A stretch of 64,000 bases of DNA, from positions 558,001 to 622,000 of the forward strand of contig NC_018207.1 in NCBI RefSeq assembly GCF_000219625.1. Reading direction: 5' to 3'. The notes under the pieces are model-generated. The model was not told the DNA's origin. It searched no databases and saw only the letters and a program-made list of their open reading frames with translations. The stretch is from Zymoseptoria tritici IPO323. Its lineage: Eukaryota; Ascomycota; Dothideomycetes; Mycosphaerellales; Mycosphaerellaceae. This document shows, one piece after another, positions 1-64,000 of this stretch (its first letter is position 1; the number at the start of each line of letters is the position of its first letter). Made by a program: the position numbers and the translations under genes.

Positions 1-39
1 TCAATTGCTGCGACCATCACACACCGATCGGTACTCACC

Positions 40-930
40 ATGGTCTGCTTCCAGACGCCTGGCGAACACCACCGTGCCGACCATGCCGATTATTGGAAGA
101 TTCCAGCTACGAGCGAGTATCTGCACAACGCTCAACTGAGATCGATCATCGATAGTGCAGGAGGCGAAAGGCATTATCCCATCGCGACGGTCGCGACTCG
201 ATTATTCCAGCTTGCGAAGCGTACCCAGCGAAGGCTGCGCTGCTATGATGGGGATTCAGGCAAAGAGCTTAAGGATTTTGTCCGGCAGCGCGGTCTCGCA
301 GCAGCGACGCACGTGAAGAAGAGGGAACTTATCGAGGTGCTCGAGGCTGCCGATGAAGATGCAACATTCGCCCGCTTTTTGGACTTGCCTCCTGAACTGC
401 GGACATTGATCTACGAGTTCCACTTCGCTTCCTACTCCTCAGACCGGCGCCTCGGAGCTATCCAGTCGGCCGTTCCCCCTCCCATCACACACATCAGTTC
501 TCAAATTCGTCGAGAGACATTGCAGCTATTCTACACGACTTCTGACTTCCAGTTTGACTTCGAGAGGGTGGACGCTCAGTTCCTGAAGATCGAGACGGAA
601 TCGACCAACATCAATCGACACCTGCCCCAAGAATTGTTTCCGATCATTCGCAACTTTCGCGTACACGTCCGGGAATTTGTTTACTGGGGAGCTGGAAGAT
701 ATGGCCCCGTGGAGCACGCCGTATGCTCCGTCTACTTTCCCACAGGCAGTGCGAAGCTCTCGGTGCAGGTGCTGCATGGTGTACACGACCGCAAGAAGAT
801 GATGTCTTCTGCGGATCCCCGAGAAGAAGAAGTGCGCAGGTTCTTTGCCGAAGATTTCTTGCGTGTCTGGCCACCGACGCTGACTATTAAAATCGCCGAC
901 ACCCTCATCGCCCTCACCAATCTGAGATGA
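40..930 (+). CDS. SAP-like / F-box-like protein, paralogue 1
   Basis: Intronless 296-aa frame. Residues about 65-105 carry a SAP-like helix-extended-loop-helix (LRCYDGDSGKELKDFVRQRG, then KKRELIEVLEAAD). It is followed near residues 112-130 by an F-box/2EXR-like start (FLDLPPELRTLIYE) and a variable C-terminal half. This architecture is common in expanded Dothideomycete families, where an F-box would recruit substrates to an SCF ubiquitin ligase; that role is inferred from the motif only. It is the first of three tandem paralogues on the same strand, all beginning with an ADYWK/SDYWK-type N terminus. The start is the first ATG of the frame, close to the window edge, so an upstream exon cannot be excluded. 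Confidence 0.75.
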   Translation: MVCFQTPGEHHRADHADYWKIPATSEYLHNAQLRSIIDSAGGERHYPIATVATRLFQLAKRTQRRLRCYDGDSGKELKDFVRQRGLAAATHVKKRELIEVLEAADEDATFARFLDLPPELRTLIYEFHFASYSSDRRLGAIQSAVPPPITHISSQIRRETLQLFYTTSDFQFDFERVDAQFLKIETESTNINRHLPQELFPIIRNFRVHVREFVYWGAGRYGPVEHAVCSVYFPTGSAKLSVQVLHGVHDRKKMMSSADPREEEVRRFFAEDFLRVWPPTLTIKIADTLIALTNLR

Positions 931-1553
931 TTCGATGCAGAAAAAAGGGTTCGCAGGGTTTGGTCCTTGATTCAGCCAGCTCCACAATGCATCTTTGATC
1001 GCCTTCGACATTACTGTTGGAACTGCGCAGCTGCATCTCAAATCAATCAACCAGGATCACCACGTATCTTTGATCTTTGTTCACGGCAATTTTGCCACAG
1101 CACGACGCTGTCCAACAACTTTACTGGCGTTTGAGGAAGCAAATCAAAAGTTATTCGCGATCTGCCCGCAACACACGTCAAGGGACTTGCGCTTTCGCGA
1201 GAGCTGGAGTTGGAAGGTGCTTACGAACTTGAGATGCGGCCATGGTTGATACGGCCATGGAGAGTGCGCATCTTTGTTCCAGCCAGCGTAGCCAGAGTCA
1301 TTCGCAAAGCAGGCCCGAGTGCTGGAAGGCGAGGAGCGGCATCTTTTCGCAGACAAAAGCATGCAGTGAAATATTTACAGATTATTCTACGCGAAAGGTA
1401 CGTCTGTCCAAATTTGCGCTGTTTCCTTCAATTCACGTCCCGTCCCGTTCATGACCAAAGCTGATGCCTTGCTCAGCTTGCGAACTTCATCTCCTCGGGC
1501 TTCCACATTAAAAACATCAACCAAGCCCAGCCGAGCGCCTCCATCTGCACATC
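931..1553. other. intergenic, no supported gene
   Basis: Spacer between tandem paralogues 1 and 2. Only short frames without recognisable domains, on both strands. I see no clear remnant of a further paralogue. Confidence 0.5.
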
Positions 1554-2432
1554 ATGGTCGCCTCTCAGAGAGCGCCGTACCACGCCTCCGACTACTGGAA
1601 ACTCCCTTTCGTCGCCAGCAACGAGCACAACAATGTCTTGAAAGTCCAGATCGACAGGCCGGGGGGCCGTCACTACACTTCGGCGACCACTCGACCCCGA
1701 CTCGTGGAGCTCGTCAAACGCACCGCACGAGGTCTGCGCTGCTACGATGGCGATTCGCCCACTGAATTATCGCACTTCATCTCGCAACGAGGCATCAACC
1801 CGACGTCATCCAACACGAAGAAGAAGCAAGAGCTCATCACCATACTCGAAAGCGCCGACGAGGAGGCTACATTCGATCGCTTCTTCGATCTCCCTGCCGA
1901 GCTACGCGTGTTTGTCTACGAGCTTCACTTCGCCTCATACACCTGCGAACGTCGCGCCATCGAATCACCTACACCACCACCCATCACCCAGGTCGATACA
2001 ATGCTTCGTGAAGAGACGCTCAAACTCTTCTACAGCACCTGCGAATTCCTGTTCAATTTCCACAGCAGCATCGGCAATCCTACGCTCCATTTTGACGATG
2101 TCACGGGAGATCTGATACGCAAGTTGACACTCACACACCTGCCAGATGTGCGGAACATGCGCATCCGTGTTAGTTGGGCTGGGAACAACAACGCGCACTA
2201 CGTGGCGAGCGTCGTCCGTCTCCCACTGGACGGCGAAGGGAAGCTTTCTATGGACCAGGATAGTGTTATAGAGGGCAATCAGCGTACAAAGCTCGCGAGC
2301 ACGAAGCTCACGCACAACATCCGCCAGTTCGTCGACCATGGGTCTGCCTATGAGCCGAAGACTGTGTCCTCGGTACTGGCCAATCTGATCTTCTTCATCA
2401 ATTGCCGCCTGTATGCGGACGAGTCTGGTTGA
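1554..2432 (+). CDS. SAP-like / F-box-like protein, paralogue 2
   Basis: Intronless 292-aa frame, co-linear with paralogue 1. It has the SDYWK N terminus, then a SAP-like segment (LRCYDGDSPTELSHFISQRG ... KKKQELITILESAD) and the F-box-like FFDLPAELRVFVYELHFASY. The shared PPPIT..., REETLKLFYST segment aligns with REtLQLFYTT of paralogue 1. The C-terminal third diverges more than the N-terminal half, as expected if the N terminus contacts a conserved machine and the C terminus recognises variable partners; that reading is inference. The start is the first ATG. No intron signals are needed to keep the frame open. Confidence 0.75.
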   Translation: MVASQRAPYHASDYWKLPFVASNEHNNVLKVQIDRPGGRHYTSATTRPRLVELVKRTARGLRCYDGDSPTELSHFISQRGINPTSSNTKKKQELITILESADEEATFDRFFDLPAELRVFVYELHFASYTCERRAIESPTPPPITQVDTMLREETLKLFYSTCEFLFNFHSSIGNPTLHFDDVTGDLIRKLTLTHLPDVRNMRIRVSWAGNNNAHYVASVVRLPLDGEGKLSMDQDSVIEGNQRTKLASTKLTHNIRQFVDHGSAYEPKTVSSVLANLIFFINCRLYADESG

Positions 2433-2794
2433 GAACCGATACCTCCGCTCTCCTGCTCAGACTGCACACACCAAGCCACGGAGGGACAATTCGTGCGGTG
2501 CAATCTGAGCGGTACGATTGAGGTAAGATGGTCAGACCGCTATTGATTCAGGAAATACGGGGATATCGGCTCTATGCCAAGGTGGCTCATGTGTGACACG
2601 AAATGCACTTTCTGCGAGGGTCGGCACACTTGTGCTCACTGCTGCCTGGATGACGAGCAAGTCGACAGATTATCAGTAGTATGAAGAACAATTCAAGGGT
2701 TGACATTCTTCCTGCTGTCCTTTCATTCCTGCACTACACGTCCGAATCAATCGCAATCCATGTACTCCTCGTCCTGTAAGATACACACTCAATC
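2433..2794. other. intergenic, no supported gene
   Basis: Spacer between paralogues 2 and 3. A pyrimidine-rich run precedes the ATG at 2795; nothing else is recognisable. Confidence 0.4.
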
Positions 2795-3733
2795 ATGGCT
2801 CACAACATCGAGCATACATGGGGGCACTACCTACCCCAGCAGCCATCTGACTACTGGAAACTTAGAAGGTACAGGTTTGCATCTGTTCTCCACATGCAGC
2901 GATTCTTGCAGTCGGTCGGCTACCACTGCACGACTTCACACACGGAATCAAAGATGAAGGCTCTCCTCGCCCGTTATGAGCAAGGTTTCCTATCCTACGG
3001 CAAATGCACAATCAGGGAGCTGAAGACATTCGTCGTTTAACGGGATGTGGCCATCGAGAGCCACAGAAAATCCAGCATGATCCAGTCTCCGGAGGAAGCA
3101 GACGATAACATCACATTCGATAAATTTTTGAACCTTCCTCCTGAACTCAGAGAGCGGATCTACAACATTCATCTCGAGAGTCTGGAGCTGGGTGGTCTTG
3201 TGAACTTGTCGCCGCCGCCCATTACCCGGACTTGTCAAGTGGTCCGCCATGAGTCTCTCTACGCTTTCAGACAACGTATGATGCTCCGCATGGCCGTGGG
3301 TCCAGGCAGCGTGCAGCTTTCACGACTGTCAGCACTGGACCTCCGCATGACCCGGAGAGTCCTCTTCACCGCATTCAAGGGGCAGACGAACGCTTTCGAT
3401 CCTCCTCAAGTCTTCCACCAGACACACTTCCTCCTCGACTGCGGTATGGAGAAAGTTGCGCCGAAGTTCTCGATTGTGGAGATTCGGCATACCAGGCAAC
3501 CCTTTGGGGGCGGCCTAAGGTCTGGACCTGGTCGTAGAATGGTAATAGAGGAGGCACATGAAGAAACCGATACCGGAAGGGCTTTGCTTCCGAAGCTGGC
3601 AGCGATTGCAGAGAATATGGGTGCGAGGTCTGAGAGGGTGTTGACGAGTGTGGACGTTTTGGCGGTGAGGCAGGTTGTTGAGGAGTTGAAGAGGACTCAG
3701 GCTGTTAAGCTGTGGCGGGGAATCGAGGAATGA
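2795..3733 (+). pseudogene. SAP-like / F-box-like protein, paralogue 3, broken by one in-frame stop
   Basis: Two frames in the same register (2795-3040 and the frame running through 3047-3733) form one paralogue. It has SDYWK, then RELKTFVV, a TAA at 3038-3040, then the F-box-like FLNLPPELRERIYNIHLES and the PPPIT segment. In paralogues 1 and 2 the equivalent position is Gln (FVRQRG, FISQRG), so a single C-to-T change (CAA to TAA) explains the break. The rest of the frame stays open for another 230 codons with no further lesion, so the break looks recent, or the downstream part is translated from an internal ATG (3047). It is more diverged than the other two and lacks the clear SAP consensus after the stop. 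A missed intron across the stop is possible, but I see no good GT-AG pair. Confidence 0.65.
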
Positions 3734-4432
3734 GTCCATGCAGGCGAGATAGATATCAGCATATCGAAGACTGCTGTCGTCATTCCGCCGGTGATACGCC
3801 GCTCTCCTATTCGAAACACGCTCACCAAGCCACCGAAGTGTACGTCGTGCAGTGCTGTTCCAGCGGAACCAAGGAGATATCACACTTTGAGACATAGTTT
3901 GTCAAGAGAACTTTGCAGAGGTCTGTGGTGTGCTGCTCATCACAGAGCTTTCTTACTTTGTCCACTTCTCAACAGTGTCTGAAGAATTGCGTAATTCCGT
4001 TTCGTCACTCTTGACTCGTGACATCGTTGCGTCGCTTTTTTACCACTCATGATCCGAGCCAAGGATGAACGCCTTGGTGTAGCAGGGCCATTGCGACTTC
4101 GTAGGTCCAGGCAAGCTCTCCTGATCTCTCCAAGCGGCTGCAGCACTGTCCGAGAAGTCAAGCGCACAAGTGTAGAGTTTGTATTGGCAGCCACAATCCG
4201 ACCTAGGTTGAGTTTGGTCTTGGATCAGATATGTTCGTCCCAGTACAAGACGAGCTCACTCGCTCAGTGGCCTGCTCCGTAGTTTGTGCGTGGGCACGCA
4301 TCGGGGTCCCAACCCCCCACCTCGTGATTGTGGTAGTGACACAAACCAAATTGTTCGGCATCGCGGTCACCCGATCTCCGCATCTCGTCTCGGAGGTCCA
4401 ACAAATCTTGCCTCAGGTGTCGGTCGAAGTCT
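3734..4432. other. intergenic, no supported gene
   Basis: About 700 bp between the F-box-like cluster and the BTB gene. Only short frames without domains. Confidence 0.4.
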
Positions 4433-4954
4433 TTACCGCAGGCTCCGATGAAGGTATCGCCAGCGTGAGTTATCGATTTGTACAGTTTCCATGATCAGAC
4501 GTTGGAGTCCGCATGCTCGCTCCATTACATTATCAGAAATGTAAAAGCTGCGCGCAGTCTGCTGCCACACAAGGGCGATGAGCTCGGGGTGAAGAATCGG
4601 CTTCTGAGAGCGTAGAGGATGTCCCAGAAGGTCAACTATGTCATCCTGAAGGTGCTCGTTGAGGAGATAATGGGCTGCGATGTACAGCTTGACGTGGTCC
4701 GATTGTGGGACGACGGCATCGCAGGGACTGACGTAGTATCTATGGAAGAATGTGATCTTCCCAGTGGCCCAGCGAACATAGCTTTCCATGATATGCGGCT
4801 CGATCGAAGGCAGCTTGATGATCTTGTCTTGCCCTTCTTTCCAGGTCTCCGAACAAGCTGATGCGAAAAATGGCGACTTGGCGCAGATGGCATCTCTTTC
4901 GACGATGAATGGCTTCTCTTCGATTCCGGCAAGGAGCGTGATGGAGATCTCCAT
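4433..4954 (-). CDS. BTB/POZ domain protein
   Basis: 173-aa frame that reads as a BTB/POZ fold. It has ITLLAGIEEKPFIVERDAIC near residues 5-24, then AKSPFFASACSETWKEGQ and KIIKLPSIEPHIMESYVRWATG, followed by a helical tail containing the KLYIAAHYLLNEHLQDDIVDLL segment typical of fungal BTB proteins. Such proteins often bridge Cul3 to substrates, but fungal stand-alone BTB proteins are mostly uncharacterised. The reading frame stays open upstream of the chosen ATG (4954), so a short 5' exon is possible. Convergent or divergent partners give no functional clue. Confident on domain, uncertain on exact start. Confidence 0.75.
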   Translation of the reverse strand: MEISITLLAGIEEKPFIVERDAICAKSPFFASACSETWKEGQDKIIKLPSIEPHIMESYVRWATGKITFFHRYYVSPCDAVVPQSDHVKLYIAAHYLLNEHLQDDIVDLLGHPLRSQKPILHPELIALVWQQTARSFYISDNVMERACGLQRLIMETVQIDNSRWRYLHRSLR

Positions 4955-5321
4955 CGTCTGTGATATTCTGCTAGTTTCCGAGGCACTTCTATGGCGATAA
5001 TGGTTAGCGGTCGCCCGTGTTGATGATTGATGCAGATTGTCTTCTTACTCGGACGCGATTCGTGGCCGACTGAAGTTTTTGGGCAACTCCATGACCATTC
5101 GGAAGCGACCTCGGTCGAGAACTTTTTGGTGGTGGGGCATTGAGAAGCAAAAGGTTCTGGCGAGGTCAATGTATACATCGATGTTCAGGACAAGCACTGG
5201 AGCGAAGTTGAAGTAGTCATTGTGCACGGAGATTGGTCAATCATGGCGGAAGTATTGTTCCTCTTCAATACGAAAAATTGTCGTCTATTGTCCTTCATAA
5301 ACTTCGTGAATACTGACAGAC
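4955..5321. other. intergenic, no supported gene
   Basis: Spacer between the BTB gene start and the 3' end of the Hsp31-like gene. It contains short frames only and may hold the BTB promoter or a short 5' exon. Confidence 0.4.
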
Positions 5322-6190
5322 CTACAACGCCTTGAGAATAGCCTCGCCGATCGGTCCAGCGCTGTTTGGATTCTGTCCTGTGAGGATGGTACCACGTCCC
5401 GTGAGAAGCTTCCCATGGTTGCCAGAGCTCACGACCTTCGCACCCCAAGGCTCATCAGCCTTGACGTATTTGCCGCCGTTCTTCTTCAGCTCATCCTCAA
5501 GCATGAAAGGCATGACACTGGAAAGCTGGACTTGGTCCTCCTCGGTGTTGGAGAAGCCGGTGACCTCGGCGCCATTGACCAGGTATGAGCCGTCGCTGAG
5601 CTTGACCTTGGCGAGAGCAGCGGGTCCGTGGCAGACTGCCGACACAACTTTGCCGGCCTCGTAGAACTCGCGGATGAGTTGGTGGGACTTCTCGTCGGTC
5701 GCGAGGTCAAACATTGCTAGGAAATAGTCAATAGGAGTCATTCAACGGTCATTGTGAGGTTGAACATACGTCCGTGGCCACCAACATAAAAGATGGCGTC
5801 AAATTGGCTGGCCTTGCCAATGTAATCGCTCAGCTTCTCGGTGTTCTCCCAAAGAGCGGACTTCTCCTTAAGGAACTTCTGGGACTCTGCGTCCTCCTTG
5901 AACATTTCGACACTCGATGGATCAAGGGGCGCCTTGCCTCCTGCTGGCGACACAATTGTGATGTCAGCCTTGCCCTCCAGCTTGTAGCTAAACTTGGCGT
6001 CAGCAAGTGATCGAACGAGTCGTTGTATATACGGACTAAGGGTGCGCGAATTCCGGAAGATACCAGCCAGTAGGCTTGCCAGTGTTGCCCATCTGGTCGT
6101 GGGAAGACCTATTGTCGATCGTCAGTCTCCAAGAAGCGAAGCCGTCTGTTGCTGCGGTGCGTACAAGACGAAAAGGACCTTTGGCGACAT
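5322..6190 (-). CDS. HSP31: Hsp31-type DJ-1/PfpI protein (glutathione-independent glyoxalase III-like)
   Basis: Four exons on the minus strand: 6190-6165, 6108-6037, 5987-5770 and 5716-5322, total 711 nt, giving 236 aa, the usual Hsp31 length. The protein opens MSPKVLFVLSSHDQMG and continues NTGKPTGWYLPEFAHPYY. It contains SPAGGKAPLDP, GGHGPMFDLATDEKS and the nucleophile elbow AVCHGPAAL with the catalytic Cys. Family members convert methylglyoxal to lactate without cofactor and act as stress chaperones in the cytosol. The three introns are 49-56 bp. The third (GTATGT...CCTAG, 5769-5717) restores the GGHGPMF motif exactly, which is strong support for the model. First exon is only 26 nt. Confidence 0.9.
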
Positions 6191-8544
6191 GATGGATTGC
6201 TGTTCGTGAGGTTGTTGATGAATTGGGAGTTGATCGATGATAAGAGAACAACAATGTTTGTGTAAGAACGAGAATGCTGCCCCTCTTGACGAGCGATCTT
6301 ATGTAGGTGATGTTCTAGGCCCAATGACGTCGAATCCGCACAACGTCATGGCCGTGATTTTGACGAGACTTGTCCGAGCGATCTTCCATTCTTTCGCCTT
6401 CGTTGCTTGGTCATGAACACGATCATCTCTTCGTCGGCATTTGCGAGTCGGTGGGAGATTGCGAATGGACTCTTCTAATTCTCGATGCAGCATTGCCGAT
6501 GAGCTCAATGCGAAGCAGCCAGAATCCCATGGCATTGATGGCCCTCTTCCATTCGGCGCCTCTGCCGGCATTGAAAACTGGGAGCCAAGCACAAAATTCC
6601 ATGTACCGCCACGACATGTAACGATCGAGCTGTAGCAGCAAGAGACTGCGGACCACGAGTGGGAGTCGGAGTCGCGTTGCGGCCCCACTGGCCTCTTCAT
6701 AAACATCTCCAGAACGATACCCCGTTTACAGTGAGTCGATTGATGGAGGAAGACGGCTAATGATCGAGGTGTACACACCGACCGCCATGGAGCTGTCCCT
6801 TCGATTCGTGTCCGCCGGGAAAGGATGCATATTCCTGGAGTCCATTGCATAGTCCGCACTGGAGTTTGGACGATCAGAGTACCGCAAGCCTCTCCCAAAC
6901 GTGAGGAGCCGCCGTTCGAGTAGAGTTCAAGGACTTATAGCGGGCGAACGCGTCGCAGAGTTAGAGGGCTCGACTTGTTCACTTCTTTGCGAAAGGACCG
7001 GTAACCCTAGCCTGAGCCAACACGCTGAACGCTCTACTTCGCGGCGTTCACTCCGACAATGTCACCCAATCTGCGCCCTGGCCAACTTGAATTGCAGGCC
7101 TGACATCAGGTCCTGACAACGAATGGCTTCATGGTGTTTGGATCGAAATGTCCGTCCGCAGCTTCAATGCCGCCTCGCCGCCAGCTCAATTTCTCGCTAG
7201 CGTCCTCGCCAGTGTCTTCGCGAGCTCTTCTGTGAACTCCACACATCATTCTTCGTATGCACAACCCGGACACTGGAAGTGCGAAGGCATTGCGCACCGA
7301 ACGTTGGAGAGCGGGCTGGTCACTCAGCTTCCCAGCAGCATCTCCCTGCGAACTGATCATCCGGGTCTCAAAGAACGACCCGTCATGTCCTGCTCCCGGT
7401 CTTGCTGGGAGAGAGTGTTGTACCACAGCGTCAATCTGGCTCAGTGTGCATCTTGCTCTCGTCCCACTGCTGGAGTCTGTTCGCCATTCCACGGCTGATT
7501 CACACTTTCGAGGGTGAGAATGTCGGGCTTGTCGAGACAAGACTATTTTTCTGGACACCTTTCAGGCGGTAATTCGGGACGGTCGGATCGGTTTCGTCCA
7601 GTTTCGTCCTTCGCGCCTGCGTTGACTTCGGCCGGGGTACAGGCTCCACAGCATTCTCTCTCGCGGACCTTGCGCTGTGCGACTTGCTTCTGGCTTCCAG
7701 ACTCGACCCACTTCGAGGATGATCATGGATGTCGTCTTCTTTTGCACTCAAGCCTTGAAGGTTGGGAGACCGTTACCTCCGAAAGCGCAATCTCAACGAG
7801 CAGGGTGGCAGAAAGTCTCCTATCATCGCAGCATCGGGTAATGTGGCGACGAGATACGAATAGCGCTACTGCTGCTAGGATCTTCTCTTTCGGCCTGCGT
7901 CCAGCGGAGGGATCACCGCCCAATCCTTGTCCGCAGGCCAATTTACTAGGCACCTCCGCCAATCTGACCCTGGGCATGCCCCCTTGACACCCACCAACGG
8001 TGATCCGTCCGCTGTGCGAATATGCTGTAGTCTGCGCGCGGGCTCGATGTCGGAGCGAATGGCGAATCACCCGTGTGTGGTCGGATCCATGATGCGATGT
8101 GCGAAAGTGGGAGCTGGGCGTGGGAGGTGCTTGTAATGACAACAACCAAGCTCTCTGCTACGATCGCCGCTGGACCTGGCGAGAGTAGTCAAGGATTCGT
8201 GATGCCGACGGTGGAGGAAGGTTTTCACCTTCCAGTGCCATCCCTGTGTGCACGAGACATGTCGAATTTTGAGTAGGTGCAAGGATCAGTTGGGCGAAGC
8301 CTTTCGACGCTTGCAAGGAGCAAGATTTGTCAAAAGATACAGTATTTCTGGATATGAAAATCGTCATTTTCGTTCACAGATACCTTCGCGTCATGATCAT
8401 GAGCTGCACCGTGAGTACAGCATCGCCACCCGAGCGCACCTGACGGATGACTGTCATGACAGGGTTATAGGGAGCATACTTGGTAATTGGGCCATGGATC
8501 CTGGGCAAGCCCAGACGGTACATCGTCTCGCTGTAACTAACAAT
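6191..8544. other. gene-poor stretch, no supported gene
   Basis: Over 2.3 kb upstream of the Hsp31 gene. Several frames of 70-200 codons exist on both strands (for example 6299-6898 minus, 7106-7558 minus, 7514-7987 plus), but none shows a domain, signal peptide or convincing splice structure. They overlap one another antisense. I treat it as non-coding or eroded sequence. Confidence 0.45.
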
Positions 8545-8859
8545 CCCTGCCGATAATTGACGCTTTTGATTTTCGTATTTGACGCTTTTTTCCACGCGCT
8601 CACCAAGCAACTGCGCAGCCTTGCTCCCCTCGTCCCTCGGGTCACGGCTTTGCTAACGACAACAACATAGTTATCCTAACTGGACTAACGACGAGGTGTC
8701 CGCGACCGACACCCCACCGCTGTTGGGGGATGGTCGCAAGCTCCCAAACCCCCATTCCAGGCCGCGTGGGGGGGCCCCTCGGATCGCTCCCCAGGCTTGG
8801 CTGTTGTGTGTGAGAAAAGCGTCAAATACGAAAATCAAAAGCGTCAATTATCGACGAGG
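8545..8859. mobile_element. 315-bp MITE with 45-bp terminal inverted repeats
   Basis: Terminal inverted repeats lie at 8545-8589 and 8815-8859. They match at 42 of 45 positions, and the three mismatches are transitions in the outermost six bases. The element is flanked by an 8-bp direct repeat CTAACAAT at 8537-8544 and 8860-8867, a target-site duplication length typical of hAT elements. Inside each TIR the motif TTGACGCTTTT occurs twice, as in subterminal transposase-binding repeats. The interior has no reading frame of note, so this is a non-autonomous element. The superfamily call (hAT) rests on duplication length only. Confidence 0.8.
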
Positions 8860-9075
8860 CTAACAATGCTTGCGCCGTACGGAGTATTGTGTAACTTGTG
8901 TCGCATTACGGTATGACCCGGATCTCCCCTTGCACGATCATTTCCCACGGACGTCGTCGATTGAGCGATTCCCTCGTATATAGCGCGCCTTGCTCACCGA
9001 TGCTTTTGATCTCGTTCATTTCCGAAAACGCTACAGTACAACCAACCTCTCCGACTACCACGACGACGAGAAATC

Positions 9076-9455
9076 ATGCAGTTCTCTCAGCTCACCATCG
9101 TGCTTCTCTCTATCGCCTCGACCGCCTTTGCCCGTATACGTGCCGGCGTACGTCCCACTCCTCCTTGAGGATTTAATCTTCTCCATCTTTCTAACAACGA
9201 CAACGATATCTAGTCATGCGACCGTGGCGCTGGACGCTTCGGCACTTGCCACATCCCCGGGGATGGTCAAGGCTATGAAGGCTTCGACGTGGACTGCAGC
9301 CAAGTATGTTGCGTACAGTTCCAATGTTCGGTCCATGCGCGCTTTACTGACACTGCGTGAAGAACTCGCCATGCATTTCGGACAAACATCCCCGAGTTCC
9401 TTTGCGTTGCAATCTCATCGACAACAGCCTGGAAGCTCTTTGCTATAACCAGTAA
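9076..9455 (+). CDS. small secreted cysteine-rich protein (84 aa), candidate effector
   Basis: Three exons, 9076-9147, 9214-9303 and 9363-9455 (72, 90 and 93 nt), all joined in phase 0. Introns are 66 and 59 bp, with GTACGT and GTATGT donors and CTAAC and CTGAC branch sites. Residues 1-19 form a signal peptide (MQFSQLTIVLL..., cleavage after AFA). The mature part has six cysteines: SCDR, GTCH, VDCSQ, SPCIS, LRCNL and ALCYN. Size, secretion and even cysteine count resemble fungal apoplastic effectors or antimicrobial proteins. I recognise no named family and assign no function. A CT-rich leader and TATA-like TATATAG precede it near 8977. Confidence 0.7.
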
Positions 9456-9701
9456 CGAGGTCGAGGGCCATCTTATGGACGTGGTCACAAGTGTCCATCT
9501 CTGAGGACTATTTCAACGATGCTGGAGATCTTTGGAGGATGGGGTGTTTGGACGGCAAGGTCGCTGGATGACGGGTCTAATTAATGCGGGCGCTGCAAAA
9601 TATGATTGGGATTGAATTTGCTCGATTTGTCTCCTCGCTGTATTTGAGCTTACCACATGTGAGCCACGTGTAGCAACATCCACTGCTTCGTCACTCTGCA
9701 T

Positions 9702-11278
9702 TCAGCTGCCTCCTGGCCCGTCCAGCTCCCGGCGCACCGGGTGCTTCTTGTCGAGCCATGCCTGGACTTGCCCGAGATCGTCAATGTCGACAGTGTGTGC
9801 GTAAATTCCCGACCGAGGAAACACCATGAGAGAACGCTTGGGTCAATTGCGGTCAACGGACATGCATGTGGGTGCTCTTGGTACCATCTTTTATGTATGC
9901 CGTTCTTGATCTCAACGTTGTGCTGCGGTGTCTCGAACTGCTTGCCTTGGGCCTTGAGCTCTTCATGAGGTGAACGACCCGCAACGGAGCATGTCGCTCA
10001 ACGGAATGCCGGTATTCCAAGCGTATAGCTTCACTTCCACTGGCATAGTAGACCTCTATTCCGCAATAAACGAGCACTCAGCTGCTTCATCGAGAAGATC
10101 AAAATATCCGGACGTATAGCGCCGATTTTGTTAGCGAGACTGATCTCCACGGCAATGAGAGCACTGGAGAGTGGTGTTGTGTATCTGAGCCCAGTCGATA
10201 TGGTGGCACACGAGATTCACATCCAGATGGCGTACGAAGTCGATGGGATATGCAGCTACCGCTCAAATTGCCGTCTCACCTCCGTCTTCGAGCTCAACAT
10301 CCATGTGGTACTCGTGTTCATCCTTTGATACGTTTCGTCGGAACCGAGGCTGGCGCTTTTCTCGATGCCAATGTCAAAATTCTGGTACTAGTCTGCACGG
10401 AGGTATGCATCGCCTTCTTCATATCTGCCCTCTCACCGCCCGCCATCTCGCCATCTTCCATCTTGCCCTCTTTCATCTCGCCAACCCCTTTCTCGACATA
10501 TCTCTCCTCAGCCTCCTGGACGATTTGCGCCGGGAGTTGAGCCTGGTGAAAGCGGACTTTGGATGCATGTAAGACGGTGTCCTCGTACGCTTGGGCGGTC
10601 TGATCGTTCCCATAAGTCGTGCTAGGTGGCTCGACGCCGATGTCTAGGTTTTGATAGTAGTCAGAGCGGAGGAAGGTGCGAGATCTGCATACTCGTCGTC
10701 TGATTCTTCGTCGTCGTCGGAACCAACATCATCATCTTCAGAGTCAGAAGATCCAAAAGCTTTCCAGAGACACCAGGGTATAGGTCGTTGCAGTACACTC
10801 CCGTCTTCGTACTCTGTCCTGGAAAAGTTCAAAATCAAAGCATCATCATGGGGTTATTCCACCCTGTCTCATCTCGCCTTCTTTCCACTCTTGGTGGCTC
10901 GCATGCGTCGTAAGTGCAAGTACAAATGAAAACATCATCCCTCTGCGCTGTGACAATATGCGCCTTTGCATGCTGCTTCTCGGCAGGATTGATGGTGCGT
11001 GCATCGTCGGTGGCGATCAGGTTGTCCACAATGTCCTGGTCCGTGATGCGACCTTTCAGTGTGAATGTGTGAGTTATAGCCTTCCTGAACTTGGGCTCGT
11101 GGGTCGTAGTGCTGGTGGTGCTGGTGGTGCCGTCGTAGACATTCGCGAGTGGAATGGTAGCAATCTGTTGCTGGCCGTCGTCGAGACATGCGAGACTCAA
11201 TGCTGGGATGGTGACCTTGGGAGTGTTGCACGAGGCTTGCTGAAAGATCAGTGCCCGGCGCGCGAGCTCTGCTTCCAT
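9702..11278 (-). CDS. hypothetical multi-exon protein (exon borders approximate)
   Basis: Coding-like stretches in several minus-strand frames suggest one spliced gene, though I could not join them all. The start is at 11278 (MEAELARRALIFQQ...). The first exon is about 130 codons, then an acidic segment near 10840-10660 (SSDSEDDDVGSDDDEESDDEY). A helical exon near 10645-10390 (VEPPSTTYGNDQTAQAYEDT..., EEGKMEDGE-like) follows, and the end lies near 9702 (HTVDIDDLGQVQAWLDKKHP). The pyrimidine-rich stretch at 11280-11415 looks like its promoter and leader. No known domain is recognised. The acidic tract suggests a nuclear protein. Parts may be eroded or belong to two genes. Confidence 0.35.
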
Positions 11279-11417
11279 GGTGAAAGTGGTGTCTTGTCAG
11301 TTGAGAATGTCGGTTGTTGTGGTATTGACGTTGCGAGTATGTTGAAGGAACGAATGAAAGAAGAAGAATAAGAAGGTTGTATGAAGTGGTAGAAGCAAAC
11401 GGAACTGCATTGTGGAT

Positions 11418-11934
11418 CTATATCATGATGACCTTCGGCTTCTGCTGCTGTTCATCTGCGACCTCTCGAACTTTGTCTTCATACCACTTGATGTTATGAT
11501 GCTCGCTGGTAGACATGTTGTGTTGTACTGGGTATTGTTGTTGCGTTGTTGCATGGCATCGTCTGCACGGAGCGACGTCCTGAACCCGGGACTGACGATT
11601 CTGTCGTCCACTTGCAAGCTCCGACCCAACGGAGTCATATTCTGAGTCGGACAGGTCAGGCTCTCCACTCTCGCTGGTGTCATCGTCGGTGTCGAGGACA
11701 GGAATTTTGTTGGCGGTCGAAGGCTCAAAGTCAGAGTCCGATTCTTCTCTGATGATACGCTTGGACTTCTTCGGCGGCGGAGCGCTGAGTGTCTTTGTGG
11801 CCCTGGATCTGCTGCTGGTCAACGGGATGGCGGGTGATTTGCTCTCGCCATTCCGTTGGCCTGCCTGCCTTCTGGTTAGTGGGCGGGAAGAGATCAGCAG
11901 ACGAGGACACGGTCCGTTTCGACTTTCGCGCCAT
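11418..11934 (-). CDS. hypothetical basic/acidic low-complexity protein
   Basis: The frame 11822-11418 encodes a basic patch (PPPKKSKRIIREE) followed by acidic repeats (DTDDDTSESGEPDLSDSEYDS) and a C-terminal CRRC motif. An ATG at 11934 (MARKSKRT) can be joined in frame by a roughly 48-bp intron (GTGTCC...GGCAG). The donor is weak, so the N terminus is tentative. Composition suggests a nuclear protein with disordered regions. No domain is recognised. Confidence 0.4.
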
Positions 11935-12186
11935 AGTTGAAGACCTGCAATGGCGGTGCGAGCATTTGACGACTGCAGAAAGAACTTACAGAACCAAGGC
12001 CATCATCTCCGTGGATGCCATCGGTGATGAAGCCAGCAGCAAGCCAAATCGGCAGGACTCATGTCGCGGTACTATCACGCCGGATCCCGTACTTTGTGAG
12101 ATTCTGGGCCAATGTGTACGCCGTCCTCCTGCGAGTGGACTCCATCGTTGCCACTTCTCAGCTCAGTCTCAGCCGAAGGTGATCAT
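11935..12186. other. intergenic, no supported gene
   Basis: Upstream region of the minus-strand gene ending at 11934. Nothing recognisable before the minisatellite. Confidence 0.35.
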
Positions 12187-12530
12187 CTGTAGGTCTTATC
12201 GGCATGTCCCGGCCAAGTACGTGTACCAGACATGACGAGTGAGCTGTACGCCTAAGCAGCATGTCCTATCAATGTATCTGTACGTCCAAATGGCAGTGGC
12301 TGCCACCTCGGTAAGTGACTTGCCTGTACGCCTTGCTAGGCCGTCCTGTACTTTGTCTGCACGGCCACATAGGCTGCCCTGTCAGACTATCTGTACGATC
12401 AAGAAGCTGTCCATCCAAGTGACCTGGACGCTTGAGTAGAGTGTCCTGCTAATTCATCTGCACGCGGAATGGAGTGTGTCGGCAGGTCACCTGTACCCGG
12501 ATCGCATGACCCGGACTCCGGGATGTCAAG
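12187..12530. repeat. diverged tandem minisatellite, 33/34-bp period
   Basis: Units begin CTG[TCG]ACG and usually carry a G[TC]CC core about 20 bases in. Starts are at 12187, 12244, 12278, 12324, 12357, 12391, 12424, 12458 and 12491. Spacing from 12324 onward is 33, 34, 33, 34, 33, 33; the 12278 unit is 46 bp and the first interval is 57. The alternating 33/34 step is not a multiple of three, so this is not a coding repeat. Individual units differ at many positions, so it is old. Function unknown. Confidence 0.65.
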
Positions 12531-14023
12531 GTCATTATCAAGACGGACCTCCCCAGGGCGTTGTATATTGCTTTCGAGGCTGGCACGGAGGTGTAAGACT
12601 GCGACGTAGCATCAGTACTTTGAATGTTCTGTCACCAAGATGCGGCGTTCCTTCGCTCTGGCATGGCATGGGCATCGGAGCGAAGGCCGAAGTTCCCCGA
12701 TCACGGACAGCGGTGTGACAAGAACTCAAGGCGTAGAGGAACTGGCATGAGCGTCTACGTCTCGCATGCCTTTCGTCGCCGCGTAGCATGCTGTCAGGTC
12801 GACATTGACCACAGCCACGCAGTTTCTCGTACATTCGTGTGACGGTTTAATCGCGTTCGATCGCGCAAAGTGTCCGTACTCAGATCCTGTGGGATGAAGC
12901 ATGACAAACCTTGCCATATGGGCTGATGTGGCCGCTCCGTGGTGAAAAACGAGCCGTGAAGTCAACTCAGGCTATCGGCTAGCGCATCACATCACTCGAT
13001 TCTAGCGTGGCGGATGCATTGATGGTTGTATCGGACCACGTGTTGTCGCTCGAGCGCCCAAGAGGTGAGAATAGCAACACGTCGTATTCCATTATTCGCC
13101 AACACGGACGTCTCGCTTGTCCCACGGATGGAAGAGGCCACACTGCTCGTGTCGACTTGATCCTTCTTGGCCGGATCCTTGAATGGCATCATCGACGTAG
13201 TCTTGAAGTAGACTTCCGAACTTCCGATGCGATCGAATGCTCAGCCAGCCTCTCGGAAGTATGAATACGCCCAGAACTTCTGGAAGACCGCCCAGCAGCG
13301 TCGTAGGCTACGCCGAGCGACGCTACGGCGAATGCTCCGTCGTATGGAACAGACCACGCTCCCAAGACTGATGGTGAGACTTGCAAGAAGCGGTGACAAC
13401 ACTGCCCAGACCCGCCGAGAGGTCTGCAGGCGCAGGAACTCTCAGCTCGCCGTCTCGCTGCATTGCGAGAGACCTGCATAGCTCCAAAATCCCCCATTCG
13501 CTGCCGGAGGTCCTGTCGTAGGGTGAGGTGGTATGCATAAGCGGCGTGGCTGCATTCGATAGTCGTAAAGCAAGAGCTTGATGGTGAAGGTGGTGTGCTC
13601 GATCAGGACGATTGGTGAGAGCTGCAGAGCAGGGCAGGGTTCTCCGCAATGGGATCTTCGGCTACAAAGCCGAGCCGCGCATGGCTTGGCGTTAGACCGC
13701 AGGCCATGAGTACGGTCGATGGCTTTTACACAACACAATGGACATTTTGTGAGAGCAGTGGCCGATGTTGGACGTACAAGACTTAGAGCATTTGCTGAAT
13801 AGTCATCCACGCATACAATCGATCGATACAGGTTAAGTCTGACCAAAAAGGTCCGTACTATGAAGGGGCAGTTTGTGAACGGAGAAATCGACAAGAAGTA
13901 CAGAGCACAGTATCGTTGCTAAGGAATGAATTATGTATCTGAATATTCGTTAAGGACAGGTCGTGATCGAGTAACGTCGTAATGCGAAGCCAAAATATCT
14001 CTGCAGGCGATCAATCTGATGAT
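12531..14023. other. gene-poor stretch, no supported gene
   Basis: Overlapping frames of 60-150 codons on both strands lack domains, signal peptides or splice structure. It lies downstream of the precursor-like gene. Nothing further can be supported. Confidence 0.4.
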
Positions 14024-14585
14024 CTACTGGGCCTCCTCCACAGCAGCCTCCTCGCGACGGTAGTGTCCGTACGACTTGTACTCGTGGGGCAGAGCAGCCT
14101 TTTTATAGTCTCCGTAGTTGGAGTACTGTTCTAGGATTAGCAATACATTCGTCTTCTTCAGCGGCAGAGCAACTTACTTTGCCGTAGTTCTCAGGTTGCT
14201 TGGTCTCTTTGTACGACCCGTAAGTGCTGTAAGTCTGAGCCTTGGGAGTGTTGGCCGCCTCAGCTTCGGGCTGGGCTACGGGCGCCGCCTCGGCCTCGGC
14301 CTCGCGGCGGTAGTGCCCGTAGGAGGTGTACTCATGAGGAAGCTTCTGTAAACAAGTCAGCAAGACCCTCGTGTTGGACCGTTGGCCTATACTAACGGCA
14401 TCTTTATAGTCTCCGTACGAGGCATACTGCTGGAGCGTTAGCAAGAGTCGTCGGCGTAGACCAGGCTCTCAAGTTACCTTCGCGGCGGCAGCCTTGTCGG
14501 GGCAAGCAGTCCTCTTCTCAGTGGGTGCAGCGAGGACGCTGGTGGCGGACAGAGCAACAGCGAGGATGGCGAAGACGTTCTTCAT
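14024..14585 (-). CDS. secreted Tyr-rich repeat precursor, candidate RiPP precursor peptide
   Basis: Four exons, 14585-14478, 14429-14397, 14345-14178 and 14125-14024 (108+33+168+102 nt), giving 136 aa; all introns are phase 0. Residues 1-19 are a signal peptide ending VLA, followed by the dibasic EKR at 23-25. Five octads fit Y-x-[STN]-Y-G-[DHS]-Y-[KR] at residues 38-45, 53-60, 86-93, 104-111 and 119-126. Dibasic Kex2-type sites follow two of them as RR (60-61, 126-127) and one as KK (111-112). After RR60-61 comes EAEAEA, like the Ste13-trimmed spacer of yeast alpha-factor. A longer unit, YGDYK..LPHEY.SYGHYRRE, occurs twice. Exon borders fall between modules. Divergent from a UstYa-family gene, it fits a dikaritin-type RiPP precursor. 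A cell-wall or other processed secreted protein is the alternative. Confidence 0.85.
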
Positions 14586-15400
14586 GGTTGCGGTTGAAAG
14601 GTCGTTGAAAGTTGCAAAGAGTCGAGAATGGTTGCTTTGGATGGAGTTCAAGCGAAAGTCAATGGTGAATGATCAAAAGCTGTCCCACCGGACGTCGCAC
14701 ACTCTTTATGCAAACAGCTCCAACAGCAAACACGAAAGCACAGCCCTTGGCCCACCTCGAGCTCTCCGCTCTGCAAAGGATCTCCACGTCAGCGATCGTA
14801 TTCTCACAGACTATTGCCAAAGCTTCAAGACTCACGGCACATCCTCCCAAGAATCAGCTCATGCAAAGCCAGCCACCACGGCGCAGTGGCATGTTCACAA
14901 GGATCAGCTCCGCGCAAAGCAGCCACCAAGGCTTCGGTGGTGGCAATGCGGCCCAGCGCTCAGCCGATGGGATGAATTTCTCCGTGCTATAATGGGACGC
15001 AGCATAGCCGTATCTGCAGGTTAGTACGAGATACATCGACCACTTTGCAAGCCTTGGCTGAATTGGCCCAGCTGAGGTCGTGCCAATTCTTTGACGTACA
15101 AGATCGACGGCGGAGGATTTGTGGAGTTTCGCTCAGCTGATGATCGCGCTTGTGGACGCTAGTGGCTGCATTAGCGTCGCTTTGTATCGTGTTAGGGTCC
15201 ACTCCTTCAGCTACGCCTCGCGAGGTCCATATTTGGAAGGTTTTCGTGTTCTTGGAGGTTTCTTGGATGTAGTCATCTAGCTAGACGTCAGTTACCGAAG
15301 AGCTTCGAGCTCCACGGTCGAGCATTTTGCTTCCCTCATTACTCGTTTTCTCCTCGAATCATACCACCTTGAACATTTCCTTTCCAAGCAAGTCGACACA
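14586..15400. promoter_or_regulatory. divergent intergenic region between precursor and UstYa-like gene
   Basis: 815 bp shared upstream region, the natural place for co-regulation of the two genes. It contains an imperfect direct repeat at 14853-14882 and 14903-14932: both copies start ATCAGCTC and share GCAAAGC and AGCCACCA. A CT-rich leader precedes the UstYa-like ATG. No supported gene inside. Confidence 0.5.
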
Positions 15401-16419
15401 ATGGCTGCTGTTCCATTGCTGAAAGAAGAGCCGATGGGTTCAGAGGATGGCTACGACAGAACAGAAGATCTCTCTTCCGACCGAAGGAAACAATTACCAC
15501 TTCTACGAACAGCCAACATCGGATGGGCGGTTCTGTGCGCTGGTCTGCTCGGTCTGACCATTGGAATTACAGCAGGTGTCGCCATTCTGGTCGTGCAAGG
15601 CTGGAGTTCGAAATCAGAAACATGTATATCAAAAACAGCGGGACCGTCACCAGTAACGAGAGATGTGGATATCACCTACCATACAGAGCAGTTCAACGGA
15701 TCGTTGATGATGGAGAACATCTACCGATTGCCTGGAAGTCCAGAGGTCGATGCTGCGTGGGAGGCGTTGGGCGTGAATTGTGGGTTGCCGCAGATACAGT
15801 CCGACAGAACTTCCGTTGACGATAGCGTTCAGATCGCCCACTCCAAGTCCCGTACGAAGTCGGCCTAGAAATCGGCCTTTCTCCAGATCAGGTGAAATTG
15901 CAGAAGCAGCACGGCGGTGGCTTCCCAGCAAACGTAGAAGGGTTGCATCATCTACACTGCGCAGTAAGTCGTTCGACCCCCCTCTTCCAAAGACACTCAC
16001 CAACCCCATGTCCAGAACTTGGTCCGACAAGCCCTCTACTACAACATCGACTACTACCGCGACCTCGGAACCGGAGCCTTCCAAAACGAGCCCCACATCG
16101 TGCAAAAGCACGTCTGTGAGTCACAAACCTGCACCTCGAACTAACGCCCATATACTGACTCCCAACAGCACACTGCCTAGACGTTATCCGGCAACAGCTC
16201 ATGTGCACAGTCGACATCGGAGTCCTCGGCCAAGTCTGGTTCCAGCCCGGCGACTCCGACGTCCCAGAGCCTTTCGTCGACTTCAACACAAAACATGTGT
16301 GTCGGAACTTCGATGCGATTCGACAATGGGCGGAAGAGCGACAGATGCCTGAGGAGGTGCCGGATGATTTGATACAGCCACCAGAGCCGGGCGACTATAT
16401 CTATGATCATGTACCATAG
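15401..16419 (+). CDS. UstYa-family (DUF3328) oxidase-like membrane protein
   Basis: Exons 15401-15772, 15826-15963, 16016-16115 and 16169-16419 total 861 nt, giving 286 aa. One transmembrane helix lies at about residues 40-67 after a short polar N terminus. The DUF3328 signature follows: YRLPGSPEVDAAWEALG, GGGFPANVEGLHHLHC (HHLHC at 165-169), NLVRQALYYNIDYY, then HVSHCLDVIRQQLMC (HVSHC at 202-206). It ends PEPFVDFNTKHVCRNFDAIR. Both HxxHC motifs are intact. UstYa and UstYb cyclise ustiloxin, and relatives act on asperipin, phomopsin and cyclochlorotine, probably as metal-dependent oxidases on Tyr-containing substrates. The first intron has a GTGAAT donor and is the least certain. Next to a Tyr-rich Kex2-type precursor, its job is probably to crosslink that peptide (inference). 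Confidence 0.9.
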
Positions 16420-17102
16420 TTGGTGTTTGTCGTCTCTTGTGTTTTGTGGAGCCTTTGTAGCGTTTGAAGCATTTGCACATATTTCTGAAGGGCCTTGCGT
16501 CATGAAGACAATGCTGGCTGTCTCGTTGCATCACCGTCGAACGGCCGCGACTCGTTGTGCAGTCCTGCTCTGACTCGTTGTGGGCGATTGCTGATAGACA
16601 GCCGCATCGGTCGAACTCGTCATAGAGCGTCCAGAGGCGACATTTGGTTGGACCTGCCCGAAGCTGATTTGAGCTCCACTTAGCAGGCACGATTTCGTTT
16701 GCTGATGCTCGTACAGAGGCAGTAGGTTCGACACTACGCCCAAATGTTCAAGGGAGCTCAACGGTACATCAAGGATACATTAGTGGGACAAATCACTTAC
16801 CGGCGTTTGGTAGAAGTGGGATGATCTATCAAGTCAATGGATCTTCGGTTACATCACGCTGCTCATTAGAGGAAGTCTCAAAGTGTGTGATTACATACGT
16901 GCGTTGGCCAAATTAGCGCTCGAGCCGTCTTCAGCGCCGTACACTGATTCCCGTTGTCGAAAATTGATCTTCACACGTTGAGCGAGTAGTCCTGCAAAGA
17001 CCCAATGTATCAGCGGTTCTTTTCTGCCGCATGGTGACGGCTTCAATCACAGCCACACCGGGCCAATTTTTACGCTCAGCATGGAAGCAGTCGTCCTAAT
17101 AC
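16420..17102. other. intergenic, no supported gene
   Basis: Region between the convergent UstYa-like and KH-domain genes. Short frames only; no second DUF3328 gene, methyltransferase or tyrosinase is visible here. Confidence 0.4.
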
Positions 17103-19171
17103 TCAAACACCAGGCGGTGGTGGCACCTAGGCAGGGTCAGCAAGGTCTCGCTCGTTCTGCTTCTTTAAGGCGCTCCACTTACACTGTTGTACGCTCCACC
17201 TCCTGTGCCCGGCGGCGGAGGCGGAGGAGCACTCTGGTCCTCGGGCGGAGGAGGCGGTGGAGCAGAGCCGTTAGCCACTGCTGGAGACTGCGTGGTGCCA
17301 GCAGCTTGTGCTGCCAGGTAAGCTGTCATGTACGCCGCATACCCTCCGTACTGAGCCATCGGATCCTGAGACGGGTTGGCGGCATAGTACGTGATCCAGG
17401 CTTGAATCACAGCCGGATCGTTCGGATCGGTGGCGGCTCCAGCGGCGCCGGTAGCTGCTGCTTGAGGTGCAACAGGGGACTGAGCGCCTCCGTAGCCTCC
17501 TTGAGCGCCATAGCCTTGTCCGCCATAGCCTTGTCCTCCATAGCTGCTTCCTCCTCCGTAACTGCTGCCGCCACCGTTGTTGTTGTAGCCGTTGCCGCCG
17601 CCGTAGGATCCAGAATGCTGACGATCCCCGCCGTCACGGTTGTGGTAACCTCCTCGATCACCACCGTAGCCTCCACCGTACCCGCCACGATCGCCGCCGC
17701 CACGGTGTTGGGGTCCGCGCTCCTTGAATTCGAGGTAGGACTCCCGGACTGATTCGAGAAGGGAGAGACACATCTCTTTGGCTTGATCGACCATGCTTTG
17801 CTCCGGTCCGCTGATAACATGTTAGCAGAAGTCCTACCATCAGATCTCACCACAACATACGCGACATGAAGGTACATCTGCTCATCACTCTCAACCCCAG
17901 TATCGTGCTCCATGAAACCACTGCCGCGGCCCTTGATCTGCACACGACAGCGTGTCTCGGTCTGAATATGCTTGACATAGCTGCCACCCGCACCGACGAC
18001 TTTCGCGCGGAGGTTGAAACCAGGAATCGGCTCGAGGTCGATCGGGATGCGCTCATCTGGCCACTTGCGACGACCGAGGGCGTCCCTCTCTGGCTGCTCA
18101 CGCGGTTGATCCTCACGACGACGGAATCGACGCTCGTCGATCAATTGGGGGAGCTCCTGCTGCATGAGCTCATCGATCTTCTTAACGGCTTTCTCGAGGC
18201 CATCTTTCGTGGTGCTGGTAACGTGGAGGTAGAGCGGTGGGTTCTGCGAGATGATCAGTGTGATTCTGAGATGTTGGAGCCTGAGATATGAGCTCACCGC
18301 GGCCGTGGCCATGCTCTTGTCGGGGAAGTAGCTTCCGCGGGTGGTGACATCTTTATAACACAGTGAGCGATTCGGACCTAGTTAAATCATAGAAATTTCG
18401 TAGCGATGTAGCGTACCGGCGCCCGTTTCATCCTTGATCTGTATGTCACATTTGCGGTCAGCTTATGAAAATCGGGTTTACCGGCGGCAGCTAGAGGCGC
18501 GCAATAAGTGTAAGTCATGGTGCTGTAGCCTTCAGTGTGCTCTCAAAAAGTGTGTTTCTTTGATAACAAACCCAAGTCTGTTTTCTCAGGACAGGAAGGT
18601 AGGGAAAGTGATGGGTGTGATGACGAGTGGTGTATGTAGAGACAGTGCGATTTGTCTGGCTGTATCAGTGGGCAACGGTGCAAAAAGTGAATATTTACCA
18701 TCTTCTGAGTCGAGCCTTTGGTCAAGGTGTAGCGGTTGCGCAAATCGTTGACCTCGATGTCCTTGATAAAGTCACCGTCTTGCTGGTAGATTTCGGCGTT
18801 GAGAGCAGCGACAGGCTCCGAGGGCGACTTGGGCGCACCAGCGCTGGTCTGTGTTGTCGAGAAGTCAGCTTTCTCCAATTGTCTTCATATATCCTCATCT
18901 TCTCAACACCCACAGCACGAATCGGCGGCACATCCACGTGCTGCACTCCCTTGCGGTCTGCCAGCTGCGCATTGATCCTCGAGGCCGCAGCCATCGCCGC
19001 CGCTACCGGATCATGTTTCTTGTCATCCTCGGTCTTTTCAATGCTCTTTGACACGGCGGGGCTCTTCGGAGGGGAGCGAGAGCGGTCGTCACGCTGATCG
19101 AATCGGCTGCGCTTAACAGGTTCTTCGTCAGTCTGATCGAAGCGCGAACGCTTGCGAGGTTCCTCGGACAT
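17103..19171 (-). CDS. KH-domain RNA-binding protein (KHDC4/BLOM7-like)
   Basis: Multi-exon minus-strand gene. Exon 1 (19171-18914) encodes MSEEPRKRSRFDQ with duplicated KRSRFDQ and an SR-like stretch. Later exons give SAGAPKSPSEP...IEVNDLRNRYTLTKGSTQKM, then the short exons IKDETGA and DVTTRGSYYPDKSMATAA. The long KH exon follows (NPPLYLHVTSTTKDGLEKAV ... GFNLRAKVVGAGGSYVKHIQ, with ESDEQMYLHVAG). A GYGGG/SYGGG-rich tail with proline runs ends VPPPPGV. The sequence INDLRNRY...KGSTQ and TTRGSYYPD is typical of the KHDC4/BLOM7 splicing-associated family, so a nuclear role in pre-mRNA splicing is likely. The Gly/Tyr/Gln-rich C terminus is low complexity. The final intron (GTAAGTG...CCTAG) and stop at 17103-17105 were chosen by eye. 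Confidence 0.85.
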
Positions 19172-19441
19172 GGTGGAAATGTTCGAGTCGGTAGGATGGT
19201 GAGAGAGGTATTCGATGTGGAGAGGAACAAAGTCGGGCAAAGTTCGAAGTCGAAGTTCATCAAAGATCCCGTCACGCACAAGCTCGAGGCGCTAGACTTA
19301 GACCACGCAGCGGGCCGGGAATCCGCGATCTCTCTCCGCAAAGCTCGGCAGAATTTAGCTGCTGAAAGTGATTCACGCTGCGACTTCGCTTCAACGATAT
19401 CATCTTCATCGACTGCCATTGTCCCTCTCACATCCGTCGTA

Positions 19442-20549
19442 ATGGCCTCAAAACGAGCTCTCCGGACGCTGCAGTCCCAGTTGTCCTCCTCCCAATCCTT
19501 CATCAAACCTCAACACGCTCAAAGATTCCAATGCCGCGCAGAGTAACCAACCCCCAAAAACCACAATCCACACTCCCATCTAACCCCAAGTCCAGATCCT
19601 CCTCCACCGGCGCAATGGCCTACAAAGCCCTCCACCGCAAAGTCCAACCCCTCCCCGCCTCCGCGACTTCATCCTCCATAACCCCCGCAGCGGCCGTCTC
19701 CTCCATCCTCTACGAAACCCCGATCCCCACGACCGCTCCTCCCAAACGACACGTCCTCAACTGCCTCGTGCAAAACGAACCCGGAGTCCTCTCCCGCGTC
19801 TCCGGAATCCTCGCCGCCCGGGGCTTCAACATCGATTCCCTGGTCGTGTGCTCCACGGAAGTCGCCGACCTCTCCCGCATGACGATCGTGCTGCAAGGCC
19901 AGGACGGCGTGGTGGAGCAAGCGAGACGACAGCTGGAAGACTTGGTGCCCGTGTGGGCGGTACTGGATTATACCGCTGCGCCGCTCGTGCAGCGCGAACT
20001 ACTCCTCGCGAAAATCTCCATCCTCGGACCGGAGTACTTTGAAGAGTTGCTCGCACACCACAGGGAGATGACAGGCGACTCGGAAATGCCGATGATGGCG
20101 ACATCTGGAGGAGACCAGCCGATCGACGGGCAAATGGAAGCCTACGAGGAAGCGAATGCGGATCTCGATTTCCACCCGCGCAGCTTGCCGCTGAGTGAGG
20201 CCCTGCGCATGAAACATCGGCATCTGGAGACGATTACGTACCTCACGCATCAGTTTGGAGGAAAAGTGTTGGACATCTCGACGAATAATTGCATTGTGGA
20301 GTTGTCGGCGAAACCGACGAGGATTGATAGTTTTATGAAGTTGGTGACGCCGTTTGGGATTTTGGAGAGTGCGAGGACGGGTGAGTCTATCTTGGGGACC
20401 TTTGCTGCTGTGGAGATCTTGGACTTGATTGCTGACTTGTCTGGATAGGTTTGATGGCGCTGCCGAGGTCTCCTCTTCATGGTGGGGAGAGCGAGAAGAC
20501 GGTGGAGGTGGAGGAGGTGATGGATGCTGCGTCTTTGCCGCCTAGCTAG
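19442..20549 (+). CDS. ILV6: acetolactate synthase regulatory (small) subunit
   Basis: Exons 19442-19542, 19596-20380 and 20449-20549 total 987 nt, giving 328 aa. The N terminus (MASKRALRTLQSQLSSSQ) is a mitochondrial presequence. An ACT domain follows: RHVLNCLVQNEPGVLSRVSG, ILAARGFNIDSLVV, then LSRMTIVLQGQDGVVEQARRQL. The C-terminal regulatory domain ends ILESARTGLMALPRSP. Ilv6 activates the Ilv2 catalytic subunit and confers feedback inhibition by valine at the first step of branched-chain amino acid synthesis in mitochondria. The first intron (GTAACC...CTAACCCC...CCAG) joins the presequence to the body. Frames also allow an unspliced start at 19531, but that would lose the presequence. Convergent with the OTC gene. 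Confidence 0.93.
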
Positions 20550-20794
20550 ATTCGACGTCCCGTATCGTCTGTGAGTCTTGCAGGTGGCTTTGTAACGTTG
20601 ACTGGGCGGCTTCGTGGTGTTCAACGACGCTGTACAGTAGTGTAATACTGCACGCCTTCCTCATCCCAGCACTATGTAATCGGAAAAGAAAGGGGTCGCG
20701 TACGAAAACTTCACAGATCTAACCCATCGCTTATACGCTTCAACAAAAGACACGCAAATATCTACAAACATCCCCAACTTCCACCCCTTCACCC

Positions 20795-21886
20795 TCACGC
20801 AATCTTCCCCTTATTCACCACAAACCCCTCAATCGCACTCACCGCCGCCCACAACCGATTCTCCGCTTCGGGGAACACCAAACTCCTCTTCCCATCATAG
20901 AACACCTCATCACTCACCTCCTCCGGATGTCTCGGCAAACAATGCATGAATTTCCACCCTTCCCTCGCCCCTCCCCTCCTCGCCAACTCACTTGTGATTT
21001 GAAACCCTTCAAACGCTGCCATCCTCTTCTTCGCCTCTTCTTCCTGACCCATTGAGACCCATGTATCCGTCACTAAAATGTCCGCGTCTTTAACCGCTTC
21101 TTCGGGGACGTTGGTTTCGGTGAGTTGCACGTTGGGCGCGGTGGAAGTGATGATGTCCCGCATGAAGGGCGGGATGGAGTAGCCTTTTGGTGTGGCTACG
21201 GCGATGTGGATCCCCAGCTTCGCGGCGCCGATGGCGAGGTCGAAGAGCACATTATTCGCGTCGCCGATCCAGGCTATCTTCAACCCTTCCAGCCCCAAAC
21301 TATTCTTCCCCCTCCCCTCCGCCGAGCTAGGAAACGCCTCGATAATAGCCTGATAGTCCGCAATCGTCTGAAGGGGATGATACAAATCACTCAACGCATT
21401 GATGACCGGCACGGAACTATGTTTCGCCAGTCCCGCTACGTCCTCATGCGCGTTGACTCGTGCGATCATAGCGGACACCATGCTGCTGATCACGACACTG
21501 GTATCGTAGAGGGACTCGTTGACGCCGAGTTGGATGTCCTGGGAGCCGAGGAACATGGGGTGGCCGCCGAGGAGGGTGATGGCGGATTCGGAGGAGACGC
21601 GGGTGCGGGTGGAGCGTTTGGTGAACATGAGGGCGAGGGTCTGGTTTTGGAGGGTTTGGCGGAGGTGAGGTGGGATGGAGCCGGATTTGACGGAGGATTT
21701 GTAGGAGGAGGCATTGCGGACGAGGGTGGTGAGTTCGGTGGGGGCGAGGTCGGAGATGGAGAGGAAGTGTCGGGGGGCGAAGGGCGAGGTTGTTGTGGGT
21801 TGGGCTGGGGAGGTGGTGGTTGTGTATTGTCGGAGGTGAAGGGAGCGGAGGGTTTTGGAGGCGGGGCGGAGGGTTCGGGATGCCAT
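20795..21886 (-). CDS. ARG3: ornithine carbamoyltransferase, mitochondrial
   Basis: Intronless 363-aa protein. It has an Arg-rich mitochondrial presequence (MASRTLRPASKTLRSLHLRQ), then the carbamoyl-phosphate site STRTR at 92-96 and HPLQT at 170-174. WIGDANNVLFDLAIGAAKLG follows, and the ornithine-binding HCLPRHPEEV near residue 310. It transfers a carbamoyl group from carbamoyl phosphate to ornithine, giving citrulline in arginine synthesis. The ATG at 21886 was chosen because it gives the presequence; the open frame extends 40 codons upstream as Ser/His-rich, unlikely sequence. It ends 245 bp from the 3' end of ILV6, so two mitochondrial amino acid biosynthesis genes face each other. The family name in Aspergillus is argB. 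Confidence 0.95.
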   Translation of the reverse strand: MASRTLRPASKTLRSLHLRQYTTTTSPAQPTTTSPFAPRHFLSISDLAPTELTTLVRNASSYKSSVKSGSIPPHLRQTLQNQTLALMFTKRSTRTRVSSESAITLLGGHPMFLGSQDIQLGVNESLYDTSVVISSMVSAMIARVNAHEDVAGLAKHSSVPVINALSDLYHPLQTIADYQAIIEAFPSSAEGRGKNSLGLEGLKIAWIGDANNVLFDLAIGAAKLGIHIAVATPKGYSIPPFMRDIITSTAPNVQLTETNVPEEAVKDADILVTDTWVSMGQEEEAKKRMAAFEGFQITSELARRGGAREGWKFMHCLPRHPEEVSDEVFYDGKRSLVFPEAENRLWAAVSAIEGFVVNKGKIA

Positions 21887-22418
21887 TGTCGCCAATGAGG
21901 GGGACGAGGAGGAGGAGGAGGAGGAGCTCGTTCGATCGGGAGATGTATGTGTGTTGTGAGAGTGGTGGATGTGAGTAAGATTTCCTTGGTCGTCAAAAAA
22001 TCCCAAGTCGAGCTTCCCAGAGCTCTCCCCGCCAAATGGCCATTGACTTCTGTCAGGTCACGACTCGACACCCGATCTCTAGTCACGACTTGTACACTGC
22101 AATAGAGAAGAGGTTCTTCGATGCAACCGCATCAGAAACAGGCTACCTTGCGATAGACAGTCGACAAGTTTGTAGCATTTCAATGTCACTTTTATGTACC
22201 CTTCAATTCTATTCGTCCGCTTGGCGCGAATTCCGGCCATTGTTTATCCTCCCGGGCCCGAATCACCGTAACGTCCGCCGGAAGGATTCGAAGGAGGCGC
22301 CCATCCGGAGACTGCAATGCCCGTGTGCGACCATGAGTACTCTTGTCCTGCCAGACGCGCCATGCGACTACACACTCATCGTTTACTTATATATACTGCT
22401 CTCGCGACCGCATCGAAA
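21887..22418. promoter_or_regulatory. divergent promoter region, OTC / FAD monooxygenase
   Basis: 532 bp between divergent starts. A TATATATA run sits at 22388-22395, only 24 bp before the ATG at 22419. That raises the possibility that translation of the monooxygenase really starts further down, at 22512. No gene inside. Confidence 0.45.
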
Positions 22419-23743
22419 ATGAGTACCATTGCAAGCCGTCTTCGACGAAAGCTGGTAGCACAAAACACCTTGACCTCACAAGTACAGGCTTACACCACCT
22501 CGACTAGAAAAATGCACAGCATGAAGATTGAGAAGCCCATCGCCATCCTCGGCGCAGGCCCGGCCGGCCTCATGCTAGGTCGTCTCCTCGACCTTTCCAA
22601 AATACCTTTTACCATCTTTGAGCGAGACACAGAGCCTCGCAATCGACAAGGCAGCGGGACTCTAGATGTGCATCCTGGTACTGGTCAGCTCGCCCTCAAA
22701 GAAGCAGGTCTATTCCCACAATTCAAAGAACTCGCTCGCTTCGGCGTCCGCAACAGGTTCGTCGACGAGAAGGGAAAGGTACTCGCCGACGTGGGAGGGG
22801 AAGGCGACGAGGACAGACCCGAGATCGATCGCCTCGATTTGCAGCGCATCATACAGGAGACAATCCCGCCGGGGAAGATTCAATGGGGAAGTAAGGTCCG
22901 GGATGTTGGCAGGAACACGAACGGTGCAGTCGAGATTCACATGGCTGACGGGAAGGTTGAGTCCGGCTTCGGTCTGGTCGTGGGAGCAGATGGAGCGTGG
23001 TCAAAGGTTCGGAATCTGTTCACCTCTATCAGTCCACAGTATTCGGGTACAACATTCCTCGGCACAACGATCCTGCCCGGAGATGAGGTCTATGAATCGG
23101 CGGACTCCCTGGCAGCGCGAGGAAACTTCCTGGCCATCCGTGGGTACCAGAAGATCTTCTTGTACTACTTGGGTGATCGATCGTACAAGATATACGTGGG
23201 CTCAGACCTCGCGCGTAATCAGAAACTCGATGACGCACTCCTCTCCGATCCCCTGGAGGTCTGGAAGTCGGTATTTTCCAGTGATTTCAAGGAATGGTCA
23301 TCCACACTCACCGACCTGGTCAGCAAGAGCGCCAGAGGATATGGGACGTGGCCGTTCTACCATTTACCCAAGGAGGCTCTGTCGTGGGACCCCGTCCCAG
23401 GCGCTGCTTTAGTCGGAGACGCGGCGCACGTAACGTAAGTGGCAGACCAGTAGATGAGCGAGTGCATCACTAGCTAACTCATATTCCCAGCGTTCCGAAT
23501 GGAGAGGGCGTCAACAACGCCATGTTCGACAGTCTCGAACTCGCTCAGCAGATCATCAAGCACTGGTCGGGCGACTTGGAGCAGGCTGTGGCGGAGTATG
23601 AGAAGACGATGATTCCGAGAGCGCGGGGGAGCCTAGAGGACGGAGAAATGATGATGAAGACGTTGTTCGGACCTGATGCTCCAGAGAGTCTTTTGCAGGC
23701 TTTCGGCTTCCCAGTCGATGGAAGTGGTTCAAGGGTTGATTGA
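22419..23743 (+). CDS. FAD-dependent monooxygenase, TetX-like (FAD_binding_3)
   Basis: Two exons, 22419-23434 and 23491-23743 (1269 nt, 422 aa). The intron GTAAGT...CTAAC...CCAG restores HVTVPNGEGVNNAMFDSLELA. The protein carries the dinucleotide-binding GAGPAGLMLGRLL near residues 42-54, FERD, then GSGTLDVHPGTGQLALKEAG. Further on come VVGADGAWSKVR and the second FAD motif GAALVGDAAHVTVPNGEG. This resembles flavoprotein hydroxylases of the TetX/salicylate hydroxylase group, which insert oxygen into aromatic or polyketide substrates with NAD(P)H; the substrate is unknown. An Arg/Ser-rich N terminus could target mitochondria if the 22419 start is used. The alternative start at 22512 (MHSMKIEKPIAILG) removes it. 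No biosynthetic cluster surrounds it. Confidence 0.85.
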
Positions 23744-24196
23744 ATGGGGTCGTCGGCAGCGACTGCCGCATGACTTATGATAGAGATGATGAACACAGCA
23801 CAACAGAGGTAAGACCAGGGGCGTGGTAATTGAAAGAGTATACCTAGTATGTACGATGAAAGCAGGTCGAACGAAATCGCAAATATCTCCCTCACTTCGC
23901 TCTCGGATTCGGTGCCGCATGGGTGGTCGGCAAAAGTGTGGGGTAGCATTTCCTCTTTCTTACCTTATCGTCGGGTGATCGATTGGACAAAGACCGTACT
24001 CTCTCGATCTCTTCCCATCCCGAGTGCTACTCCAGCATCAGGTATCGCACTGCGTGTGACCGTCATCATCTGCCGACTTTCCTTCTCTCCTATACATTCA
24101 CGCCTTCCCTCGCTTCTCCAATCCCGACAGCATCGCCCGGCGCATGCGCAGCAACACATCCTGACGGATTGCGTCACCACCACTCCCACCGCCATC
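23744..24196. other. intergenic, no supported gene
   Basis: Upstream region of the Tag1-like gene. The reading frame happens to be open back to 23849, but the added sequence has no protein-like features. Confidence 0.4.
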
Positions 24197-26951
24197 ATGG
24201 CAGCAGACGACGAGCCCACCAGGCAACAACAGGACCACGATGCCTCGGAGCGCACACCTCTCATATCCCGCGCCTCCGACTTCGAAAACGCCGACCAGAG
24301 CCAACCCCATCGAGAAACCTCCGCCACATCCGTCCTCCAAGCTCTCCACAACCCCAAGCGACGACGATGGCCCAGTCTCGTAGCTCTCCTCGGACTCTGC
24401 CTGCTAGCTGTATTCATCATCGTCTTCGCATTCATCGCGCCGACCGCTATGAAAGAGTATGCCACTCAAGCGGTGGTGTTCGAGCCGACGAGCCTGTCCA
24501 TCGACTCATTCACAGAAGATGGCGTGCGGGCGCGAGTGCAGGGTGACTTCACCATGGACGCGAGTAGGGTAAAGAATAAGAATGTGAGGAATTTGGGAAG
24601 ATTGGGTACTTGGATCGCAAGAGAGGTTGAGACGGGGGAAAGTGAGATGGAGGTTTCGTTGCCGGAATATGGGAATGTGCTGTTGGGGACTGCGAGGATA
24701 CCGGGGATTAAGGTGTACATCCGGAATGGACATACGACGCATATCGATGTCTTGAGCGACCTATATCCTGGAGATGTGGAGGGGATCAGACGACTTGCGA
24801 CTGATTTCATCGATGGCCGGCTGGGCCAGCTAAGAGTCATAGGCAAGGCGAGCGTGCCGGTGAAGAGTGGTTTATTCAGCTTGGGAAAGCAGGCTTTACA
24901 GCAGGAGATGCTGTTCGCGAATGACGATATCCCGGAGATACCAAAATACAAGGTCAAGAAGCTCAACTTCCGCGAGGTTGAGTTACCCAACAGCAAGGGC
25001 ATGGCCGCGGATGTGTCGCTCAAGGTGCAGAACAAATACCCTGTTGAGTTTACGATCCCTCCGCTTGGATTTGGCATTTTGGTGGACAACTGCAAGAAGA
25101 GCGATCCGTACATCATGTTGGCAAGTGCCATTACCAAGGATATTGGGATTCAGCCGAAGAAGGATGTGGTGGCCAACGTGACTGGCATCGTTCGCCAGCT
25201 ACCTGCAGTCTTGACCCAAGATTGCCCGGGCTCTTCGAAGTCTCCGCTTGACAATCTTTTGGAAGGCTATCTGAACGGAGACGAGACAACAATATACGTA
25301 CGAGGATCCGACTCGCCATCTGAAGACACGCCAAAATGGATCACAGATCTCATCTCAGACATTACTGTTCCCGTTCCAGTTCCAGGCCGTACTTTTGGAC
25401 ATCTCATCAAGAACTTCACCATCGTTGATACACACTTCAGTCTGCCTTCTCCATGGGCCGAGCCAGGTACCCCAGAGTCAAATCCTCGCATTTCCGGCAA
25501 TGTGGCGGTGCTCGTCAATCTACCAGAAGAGATGAACTTCAACATCTCCGTCGGTCGTGTCCGGGCCGATGCTGATGTGTACTACAAAGGCAAGAAACTC
25601 GGCCGACTGGACCTCGACAAGTGGCAGCCAGCTCACAGCAATCGTCTTGAGGATACTGAGGACGGTCCATTACTACGAGTCGAGAGTGCAATCAAGAATG
25701 CACCACTCCTGATTGAAGATGAAGATGTCTTCGCGGATGTTGTACAAGCACTGATCTTCAGCGGCAAGTCCATCACGATGAAGATCAAAGCCGCCGTCGA
25801 CGTTCAAGTCGAGACAGCGCTGGGAGAATTTGCCGTCCGCAAGATCCCCGCCGAAGGAGAGGTTCCCGTCAATCGTAGGTCTTAACCTTGCATCCATTTA
25901 CATATACCCACTTTACCGCGACATTATGAGCTCGACGACCTGCATTGCATTCATCGCAACATATCATTCCATAGAGTAGATAGGCTAAGAAACATTTTCT
26001 CCTACAGCAACCTCCCCGTCCGACCCTCACCATCCCCGCCCCCCATTCTCCAACCTCACCGACACCCTCAAACCCCAACTCGTCGACCTCCGCATAGCCA
26101 ACACAACACCCTCCTCCCTCTCCCTCGCCGCGACCCTCAACATCACCAATCCAACCCCCTACTCCGCCTCAATCCCCTACATCTCCGTCGAAATCTGGAA
26201 GAACGCTTCCCTCCTCGCGCACGCCACAGCACACAACCTCTCCATCCGCCCCGGCCGCAACTCCAACCTGGAAGTCCTCGCGCTATGGGATCCACTCACC
26301 CTCTCCGGTCCAAAGGGCAAAGAAACCGGCCGCCAACTGATATCGCAGTACATCTCCGGCTGGAACACCACCCTCACCTTGCGTTTACACCAAAAATCCT
26401 TCCCTTCCAACCCGACCCTCGGTCGCGCGCTGTCTCGTTTCCCCGTTGACTTCGCAGCTCCACACCTTACCCCCGAACATCCCCCTCCCTCGTACGGCGA
26501 CCCCGACGACGATGACGACCAGCCCAGCGCAGGATCCTTCATCCGCAACGCCAAATTCCACCTCCTCTCCTCCAGCGCAACTTTCACCCTCCTCTCCCCT
26601 CTCACACATTCAACCCTCTACATCACCTCTCTCAACGCAACAGCTTACCTCCCACCTTCCGACCCTTCCGATCGCGACCCCAATCCCGCCGACCGCGAAG
26701 CAGGGCGTATCCTCTACGATGAGCCATTCGGCGTGCCTCCCGTCGCAGAAACTCCAGACGGTGAAGGGTTCGACACGCCGAGACTTCCTGTGGACTGGAA
26801 TTTGGGCAGTGTGGGGTATGGAGCTGTCAAGAGGGCGTTGGGAGGGGAGTTGAAGTTACGGGCTGTGGCGGAGGTGGGGGTGAGGTTGGGGCGGTGGAGG
26901 GAGGTTGTGTGGTTCAGGGGTGGGGGTTTGGGGGTTGGGATTCGATTGTGA
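24197..26951 (+). CDS. DUF3712-family vacuolar membrane protein (Tag1-like)
   Basis: Two exons, 24197-25874 and 26008-26951, joined to 2622 nt, giving 873 aa. The intron (GTAGGT...CTACAG) restores frame. The N-terminal 70 residues are polar and include a dileucine-type ERTPLIS. One transmembrane helix follows (SLVALLGLCLLAVFIIVFAFIA-like segment, about residues 57-80), then a long luminal part made of repeated LEA/DUF3712-like beta domains, with many NxT/S sequons in the second exon. Yeast Tag1 (YLR173W), a single-pass vacuolar protein linked to termination of autophagy, has this layout. An ERTPLI-type signal fits vacuolar sorting. A short DPDDDDDQ run lies in the C-terminal part. Some databases call relatives 'pre-rRNA processing', which the architecture does not support. 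Confidence 0.8.
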
Positions 26952-28184
26952 GAGTAGATTGTTGAGATTGGGTGATGAAGAGGGACCTGATGATCTAGGT
27001 ACACAGTACAATTTTGGAAATAGTCTCGAATTTGGGAAGCGAGTGAAACAGTCTCGCGCATTGTCTTGTCATGTCAGTCAATAAATACATTCGTGTTCGT
27101 CTTACGATTTCTCGGGGTTCATGATGGTGACGACTTCTCTTTCTCTGCTCGAACGCCATCTCAGCCCGCTCCCATTTCAACATTACTCGATCACCACGAA
27201 CCTACAACTCATCCCGCGGCAAACAATACGAGTCGCCTGGTCGTCTGCATCCTTGCCAGCCTTCCCAACATCCTACCAAGCCATCTCACTCGCTTTGCGC
27301 AGCTCGCATCGCGTTGTCTTCCGCCCATCGACCTCCTAGCCGTGGGAAGATTGGAAGCTGTTCACGGCAGCCAATCCTTCAACTCTCTGTGGGCCTCACG
27401 GCGCACTTCTGCTGTCCACAAATCACCACGGCTACGCGTGAAACCCGAGTCCCGCGATGCCTCCAAATGCTGCCGGCAATGAAATGGAAGTCGAATTGCT
27501 CGCTGGAGCTTTCCGCACATCTAGTCGTCTCGTCTCGTCGCTTTGACCTCGACTCGGACTCAACAGTCTGCCTTCGAACTTATGCGGAGCATTTGTGGAT
27601 GTTCGAGAACCCTCGACCATAGGTTGAATGCTGAGTTCCTTGGTTCGGCGTTCTGAAGTCTCTTACGAACTGGTGGAGTGTACAACTCTGCTCTGCACGC
27701 AGTGCTCCGTGCTCGAAGTTCGTAGGCGTGCCTGCTGACTACGCAGTGCCTCGGCGACAGTGGGAGCATGAAGTCTGTATCGTCGCGGGTAGAGATAAGC
27801 TGGTCGGCGCCACGAAGTACGGAAGATGTTCCTCGGTTTTCCAGCAGCTCCAATTGCGAAAGCATCGCCGCAGGTGAGTAGTCGTGGGCCTAAGCAGGCC
27901 TTGTTCCGGATTGGCCGGCGCATGCGGTTGTCGTTGGGGTGATCACGCGCCCATGGCCGAGAGCGGTGCATTGTGATGCTCCATAGCTGTCCAGGCAATC
28001 TCCGTGGTGCGAAATGCCAGTCTCGAGACTCCTGTCCGATCGTATGGCCATAAGCCCTCCCAGCTGCGAGCATGTTGAGAAGTGTCCAACTCAATCATCG
28101 CCGCAGCATCGCTGCTCTTGCAACATCTCGGCGCCGTTCACCTCGATCACCATATGAGTACATCCAGCGTGATCGCAGTCCCTT
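26952..28184. other. gene-poor stretch, no supported gene
   Basis: About 1.2 kb with overlapping frames of 60-140 codons on both strands and no domains or splice structure. Nothing supported. Confidence 0.4.
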
Positions 28185-28472
28185 TCAACCATGCACATGC
28201 ACCGGATCTGGCAGCGCAGGCAACTCCTCAAAGACCTGAACCTCATGGCAAGGAGCCTGACTCTCCTGATCGGCTTTGGCTTTGGCTTTGGCTTCCTTCG
28301 CATTGTGGATCTTCAGCTTTCGGCGGCGTTCGAAGTAATTGACGAGGAGGATGACGGTGAGACTTGCAATGGCGCAGACGACGATTGATATGACGGCGAA
28401 GAAGGTTTTGGACGTTGCGTTTTCGGACGTTGCGTTTTCGGACGTTGCGTTTTCGGACGTTGCGTCTGGCAT
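28185..28472 (-). CDS. small single-pass membrane protein with NATSE repeats
   Basis: 95-aa frame from ATG 28472. The N terminus is DATSE followed by NATSE NATSE NATSK, encoded by a 15-bp tandem repeat and giving three N-glycosylation sequons. Next come one transmembrane helix (TFFAVISIVVCAIASLTVILL) and a basic, Ala/Lys-rich cytosolic tail (ERRRKLKIHNAKEAKAKAKAD). The frame is open upstream for about 60 codons of Ser/His-rich sequence, so the start is uncertain. A cell-surface or ER location is likely from topology; function unknown. Its 5' end faces the 3' end of GPI10, on the same strand. Confidence 0.45.
   Translation of the reverse strand: MPDATSENATSENATSENATSKTFFAVISIVVCAIASLTVILLVNYFERRRKLKIHNAKEAKAKAKADQESQAPCHEVQVFEELPALPDPVHVHG
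28410..28469. repeat. four exact-to-near tandem 15-bp units
   Basis: GGACGTTGCGTTTTC repeated from 28410, 28425, 28440 and 28455. The last unit is diverged after ten bases. In frame with the small membrane protein, so copy-number change would add or remove one N-glycosylation sequon per unit. Confidence 0.85.
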
Positions 28473-28745
28473 CTGCGAGGAGTCAGTGAGGTGCTGAGTT
28501 CGAGGGACGAGGTGAAGTACATGCCTTGAATGAACAGAATATGATGCTGGTATAGTGATGCGACGTGAGCTGCGATAGCTAAGCGATGCTGATGTGGATG
28601 TTGAGTGAACGTGATCGGTCGCCAAAAGCGGGAAGTGTGGAGAGCGCAAGTCTCAGATCTGGGGCTTGGAGATGGAGAAAGGAGGAACGACTCTGCTCGT
28701 GAACGCCGGAATGCAAGAGAGCATTGAGGCTTGCTCCTCCCTTCA

Positions 28746-30561
28746 TCATTTACAATTCCAGGCAAGTACGACCACATCGCCTTTGCGGCGACTGTCATCG
28801 TGCCAGTGAGTATTGAACAAGCGCTTGTCCTCCACATACTTGCTGTCCTTCAAGAAAGGAAGCAATATCGGCTCCAAGTGCTCAAACACGATCAGGTAGT
28901 CAGGCCACTGACGCCGTGACATTGAATTCTCGAGGTCCTTCGATACCGCGCCTCCAACGTCGGAGGACGCAGTCCTGAGATCGCGCATGTTCTGCTGTAA
29001 CCAATGAGCAGGATCATCGTAGAACACATCCGCCTCGTCGAAGTAAGTCGCTTGTTGCTCCGGAGACATGTTGAGTGGCGGCTCACAAGTCAATGCCCAA
29101 GCCTTGATCTCAGGATAGACGAAGTGACTCCGCCATGGTGTGCTATGGCAAGGCGTCAAGAAACCGACAGTGATGTTCCTCGCATCTGATGAGCCGTCCA
29201 TTGCCGCCTCCTGCTTTTGCCGCAAATAATGCATCACATCAATGACGCCGCGCTGATGGACCATAGTGGTGTAGTATGCGATGACGATGTTGGCGGCTAG
29301 CAGAACGAGCAGTATCGCAGCTCGGCTCTTACGTCTTGTCAAGGCGAGAGAGAAGCTTGCGATGGGTCTCGCTGCCAGGATATGCAGCATCGGAAGCAAA
29401 GGATAGAGAAAGCGCATCTCCTTATGGGCGATCGTTGAGAGTGTCAACACGGTGAAGATGACCGCGAATGCAAAGATGAACTTCACGTTGCTCTGCCAAG
29501 CTTGCGTCGACATCGCATCGCGGTTCCTGTGTTGCAAGCTATGCCATGTGCCATACGCTGCGAATGGCAATGCTGTGGTCAGCAACAGAGGAAGCCCTTC
29601 CGTGAAGTAGTAGTCAACACGATTTCGTCCGTAGAACACGGCCAAGGACTGGACGAGGTTGATGTATAGGAAGCGCAGAGGAGGACAAGCCCACTCGCCA
29701 TAATACAATCTGTCGGCGCTGGCAAATACGGCGACAATTGTTGTCCCAACAATGGCAGCAGCTTGGACAAGAGCAAGCGACTTTGCAAAGCTCCGAGTAC
29801 ACCACACTAAGCCAGCACTTATGGCGATCCAAATGAGAATGTTGGTCGGACGGAAATAGAATGCCACGGCGGCGCCTGTGAGCGCTGAGTAGAGTCCTGC
29901 GGGTCCAGATCTGACTCCTGGCTGCTTGTCGGTCGCCTCCGCTGCGAGGAACCATCTCCATGGAAAGAGATACAGCGATACCACGGTCACTGTCGCCTCC
30001 AGAGAGTTTGAGAACGTCCGGGTCGAACAGAACCACTGCCATGGGCTTATCAGAGTCAATATAAGAGCTGCATACGATGTCCGCCGTCCGTGGAGTAAAT
30101 CGGCCAAGCGCCAAGTGTGATAATCCAAAACTGCCGCGAAGAAGGCTTGAAGCACTTTCGGGGCGGCTAGCAGCGCATTGGCACGCCAGTGGACATTGGC
30201 TCCGAGGAGATTACAGAGCAAGTCTGTTGACTTGAATACGACCGCGAAGAGAAAAGGGTGAACGGAGGTTCGCAGCCGTTCGCTCCACTCCTGGAAACCA
30301 GATCAGCGGTCTTCAAATCTTTTGGACGGTTGGAGTATCTTGTACCCAGGTGAGCCAGGCGCCGCTTTCTGGTCCAAATGCGAGATCCCATGCTGGCTCC
30401 AACGATTGAAAGTACTCATCGGGTTGGAACGAGGTTTGGACGAAGTATGAATTGGCCAGCCTGAACACGAACAAAACCGTCAAAGCGAGACCTGGAGCGA
30501 TGCTTGCTGATGCTTCTGCTTGTCGGCGATGAGAACTTGTCTCATCGTGCTTCAGGGGCAT
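28746..30561 (-). CDS. GPI10: GPI mannosyltransferase 3 (GPI10 / PIG-B)
   Basis: Two exons, 30561-30346 and 30290-28746 (216 + 1545 nt), giving 586 aa. The intron (GTACAA...TTCCAG) joins GAWLTW to [16 protein letters not shown], the conserved TWEW block. Exon 1 has the lumenal catalytic-type motif [14 protein letters not shown] of GT22 mannosyltransferases. The rest is a multi-span ER membrane protein with [19 protein letters not shown] and [17 protein letters not shown] (the HKE.RF motif). Gpi10/PIG-B adds the third mannose to the GPI precursor from dolichol-phosphate mannose in the ER lumen. Length agrees with fungal homologues. No sign of damage. Confidence 0.93.
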
Positions 30562-32904
30562 CTTGGTATGCGTTGACTTTGGGCTTCAGACTTCCGGACT
30601 TGGTTGTCTCGAATTGTAGTAAAGCGTTCAAGGACTCATATGCGCGATACCTGAGACGGGTCCAATCTCCGCAGTTGGGGCTCTGCAGTGAATTTATTGG
30701 CAGAAATGCTTGTGTTGTGATGGTGTCGTTTCTATCGAGATTTGCTCTTTGCTCCCTCGCGTGGACATATCCAGAAGTGATATCGTAGTGTATGGCGCTA
30801 AGGGTTATCAAACACAAACTTCTGCCTCAGGCATCATTTCGTCTTGTCAGGACGACGACGACGATGTTGCTCCGTTTGTTCACAAACTTCGAGGTCGAGG
30901 TCAAGTACAATCGAATGCCTAAGAGTCCCATACATTGCTTTATTGGACACTTTGCTCCTTCCATGGCATAGATTGTCGAAGCCACGAGGAAATGTCGCAT
31001 CACTCATCGTTTCAGTATGACAATGCACGACCGCTCCCTGCGTGACTCTCTTGGAGTCGAAGTTGTAGTGTCTCCGCCCAGATCACCGTCGCTCCCGCTC
31101 TTGCTCCAGCATCGACTCCAAAATGCACAGCCCCGCAAGCTGTCACATCCGAAGCCATCACGCCGCGTCGAGATCGCCAATACATCCGACCACGTCCGCC
31201 ACCAGGGTGAGAGTGCTCTGATGGAGACATTCGTGGTCAAGTGAGTCTACCAAGACTCGGAAGCTCAACTATCCGCGCAACTTTCGAGGCTGCGCTCACT
31301 TTGAGAGATCCACACAAGGATTCCTGCAGAGCGGTGGATCCGTCCGAATATCAGCCAGAGGCGAGACGTGCAGAGGCAAGGATTGTTCGACGACAGCTCG
31401 CGGATGAAATACCCCCAATATGGGCACTCCGATGCTGCATCGTCGTGTGCAGGTCTGAGAAGTGTCTCTCATCGGTGGAGATTCGTGATTGCTCACCCCG
31501 ACATGGCATCCGGAGATGAATGTCCGCGGGCTCGCGGCCGCAACCTCCACCGCTGACGGGGTCGATGCGGATGAATGAACTCACCTCGAAGAGCCGTAGA
31601 CTTGTCGTTACGCCCTCACGGATCAGATACCATGGTCTTGGCGAGCAGGATGACGATGATGTCGACGAAGGTTTTGAAGACACTTTCCAGCACCTCAAGG
31701 CCGTCGCCGTGGCCTTGGCCTTGCATTGTCGCCTTCGTCCTCACCTCATCCTCTGACGCCAGCCAAACCGCTTGGCTCGATGTACTTCTTGGAGAAGCTA
31801 ACATTAGCCATCATTGGGTTCATTAGCTCGTAGCCTACTGCATCCGCGGAGGTGAACCTGGGGCCGCCAAGACTCATGGGAAGCCTTTCTCCATCTTCTA
31901 GTCTTCCGAGACCCAGCGGCAACATCCTACACCTTTCATCATGCCATGACATACATCGACCAGCGTGGAGAAGGAAGCTCCGGCATTGCATCACACGTCG
32001 ATTGGCGCATGTTGTATTCGGGGAGAGAGCAACACGCGACATGTTGTTGTTTGTGAACGATGCAAATCGTTGCCATGCATTCCTCTCATTTTACCCTGTC
32101 TCAACCTCGGAACACTCTCGCTAAATTTTATACAGGACAACGCAGTGCCGTTGAAGAACGCAACGATTGAGCCTCTATTCTGAAAGGCCTATCGTCCGCA
32201 AGAAGTGCCATAAGACGATCGTTGCATGGCCGCTGTGGACCCGAACCTTGGAAATGAGAGGGCGCAGCAATAAGAGCAGCTTGGCATCCGGTCTCAAAAG
32301 TCAAACAATTGTCGGCCACGGAAGTTACCTCTTTGGGGTCTTGGTATGTCACTTCGAGCGATGTTTGCCAAGTGATCGCCACAAACCGCCCAGCTCCCGA
32401 GTAATGAGGACTGTACATGGCTCCACAACGCGATCGAACCCCAATTACCTCCTAGACCTGCATACCCGTCGACTCTTCAGATTGGGTGCGAGCTGCCGTG
32501 GAGCTGTAACAACATCCACATCACGACGTTGAAACTACCACCTCCGCCGCTCCATGGACCGCGCCTTCCGCTTGGGACAGGTCCACCAATGTCTTCTCAG
32601 GCTCTTAGCCCGACGCCGAAGGATGTCAGAGAGGTTCCTAGGCAGTACCTGCCAAATGAGGTCAAACGGCCCCGAGCCGTCATGGCTTTCGCCAAGTGAA
32701 CGATCTATCCCTTGGCCAGAAGGCATGTCGAGTGCCATGGATTTGGGCGCGTGTCCACCGCAATCTCTCGACCGGGATGCATGTACATAAAGGTATGGCT
32801 GTCTGCCTTTCCTAGATCTACCTCTTCATCTTCATCCATCAGCATCGATATCATACGACCACTCCTCCCCACTTTCGTTACCGACCAATCCATCCACATT
32901 CAAG
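30562..32904. other. gene-poor stretch upstream of the CHRD gene
   Basis: 2.3 kb with only short, mutually overlapping frames and no domain. The GPI10 promoter must lie at the left end. A TATA-like TACATAAA at 32784-32791 precedes the CHRD gene by about 115 bp. Confidence 0.45.
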
Positions 32905-33679
32905 ATGAAGTACTCATACGCCGCCCTCGCGCTCTCGGCTGTTGCCTTTGCTGCCCCAGCTCCCTCCGTCGTGGAGGACTGTGACGAGACCGTCCCAGCC
33001 GTCCAGCACCCAGCCGTCCAGCACCCGGCCTACCAAGCACCTCCTGTCGCGCTTCCATCCCCGATCCCATCCAACGATGCCAACTGCCCCAAGGTTGAGT
33101 GCCCAGCTGGCGGTGACAAGGTTCGTGTTACGCACCAATCGAAAAATCCTCGAGTTCCAATATTAACCTCCTACCCAGAAGGCCGCCAACTTCCCCATCA
33201 AGTTCACCTCCACCTTCAGTATCGTCGCCACCCCCGATCAAGTCGTGAACAGCACCAACGTCCCCACGGGCGGTCTGGAGGGCGCCGTCGGCTACTACGA
33301 CTTCGGCCTCAACTCCGACCTCAACCTGATCTGCTACAACATCACCCTCGTGGGCGTGACCGGAGCCTACCAATCGCCCGCCGACACCGCCACCCACATC
33401 CACCAGAGCGCTCTCGGCCGCTCCGGCCCACCCAGAATCGCTTTCCCCAACCCAACCATCGTTGAGGGCTCCAACATTCGCCAGAGCGTTGGCTGCTTGA
33501 GCGGACCGTTCGTCACTGGTATTGAGGCCGCTGACAACGTCACGGACACCGGCTCGGCTTCCGGATTCACCATTGCCGCCATCGAGGCCAACCCATCTGC
33601 GTTCAACGCCGATGTGCACACTGCTGATGCCGTCCCTGGTGCTGTCCGTGGCCAGTTCGGTGCTCCTCTCTCTTACTAG
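32905..33679 (+). CDS. secreted CHRD-domain protein
   Basis: Two exons, 32905-33120 and 33179-33679 (717 nt, 238 aa). The intron GTTCGT...ACCCAG joins DK to KAANFPIKF. A signal peptide (MKYSYAALALSAVAFAAPAP, about 17-19 aa) is followed by a short Pro/His repeat (VQHPAVQHPAYQAPP). The CHRD fold follows: VVNSTNVPTGGLEGAVGYYDFGLNS..., then THIHQSALGRSGPPRIAFPNP, and NADVHTADAVPGAVRGQF at the end. CHRD domains occur in bacterial and fungal extracellular proteins. Fungal ones are often abundant surface proteins of unknown role. The AT-rich 3' flank near 33740-33810 looks like a 3' UTR. Well supported. Confidence 0.88.
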
Positions 33680-34779
33680 AGGATGATGATGGAAGGGGTG
33701 TGAGGGAGGAAGTGTGCAGCATTGAGGGAGATGGATGGACGACGACGACCTTTTTTAATTTCTAATGTCTCTTGGGTTATAAATATTTCGTATGGGCATT
33801 TTACCTTTTATTGATCATGAACGATCAAAAGGAACCATCGCATTCTGGTCTGATTCTCTTATCTATGTTGTTGATGCTGAAATCACCGTATACACCAGAG
33901 TTCAGTACGCGTTATTGACTTGTTTGCCAAGTGAACCTCCTGACTCCACGCCCAGCATTCCGTAGAGGGCGTTACCTGGTACCCAGGAAGAATAGAGTTC
34001 TCGCCTAGACTTGCATGAAATGAGGTCGATGAGATGAGAGTCTCGGCACCGTTGTTTCGCTTCTCATCGTCCGGCTCCTTTCTTTCCTCCCGTGGTCCTC
34101 GACTTCTCCAGATACGTAGGCACTATCGCTGCAGGCCGGAATCTGGTCCCACTCCATATGACCCGTCCTTCCGGTATACATCTTATACCACTGTACCTGG
34201 ATGCGGGTGACCAGCTTTGGCGGCATGGTCAGCGGGAGAACCGTACGGCTTTAGAGGGTGAGGTTCTCCAATGGTCCCGATGATGGGGTGAATGTGACAT
34301 TGACTGCTGCTGCTTTGTTTCTCATCGCCCTGGCTCAGATCCACACTGTTGGATGTGATAGGGGTCGAGAATAATAATGAGGAGCAGACAAGCTACGGAG
34401 TGGAGTGGAGTGAAGCGAACCGTCATCGACAGCCACATCACATGGCAGAAAAGCAAAAGCTCTCTCAGCCGCATATCAATGGATGTTGAGGATAACAGTA
34501 TCACAAGTGAGGATAATAAACAACTTGAGGACCACATCGGGTGAATCGATACTTCTCTCCACCATCCTCCACCTTTTCCTCCTTGTATTCGCCGTGGACA
34601 GGCCGACATGTCGTAAACAAGTGGATCACCTCACTCCATCGCTTCCTCCACCCGACCGTGAAGCCAAGCTCTTCTCTACCCGACTGCTGAGAGTTTCTCC
34701 CCTCTCTCACTCCGCTCCTCACCATCAACCACGTCGTCTCGCTGGCCTCACCTCTCCTCTCCTCTGAGCGCCAACAATC
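33680..34779. other. intergenic region between CHRD gene and GUT2
   Basis: 1.1 kb with no supported gene. It contains the CHRD 3' UTR (AT-rich, 33740-33810) and a long pyrimidine-rich run just before the GUT2 ATG (34620-34775), typical of strongly expressed fungal genes. Confidence 0.5.
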
Positions 34780-36966
34780 ATGGCCGCCACCGCCAGCCGC
34801 TCGCGCCGCGCCCTCCGCATCCTAGGCTATGCTGGCGCCGCCGGAGTCGTGGGCGCAGGAGGCCTTTACTTCGTCTATCGCCCGCGCTCCGTTCCTGGTC
34901 TCGAAGCTGCCGCCGTTCCCCCTCCTACCTACGGTGAAGGCGGCGTTTTCAGCCCGCCGAAATTCCCTCGCGAGAAGAGCAGAGATGAGCAAATTGCCGA
35001 CTTGAAAGCCAGCGCTGGAGCGGCTTTCCAACAGGCCAAGGGCAAAGTCGTCAATGCGTTGAGCGGAGAGTCGGATGCGAATGCTGCGGACGACAATGCA
35101 TACGATCTGTTGATCATCGGGGGTGGTGCGACGGGTACTGGAATCGCATTGGATGCCGCATCGAGAGGTCTCAAAGTCGCTCTCGTCGAGCGAGATGATT
35201 TCGCGGCCGGAACGAGCAGTAAGAGCACGAAGCTTGTACACGGTGGTGTGCGATATCTCGAAAAAGCTGTCTGGGAACTGGACTACAACCAATACAAGCT
35301 CGTCAAGGAAGCTCTGCGTGAGCGGAGGTACTTCCTCGACACGGCGCCGCATCTGTCGCAATGGCTGCCAATCATGATTCCTGTCAACAAGTGGTGGCAA
35401 GCGCCGTACTTTTGGGCGGGAACCAAGGCGTATGATTTTCTGGCTGGATCGGAAAATATTGAGTCGTCCTACTTTTTGACTCGCAGCAAGGCGCTGGATG
35501 CATTCCCAATGCTGAAGAGGGACAATCTATGGGGAGCCTTGGTATACTACGACGGTGCTCACAACGACTCTCGGATGAACGTCTCTCTCGCTATGACTGC
35601 AGCTCTTTATGGCGCCACTCTGGTCAACCACATGGAGGTCACTGGGCTTGAAAAGGACGCCAATGGCCGTCTCTGCGGTGCCAGAGTCAAGGATCTCGTC
35701 CCGGAGCGAAACGGCGGCAAAGGCGAGGAGTTCACGATCAAAGCCAAGGGAGTTATCAACGCGACAGGACCTTTCACCGACGCCATCCGCAAACTCGACG
35801 AACCTTCAGTCGAAGAAATCGTCGCACCCTCCTCCGGCGTGCACGTAATCCTACCCGGATACTACTCTCCCTCAAACATGGGCCTGATCGACCCCAAGAC
35901 CTCCGACGGCCGCGTCATCTTCTTCCTCCCCTGGCAAGGCAACACCATCGCCGGCACAACCGACGCCCCCTGCGACATCGCCCAAAACCCCATCGCCAAA
36001 GAAGAAGAAATCTCCTGGATCCTCAAAGAAGTCCAAAACTACCTGCAACCCGAAATCAACGTCCGCCGCGGCGACGTCCTGGCAGCCTGGTCCGGCATCC
36101 GCCCTCTCGTCCGCGACCCAAAACAATCCAAATCCGAAGGCCTCGTCCGCAACCACCTCCTCACCACCTCCGAGTCCGGCCTCGTCACCATCAGCGGTGG
36201 TAAATGGACTACCTACCGCCAAATGGCCGAAGAAGCCGTCGACGAATCTCTCAAAGAATTCCACCTCTCCCCGCGCCCACACCCTACCGTCCCCCTCGTC
36301 TCCGGCGTCGAAGGTTTCTCCGACAACATCACCCTCGACGGCACCTGCCAAACCCACGCGGTCCGCCTTATTGGGGCTCACGGCTACTCGAAAACTCTCT
36401 TCATCAACATCATCCAGCACTACGGCATCGACACCGAAGTCGCAAAACACCTCGTCGAATCCTACGGCGATCGCGCCTGGACTGTCGCTGCCCTCTGCGC
36501 GCCGACCGAATCCCGCTTCCCCGTCCGCGGCGAGCGCATCTCGGAATTATACCCGTACGTCGACGGCGAAGTGCGCTACGCCGTGCGGCACGAGTACGCT
36601 CAATCCGCAGTGGACGTCATCGCGCGACGAACCCGGCTGGCATTCCTCAACGCTCAGGCCGCGCTCGAAGCCCTTCCCAGAGTCATCGATCTCATGGGCG
36701 AGGAACTCAAGTGGAGCAAGACGCGCAAAGAAAACGAGTGGAAAGACAGCGTCAAATTCCTCGAGTCAATGGGTCTTCCCAAAAGCAAGTTGACGTTGAC
36801 GAGAAAGCAGGTGGAGAGTGGGGATGTGGGCAAGTACACGGACGAGGAGTTTGCGTTGTATGCGAGGCACGATGGGCCCGGGGAGGTGTTGGATACGGAT
36901 GTGAGGGATGTGAGTAAGGCGAAGGGAAATCCGGGGATTCAGAGGGATAGTCCGGCGAATAATTAG
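34780..36966 (+). CDS. GUT2: FAD-dependent glycerol-3-phosphate dehydrogenase, mitochondrial
   Basis: Intronless 728-aa protein. The basic N terminus is followed by a hydrophobic stretch (ILGYAGAAGVVGAGGLYFVY, residues 14-33), matching an inner-membrane-anchored precursor. The FAD-binding GGGATGTG is at 114-121, then SSKSTKLVHGGVRYLEKAVWELDYNQ, the GlpD signature. Also present are FFLPWQGNTIAGTTD, AAWSGIRPLVRDP and ISGGKWTTYRQMAEEAVD, followed by the DAO_C domain. It oxidises glycerol 3-phosphate to DHAP and passes electrons to ubiquinone, in glycerol use and the glycerophosphate shuttle. Length is slightly above yeast Gut2. No damage seen. Confidence 0.95.
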   Translation: MAATASRSRRALRILGYAGAAGVVGAGGLYFVYRPRSVPGLEAAAVPPPTYGEGGVFSPPKFPREKSRDEQIADLKASAGAAFQQAKGKVVNALSGESDANAADDNAYDLLIIGGGATGTGIALDAASRGLKVALVERDDFAAGTSSKSTKLVHGGVRYLEKAVWELDYNQYKLVKEALRERRYFLDTAPHLSQWLPIMIPVNKWWQAPYFWAGTKAYDFLAGSENIESSYFLTRSKALDAFPMLKRDNLWGALVYYDGAHNDSRMNVSLAMTAALYGATLVNHMEVTGLEKDANGRLCGARVKDLVPERNGGKGEEFTIKAKGVINATGPFTDAIRKLDEPSVEEIVAPSSGVHVILPGYYSPSNMGLIDPKTSDGRVIFFLPWQGNTIAGTTDAPCDIAQNPIAKEEEISWILKEVQNYLQPEINVRRGDVLAAWSGIRPLVRDPKQSKSEGLVRNHLLTTSESGLVTISGGKWTTYRQMAEEAVDESLKEFHLSPRPHPTVPLVSGVEGFSDNITLDGTCQTHAVRLIGAHGYSKTLFINIIQHYGIDTEVAKHLVESYGDRAWTVAALCAPTESRFPVRGERISELYPYVDGEVRYAVRHEYAQSAVDVIARRTRLAFLNAQAALEALPRVIDLMGEELKWSKTRKENEWKDSVKFLESMGLPKSKLTLTRKQVESGDVGKYTDEEFALYARHDGPGEVLDTDVRDVSKAKGNPGIQRDSPANN

Positions 36967-37420
36967 GTGTTGATTCAGGGGGATAGTGGATTACAGGACG
37001 AAGTGGGAAGGGTGAGGATGAACCGGACCGTGAGATGTAGTAAAGTGTACAGTGTGAATGACGATGAGAATTTGCTGCTTGGTTTCCGCGGCACGAAATG
37101 GTCCTCGTCAAATTCGTGGTGGTCGTGTCTATGCAGTCTCTTCGCCGAATCACAGTCTGCACTGCAACATGTCTGGCTACTTCGTTCTCTCTCTCCGTGA
37201 AGTCTGTGCCATCTCCTTTCTGTCATCCGCTTAGCCAGCTGCTTCGCTCTCTGCAAGTTCGGGTATATCTCCACAACCCCAAAATCAAAGAACTCCGTTT
37301 TCTGATGCAAAATGCCACCATCGCATGCGTCTCCAGAATGCATGCACGCACGCAAAACATGAAATAGCTCCCCCAAGAACAACGGACGCAAACAAAAACT
37401 TCCATCCTCTCCCTCAAGGA
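36967..37420. other. intergenic, 3' ends of convergent genes
   Basis: Convergent 3' region between GUT2 and the Ima1-like gene. No supported gene; short frames only. Confidence 0.4.
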
Positions 37421-39223
37421 TCAGAATCCAAACAAACCACCAAAGAAACCCTTCTTCCTCCCCCGATTCTCCCCACCCGTCACCTCCACCTCATCCTCCA
37501 GTCGGAACGTACTCTCAAACCGTCCCTCCAGTCCCGTTTCCCTCACATCCCCTGGTAATACCCACGAACTCGGCTTCAGTTCAAACTCTGTCCTCTTCCT
37601 CGGAGCGAACTCCACTGGTTTGACCTGTTCCCCCATTCGCTTCAAAAAATCTGGTCGTTGACTCAGAGGAACCGGGACGAGTTCGTTGGGGACGTGAGGA
37701 GGGTTGCGGAGGCGATGGTTTTGCGAGAGTGGGGCGGGAGGGAGGCGGGTGTAAAATGGATTTGAGGGTTGAGTTTGGAGTGAGGTTGTGGTTGCGCAGG
37801 TGGGTGGGAGGGTGTGAGTGGGCCGGAGGACGGGTTGAGGGATTGTGCGAAGGCTACGCTGGGAGGAGCGCATGACGGGTGCGGAGTCGGTTTCCATGCG
37901 GTCGTAGTAGGAGTCGTCTTCTTCGTCGGAGTATTCGGGGGAGGGTTGTTGGAGGGGGAGGTAGGAGCTGCGGGTGTAGGGTTGTTGAGCTGAGCGTGTG
38001 GATTTGGCGGCGAAGTTGTTGACGTCGAGGGGTTGGTCTTCGGGATGGTGGAGGTAGCGGTAGGGGTTTCGTTCGGAGGCTTTGGGAGTGGGGTGCTCGG
38101 ATGCTGGAGCGGCGTGTGCGCTCAGGATGTCGACTTCGGTGGGTTTGGGCATGATTTTGCCTTTGAGTCGCCATTGGACGGGTTGGATGCCGCGACTGGC
38201 GATAAGTTGTATGATGAGGATGAAGAAGATAGTGAAGGAGTGCGCGCCAATGAGTTGCTGGGAGTCGAACTTGGCTGTGGTGGGAGTGTGGGATAAGTTG
38301 AGCCAGGCTAGGCTTCGCACCGCGAGGATGATGAGGTGCATGTAGAAGTAGTTCCACTGGCCGTGGACGGCGTCCATCCTAAAGGTGGGATGGTACCAGG
38401 CCTTTCGACCAGGGTTGTGAAGAAGGCCTATTGCAGCCAGGGCGAGCATCTTGGGCATGATGCTGCCGAACATGTCGAAGCACGACGCACTGAAGCGCAA
38501 AGAGCGTGCTTGGACCGCACATTCTGCTGGAGACAGCCCGGCAAGAGAATCGTCAATCTCATCCTCCTCCTGAGCGTACAGCATCATCAGAATGCCGTAG
38601 ACATGGTATGCGATCTGAACCGCAAGACCAACATTCAGAATAAGTCCAACTGTGCTCAACAAAAACCTTGCCATCTTCTTCCCAGCATCGTCCCGCATAC
38701 CCGTCGCCGGTTTCCCACCTCTTGCTCTTGTATCGGACACCAGTCTCGCAGCATTCTGAGCCATGCCATAGTAATCCGCGCGATTGATCTTCGTCTGAGC
38801 CTTGGGCGCACAATTCTTGCAGATGAGTGGATATCGCTGCTCCAGCTCGGCCTTGAACTTTGGTATCGCCTTCTCGAACTCGGCATATCGTGGATGATCT
38901 TCGTCGGGCAGGTAGTTGGCGAGGTTCTCGTTGTACATGTGCTGGTTTTGGACGCATGTCCGGCAGAAAGCCTGGTTCTCTTGGTGGTTGAGAGATTCGT
39001 TGATCGGTCGTGGGAATGAGAAGGATGTTGTGTTCGTAGGCTCGGTCTGATGCGGCGCGGTGATGTATGTGGGTGTGTCGACGATGTTGCCCTTCCCGTC
39101 GAGGTAGTTGAATGCTTCGCATGATGTGCACTGGAACTCGGTGGTGGTCTTGTTATGCGGGGTCTTGGAGCCGCAGAAGTGGCAGCGCAGGCGGGAGAAC
39201 ATGGTCGGCATGGTTGTTGTCAT
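37421..39223 (-). CDS. IMA1: Ima1-type inner nuclear membrane protein
   Basis: 600-aa intronless frame. The N-terminal domain has paired CxxC motifs (RCHFCGSKTPHNKTTTEFQC and TSCEAFNYLDGKG, then FCRTCVQNQ and ICKNCAPKAQ), the zinc-binding Ima1 N-terminal domain of fission yeast Ima1 and human Samp1/NET5. Several transmembrane helices follow between about residues 185 and 350. The C terminus is polar, with a YSDEEDDSYYDRME acidic patch and GFFGGLFGF at the end. Homologues sit in the inner nuclear membrane and link heterochromatin or microtubules to the envelope. There are several ATGs close together (MTTTMPTMFSRLR); the internal MFSRLRCHFC may be the true start. Confidence 0.85.
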   Translation of the reverse strand: MTTTMPTMFSRLRCHFCGSKTPHNKTTTEFQCTSCEAFNYLDGKGNIVDTPTYITAPHQTEPTNTTSFSFPRPINESLNHQENQAFCRTCVQNQHMYNENLANYLPDEDHPRYAEFEKAIPKFKAELEQRYPLICKNCAPKAQTKINRADYYGMAQNAARLVSDTRARGGKPATGMRDDAGKKMARFLLSTVGLILNVGLAVQIAYHVYGILMMLYAQEEDEIDDSLAGLSPAECAVQARSLRFSASCFDMFGSIMPKMLALAAIGLLHNPGRKAWYHPTFRMDAVHGQWNYFYMHLIILAVRSLAWLNLSHTPTTAKFDSQQLIGAHSFTIFFILIIQLIASRGIQPVQWRLKGKIMPKPTEVDILSAHAAPASEHPTPKASERNPYRYLHHPEDQPLDVNNFAAKSTRSAQQPYTRSSYLPLQQPSPEYSDEEDDSYYDRMETDSAPVMRSSQRSLRTIPQPVLRPTHTLPPTCATTTSLQTQPSNPFYTRLPPAPLSQNHRLRNPPHVPNELVPVPLSQRPDFLKRMGEQVKPVEFAPRKRTEFELKPSSWVLPGDVRETGLEGRFESTFRLEDEVEVTGGENRGRKKGFFGGLFGF

Positions 39224-40058
39224 ACAGGTTCAGGTCGAATTGGCGCCATAAGTAAGGCGTGAAGGTGGCAGTCGTATTTGCGTGTCTTGCGTCTTGTCTC
39301 GAAGATTGTTGTCTTGAGCATGTCTCTCGGGGTTAAGACAGACGGGACGGATGTTGTGCAGTAGCGTGCCTTCACCCGCGAAGTGTGACTTGCCGGACTT
39401 CAGCCGAAACATTCACTTGACGACAACGACCTCACCTCTCCACTCGCCTGCATCTCCTGACGTAGCCCTCTCTCTGGGCAATGCATCTCTGGAGCTGACA
39501 GTCGTGGCAGCGCAGTGGATATGCACCGCAGTACCGGGTCAAGACTCCTCGGCCGTCCATGCAATTTGTGCACAGCCTCGAAGAACGCAGAGGATTGCAA
39601 GGATGTCACCCACAACACCTGTGCCGCCTTGACGTATGCATGGCAGCCATTGGGCGTTGCTCGATGTCTCCAGCGATACTGTAGACTCTAGACTAAGCAC
39701 AGCAGACCTGCACCTTGGAGGCGGCCTCTCGACCCTCGGCGGACACCCGCCGGGCAGCACCCGATGACCTTCTGGAAGGCTGCAAGGTACTGCGCCACCG
39801 TCCACCACTGAGTGAGTGATTTCTGAATCCCGCGATATGTACATATATATGTACGCCTCGACAGCTTTCGCTTTTGGCAGACACGTTCACGCTCCACTCC
39901 TCACTTCTCAAATCCCAACTACTGCCCGAAGCTACAAAGGACAAATAACCAAAGACCTACTACCATCACCAAGCAAGCAGTTCGATCCGAGTCCAATTAT
40001 CCTTGAGCTCTGCCTTTCAAATCCACCCTCTGAGCAGTTTACACCCCATCCATCAACA
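39224..40058. other. divergent intergenic region, no supported gene
   Basis: 835 bp between the Ima1-like and small conserved genes, both starting here in opposite directions. TACATATATATGTACG at about 39839-39854 is a palindromic TATA-like sequence about 205 bp before the ATG at 40059. Confidence 0.45.
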
Positions 40059-40486
40059 ATGGCCGGCAACATCTGCGGCACCTCGGCCTTTACCTGGCAA
40101 ACCACCACCAACGCCATGGACTCCCAAACCATGACTTCCGAACACGCCATCGCCGCAAGAGCGAAATCCGCACTCGTCATGGACGCTGTCAAGCGTGGAG
40201 ACATGAAGGAGGCGGATCGCCTCATGGCTCAGCAGCGGGAGACGGAGAAGAAGGAAGGTGGGTCGAAGGGTTGGGTCAGCCGGTGAGTTTTGTTGTTGTG
40301 ACAGGCTGGGGTGGGTTGAGAACAGTGCTGATCTATAGGTGTAGGTTCGGGCGCAAGAAGGGGAAGCAGAGTGAGGTGGTGGAGGGGAAGACGGTGGATG
40401 GGGATGAGGAGAGTGTGTATAGCGTGGAAGTGAAGAAAGTGCAGGCTTACGCGGAAGGGAAGAGGGACGATGAGGATGGCCGATGA
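40059..40486 (+). CDS. small conserved fungal protein of unknown function
   Basis: Exons 40059-40282 and 40339-40486 (372 nt, 123 aa), intron GTGAGT...CTATAG. The N-terminal half (MAGNICGTSAFTWQTTTNAM then SEHAIAARAKSALVMDAVKRGD) looks conserved and helical. The exon join gives SRCRFGRKKGK, a basic stretch, followed by an acidic, charged C terminus. I recognise the general type of short charged ascomycete proteins but no named family. No signal peptide or membrane segment. The 3' end converges with the GH92 gene 116 bp away. Confidence 0.7.
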
Positions 40487-40602
40487 AGCGCCATCGACGA
40501 CGTGTTCGAAGTCAACACCAGAGTGCAAGGATAATAGCCAGCCACGGCACGTTACATTGAATCGAACGATACCACACCACACCTCTTCCTACCTCAACAT
40601 AC

Positions 40603-43256
40603 CTACATAAAATACCGCATCCCCTCGCCACTTCCCTGATCACTAACACTAGGCGGCACATCCTCCTCCCTGGTTCCCCACCCACTCTCCACACTCCCCA
40701 ACGTCAATTCCAACACGCCACCCTCCAAGAAAAACTTATGCCCGAACCAATTCTTCGTCCAAGGTTCTCCATTCATCGTAACACTCTGAATGAACACATT
40801 CTTATACTCCGGATCGAAATTCACATTCCTAATCGTAGCGACTTTGCCCGTCAACTTATTCGTGATGCTGACTTCTTCGAAAAAGGGAGGCGTGATGTAG
40901 TAGACGTCCTGGCCGGCGTTGGGGAAGATGCCCATCATGGAGAGGGCGATGAAAGAGCCCATGGCGCCGGAGTCGTCGTTGCCGGGGATTCCGTTGAGGG
41001 AGGTGTTGAATTGAGAGGGGATGTAGGAGTGGATGCGTTGGGCGGATTTGGCGGGGCGGGCGGCGTGGTCTGTTTTCGCACCACTGTCAGTTCATGTCGG
41101 CCACATTTCGGAGATACAACTTACGGTATTGATACACCGTCAGAAAAGCCTGCTCGTCGCCAACGTAAAGCAAGCCAGGGAATTCATGAAGGTAGTCGAG
41201 GCGTTTGACAAAGGTCGATGGACCGCCGACGGTGGTGATCAGACTTGACATGTCGTGTGGGACGAAGAAGGTGTAGAGCCAGGAGCTGCCTTCGTAGGTT
41301 TCGTGGCCGTTGGGATTGAGGTAGCAGGAGGTGAAGTTGTAGAGCGGCGAGCAGTAGATGGGGTCTTGGAAACCCCAGGTGCCGTTTTGGAATTTGGGCA
41401 TGAAGAAGCCGGTGAAGCCGGTGTCGGTACCGTTGATGGCGCTCTGTGAATAGGTCGTCAGTGGTTGTGGCGTGGGGAAGAGCTGATGCTGGTGCTCACG
41501 GTTTGATCGGACTTCCACATGTTCCTGTGTCTTGTCAGCGTGGTCTCACCTTGCGACGCACTGTCTTGTACTCACTTCCAGTAGCCTGATGTCCCAATGT
41601 ACTTCTCATGATCCGCCATATTTCCCAACCCCTGCGCCATCTCAGCAATACAAAAGTCATTGTAAGCATACTCCAGCGTCCTGCTAATACTTCTCGTAAT
41701 AAGCCCAACGCCTTTGAAATCAAAGTCATCAGTCGGAATGTAATTCAACGACTTCCACGAATCCAGTCCGCCACGTCCTTCGATCCCCCAATTCGGTGGC
41801 TCGACCTCCGCATCTTTGACGACAGCTTCATACGCCGTAGCCCAATCAACGCCATAGTCCGCTGCAAGCTTGCCAATTTTGAGGTACGTCTCCGCGAGCA
41901 CGACGTCGGCATTGGAGCCTCCCTGCGTGAACCCTTTGCAGAGCGACATGCGACAGTCCGGAAGCCAGCCCTCGTGTCGGTAGATGTCGATCAGACTGCG
42001 TACCATTTGGATCTGCGAGTACGGATCCAGGATCGTGAGCAAAGGATGGATACTGCGGAAAGAGTCCCAAATGCAGTAGTAGGAGTCGTAGTACGGTTCT
42101 GCACTCTCCCATAGCGGGTTCTCATTCGTGTAGTCCTGTGGAGAGATCATTGATCGGTACAGACCACTCCAGAAAATCGTCTGCATGCTGTCGTTGACGC
42201 CGCCGGGTTTGATCTGTACCACGCTCATCTTTTCGGACCATGCTTGTTGGGCGGCGGTGTGGACGCTCTCGAAGTTGAAGTCCGGAATTTCGGTCTGAGC
42301 ATTACGGCAGGCTTGCTCGACGCTGATGAGGCTCAGACCCACGCGAGCGAGGATCTGGTTGGAAGCCTTCGGTGCATTGAAGCGTACCCAAGAACCGGAC
42401 GGAAGAGGAGCGGGGAAGTTGAGGCCGTCCACAATACCAGTGTAGTTCTTAACCTCGGCAGAAGCCCTGTTGTTGACGAAGACCCCAGTGTCGCGGACGT
42501 CGGCGCCTTGAAAGTCGACACAAGTATGGAGAGCCCAGAGTTGATTCTGGTTGCCAAAACTTGGGGTGAAGTGTCCACTAGCTGTGATGCGACCATTGTC
42601 CTCTACGCACGTGGAACCGTTGACTGTAGATGTGGGGAGATCCGTCAGCTCGAGGAGTATCAGAGGACTCAGCGTAGTGTTCTCGGTCGTGGGCTTGTCC
42701 GGGAAGGTAAAGCGGTAGAGAGCCGTGTGGTTGGTCACGGTCATCTCTGCCTTGATTTGGGTCTCCAGTGATATGGCAAAGTAGCCAGGCTTCGCCTCGA
42801 CAGAACCGTTGATTCGAGCGACCGGGCGTGAGCCCCTCGTGAAATTGCAGTTGTTGACATCGTCATTGGGGCAGCCTGCATGTGCGAATAAGGGAAAATT
42901 GCCCATACTCGATCCCTGCCGAGCTGTCAATACTCGATGTATCGAAGAATTTGTCTTGACGATGCATTGCTACTCACTCCTCCAGTTCCCGAATCGTGCA
43001 TGTGGGAAAAGCCCTTGATGAGAGCACCGCCCTCACTCGAAAAGCCAGCCTGGTCCTCGATAGTCACATCGGCCACAGCCTTCGCCATTCCAAATGGTAA
43101 CGTTGCTCCGGCGAAGACATGACCGCCGTTTAAAGTCCCGATCAGAGGATCTATGAACGGCAGTATATTCGTGTTGTTGGCATCATGTCCAATGACTCCC
43201 ACGATCAATGGCACGACCGCGCTGAGCACTGTAGCGAAGGAAATGCGAGGAGGCAT
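40603..43256 (-). CDS. secreted GH92 alpha-1,2-mannosidase
   Basis: Five exons: 43256-42978, 42915-41576, 41524-41500, 41443-41125 and 41069-40603. Total 2430 nt, 809 aa; one exon is only 25 nt. A signal peptide (about residues 1-23) precedes FIDPLIGTLNGGHVFAGATLPFGMAK. Then come HDSGTGGGSSMGNFPLF, IFWSGLYRSMISPQ, the SYYCIWDSFRSIHPLL and GWLPDCRMSLCKGFTQGGSNAD blocks. The C-terminal catalytic motif GNDDSGAMGSF and GIFPNAGQDVYYI follow. GH92 enzymes are calcium-dependent exo-mannosidases that trim alpha-mannans and N-glycans; here probably extracellular, consistent with many N-glycosylation sites. All five exons join in frame, which supports the model. Confidence 0.92.
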
Positions 43257-44414
43257 TGCTATGGTCGGAGTCCGTCACAGCAAGTCGAGAAAGAGTCGAA
43301 GAAAGCACACGCCTCGAGACTTCAACACGCTTTATGCGTTGTGACCTCGCATTATTGCTTTTCACCCCGCTAGACCCGTCGGCCAACATTGCCCCGCTAG
43401 GACTTCATTATCGGGATCGACCATGCGGAGAAAAGCTGGGCAGAGCTGGGATGCAGCAATGAAGCCAAATTGCTGCCGTCGAAGATCCGCCGCGTGCATC
43501 CCTGTCTTCACCGCTTTGGTGAGGAAAACACACGCTCCGTGGCCGAAGCAGGAAAGGTCCGGGGATCTTCAGGTTCAGGAACCATTCTGAGGTCATGGCG
43601 CGCTATTTAGCCGCAGGAGGACGAGGTTGTCTCGAGTTTGGCCCGAGAGTAGTTCTAATACGATGCCCGAGGTATCATCCTTGATCCAGGACGAATTCTG
43701 GTCACTTGACCTGAGTTGACCGACTTGTTGGTAAAGTATGAGTGAGAATCCCTACCGTCATATGCCGTTCTTACCGGTGTCTCGGGATTGGAGTGCTCCG
43801 GGCTGCAGGGTGTTGAAGGCAATTCATCGTACTGAAAATGCACGGTAGTTGAGACGATGTAAAGTCTTGGAGTGCATGTGGTGAAGGTGGAGAGGAAGGA
43901 AGGCAGGGCTTGGCGGAGTGTTGAGAATGTGTACAGCACTCAAAGGTACATCAATGAAACCCTCCTATCTCATCAGCCGCATTAAACGACAGCAGCCCCA
44001 GGCCTGTCGCATCTGTGTGCTATATGTACAACTCCAATCTCAATCATGAGCGTTCTCGGCGTCTCAACCCATTTGAAATGCCCACTCGACAACAAGTGAC
44101 AGAGCTCCCCGAACGCCTCGCTGACCAACACGCTGAAGCTCATAGCCATCACCGTCGATCCCCAAACAAATGAAATCCTCAAACGAAACACTGAAGCGCA
44201 GTGATAGCCCCACGGTAATCCTCCTCGTCCTGTTCTCACTCAGCCATCACACCTCGTGCATCTCCGCCTCCTCGACCTCATATTCATACCTGTCTCCGCG
44301 GCCGGATCTCGTCCATTGACGCCCAATCCACTGCCTCCAACACACCACGCGACTCCATATCAATGCAACAATAACCAAAGTCCACCCACCAACCATAGCC
44401 ACTTCTGTGAGTTT
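43257..44414. other. intergenic, no supported gene
   Basis: 1.16 kb holding the GH92 promoter and the 3' end of the SPX gene. Only short frames. Confidence 0.4.
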
Positions 44415-47227
44415 CTAACTCAGCATCCACGCCAACAACCCTCCACTCCCTACCGCGTCCACAACCAACACAACAACACTCACGATCCACGCTGCAGGCC
44501 GCGTAGCCTGTCTCCTCTCTCCATTGATACCACCCGGACTTCTACTCCCACTGCTGCTCGTGATGACAGCCGTAAACCCAAGCAGAGTGAAGATGATACT
44601 GCACACCACGCACAGGAGCACGCCGTAGTGTACTTCTCTCAGCAGCTTGTGTCGGCCTGTAGTGCGGAGGATGTAGGCCACCAGCAGCAAGAGGAGGGAA
44701 GCGGCGTAGCAGACAGAAGGAAAGTGCGCAAGGAAAGGCAGTGGTGCCTGTTGCTGTTGAGACTTTGCTTGGTACTGCGAAGGGTTGACAGATGTCGGCC
44801 GGGAGAAGGTGCCGAAAGTCGAAGACGCACGTTTGCGGCTAGGGGCTGCGACGTTGTCGCTGGACTCTTCGTCTGAAGATTCCTCGTCTTCAGGGGTGGT
44901 CTGGCCAGTGAGTAGGCCTTGTCGCTCGGCAGCATCAGAGTACTGGTGTTGTCCGAAGAGGCGGGCGATGCTGTCGAAGAAACGGTCAAAGGCACTGCGG
45001 TGGTTCGGGTCGACGAAGATGACGAAAGCATTCGCATCGCCATCATCCAAGTCCTCGGGGTGGTCATATTCACTCCAGTATCGTGGTTTGAGAGGGGTGT
45101 CAGAATCAGCCTCCGGGTAGGCACGGCGTTTCTTCTTCTTGCCGAAGGACTTTAGAGGTGGGACTTCGAGCTGAGCCGGGCTGTTGGGCCCATTCTCGAC
45201 GGCTGTGGCGCTGTCTGTGGTCCCTCGGAAGGAGCCGCTTGACCCGGCAGATTGTGTTCCCGAATTACTTTCACTAAGGGCGTTGGTTCGCTTGGATTTA
45301 GCTGGTGGTGGCAGCTTGCGAATGTCGCGCGAAAGAATTGGCTCCCAGAATGGAGGTGGCATGTTTTCGGGGCGGTGGGTCTGCCAGATGGAGTGGTATT
45401 CGAGGGAGAAGCCGCGTACGCGCTCGACCTGAGAGATGTTAGTAGCTGCCTCATAAACATCGGTGTACTGTACTCACCAAATGACTGCTGTCGAGCACCG
45501 GGAGAAGCTCGGAATTTGGCTTTCCCTCCTGTCTGATAAGAAGAATAGCGAACGGAAAGGGCGATTTCTTATCCTTGCCACTGTCTGCACCGGCTTTCGA
45601 GATGGTGATCCCAGTATCCAGTGTTGCAAGCAGCATTCCTTCGTCATTGTCGTCAAGACCCACTAAGCGCGAGCGACAGCTCGAGAGCTGGAACAGCGGC
45701 CGAATATCATCCTTCAATAACTCCTTACGAAGCTCTTCCACGTGGTCCGCGTTTTCGGAGACACTCTCGTCTGGTCGCGCGGAGAACTCGGCCTTCTGAT
45801 CAAAGAAGTCGTGCACATGTTTCCTCCTCAGATATGCATTCTTAGTAATCCCTGATCTAGAGCGAAGACTGGCGAGCGCATCCTCATCGTTGTTCCAGCG
45901 TACCGAAGCCTTCGCTCTTTGTGGGAATATTCCAGGAAGATGTTCGCGATCGTCCACGGTCAACGCACTTTGCTCTTTCGCGAAGCGTTCCAGATTGTCT
46001 GCCACCAGCATGTGATAATCCGCGACATCTGGTCGTGCTTGTGCAAAGAACTCCATCTGGGCCTCGGTCGTAATGGGCGATGCAACAGAGTTGGATCTGC
46101 TCCTCGAGGAGTAGAATCGTGCGTACTGTAGCAGTAATACCTGCAGCTCGACCACATTTTCCACATGGACGAAGTAGCTGGCGAAAGTCCCAGACTCGCC
46201 CAGTGGGACCGTAGCGATGTTCGTATCGAAGTATACTTTGGAGCCACTAGCCACAACCTCTTGAAGCTGTCGGATCGCCGAAGAGCTCGCGGGAGCCGTA
46301 GGTAGTCCCACCTTCTTGCCTCCCTCTGCCTTCTTCACTTGATTGTCATACAATGCTCTTATCCGCTGTCTGGTATTCGAATACTCGTCGAGTAATGGTC
46401 CCAGGTCCAGCTGTGTAAAGTTCTTCGGGTCGTCCAGGACCTCATCTCGAAATCGATCTTCCAACTCCGCCGACCCTGTCCATTTCTTGTACTTTTTCAA
46501 CAGTTTCCGAAAGGCCGTCCGTTGTGTTGCGGTGAACCGAGCAAGAGACTTGATCTCCTCTCCAGCTTTGATGACATCGTTCTCGAGCCGGCCATATCGT
46601 TCGAGTCGACCGACGGGAATCCTATTGTCCGCGACGGAGGCTTGACGGGAGGAGAGCGCGCGGAGTTGTTTCTTTGCGTGATCTGCGTCGATGTTAAAAT
46701 GTGGTCAATCAGGTTTGCTATTGTCCCTGCACGAGCATAGCGGCAGAAGGTTGCACGAAGTCGGAGATAAGCGGGCATTGGGATGAGCTCTCAATGCATA
46801 GCAATTCTCTCAACGCAATTGCGTGCAGTGTCCGCCGCGCTGGCAGTATACAGAACAACTCACCAAGTCGTCGCTGGATCTCGCCGGCTTTGCTTCTAAC
46901 AAAGAGGTCGATCCGCTGGTGCTGATCGGCTAGGATGTGGAATAGAGCGTTCTCGAACTCTACGAGCTTATCATCGCCGCGACCTGGCACGGAGACCGTC
47001 TTGCCCTTTCCTGGTGTTGTGTGCTCTTTGATGAAGTGTTTGATGTCGTCGTAATCGATGTTGTCTGCAGGGTAGAGGTATCAGCAGCTGCCCTGCGTAA
47101 ACCTCGGAATTGGCTCATCGCCATGAATGAACGGCTGCTTGCTCCGGGCTTGTGCAGACATTGTCGTGTACTTACGGTGACTCCATTCCGGTATTGAACG
47201 CTGCCGCAGCGTTTCGCCGTATTTCAT
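44415..47227 (-). CDS. VTC5: SPX-domain VTC-complex protein (Vtc5-like)
   Basis: Exons 47227-47176, 47064-46864, 46682-45478 and 45428-44415 total 2472 nt, giving 823 aa. The SPX domain opens MKYGETLRQRSIPEWSHH, then NIDYDDIKHFIKEHTTPG, with the basic helix KKQLRALSSRQ and FRKLLKKYKKWTG completing it. A VTC-like middle follows (GSKVYFDTNIATVPLGES..., KASVRWNNDEDALASLRSRSG). Then comes an acidic linker (TPEDEESSDEESSD), and three C-terminal transmembrane helices of DUF202 type. SPX domains sense inositol pyrophosphates. Vtc5 stimulates vacuolar polyphosphate synthesis by the VTC complex. The middle domain lacks an obvious complete catalytic set, as in non-catalytic Vtc subunits. Subunit identity is inferred from domain order. 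Confidence 0.82.
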
Positions 47228-47940
47228 GGCCGCGCGGATGTGAGGGCAAGTCTGTGGAAAGTGTCGTCCTCGCTTTATCCTGGAGATCCAAGAAACCTTT
47301 CAAAGCCACGTTGAAATGGCGTCACAGTCGCGAATTGGCCAAAGTTTCAAGAGTCGTGCAGGACGGCGGACTTCGCGGCTGAAAGAAACACGGGAATACT
47401 TTGTATATACCACGGATACACCAGTAGGGAACAAGCTGGTAGAAGTGTAAGAATGAGTGGGGGCTTCTGAGAAGAGTGGTAAGGTATCCGTGATGTCCCA
47501 CCGCGTGAACTTTTCAGGAACAAGCATGAGCACGTCCACGGCAAGTTTTGGTTGTGGATCGAAGGTTAAAACCACTATCGAATAATGGTGGCTGCATGGG
47601 ATCTTCCAAGAAAACCAGCTCGGCGGTTGAGACTTCGCCCACGATTGGGTTGCCATTGCGTCGCAACCAGATGGGAGGGGTCGATCGGGCAGGTGCTCGT
47701 GTGCTCACTTCCATCAGGGTGTTGTGCTGCAAGCTCCCCCTGGATCACGCAGACACACGCGAAAGCGAACCTTGTCGTCACGAATTCCTTTTCTCGATTC
47801 CAACCACACCGCCTCTCAAAGATCTCTACCATACCTCAGGTAGGCCCTGCATGCAGGTACTCCAGACCTCCGTACCTCCTACCTCCACTCCTTTAGAGAT
47901 CTGCGGTCTTGGCATTGTTTACAACGTTGTTTTGACATAC
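47228..47940. other. intergenic, boundary to repeat block
   Basis: Upstream region of the SPX gene with no supported gene. Near 47830-47890 lies a short CTACCT/ACCTCC-rich stretch. Beyond about 47,950 base composition changes and the decayed repeat block starts. Confidence 0.45.
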
Positions 47941-48134
47941 CAGCTGTCTTTAACACGTAGTTTCTTAACAACTACATAATAGAATACAGTCTTGCAACGC
48001 GCGTTCTGATCCTAAGTAATCGCTTCTTCGATGGATACACTTTTTGTAATATTGCGACGCGTCGTTTAGGTGTGACTGCCTACGGAGCTTAAACGTTCTG
48101 TAAAAGGACCGTAGAGCGTGCAAGGTCCACAAAC

Positions 48135-49420
48135 CTTATAGATTTGCTCGTAGTGTGCAAACTAAAGGCTCGCAGTAGAAGGCTACCTCGTGTTAAGCCT
48201 AGATTAGCAGCATTACGGCATATTAGAGCCTATGTGCGAGGCAAGGGCAAGTAGTAGTCATAGCCTAATGCGGCTAATATAGCCCTTAAGAGCCTTCGAA
48301 ACGCGACCTTAAATAGAGTCCGGAAACTACTGTAAGAACTTAACGCCTTACAAGTCTACAATATTACGTAAGGGCATCGACACAGCGAGGCTAACACGCA
48401 CGATTCACGCCTAATAACGCGTAAGCATACCCTCTTAAAGACAGCTCTCGAGAAGCTAGATCTCGTCGACAGATCGCGGTATATCTACTTAGTCCTTGCC
48501 CTTAAAGCTAAGGAAGTTAAGCTAGTGTATTGCGACGAGACTCCGATTTAGTTTAGAGGCTCTAGCTATCCTTCTTACGTCTTAGCACCTGTCGGCGACG
48601 TCGTCTTCGAAGACTCCTTAGATCTACGGTTTTTACGCATGCAGTAGGCAGCCGCATTAAGCTATACAGCTATTAAACGCCCTGTGATCCTTTAGAAGCC
48701 TAAGACCGATAAATTAATAGCTGAATTAGCCGCAGAACTGGCCGAAGAGTAGGCTAAACTAGACGCCTTCGTAGACCGTTAAATCGAGCAATCCTTAGTC
48801 CCTTACACCGTAGAATAGAAGCACCTTTAAGGGCTAAACAACGTAGTAGATGCGCACAACGCTGCTCTACTAAGGGGACAAAAGAAGGGCTGTTAACAAC
48901 GATATAAGGCTAATAGGGCGTTTAAGAAGGAGAAGCTCGTAAGGGATTATAAGAAGGGGGGCTTGGACTTCGTGTTTTACGCCCTTAGAATCTACAAAAC
49001 CCTGTTGTTTCTATACGTCGTAGATATCTAAAGGTCTAGTAGTAAGAAGGTGTTTATTGTTAAAGACAATGTCGGTGTTTACTACAAGGCAAGGAGGCTA
49101 CTAGCACCGTTAATTCAAGAGCTGAACATTAAGTTCCTAGATACACCGGCTAATTTACTAGACCTTAATCCTATCGAGCACCTTTATAAGGACGAGAAGA
49201 AGATATCTAAGGAGTTTAGGCTCTTAGTCGTTAGTGCCGGTGTTAGTATTTAAGAAACGGCTAAATTTGAGATAGAGCATGTTTAGTGTAATAACGAGGA
49301 ATTTAATTAGTGTGTAGCCTACAAGGCCGCAATTAATTACATACAAGGCCTATGCAGAAGGTTACTTAATTCTAAACCGTCCTGTAGTAACAGATACAAG
49401 GATAGCATGTAGTGTTACTA
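48135..49420 (+). pseudogene. Tc1/mariner-type transposase, decayed by C-to-T mutation
   Basis: One continuous frame with many in-frame TAG/TAA and no TGA. It contains the DDE landmarks: YCDETPI then FRGSSYPSY (first Asp) at about 48530-48570, VKDNVGVYYKARRLLAPLIQ (second Asp) near 49060, and LLDLNPIEHLYKDEKKISKE near 49160 (Glu). This is the DDE_3 arrangement of Tc1/Fot1-like transposases (KDN...PANSPDLNPIEHLW; the normal Ser-Pro and Trp are changed here). An undamaged fragment of 67 codons survives at 49050-49253. Stops are at former Trp and Gln codons. A CAGTCT sequence near each end (about 47985, and reverse-complemented near 49444) could be the remains of terminal repeats, but this is weak. 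Confidence 0.85.
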
Positions 49421-51463
49421 TTGAATACAGACGGCCGAACAGACTGCACCTTCACGCGGTGGCCGTCGTAAGTACCTTCCTTGGAAGGGAAACTAAGACA
49501 GTCTGGAAGAAACCTCCTCGAAAACCTCTCGAATCCGCCCGAAATCCTTCTCGAAATCCGCCTCGAAACACGAGCCCTCGAAACACGAGCTACAACAGAA
49601 CAACAGCACGATTCGAACGAATAGCCCTCTACGCTACGAACGAGAAGAAGAAAGAAGCAGTCCACTCTGCCCTATACGCGCACCTCCTCGAAATCCGAAT
49701 CGAAATCGCATGTCCCTTCTCTAGAGACTTCGTCGCCCTCGAAGGAAGTATACATGCACTTTAAAGAGCTAGAACTCGGTGGAATCTACAACTCTGCAAT
49801 TAACCTACGTAGCTATATGCGCTAGAAGGCGGCATATAGTTCTACAAAGGCATATTAAGGACAAGAGAAGGCAGCGAGTTAGACAGCTGCTTTTTGCGCC
49901 TTTGCGCTACATCGCCTTGCGCTGCATCTCTTTCGAATTCGCAGTGTGTGTGCGAAGCGGAAGGATCCGCTGAAAATTCTGCAAAAGCTTGGCGCGAAAA
50001 TTCTGCAGCTTTGGGCTGCAAAATTCTGTAGCCCTAGCTGTAGACAACAGACAACGACACTCGTTCGATTTCCTTTGTCTTGCATTTGTTTAAAGTCCTT
50101 TAGCATTGCCTTAGGTACGGGGTTTCCCCTAAGGTTAAAGAATACTAAAAGAATTTAATTGTAAATAGATCTACTGCCTTGCTTGCAAGGCCGTCCTACA
50201 TAGTTATAGACTCTAAAAGGACGTAAATGGAACAAACAAACAAACAAACAAACAAACTATTGAATACACCTTTAAAATCGATGTAATGGCCTTATTTACC
50301 ATGCTAAGACCGCAGACTTTCGAAGGAGTGGAGGTACATGGTCAGCCATGTTATCTCTTGCCTGTCGTCCAAATCGACGATCACCTGCTGCGGAGAACTG
50401 CTCTACTCCGACCGATGCCAACGCATATGTACCCTTCCTCCCATGTCGCCCTGACGGTTGCTGGTTTCAGGAATTCCATGTAATTGCTAGGACGTATCGC
50501 TTACCCGGTGAGACCGTCTCAAGTGTTGAGCCAATGGCACCGGCGAGTGCCGCGGCTGTATCGCAAAATGATCTTCTGGTTCAAAAGGCCATCGCGTCAA
50601 AGCCTATCCATCTTACCTCTGCGGATTGTTGGCCGCCATTCGATGGTCTGATCGCAGCAACGATCATGCTATGGACCACTTCAAGGCATGCAGTCAGTCG
50701 GCGAGACCCTCAGAAGGAACGCCGCTCTCCACTCTCCACGAGCAGACTCTTCAAAGGCTCCCTAGCCCACCAGAAGCGAGCACGGCGATCCCCACGCGGA
50801 GGTCACTGCGCTGAGCGGATTGGTGAAGCTGTACATTTCGGCTTTATACCGATGCGGCTTACTGCATTGCATTCTTTTGACCTTATTTGATGACAGGCCG
50901 GCACGAGCGTGCACGAGCGGAGAATCACAAATTCGACTCTGCGCAGAGAAGATCCTTGCGAAGTTGCGAATCAACCGTCATCACTGCTACCGAACGAAGT
51001 CCCGTGCGTGACACGACATGGACATGCCTTGTTCAAGTCCACGTCCCGACCTGTGGACCACGACTTCGGTACCGTCGCCGCGATCTGTATACGAAGTCGG
51101 ATGCAACAGCACCTGATGACAGCCAAAAGTAGCTTTTCCGAGCAAGCATCTTCCCATCAACAGGGTCCGGTAATTTGGACAGGGATATGAAAGTCCGCGA
51201 ATACCGCGGTTCGTGTTTGCTCTCTGGCCTCCCATTACGCGGCAGTTGTCTACGTACGAGCATAGCACGACGGTGTGCGGAACGAGGAGAATTTCTCCTG
51301 CCGTGTATTGCGACTTGTAGAGTTGCACGCCGGCTTTTGCCTGGCGGCGCTTCTGTTGAATATTGAACACGTGTTCAGGTCCGACATCGGTACCATATCT
51401 GTATTTAGTTAAGACCATGGCCTACTATGTAGATTAACAATCTATAGCTTATGACTTTTAACA
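49421..51463. other. island of undecayed DNA between two decayed transposons
   Basis: CpA and TpG in all contexts are common here, unlike on either side. Open frames exist (49459-49764 plus, 49 to 182 codons elsewhere, for example 50348-50890 plus), but none has a domain. Around 49500-49600 a [C/T]CGAAA-x-CC motif recurs. At 49975-50030 AAAATTCTGCA-type units recur three times. A (AACA)n microsatellite lies at 50231-50257. The 3' end of the copia 5' LTR lies at 51463; its start could not be fixed. Confidence 0.5.
50231..50257. repeat. (AACA)n microsatellite
   Basis: Perfect tetranucleotide run, 27 bp. Confidence 0.95.
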
Positions 51464-51475
51464 GGTTATAAGCCC
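51464..51475 (+). promoter_or_regulatory. copia primer-binding site (half initiator tRNA-Met type)
   Basis: Twelve bases matching the complement of the tRNA-iMet anticodon stem-loop except for one G-to-A change in a TGA context, i.e. the mutation type seen throughout the block. It immediately follows the AACA end of the LTR. Confidence 0.65.
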
Positions 51476-51973
51476 GGGTGAGCGTTTACACGTAATACAA
51501 CATTACTATTCCTCTCCTTAAACTACTGCATTAGTCGCAATGCTTAGCTAAACGAAGTTACAGGAATCGAAGTAACGACTTTAATACACATACAACAGTT
51601 AACGACTAAACAGCAACGCTGTATAAACTAAAGGATTAATTCATCCTTATAATTCCAGAATTACTGCGCCTATAAGTAGCTAGAATTACTCGCCCAAAGG
51701 GCTAGACTAATAAGTCTTTAATTAAAGCATAGTTCTTTAATCAAATAATCACATAATCTAAACCCTAAGCGGTAAAGAAATCCCTTAGGGGTTAGCTTAG
51801 ATAGCTGTTTAATTTAATTTACAAGCATAACGCTGCTCTCTCTTATACTATTACAAAACGCACGTACATCTACGTCCTTATATTATTATTCTTAACGGCA
51901 CTACGCTATTATTTTTATTACTATTACTATTACATAAAGGCATTACGCTGCTAAATCCTCGAACATTACTTCT

Positions 51974-54900
51974 ATGCCCGCTACAAAAGGTCCAAAACCT
52001 AGCTAAACATAAGAAGAATACGAAGAACAGAAGCGCAAGAACGCCGAACGAGTAGTACTCTACTGCTACAATAAACAGATCGAAGGCAACCTACAGACGA
52101 TTAAGTCTAAGATAGTTAAGAAGTCGAAGAACGAACTAGTCGTTTACAGCTTAAATTTAGTATTAATACTAAACGAGCAACTAACCGCTGCTACTACGAG
52201 CGAAGGGGTGCAAGGCGATAAGAATTCTGTACATCTACTAAAAAATCTAAAATCTAAGCGCCGTACCGAGGCTACATCTACTTTAACTACCGATATATCT
52301 ACGCCTACCGCAAGTAATACCGCTGCCTCCGAAGATACTAAACAAACTAACCCTAACGCACAAAGCGAAGAATCGTCTTCCGAAGACGAGAACGAATAAG
52401 AAGAGACGAGCAGTACAATTGTGCTATAACTAGACGCTAAACCTAGCGACTCTAACGATAGCTTAGACATACCGAGTGTTCGATCTAAGCGATCTTTACC
52501 TATTAGTACAAAGAGAGCTCTAACAACTTTTAGCGATATTGTACTACGTACCAAACGTACCCGAACGATAGTACCTATACGAGCAATAGCGAAACGGATA
52601 ACTCGTTACTCTGCTAAGTAGCGGAAAGTACAAAAGGACATCTGCGGCGATAGGAAAGTGTTCGACTCTATGCTACTTCTCTAAGGTATCGAGAACTAGC
52701 TTACATTTTACGACGACTGCCGCAATGCGGCGAAACGAATAGGGACCGTTAAATTCTTTAACGCTGCGAAGGCTACCGGGCCTTATATTAAAGGGATGCT
52801 TCCAGCTATCCCCGAAGATGTAGACGACATTAATTTATATAATAAATACATAGTCGTACTCGTAGAGTTTAAGAAGGTTAACGAAGTGCTCTGCGGCTGC
52901 ATCGTCTCGCGATGCTTAAAGCACTACGCCGATAGAGTTAAAGAATTTACGATAATTAAAGAGGTTATTTAGACCCTCGAATAGATGTATACGCCTAACG
53001 GCGCTGCTACTATTAATGCAAAACTTAAAGAGTAGGAGTCTTGCTATCTTAAGGCATACCCCGACTACAACACTTTTGTATTAGAGTACAACAGAATCTT
53101 TAACGAGTAGAACCGACTGCCGACCGGATGTCTAATAAATTAGAATTAGAAGGTCCTTGTTTTTATAAACCGCCTCGGTTTAGGATTTACGGACTAGATC
53201 GATATAATCTCTTAGAATTAGAACATCGGCGGTAGTAGTATAGGGGATACCCTATTATTTAATTTAATTAAGAACAAGGCTCGCAATAGGTACATCTTAA
53301 TAAAAGGTAAAGAAACCGCTGCGAGTGCTTATACTACGCGACCGAACTTTAACTTAAAGAAACGGAAGCGCGAGACCGGTAGGCTAAACCCTACTGCATA
53401 TATTACACTAGAGCATAATACTTCGAAACTACACTCTAGAGGCTAATTAAAGGGACTATTTAATAGTCCTTGTGTAATACATAATTAATATAGTCCTCCC
53501 TCTTATACAAACGGGGCCTATATAACATAGTTCCTACACCTCCGAAAGGACGACAACCGTCCTTAAAAGAAGCCGCGCTTTAAGCGCGAGAAGTCGGGCA
53601 GCAGACAAACAACGCAAGGCGCCTACGCGATACGAAGGTCTAATAGAACCTACCTATTAGGCCTTGCCGGAGAGATATTAGACGACGAAGAAGACACTAT
53701 TCGCTGCGAGAAGCTAAAGGTACAGATGTCGTCCGGACTAATAAAAGCTAGCGTATATAGTTTCTTCTTAAAGAACAAAGAACCTTTGCTAGTACTATCG
53801 GACTAACTAGCCGGACGACGGCGCAGTTAGAGGCGATTCCGGATACTAGCCTTCGCTACTATTAAACTAGACCTAACTAAAGATAAGATCGAAGACGCTA
53901 AACTCGGTCTATTAGACTAGGTAGTAGACTCTAGCTGCTCTCGCTATGTCTGCTACTAACGCGAAATGTTTAAGACGTACAAACCGTTTAAACGTAAGAT
54001 TAAAATAGAAGGCTGCGGTACTAGTTTTTATACTATTAGTATAGGCGTTGTCGAGCTTACTATTAAACAAGACGACGGGACTTAGATAATCGCACTACAC
54101 GGTATGCTATACGTCCCTTAAATAACGGTTAATTTACTATTAGTCGCAATAGTCTAATAGGGCGGCGCCGATTACTTTTTAATAATCGGCTCCTATCGCT
54201 TTTAAGACCGTATTACCGGAAGAACAATCGCTACTAGTACTTAACTCGGTAACCTCTAGAAACTCGACGTCTCGAACAAGTCGCTATTCTATAACTAGTA
54301 GAATCTCTACTCGCAACAATTACCGAATACGCGCATACTACTTAGACAGTCGTACTTTACGAGTCGCTCTGCGAAGAAGCTGCCTCTGCGCGTCTAGTAC
54401 TAACGCTTCGGCTACCTAAATCTTCCCTCTCTGCGCAAGCTTCTCTCGAAAATAAATATCGCGTACTACGACGAGGACTTTAACTGCTCTACCTACATTT
54501 AAGGGAAAGGTGTTCGAACGTTTATTAAGTCTAACCTACTACGATAAGAAGAGAAACTAGGACTTATCTATATAGATCTCTACGGTCCTATAAGAAGTTC
54601 GAAATCTACCGGCTACAAATCCTTTTTAAAATCCGGCGAATTGTACTACCTCGTACTCGTCGACGACTTAACGCGCTATACTTAGATCTATACCTGCAAG
54701 TTAAAAGACAGCCCTAAAATCGGGAACTACATTAAAGACTTTATTAAGAAGGCCGAACTAAAGACCGGCGGTTAAGTAAAGGCCTTCCGAAGCGATATAG
54801 GTCCTAAATTTACGCCTGTATTAAAGAGCCTCGAGCGATCGCACGGCATTGTCTTTAAAGGGACCGCTCCCTACTAGGCAGATTAAAATAGTATAGCGGA

Positions 54901-56912
54901 GCGACGACACTGTTAAATTTGGGATATCGTGCGCTGCGCGAAAATCGACGCAGACGTTCAAACAGCGCTGTAGCCAGAACTCGTCCGCGCAGCGGTGTTC
55001 CTTATTAATAGGCGACCGTCTATCGCGCTCGCTAACGGGAAAACTCCCCTCGAGGTATTTACTAGACGATAATATAACTTCTCGTAGCTGCGCCGACTTA
55101 GCTACTATATATACAAACTCGTTCTAAAGCGAAAATTCCTAAAGAAATAGGAAGACCGCGCGCAAGTTCGCGTCCTCGTCGGTTACGAGGGTACTAACCT
55201 CTACTAACTATAGAACCCTTATACTAGGGCAATTAAACAAGCAAAGGAGGTAATATTTGATAAAGATACTACTATCGACTACAAAACTATTAAAGTTATC
55301 TACCTAACGATAAGCGTAAACTAGGTCGCCGCAATAACCGCCGATAAAATAATGCTAACGCACTTCGAGACCGGCGATAAGTACGGCGACGTTCTAAGCT
55401 TTGACGAACTTACTTGTTACCTACCTAAGTAGGAGAATTAGCAAGTCTAGCTAGGCAACACAATCCCCGAGATTCGTTAAAGAGATAGTAACAAGCTAGG
55501 ATTATAGGGTCCTAGGTTTACTCGCCAAAAGCCTAGCTTTAGAGGCTACTTCGCATCCGACATTAGTAATAACAGTCTATGCTCGCTACTATTAAGAGCG
55601 GCTACCGAAGAAGCGGGTTCTAACATCTCTATCGATACCGAGGATACATTCGAGATCGAACTCGATCTTACCGGTTAAAAATAGATAAAGTCTAAACTAA
55701 AAGACGAAGAAAAACTATAGCTGCAACCCGCACTAGCTACCGACTCGGTAAAGATCTAACTTACCGCCGAAGATCCTGTCGAACCGAAATCCTATAAGGA
55801 AGTCGCACGCAATAAATATAAGCACAAATAGGTTAAAGCAATAAAGGACGAGTACGACTCCCTTATTAAAAATAACACCTAGACACTCGTCGACGAGTTC
55901 TAACTGCCTAGCGGCAAACACGCCCTCTCCGGAAAGTAGGTGTTTAAAGTTAAACGAGACGATAAAGGAAATAGGTATCGATTTAAGGCACGATAGGTAG
56001 TTCGCGGCTTCGAACAAGAAGAAGGAATCGACTTTAACGAGACCTTCGCCTCCGTCGTTAAACTAATAAGCTACAAGATGCTCTTCGTACTCGCCTTAAT
56101 CTACGGCTAGAAGGTCTATTAAATAGACGTTAAAACTACGTTCCTTTACGGCGACATCGACGAAGAAGTCTACGTGCGACTACTACTAGGACATAAGTAG
56201 GAGGGAAAAGTCTGCAAGCTTAACAAAGCGCTATACGGCCTAAAACAAGCACCGCGAATCTAGTACCTTACACTAAAGACAGCACTAAAAGACATAGGAT
56301 TTACTCCCTACTAACACGACAACGCAGTCTTCTCGGATAGAATAACCTACCTCCTCGCCTACGTAGACGATCTACTTATCGCAGGACCGGATATTAATTG
56401 CATTAATACATTAAAGGAAAGTCTATTAAAGCGCTTTAAAATAACTAATATAAACGAGTACAAACACTTCCTCGGCATCGCAGTTAGTCGAAACGGCAAC
56501 AGGATACGCCTTAGCTAGGAGACCTACTTTAAGCAAGTCCTTAAGAAGTTTAAGATAATATTGGCTAACGCCTAAGCAACGCTAATTCGCACCGACATCA
56601 AATACGAGCCGCTACTAACTAACTATGTCTATAGCAACGAGGAGCGAAAATAGTATTAATCCGTAGTCGGCTTACTAATGTACGGCATGCTCGGAATACG
56701 CCCCGACCTCGTATACGCCGTATCTGTCGCGAGTCGATTCTGTTACAATCCTACGAAGCAACACGCCGAACTAGTACAACGAATCTTCCGCTACATTAAA
56801 GGCACTATTAACCGCGCACTGGAATTTAATAGCACTAATGAATTTAGAGGATTTACCGACGTAGAATTTGCTAGGGATCTATTTACAAGCAAGTCCGTCG
56901 GCGGCTACATCT
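51974..56912 (+). pseudogene. copia gag-pol, 5' part (gag, integrase, reverse transcriptase, start of RNase H)
   Basis: A single frame from ATG 51974 carries many TAG/TAA stops and no frameshift that I noticed. Gag begins MPATKGPKP and is charged. Integrase landmarks: LIYIDLYGP near 54570, FRSDIGPKF near 54790, NSIAERRH near 54890. Reverse transcriptase: SGKHALSGK, then VFKVKRDDKG, KALYGLKQAPRI, YVDDLLIAGPD at about 56360. RNase H start: GLLMYGMLGIRPDLVYAVS, YIKGTINRALEF, GFTDVEFARD, KSVGGYI at 56910. Stops replace mainly Trp codons (TGG to TAG), some Gln. The two catalytic Asp of YVDD survive. Non-functional. Confidence 0.9.
56908..56912. repeat. target-site duplication (left), CATCT
   Basis: CATCT immediately left of the gypsy 5' LTR. 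The same five bases follow the 3' LTR at 63731-63735. Removing the insertion rejoins the copia frame GGYI-FMLGG exactly. Confidence 0.95.
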
Positions 56913-57082
56913 TGTGAGGGACTAGCGCCCTTTCTATAACACGTGGCGCAACCCCGTGCTTTGTCTTAGCAGCCCACATCCTTTTCTGCGCTTACCGCGA
57001 GGTTCTAGGCTACTTCCTTATCGAACTTACTGTATCTAACACAGACTCTAAACTCTTATGTATATATTGTTTACCCGTAATA
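56913..57082 (+). repeat. gypsy 5' LTR (170 bp)
   Basis: Starts TGTGAGGGACTAG, ends CCCGTAATA (the terminal CA has become TA). Compared with the 3' LTR I count 12 differences, all transitions, no gap. Confidence 0.95.
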
Positions 57083-58399
57083 TTAAGTTCGATCTACTCG
57101 ATACAACTCCTGCTATAAACGACATAACGGATAACGGCGTAAATCCTTCGGGATCCGGTAACGTTAATCCGGAGGAGCCGAGTGCACCCGATCTACAAAC
57201 GTTCCTCTAGCAACTGCATGCACGTTAAAATGCAATGTAGGTAGAGCTAGAACATTAGCGGAATGCTATTAATCGGGCGGAAGCCGAGCAGAATGCACTA
57301 TAGCTAGCAGCCGAGACTAGAGGAGCCCTAGTAGATCTAGTAGCCCTATCTATAAACGACGTAATTCGAGTACTAACTTAGGCGATTTCCGGTCGACCGG
57401 CCGTAGGTAACGACTTAAAACCCTCGGGCCTTAAGGGTTAGAAGCTAGCAGCCTAGGACAGGAAGTCGAGTACTTTCCGAGACTATCTGCTATAGCTAAG
57501 AAGCTCCTTTCGAGTGCGTGCCGGCCTTAAACTAACGCTCCCTAACCCGTACTACTAGGACGCTATCTACGACACCCTCCCTTATAAGGAGAGATCTTGT
57601 ATACGTTATTTCTAGGAGTCGGGAGGAGCGAACGAAGCATAGGACCCCGAGGCTTTCTTTATACGACTCGAAGAGGTCTTTAGCGATAGCAGAGAGGCCT
57701 TAAACGCACTAGAAGAGCTTACAAACCTCTAGCATAAACTTAGTTAGCTATAGTACGACTACTAGCTAAGATTTAACGATCTCCTACTTAGTACTAGCGG
57801 AGCGAGCTAGAAAGACGAGGTCTAGATTAGATACCTAAAATACACCTTTTCGAACCCCGTAAGGATATATACTACCTCTATCGCAAATATTAAGGACTAT
57901 AACGATTATGCGGAGGAGGTCGAGCGGGTAATAACTAATCTAGAGGCTACCGACTAGTTTAAGGCTGCTAATAAAAAGTAGAAAGAGAAGAACAAGGATA
58001 CCGTTTCTTCTATACTAGTAACCGCGCGCCCTTAGGGTAGAAGCACCTTAAGAGTACAGGTAGACGCCGATAGAGATACTATTATAACCCCGGCCTAGAC
58101 GAGCGGGAATCGCTTAAGAAGCTAAGGAAGTCGGAATAGTAACGCTAGAGGGAAGTAGAGAGCGAAGTAGGTTAACGACGTAGAAAGAGAGCGACGCCGA
58201 CAGAAGAGACTCTACTTCCGCTATAGAGCGGACGGACACTACAGAAGCGAATGTCCCTACGCCGCAGTAACACTACCCGCCAGAATAAACGCGGTCCGCG
58301 CGGGACCGGTTCTAGAGGACGATAAAGAAGAGTCGGATTCCGCAGAGACGGGAAAAGACTAACTCCTTCCTAAAGTGCTAGGGTAGGAGACGGTACAGC
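57083..58399 (+). pseudogene. gypsy gag region, decayed
   Basis: Follows the 5' LTR. Frames are broken by many TAG/TAA. Near 57440-57800 a capsid-like helical region is readable. Near 58190-58270 a basic stretch precedes a cysteine-containing segment (LYFRYRADGHYRSECPYA-like), consistent with a CCHC zinc knuckle. No clear primer-binding site is recognised after the LTR. Confidence 0.6.
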
Positions 58400-61300
58400 T
58401 GTAGTAATAATAGTAGGCTAGGAGGTGTTTAAAGGTAGGATAAACGGTACCCTAATCTATAGCGACGTAGTCCTAGAAGAAACCTTCGGGACCTTCGCCC
58501 TAATCGACGAAGGATGTTAATGCTACGCTGCTATTAACAGAGACCTGGCTAAAGGCCTCGGGCTTAGCTTAGTTAGCGATAAGAAGAGAGGCGTTAAGGG
58601 CGCTACTACGTCTATACGTAACTCGCAGATTAAGGGAGTCGTCGCGTTCCGGATAGGAGTAAGCGGATATACCTAGTTAGTGTATGCTTACGTCGTGCCT
58701 AACTTGGCCTTCCCTCTAATCCTCGGGAACCCCTAGAAGGCGCATAATAAGATCCGGACTGCACTAGAGGAACACCGGTTCTACTATAGTGTCGCTAACA
58801 AATAGGTAGAAGAAGGGAGGAACTATAAGGAGATTAAGGACTCCGGCAGCTTTATAGCGGCTACTACAGCTTTAGTCGAGGACGTTAAGAAGACCCTTTA
58901 GGATACTAAGAGGCTTATAACCCTCGCTGCAGCGACAGTTAGGATATCTAGAAATCCTTAGAAGTAAAGGAGCCCCTAATAGACAAGCAGCTTAAGAGCA
59001 GGCTCCCTCTAGAGCTTTACGACATACTACCGCTATTTAGGACGCGGGAGGCCGACAAGCTCGCTCCTTATAGAGGGGATCTAGACTATAGGATCGCTCT
59101 CCGGCTAAATGCCGATAGTTTACTACCCTAATTGCTATAGGGCCCCTTATACGGTATGTCTAAGGACGAACTCCTAGTCCTAAGAAAAGTTATCGATGCC
59201 CTACTAAAAAAGGGATATATCCGGCTAAGTTCCTCGGAGGCTGCAGTACTAGTGCTTTTTGCTTGCAAACTAGGAGGGGGACTACGTTTCTACTATAACT
59301 ATCGAGCGCTAAACGCCCTAACGAAGTATAATAGGTACCTACTCCTATTAGTTCCGGAGACCTTAAGGAACCTTACGGGCTTACGATAGCTTACGAAGGT
59401 CGACGTTATAGCCGCCTTTTATTATATTTGTATAGCGGCCGGCGAAGAGTACAAGACAGCCTTCCGCACTAGATTTAGTCTGTTCGAGTAGTTAGTATGC
59501 CCGTTTAGTCTATCCGGGGTACTAGCTACTTTCTAGCGGTTTATTAACAATTTGTTGCGGGAATACCTAGACAACTTTACTTTAGCATATAGTAATAATA
59601 TAATTATCTACTCCGATAGTATGCTTAAGGATTACTACTAGAAGGTTCGTATAGTCCTCCGGGCCCTTTAGGATAGGGGCCTATACCTAGACCTAGGAAA
59701 GTGCGCTTTCGCACAGAAGACCGTTAAGTACCTAGGGTTTATCGTTTATGCCGACGGAAAAGGTATAGGACCCGACCCTAAGAAGATTTAAGTAGTAGAA
59801 GACTAGAAGGTACTACAAACGTAGAAGGAGGTTCGAAGGTTCCTAAGCTTTGCTAACTACTACAGGATGTTTATCCCTAACTACTTTAAGATCGCCGCTC
59901 CCTTAACCGCGCTTACTAGGAAGGGAATGCCGTTCTCCTAAGGAGAGCTTAAGGAGAAAGCATTCGAGGAGTTAAAAGGGAAGTATTATAGGGCTCCGGT
60001 GCTTGTATACTAGGACCTAGGGCTTCTTACGTTCTTAGAGACGGATTGCAGCGGGTTTGCGATTAGAGGCGCGCTCCTGCAGGAAGCGAATAGGGTCTTA
60101 AAGCCGGTAGGCTTCTTTTTACAGAAGCTTAATAAGGCCGAGATTAACTACGACATCTACGATAAGGAGATGTTAGCAGTAGTATCCTGCCTAAAGTTCT
60201 AGGCACCTAAGCTAAAGACGTGTAGTCCCTTTACTATTTAGACGGACTATAAGAACCTAGAGTACTTTATAACTAAGAGGCAGCTAAGTAAGAGGCAGAT
60301 TCGATAGTTTAAGACCGTTGCTTTGTTCTAGTTTAAACTCGTGTACTAACTAGGGACCGAAGCGATTGTGCCGGATGTACTTTCTCGCAGGGAGTAGGAC
60401 ACTCTAGGGGAGGATAATAAGATATTACAATTTAGGAGGTTCCTGGAACCTAATATAGCCCCGAATTAGCCGGCGGCCGGAGGGGAAAGGGAGGTAGTAG
60501 CTAACAACCTGTCGGCTACGTCTATCTAACTCTACTACCTGCAAGCTATACTAATGTAGCTAGTAGCTTTAGAGCCGAATTCCGACAGCGAGGACGCAGC
60601 TGCAGCGGGACCCTTTTAGGACAGCGAGTTAAATAAACTATAGGGTCCGACTTTAAAAAAGGACACCTAGTATTAGACGGTAATCCGCGCTATTAAGGAC
60701 GGATCCCGGGCTATTTTACCAGATCTAAAGGTTAAAATCTAGATTAGGGATTGTAGCATCGACGAGAAGGGCTACTTAAGGCATCGCGGCAGGTTGTAGG
60801 TTCCTAGAGCGGTAGTTGCGTTAGAGGCCGAATACAAGTTGGCGGATACTAAGATTCTGTAAAACGATAAACTCCGCACTAAGATTATTTAGTCCGTATA
60901 TAACTCCCCGGTCTACGGCTACCCCGAGCGGGACTCTACGGCCTTTATACTAGGGAGAAACTTCTACTAGCCCCTGCAGTTACGTTATATTAGGAGGTTT
61001 TTAAGAAACTGCGATTACTGCGGAAGGAATAAGGTGTAGAGAGAGCACAAATACGGACTCCTACGCCCTCTGCCGGTTCCCGATCGCTTCTTCTAGGAGA
61101 TCTCTATAGATTTTATAACCGACCTCCCTTAGTCTAAGGGGAACCGTTACCTATAGGTTATTAAAGACTGTTTAAGCAAGTCCGTCGTTTTAGAGGCGAT
61201 GCCTAGCATAAAAGCGGAGGAGTGCGCCGAGAGATTCCTAGACTGCTAGGTAAGATATTATAGGCTGCCGAGCGCGATTACGAGCGACAGGGGGACGAAC

Positions 61301-62235
61301 TAGACGAGCATATTCTAGAAAATACTCTGCCGGTTAGTCGGAGTATAGCAGCGACTAAGCTTAGCTTACTACCCTTAAACCGACAGAGGCCTAGAGAGAC
61401 TAAACTAGGACGTCTAAGCCTATTTAAGGAACTACATTAATTACGAGCAGTCCGACTAGAAACGCTAGCTCTCTACGGCCTAATTAGTGCTAAACGCCTG
61501 TTACTATTCGGGGTTAGGAATAAGCCCCTTCTTCGCAGTTTACGGATACAAAGCCCCGTCTCCCGTGCCCTTAGAACCGGACAACGAGGAGCCCTCTACG
61601 CTAGCCGTAGCCTAGAGAGCCTCGAAGTTCGTAGAGAAAATAAAGGGAATTATAGACCTATGCTAGGCAAGTATAGCGGACGCTACCTAAAAGCAGGAGG
61701 AGGCCGCTAATAGGAAGCGCACTATAGCGCTAATATACTGGAAGGGCGATAAGGTGTAGCTAGATCTAAGGAATTATCGCACTAATCGCCCTAAGGAAAG
61801 CCTAGATTACAAGAATGCGAAGTACATAGTTTACAAGGTCTTGTCGCCGGTTTCTATCCGTTTAGCTAGGATCCCTAGCAACATTTATCCGGTCTTCTAT
61901 TTAGATCTGCTAAGACTAGCGAGCGACGACCCTCTCCTAGGCTAGGTCTCCGACGATTACTAGCCGGATCTAGTATTAATTAAGTCGCACGAGGAATGGG
62001 ATGTAGAAGAACTACTATGTGCGAGGACAGCACTAAAGAACAGAGGAGGGGGAAGGGAGGTCCTAGTTAAATAGACCGGCTACTACGATCTAACGTAGGA
62101 GCCCTTAGACAACCTAGCGGACACTGTCGCTATAGATAACTTCGAGCAAAAATTTAGAAATGCTAAAGTTAATAATAGGCTAAAAGAGAAGTATATTAAG
62201 AAGAGGGAAAAGAGAGCGGTTACCGAGAAGAAGTA
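58400..62235 (+). pseudogene. gypsy pol (protease, RT, RNase H, integrase, chromodomain), decayed
   Basis: Protease-like FALIDEGC then YAAINRDLAKGLGL near 58490-58560. Reverse transcriptase from about 59150 (MSKDELLVLRKVIDALLKKG, SSSEAAVLVLFACK, RYLLLLVPETLRNLTGLR; an open 77-codon piece survives at 59156-59389). The catalytic YxDD box reads YSNN at about 59590, both Asp lost through TGA-to-TAA changes. RNase H: TDCSGFAIRGALLQEA and YDIYDKEMLAVVSCLKF near 60050-60200. Integrase HHCC/DDE region: NCDYCGRNKV near 61010, ISIDFITDLP near 61100, ITSDRGTN near 61280. A C-terminal chromodomain (WDVEELLCARTA, then EVLVK then TGYYDLT then EPLDNL) lies at about 61999-62115, marking a chromovirus that would target heterochromatin. 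Confidence 0.9.
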
Positions 62236-62280
62236 ACCGGACGTATAAGGAGAACGAGAGGTTATGTAAGAATTTTTATT

Positions 62281-63159
62281 TTATAAATTGCTTTTTAGAG
62301 TAGTAATCGTACTACTATGTTCTACGCTAGGAACCGACTAAGAACGAGCGGAAGTAGCTATCTACAAGGAGCGACGCCTACCTAACACGAGAGTAGCAGG
62401 AATGCTACTAGGACTAAGGAGCAGTTAGCGGGTTGTACCGAACGGAGACTAGCAAAGTACTTACATTTGTCCTTGCTGCGTAACGACCTCCTCTATAGAA
62501 CGAGTAATCTCCGAGGCTACCGGACTATTATAAGTAGTTAGCGGGGCTTTTTAATCGGAGACAAGAAGAGAACCTACGTAGAGAGCAAACCTGCTACCTG
62601 TAGTAGCTTTAAGGCCTTCTAAGCCTTAAGAGCAGCACCTAAACTATTATAAGCCTTATTACTATAGTCTAATTAGCCGACGGTTTTCGAGCGGAGGCCG
62701 GCGATACTTACGCTGCCTACTAAGTTCCTGCGTAGGTCTAAAGGGCGTAGGCGACATAGGCGAATTAAGGACTAGGCGGTCAGCGGCGACTTTCGAGCGG
62801 AGCCAGGTTATAACTTATAGTTTGGCGCAATTCTTACGCTTAGAGTAACAGCTCCTACACGCGCGGGAACGGCCTGTCTAGGTTTGTTAGCGGGGTCCGG
62901 CGGAAAACAGGCGGGATACATTTTATACTGCCGGTAGGACGTAGTCGATTCTGCTTTTAGCGCATAGCTCGCAATAGATAACGGCACGCGGCTAGTTTTA
63001 AGCGGGAGCCGCTAGAGGAGGAGCGGGGGCGGGCACCGGCGGGTTGTTAACAGGCGCCGGCGGGTTGTTAGCGGCTGGCGGGAAGGTAAGGGCGGGACCT
63101 AGGTTGTTGTTCGGAGGATTGTTATTATTACCGAAAATAGATATTATCTGCGACTCTAT
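62281..63159 (-). pseudogene. antisense reading frame with two CxxC motifs in the gypsy 3' region
   Basis: A minus-strand frame of 293 codons from 63159 (ATA, a possible mutated ATG) to TAA at 62281-62283. All in-frame stops are TAA or TAG, as expected from the C-to-T process acting on Gln/Trp codons. It reads ESQIISIFGNNNNPPNNN, then a Pro/Ala-rich stretch (PPAANNPPAPVNNPPVPAPA), YCELC at 62973-62959, and CRSCYSKRKNC at 62859-62827. A mixed C-terminal half with a Gln-type stop cluster follows. A TATA-like TATATATAAATA lies on the same strand at 63287-63276, about 120 bp upstream. It is not opposite pol. The coding claim is inference from composition and motif content. The paired CxxC suggest zinc binding. 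Confidence 0.4.
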
Positions 63160-63197
63160 TAGAAAAGCACCGGGGTCCTAGATAAAAGCGAAGGACT

Positions 63198-63245
63198 CGA
63201 ACCCTTAACCTTTAAGTTAAAAACTTACCTTAACGATTTAGTAAT
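63198..63245 (-). other. tRNA-like relic (B-box intact)
   Basis: On the minus strand, GGGTTCGAGTCC matches the pol III B-box, preceded by an anticodon-arm-like GTAAGTTTTTAACTTA. With two G-to-A changes reversed, the stem would close a TTT anticodon loop. The acceptor stem cannot be formed, so this is not a working tRNA gene. Confidence 0.25.
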
Positions 63246-63544
63246 AATAGCAGTAGAAAAGAGGGGGGGGCAGGGTATTTATATATAGCCCTAGGCTCTA
63301 AGGGCGTGTTTTCCGCGTATTGTCACTTTCTCGACAATACTAGAAAAGTAAAGAGATAGAGTAAAGTGCAGCGGGCTTATTATGTTAGGATCCGACAGTT
63401 TTCGCCTAGACATGCGATAATACTAAGAAAAGAGCGGACAATAGGAGTAAATTTTAGCTAATTAGACGATTGTAGTAGGTCTAAAGGAGGAGGGTAAATA
63501 GTCCGCTGCTTTTATGTTAGTTGCTAACGACTTTTCCGCGCACT

Positions 63545-63558
63545 AAGAGGAGGGGGGT
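63545..63558 (+). promoter_or_regulatory. gypsy polypurine tract
   Basis: AAGAGGAGGGGGGT directly upstream of the 3' LTR (63561), the usual plus-strand primer position. Confidence 0.8.
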
Positions 63559-63560
63559 AT

Positions 63561-63730
63561 TATAAGGGACTAGCGCCCTTTCTATAACACGTAGCGCAAC
63601 CCCGTGCTTTGTCTTAGCAGCCCACATCCTTTTCTGCGCTTACCGCGAGGTTCTAGGCTGCTTCCTTATCGAACTTGCTGTATCCAACACAGACTCTAAA
63701 CTCTCGTATATACATTGTTCACCCGTAACA
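63561..63730 (+). repeat. gypsy 3' LTR (170 bp)
   Basis: Starts TATAAGGGACTAG (from TG... by G-to-A), ends CCCGTAACA. Same length as the 5' LTR and about 93% identical by my count. Confidence 0.95.
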
Positions 63731-63735
63731 CATCT
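63731..63735. repeat. target-site duplication (right), CATCT
   Basis: Second copy of the 5-bp duplication created by the gypsy insertion. Confidence 0.95.
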
Positions 63736-64000
63736 TTATGCTAGGAGGATCCGCGATTAGCTAGTTATTAAAGAAGCAGACAACCGTCGCGCTATCTACA
63801 GCTAAGGCCGAATATACCGCTCTTTACTACGCTAGTAAAGAAGCGGCGTAGCTAAAGGACATGCTTACCTACTTCGGGTTAAACTATAGAGATCGAGCTG
63901 TCTTAATTAATGTCGACAATTAGAGTGCTATCGCTATCGCAAAGAACCCGGAGCACCACAACCGTACAAAGCACATTCGCGTATAGTACTACTTTATTCG
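63736..64000 (+). pseudogene. copia pol, 3' part (rest of RNase H)
   Basis: Continues the copia frame after the gypsy: FMLGGSAIS then LSKKQTTVALSTAEAEYTALYYASKEAA, LKDMLTYFGL, and later TKHIRV at the window edge. These are the conserved copia RNase H motifs. Stops again replace Trp and Gln codons. Truncated by the window end, not by biology. Confidence 0.9.

What the first reader, a model, noticed from the sequence alone, without database searches (positions are those of the whole stretch)
14024..16419. Minimal dikaritin-type RiPP cluster: UstYa-family gene divergent from a Tyr-rich, Kex2-site repeat precursor
Seen: a 136-aa secreted protein with five Tyr-rich octads and dibasic sites, and 815 bp away a 286-aa membrane protein with both HxxHC motifs of DUF3328. 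Established: in ustiloxin, asperipin-2a, phomopsin and related pathways a Kex2-processed repeat precursor is encoded next to UstYa-type oxidases that crosslink Tyr-containing cores. Inference: this pair makes a crosslinked peptide from the YxxYGxY core, a core sequence I do not recognise from a described family. The absence of a second UstYa, tyrosinase or methyltransferase nearby suggests either a very small cluster or scattered genes.
Basis: partly seen in the sequence, partly recalled or inferred. Interest (0 to 1): 0.92.

Follow-up and report, generated by a model that had tools for sequence, protein, structure and literature searches.

The report
Fungal tyrosine-peptide gene beside crosslinking enzyme
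A wheat leaf-blotch fungus carries a small secreted protein with five tyrosine-rich repeats back to back with a gene for an enzyme of the kind that crosslinks tyrosines in fungal peptides, probably a two-gene peptide pathway whose precursor also carries a processing signal usually seen in fungal mating pheromones.

Summary
On the minus strand (14024-14585, four exons) lies a 135-aa secreted-type protein with five YxxYGxY motifs; 815 bp away, divergent, lies a 286-aa UstYa-family protein (PF11807, 178 bits) with both HxxHC motifs. The organism is very probably Zymoseptoria tritici. In the same genome, 5 of 20 fetched UstYa regions hold an ordinary Kex2-repeat precursor, all five divergent like this pair.

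The reading "minimal dikaritin cluster with an octad core" is partly right. Fixed Kex2-type sites frame units of 33 and 64 residues, not octads; the KK site is lost in another isolate. There is one UstYa, no tyrosinase within about 155 kb, no S41 peptidase match on the contig. New here: one RR is followed by eight X-Ala/X-Pro dipeptides, the STE13 ladder of alpha-pheromone precursors, not seen in the five ordinary precursors. The UstYa belongs to a deeply conserved Pezizomycotina group, while precursor relatives are doubtful. Cross-species synteny, expression and product could not be tested, so chance adjacency is not excluded. Verdict: new variant of a known kind, moderate confidence.

The parts
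14024..14585 (-). Gene for a 135-aa secreted-type Tyr-rich repeat protein (putative precursor), 4 exons
   Evidence: Splicing; matches P0001 of Z. tritici ST99CH_3D1 at 99%; no Pfam family at E <= 1
14526..14585 (-). Signal-peptide-like N-terminus (residues 1-20, MK + hydrophobic stretch + VLA-A)
   Evidence: Read by eye from the translation; no signal-peptide program was available
14511..14516 (-). KR (residues 24-25), putative Kex2 site at the end of the pro-part, followed by TA-CP
14406..14426 (-). YxxYGxY motif 1 (YASYGDY, residues 37-43), in its own 30-bp exon
14310..14330 (-). YxxYGxY motif 2 (YTSYGHY, residues 52-58)
14304..14309 (-). RR (residues 59-60), putative Kex2 site, kept in isolate 3D1
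14256..14303 (-). STE13-type ladder: eight consecutive X-Ala/X-Pro dipeptides (residues 61-76) directly after RR
   Evidence: run of 8, reached in 0 of 20,000 shuffles of the window protein
14211..14231 (-). YxxYGxY motif 3 (YSTYGSY, residues 85-91)
14105..14125 (-). YxxYGxY motif 4 (YSNYGDY, residues 103-109)
14099..14104 (-). KK (residues 110-111), a variable dibasic site: KN in isolate 3D1
14060..14080 (-). YxxYGxY motif 5 (YKSYGHY, residues 118-124)
14054..14059 (-). RR (residues 125-126), putative Kex2 site before a 9-residue tail
14586..15400 (.). 815-bp divergent intergenic stretch between the two start codons
   Evidence: coordinates
15401..16419 (+). UstYa-family (DUF3328) membrane-type oxidase gene, 286 aa, 4 exons
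   Evidence: PF11807 178.3 bits; splicing; aligned relatives from other species 44-69% identical
15946..15960 (+). First HxxHC motif (HHLHC, residues 165-169)
   Evidence: H165, H168, C169 invariant in 40 of 40 aligned sequences
16109..16176 (+). Second HxxHC motif (HVSHC, residues 202-206), split by intron 16116-16168
   Evidence: H202, H205, C206 invariant in 40 of 40 aligned sequences

Best explanation
A head-to-head two-gene peptide pathway. Shown: the precursor gene encodes a secreted-type protein with five Tyr ladders (YxxYGxY), basic sites, and an alpha-factor-style X-Ala/X-Pro ladder after one RR; the UstYa gene encodes a DUF3328 protein with an N-terminal hydrophobic helix and both HxxHC motifs intact. 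Inferred: the precursor enters the secretory pathway; UstYa oxidises tyrosines in the ladders there (ether or Tyr-Tyr type crosslinks, as characterised UstY-type enzymes do); Kex2 cuts after KR25, RR60 and RR126; a STE13-type dipeptidyl aminopeptidase removes the X-Ala/X-Pro pairs and a Kex1-type carboxypeptidase the basic ends. The products would be about 29-33 and 48-64 residues long with two and three Tyr ladders (in the window's isolate the KK could split the second), not free octapeptides. A single UstY-type enzyme could suffice, as in asperipin-2a. The biological role of the product is not known.
For: Family and intact motifs of the enzyme. Five Tyr ladders far above chance. Divergent layout, as in 5 of 5 canonical precursor/UstYa pairs recognised in 20 fetched regions of the same genome. 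Of those five UstYa genes, three (L020, L026, L030) score 111, 106 and 94 bits with the window group's profile, the best of the sampled paralogues besides L004 at 107; the other two (L023, L039) score only 29 and 33. STE13 ladder in register with RR60, kept in 3D1. A metagenome protein, P0122, has the same order of parts: Tyr ladders, K-x-R, then runs of 4 and 5 such dipeptides (sum 9: 0 of 20,000 shuffles; longest 5: 34 of 20,000). Both proteins are found in a second isolate, each with listed longest contig 1,546,792. In print, 22% of 7,878 KEPs have a DUF3328 gene nearby and 65.6% of the repeated sequences in those contain Tyr (PMC7329392 section 7); asperipin-2a comes from a four-gene cluster with one UstY-type enzyme (PMC6514808 passages).
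Against: The UstYa group is conserved across Pezizomycotina and separates from the sampled paralogues of this genome (97/91 branch), whereas the precursor found no relative outside Z. tritici at E <= 0.1 and only P0122 and P0123 at E 1.3 and 1.9; with motif blocks held intact, their similarity in the mature part is reached in 89 and 38 of 2,000 shuffles, so homology is unproven. P0123 shows no ladder (run of 1). The Le Marquer KEP criterion fails. No tyrosinase near and no S41 peptidase match on the contig. With tens of UstYa genes in the genome, chance adjacency is not negligible. No expression or product data.
Confidence: 0.55

Rival explanations
1. Chance neighbours: the UstYa is a conserved oxidase with its own widespread substrate, and the Tyr-repeat gene is an unrelated fast-evolving secreted protein (cell-wall or structural) that happens to lie next to it.
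For: Deep conservation of the UstYa against near-absence of precursor relatives; the variable KK site; 61 exon-level PF11807 matches in the genome make a neighbouring UstYa not rare; a lone YGQYGSY between two other UstYa loci proved to lie in a long frame that reads like an unrelated membrane protein, which shows that such closeness can be accidental.
Against: Same divergent layout as 5 of 5 canonical pairs; the neighbour is just the kind of protein (secreted-type, Tyr-repeat, basic sites) that UstY-type enzymes act on; no second open frame with three or more such motifs was seen among the 100 of 120 places listed.
Confidence: 0.28
2. A linear, pheromone-like or signalling peptide precursor: Kex2, Kex1 and STE13 release plain peptides, and UstYa is not involved or acts elsewhere.
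For: Eight-step STE13 ladder after RR60, the mark of alpha-pheromone precursors (PMC6339444 section 9; PMC9769878 passages); 98.6% of 216 putative fungal pheromones have no DUF3328 neighbour (PMC7329392 section 8), so the two marks rarely go together.
Against: No Pfam domain, a pheromone one included; units are long and not the short identical cores of alpha-pheromones; five Tyr ladders beside a DUF3328 gene are what crosslinked peptides show.
Confidence: 0.12

Closest known systems
Asperipin-2a (aprA/aprY, Aspergillus flavus)
   Same: A single UstY-type enzyme, a small cluster, and a Tyr-rich core with two Tyr residues three apart (FYYTGY; PMC6514808 passages)
   Different: Short hexapeptide core; the cluster has a transporter and a reductase; here the motif is YxxYGxY, the units are long, and neither further gene was recognised beside the pair
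Ustiloxin and phomopsin pathways (dikaritins in the strict sense)
   Same: Secreted repeat precursor with Kex2-type sites beside a DUF3328 protein
   Different: Those have a tyrosinase, two or more DUF3328 proteins and tailoring enzymes, and a YxIx core; none of these was found here
Ascomycete alpha-pheromone precursors
   Same: Kex2-type site followed by a run of X-Ala/X-Pro dipeptides for STE13
   Different: Those give short linear peptides and almost never have a DUF3328 neighbour; no pheromone domain here
P0122 (unnamed metagenome protein, 180 aa) and P0123 (Paraphaeosphaeria sporulosa DPSP01_009577, 96 aa)
   Same: Signal-like N-terminus and several YxxYGxY motifs (7 and 3); P0122 also has basic sites followed by X-Ala/X-Pro runs
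   Different: E-values 1.3 and 1.9, homology unproven; P0122 has K-x-R in place of RR; P0123 has no ladder; genomic context unknown

Membership tests
UstYa / DUF3328 family (PF11807) | Profile match above the curated cut-off | tested here: met
   178.3 bits against 25, profile positions 10-220 of 220
UstYa / DUF3328 family (PF11807) | Two HxxHC motifs (proposed mark of RiPP-related members, PMC12048977 passages) | tested here: met
   HHLHC at 165 and HVSHC at 202; H/H/C of both invariant in 40 of 40 aligned relatives
Dikaritin cluster, five-gene definition (as told in PMC12048977) | Precursor with leader and repeated core motifs | tested here: inconclusive
   Signal-like start and five motifs, but repeats are uneven and only partly bounded by Kex2-type sites
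Dikaritin cluster, five-gene definition (as told in PMC12048977) | Tyrosinase in the cluster | tested here: not met
   Nearest PF00264 match on the contig at C12:729887, about 155 kb from the UstYa gene
Dikaritin cluster, five-gene definition (as told in PMC12048977) | Several DUF3328 genes | tested here: not met
   Next PF11807 matches on C12 at 502 kb and 698-701 kb, over 70 kb away
Dikaritin cluster, five-gene definition (as told in PMC12048977) | Peptidase or transporter in the cluster | tested here: inconclusive
   No S41 peptidase match on C12; no transporter family among 20 open frames tested in the left half of the window, but only selected frames were tested
Dikaritin cluster, five-gene definition (as told in PMC12048977) | Methyltransferase in the cluster | tested here: inconclusive
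   None among the same 20 open frames; no dedicated search
Dikaritins, product definition | Peptide with an oxidative side-chain crosslink made by the DUF3328 enzyme | not testable with these tools
   Needs LC-MS and a gene deletion
KEP (Le Marquer 2019 criterion, PMC6339444 section 24) | A pattern of at least three similar fragments between cleavage sites | tested here: not met
   Cut at KR/RR, only two fragments carry motifs (site list). Counted by hand; their pipeline was not run
KEP (Umemura 2020 criterion, PMC7329392 section 13) | At least three tandem repeats of 8 or more residues between KR/KK/RK/RR | tested here: inconclusive
   Three motif-bearing fragments if the variable KK counts (window), two in isolate 3D1; their repeat score was not computed
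Alpha-pheromone-type precursor | Kex2-type site followed by repeated X-Ala/X-Pro dipeptides | tested here: met
   Run of 8 after RR60; 0 of 20,000 shuffles of the window protein and 1 of 20,000 of P0001 reach it
Alpha-pheromone-type precursor | Pheromone Pfam domain | tested here: not met
   0 Pfam families at E <= 1

The most novel reading that the evidence does not exclude
A hybrid kind of peptide pathway: a pheromone-style precursor (Kex2 plus STE13 ladder) whose long, Tyr-laddered units are crosslinked by a dedicated, deeply conserved UstYa, giving secreted multi-crosslinked mini-proteins of 30-60 residues instead of small macrocycles. The conserved enzyme would stay while the precursor drifts beyond ordinary sequence search, so the same pair would be waiting, unannotated, beside this UstYa orthologue in many Pezizomycotina.
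Probability: 0.27. Interest if true: 0.72.

Novelty: new variant of a known kind. Interest (0 to 1): 0.5.

Why it matters
Genome-mining rules for fungal ribosomal peptides ask for at least three near-identical repeats bounded by Kex2 sites. This gene misses or barely meets those rules because its repeats are uneven, split by introns and only partly bounded, yet it has the enzyme, the layout and the tyrosines. If real, such precursors are being missed, and the STE13 ladder next to a UstYa would link two kinds of secreted peptide (linear pheromones and crosslinked peptides) that a large survey found almost wholly apart.

Tried and rejected
Relatives of the precursor: two protein searches gave only Z. 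tritici plus two doubtful proteins at E 1.3 and 1.9 among 510 candidates; searching the own genome with those two gave nothing and two matches at E 0.858 inside a 5,526-aa open frame.

Synteny in other fungi: scans of genome contigs (bacteria and archaea) and viral contigs with P0002 found no relative; neither is a fungal collection, so this says nothing. I hoped to use neighbouring locus tags, but no precursor relative with a usable tag came up.

Motif clusters elsewhere (100 of 120 places listed): a tandem of three at C6:1411884-1411940 has an in-frame TGA in each unit, and five places within 4.8 kb at C4:1561584-1566384 are spread over both strands; neither was followed further. A lone YxxYGxY at C7:1323892 between UstYa loci was followed up and rejected: it lies in a long open frame that reads like an unrelated membrane protein (judged by eye).

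Flanks of a UstYa paralogue (C12:502 kb) show no repeat precursor by eye. The scan for YxIx phomopsin-type cores in the fetched loci gave only scattered single matches, none in a repeat.

The tree has many long branches and only 6 of 42 starred forks; I use it only for the tight group around the window UstYa.

Papers: no paper naming this locus was seen in searches (listings); of PMC9632046, PMC9453070, PMC7099791, PMC5006380 and PMC9233826 I saw passages only. Supplements could not be read, so the gene may sit in published tables (PMC7329392, PMC6339444, PMC8939313).

Full report
What is there. The window lies at C12:558001-622000 of a 39.69-Mb genome in 21 contigs. Its two proteins match Z. 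tritici ST99CH_3D1 proteins at 99% and 96%, so the organism is very probably Zymoseptoria tritici; the size and contig number fit the reference isolate IPO323 (recalled, from no call). The precursor gene has four exons on the minus strand, three short introns with GT/AG ends, and gives 135 aa, the length of P0001. The UstYa gene has four exons and gives 286 aa, PF11807 at 178.3 bits.

Is it more than chance? Five YxxYGxY motifs in a mature part of 115 residues: at most 2 in 20,000 composition shuffles, mean 0.013. The DNA pattern for one motif occurs 120 times in the genome against 259 for the reversed control, so single motifs mean nothing. Only 100 of the 120 places are listed (the list ends before the window's five); among them I saw no other open frame with three or more: a tandem of three at C6:1411884 has in-frame stops and a loose group of five at C4:1561584-1566384 lies on both strands. 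Motifs 1-2 and 4-5 form a duplicated unit of about 26 residues still alike at DNA level (alignment).

Processing signals. Dibasic sites are KR24, RR59, KK110 and RR125. In 3D1 the KK reads KN (K111N), and the only other difference is T79A. So the fixed sites frame residues 26-58 and 61-124, with two and three motifs: long units, not octads. Directly after RR60 stand eight consecutive X-Ala/X-Pro dipeptides (EA EA EA AP VA QP EA EA). With basic sites fixed and the other mature residues shuffled, 0 of 20,000 shuffles reach a run of 8 in the window protein and 1 of 20,000 in P0001. The stretch is Ala/Glu/Pro-rich, so the shuffle is a lenient null; but the six longest runs all lie in the register that begins right after RR. 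Such ladders are the STE13 mark of alpha-pheromone precursors (PMC6339444 section 9; PMC9769878 passages). In the fetched loci one other dibasic site is followed by five or more such dipeptides, apart from copies of this one (L036, a Pro/Ser-rich frame). Genome-wide, the DNA pattern MGN plus three [D/E]A codons has 13 matches, as many as its control (13), so this short pattern alone is not rare; the window's is C12:572287, and by coordinates none of the other 12 lies beside a PF11807 match.

Controls in the same genome. A scan of these 20, of L001, L004, L006 and of the window for similar fragments between dibasic sites printed many frames, most of them other-frame or low-complexity artefacts; by eye five are canonical precursors, all in the 20 regions: L020 (SISPSVESYDGASVEEKR), L023 (TDDGDDAAVYAYAPSKR), L026 (DEAYDYPRDSGYSFITKPEEETEQ...KR), L030 (GEWDYEPTPHYYPPAADSANIPVEKR) and L039 (DPEAQRGGIMDYIKR). 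In 5 of 5 the precursor is transcribed divergently from a UstYa match, as in the window (L023 has a second, weak UstYa match, 13.9 bits, on the precursor's strand). None of the five shows a STE13 ladder after the one KR tested in each unit (runs 0, 0, 0, 2, 0). The window precursor itself is not caught by that scan, because introns split its repeats and the sites are few.

The enzyme. Forty aligned relatives keep all six H/H/C residues of the two HxxHC motifs. Relatives reach 68% in Pseudocercospora fuligena and 57% over 84% of the query in Aspergillus fischeri (527 proteins at E <= 1e-10, 120 listed). In the tree the window protein sits inside this group (20 rows, 97/91) and no sampled Z. tritici paralogue joins it. 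By the group's profile it scores 423 bits (some of its relatives built the profile); the next in the scanned loci are L020 111, L004 107, L026 106 and L030 94, three of which lie beside canonical Tyr-containing precursors; the UstYa genes beside the other two precursors, L039 and L023, score 33 and 29. Between the two isolates all 11 UstYa differences lie at residues 21-135 and none in 136-286. The AlphaFold model of P0002 has one long N-terminal helix (37-79) and the two motifs in helices 162-176 and 196-216, with moderate confidence (pLDDT 73.7).

Surroundings. To the right come a KH/BBP-type splicing factor, acetolactate synthase small subunit, ornithine carbamoyltransferase, an FAD-binding monooxygenase frame (22272-23438), a Tag1-type protein and an Alg9-like mannosyltransferase. 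To the left are a DJ-1/PfpI frame (5322-5741) and seven tested frames from 7.1 to 13.9 kb without a Pfam match. The FAD monooxygenase is the only conceivable tailoring enzyme recognised, about 6 kb away behind housekeeping genes. The right half of the window (beyond 34 kb) was not annotated. Nearest tyrosinase match on the contig about 155 kb away; the three S41 peptidase matches are on C2, C4 and C10.

Relatives of the precursor. Beyond Z. tritici only P0122 (180 aa, metagenome) and P0123 (96 aa, Paraphaeosphaeria sporulosa) came up, at E 1.3 and 1.9. Both have a signal-like start and several motifs. Plain shuffles never reach the alignment scores (0 of 2,000), but when the motif blocks are held intact the mature parts are matched or beaten by 89 and 38 of 2,000 (full length: 1 and 3 of 2,000): shared motif, unproven homology. 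P0122 repeats the order Tyr ladders, K-x-R, X-Ala/X-Pro runs of 4 and 5 (sum 9: 0 of 20,000; longest 5: 34 of 20,000); P0123 does not (run 1, reached by 5,397 of 20,000).

Mechanism and judgement. I take the pair as a UstYa-modified peptide pathway with pheromone-style trimming (0.55). For: enzyme, layout, tyrosines, second isolate. Against: conserved enzyme with no proven conserved partner, failed or borderline KEP criteria, no synteny or product data. In the Umemura survey 22% of 7,878 KEPs have a DUF3328 gene nearby (section 7), while 98.6% of 216 putative pheromones have none (section 8); a ladder and a UstYa together would be an uncommon combination. Fungal RiPP clusters have been predicted for IPO323 (PMC8939313 passages), but I could not see whether this locus is among them.

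Noticed in passing
L020 (C1:5645300-5655200), repeats at 7134-7670: Canonical Kex2-repeat precursor (VESYDGASVE, 10 exact copies) divergent from a UstYa match; a likely RiPP precursor of this genome.
   Followed up: partly
L026 (C2:1914700-1924600), 8043-8627; L030 (C3:1697800-1707700), 6950-7207: Two further Tyr-rich canonical precursors (7 copies with DYPRDSGYSFITKPEEE; 4 copies with GEWDYEPT), both divergent from UstYa matches.
   Followed up: partly
L023 (C2:1041700-1051600), 4939-5124; L039 (C6:719000-728900), 3089-3334: Precursors with AAVYAYAPSKR (4 exact copies; an S41 peptidase match lies near at C2:1043960) and AQRGGIM (6 exact copies), each divergent from a UstYa match.
   Followed up: partly
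G000:C4:1682555-1691947: S41 peptidase, tyrosinase (C4:1688404) and three UstYa places within 10 kb, the fullest dikaritin-like set seen in this genome; no repeat precursor was recognised in L031/L032 by two scans.
   Followed up: partly
G000:C6:755440-757462: Tyrosinase and UstYa matches side by side; region not fetched.
   Followed up: no
window 15401-16419: All 11 amino-acid differences of the UstYa between two isolates lie at residues 21-135, none in the 151-residue C-terminal part with both motifs.
   Followed up: no
window 14427-14477: Intron 1 of the precursor ends in CAGCAG, a tandem acceptor that would add or drop one Gln before the first Tyr ladder.
   Followed up: no
P0122 (metagenome protein, 180 aa): Looks like a three-unit precursor with Tyr ladders, K-x-R sites and X-Ala/X-Pro runs; its contig (5,074 bases) might show a UstYa neighbour but could not be read here.
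   Followed up: partly
window 7000-14000: Apparently gene-poor stretch: seven tested open frames between 7.1 and 13.9 kb give no Pfam match, next to a housekeeping block on the right.
   Followed up: no
G000:C4:1561584-1566384: Five chance-level Y..YG.Y DNA matches within 4.8 kb on both strands, unexplained.
   Followed up: no
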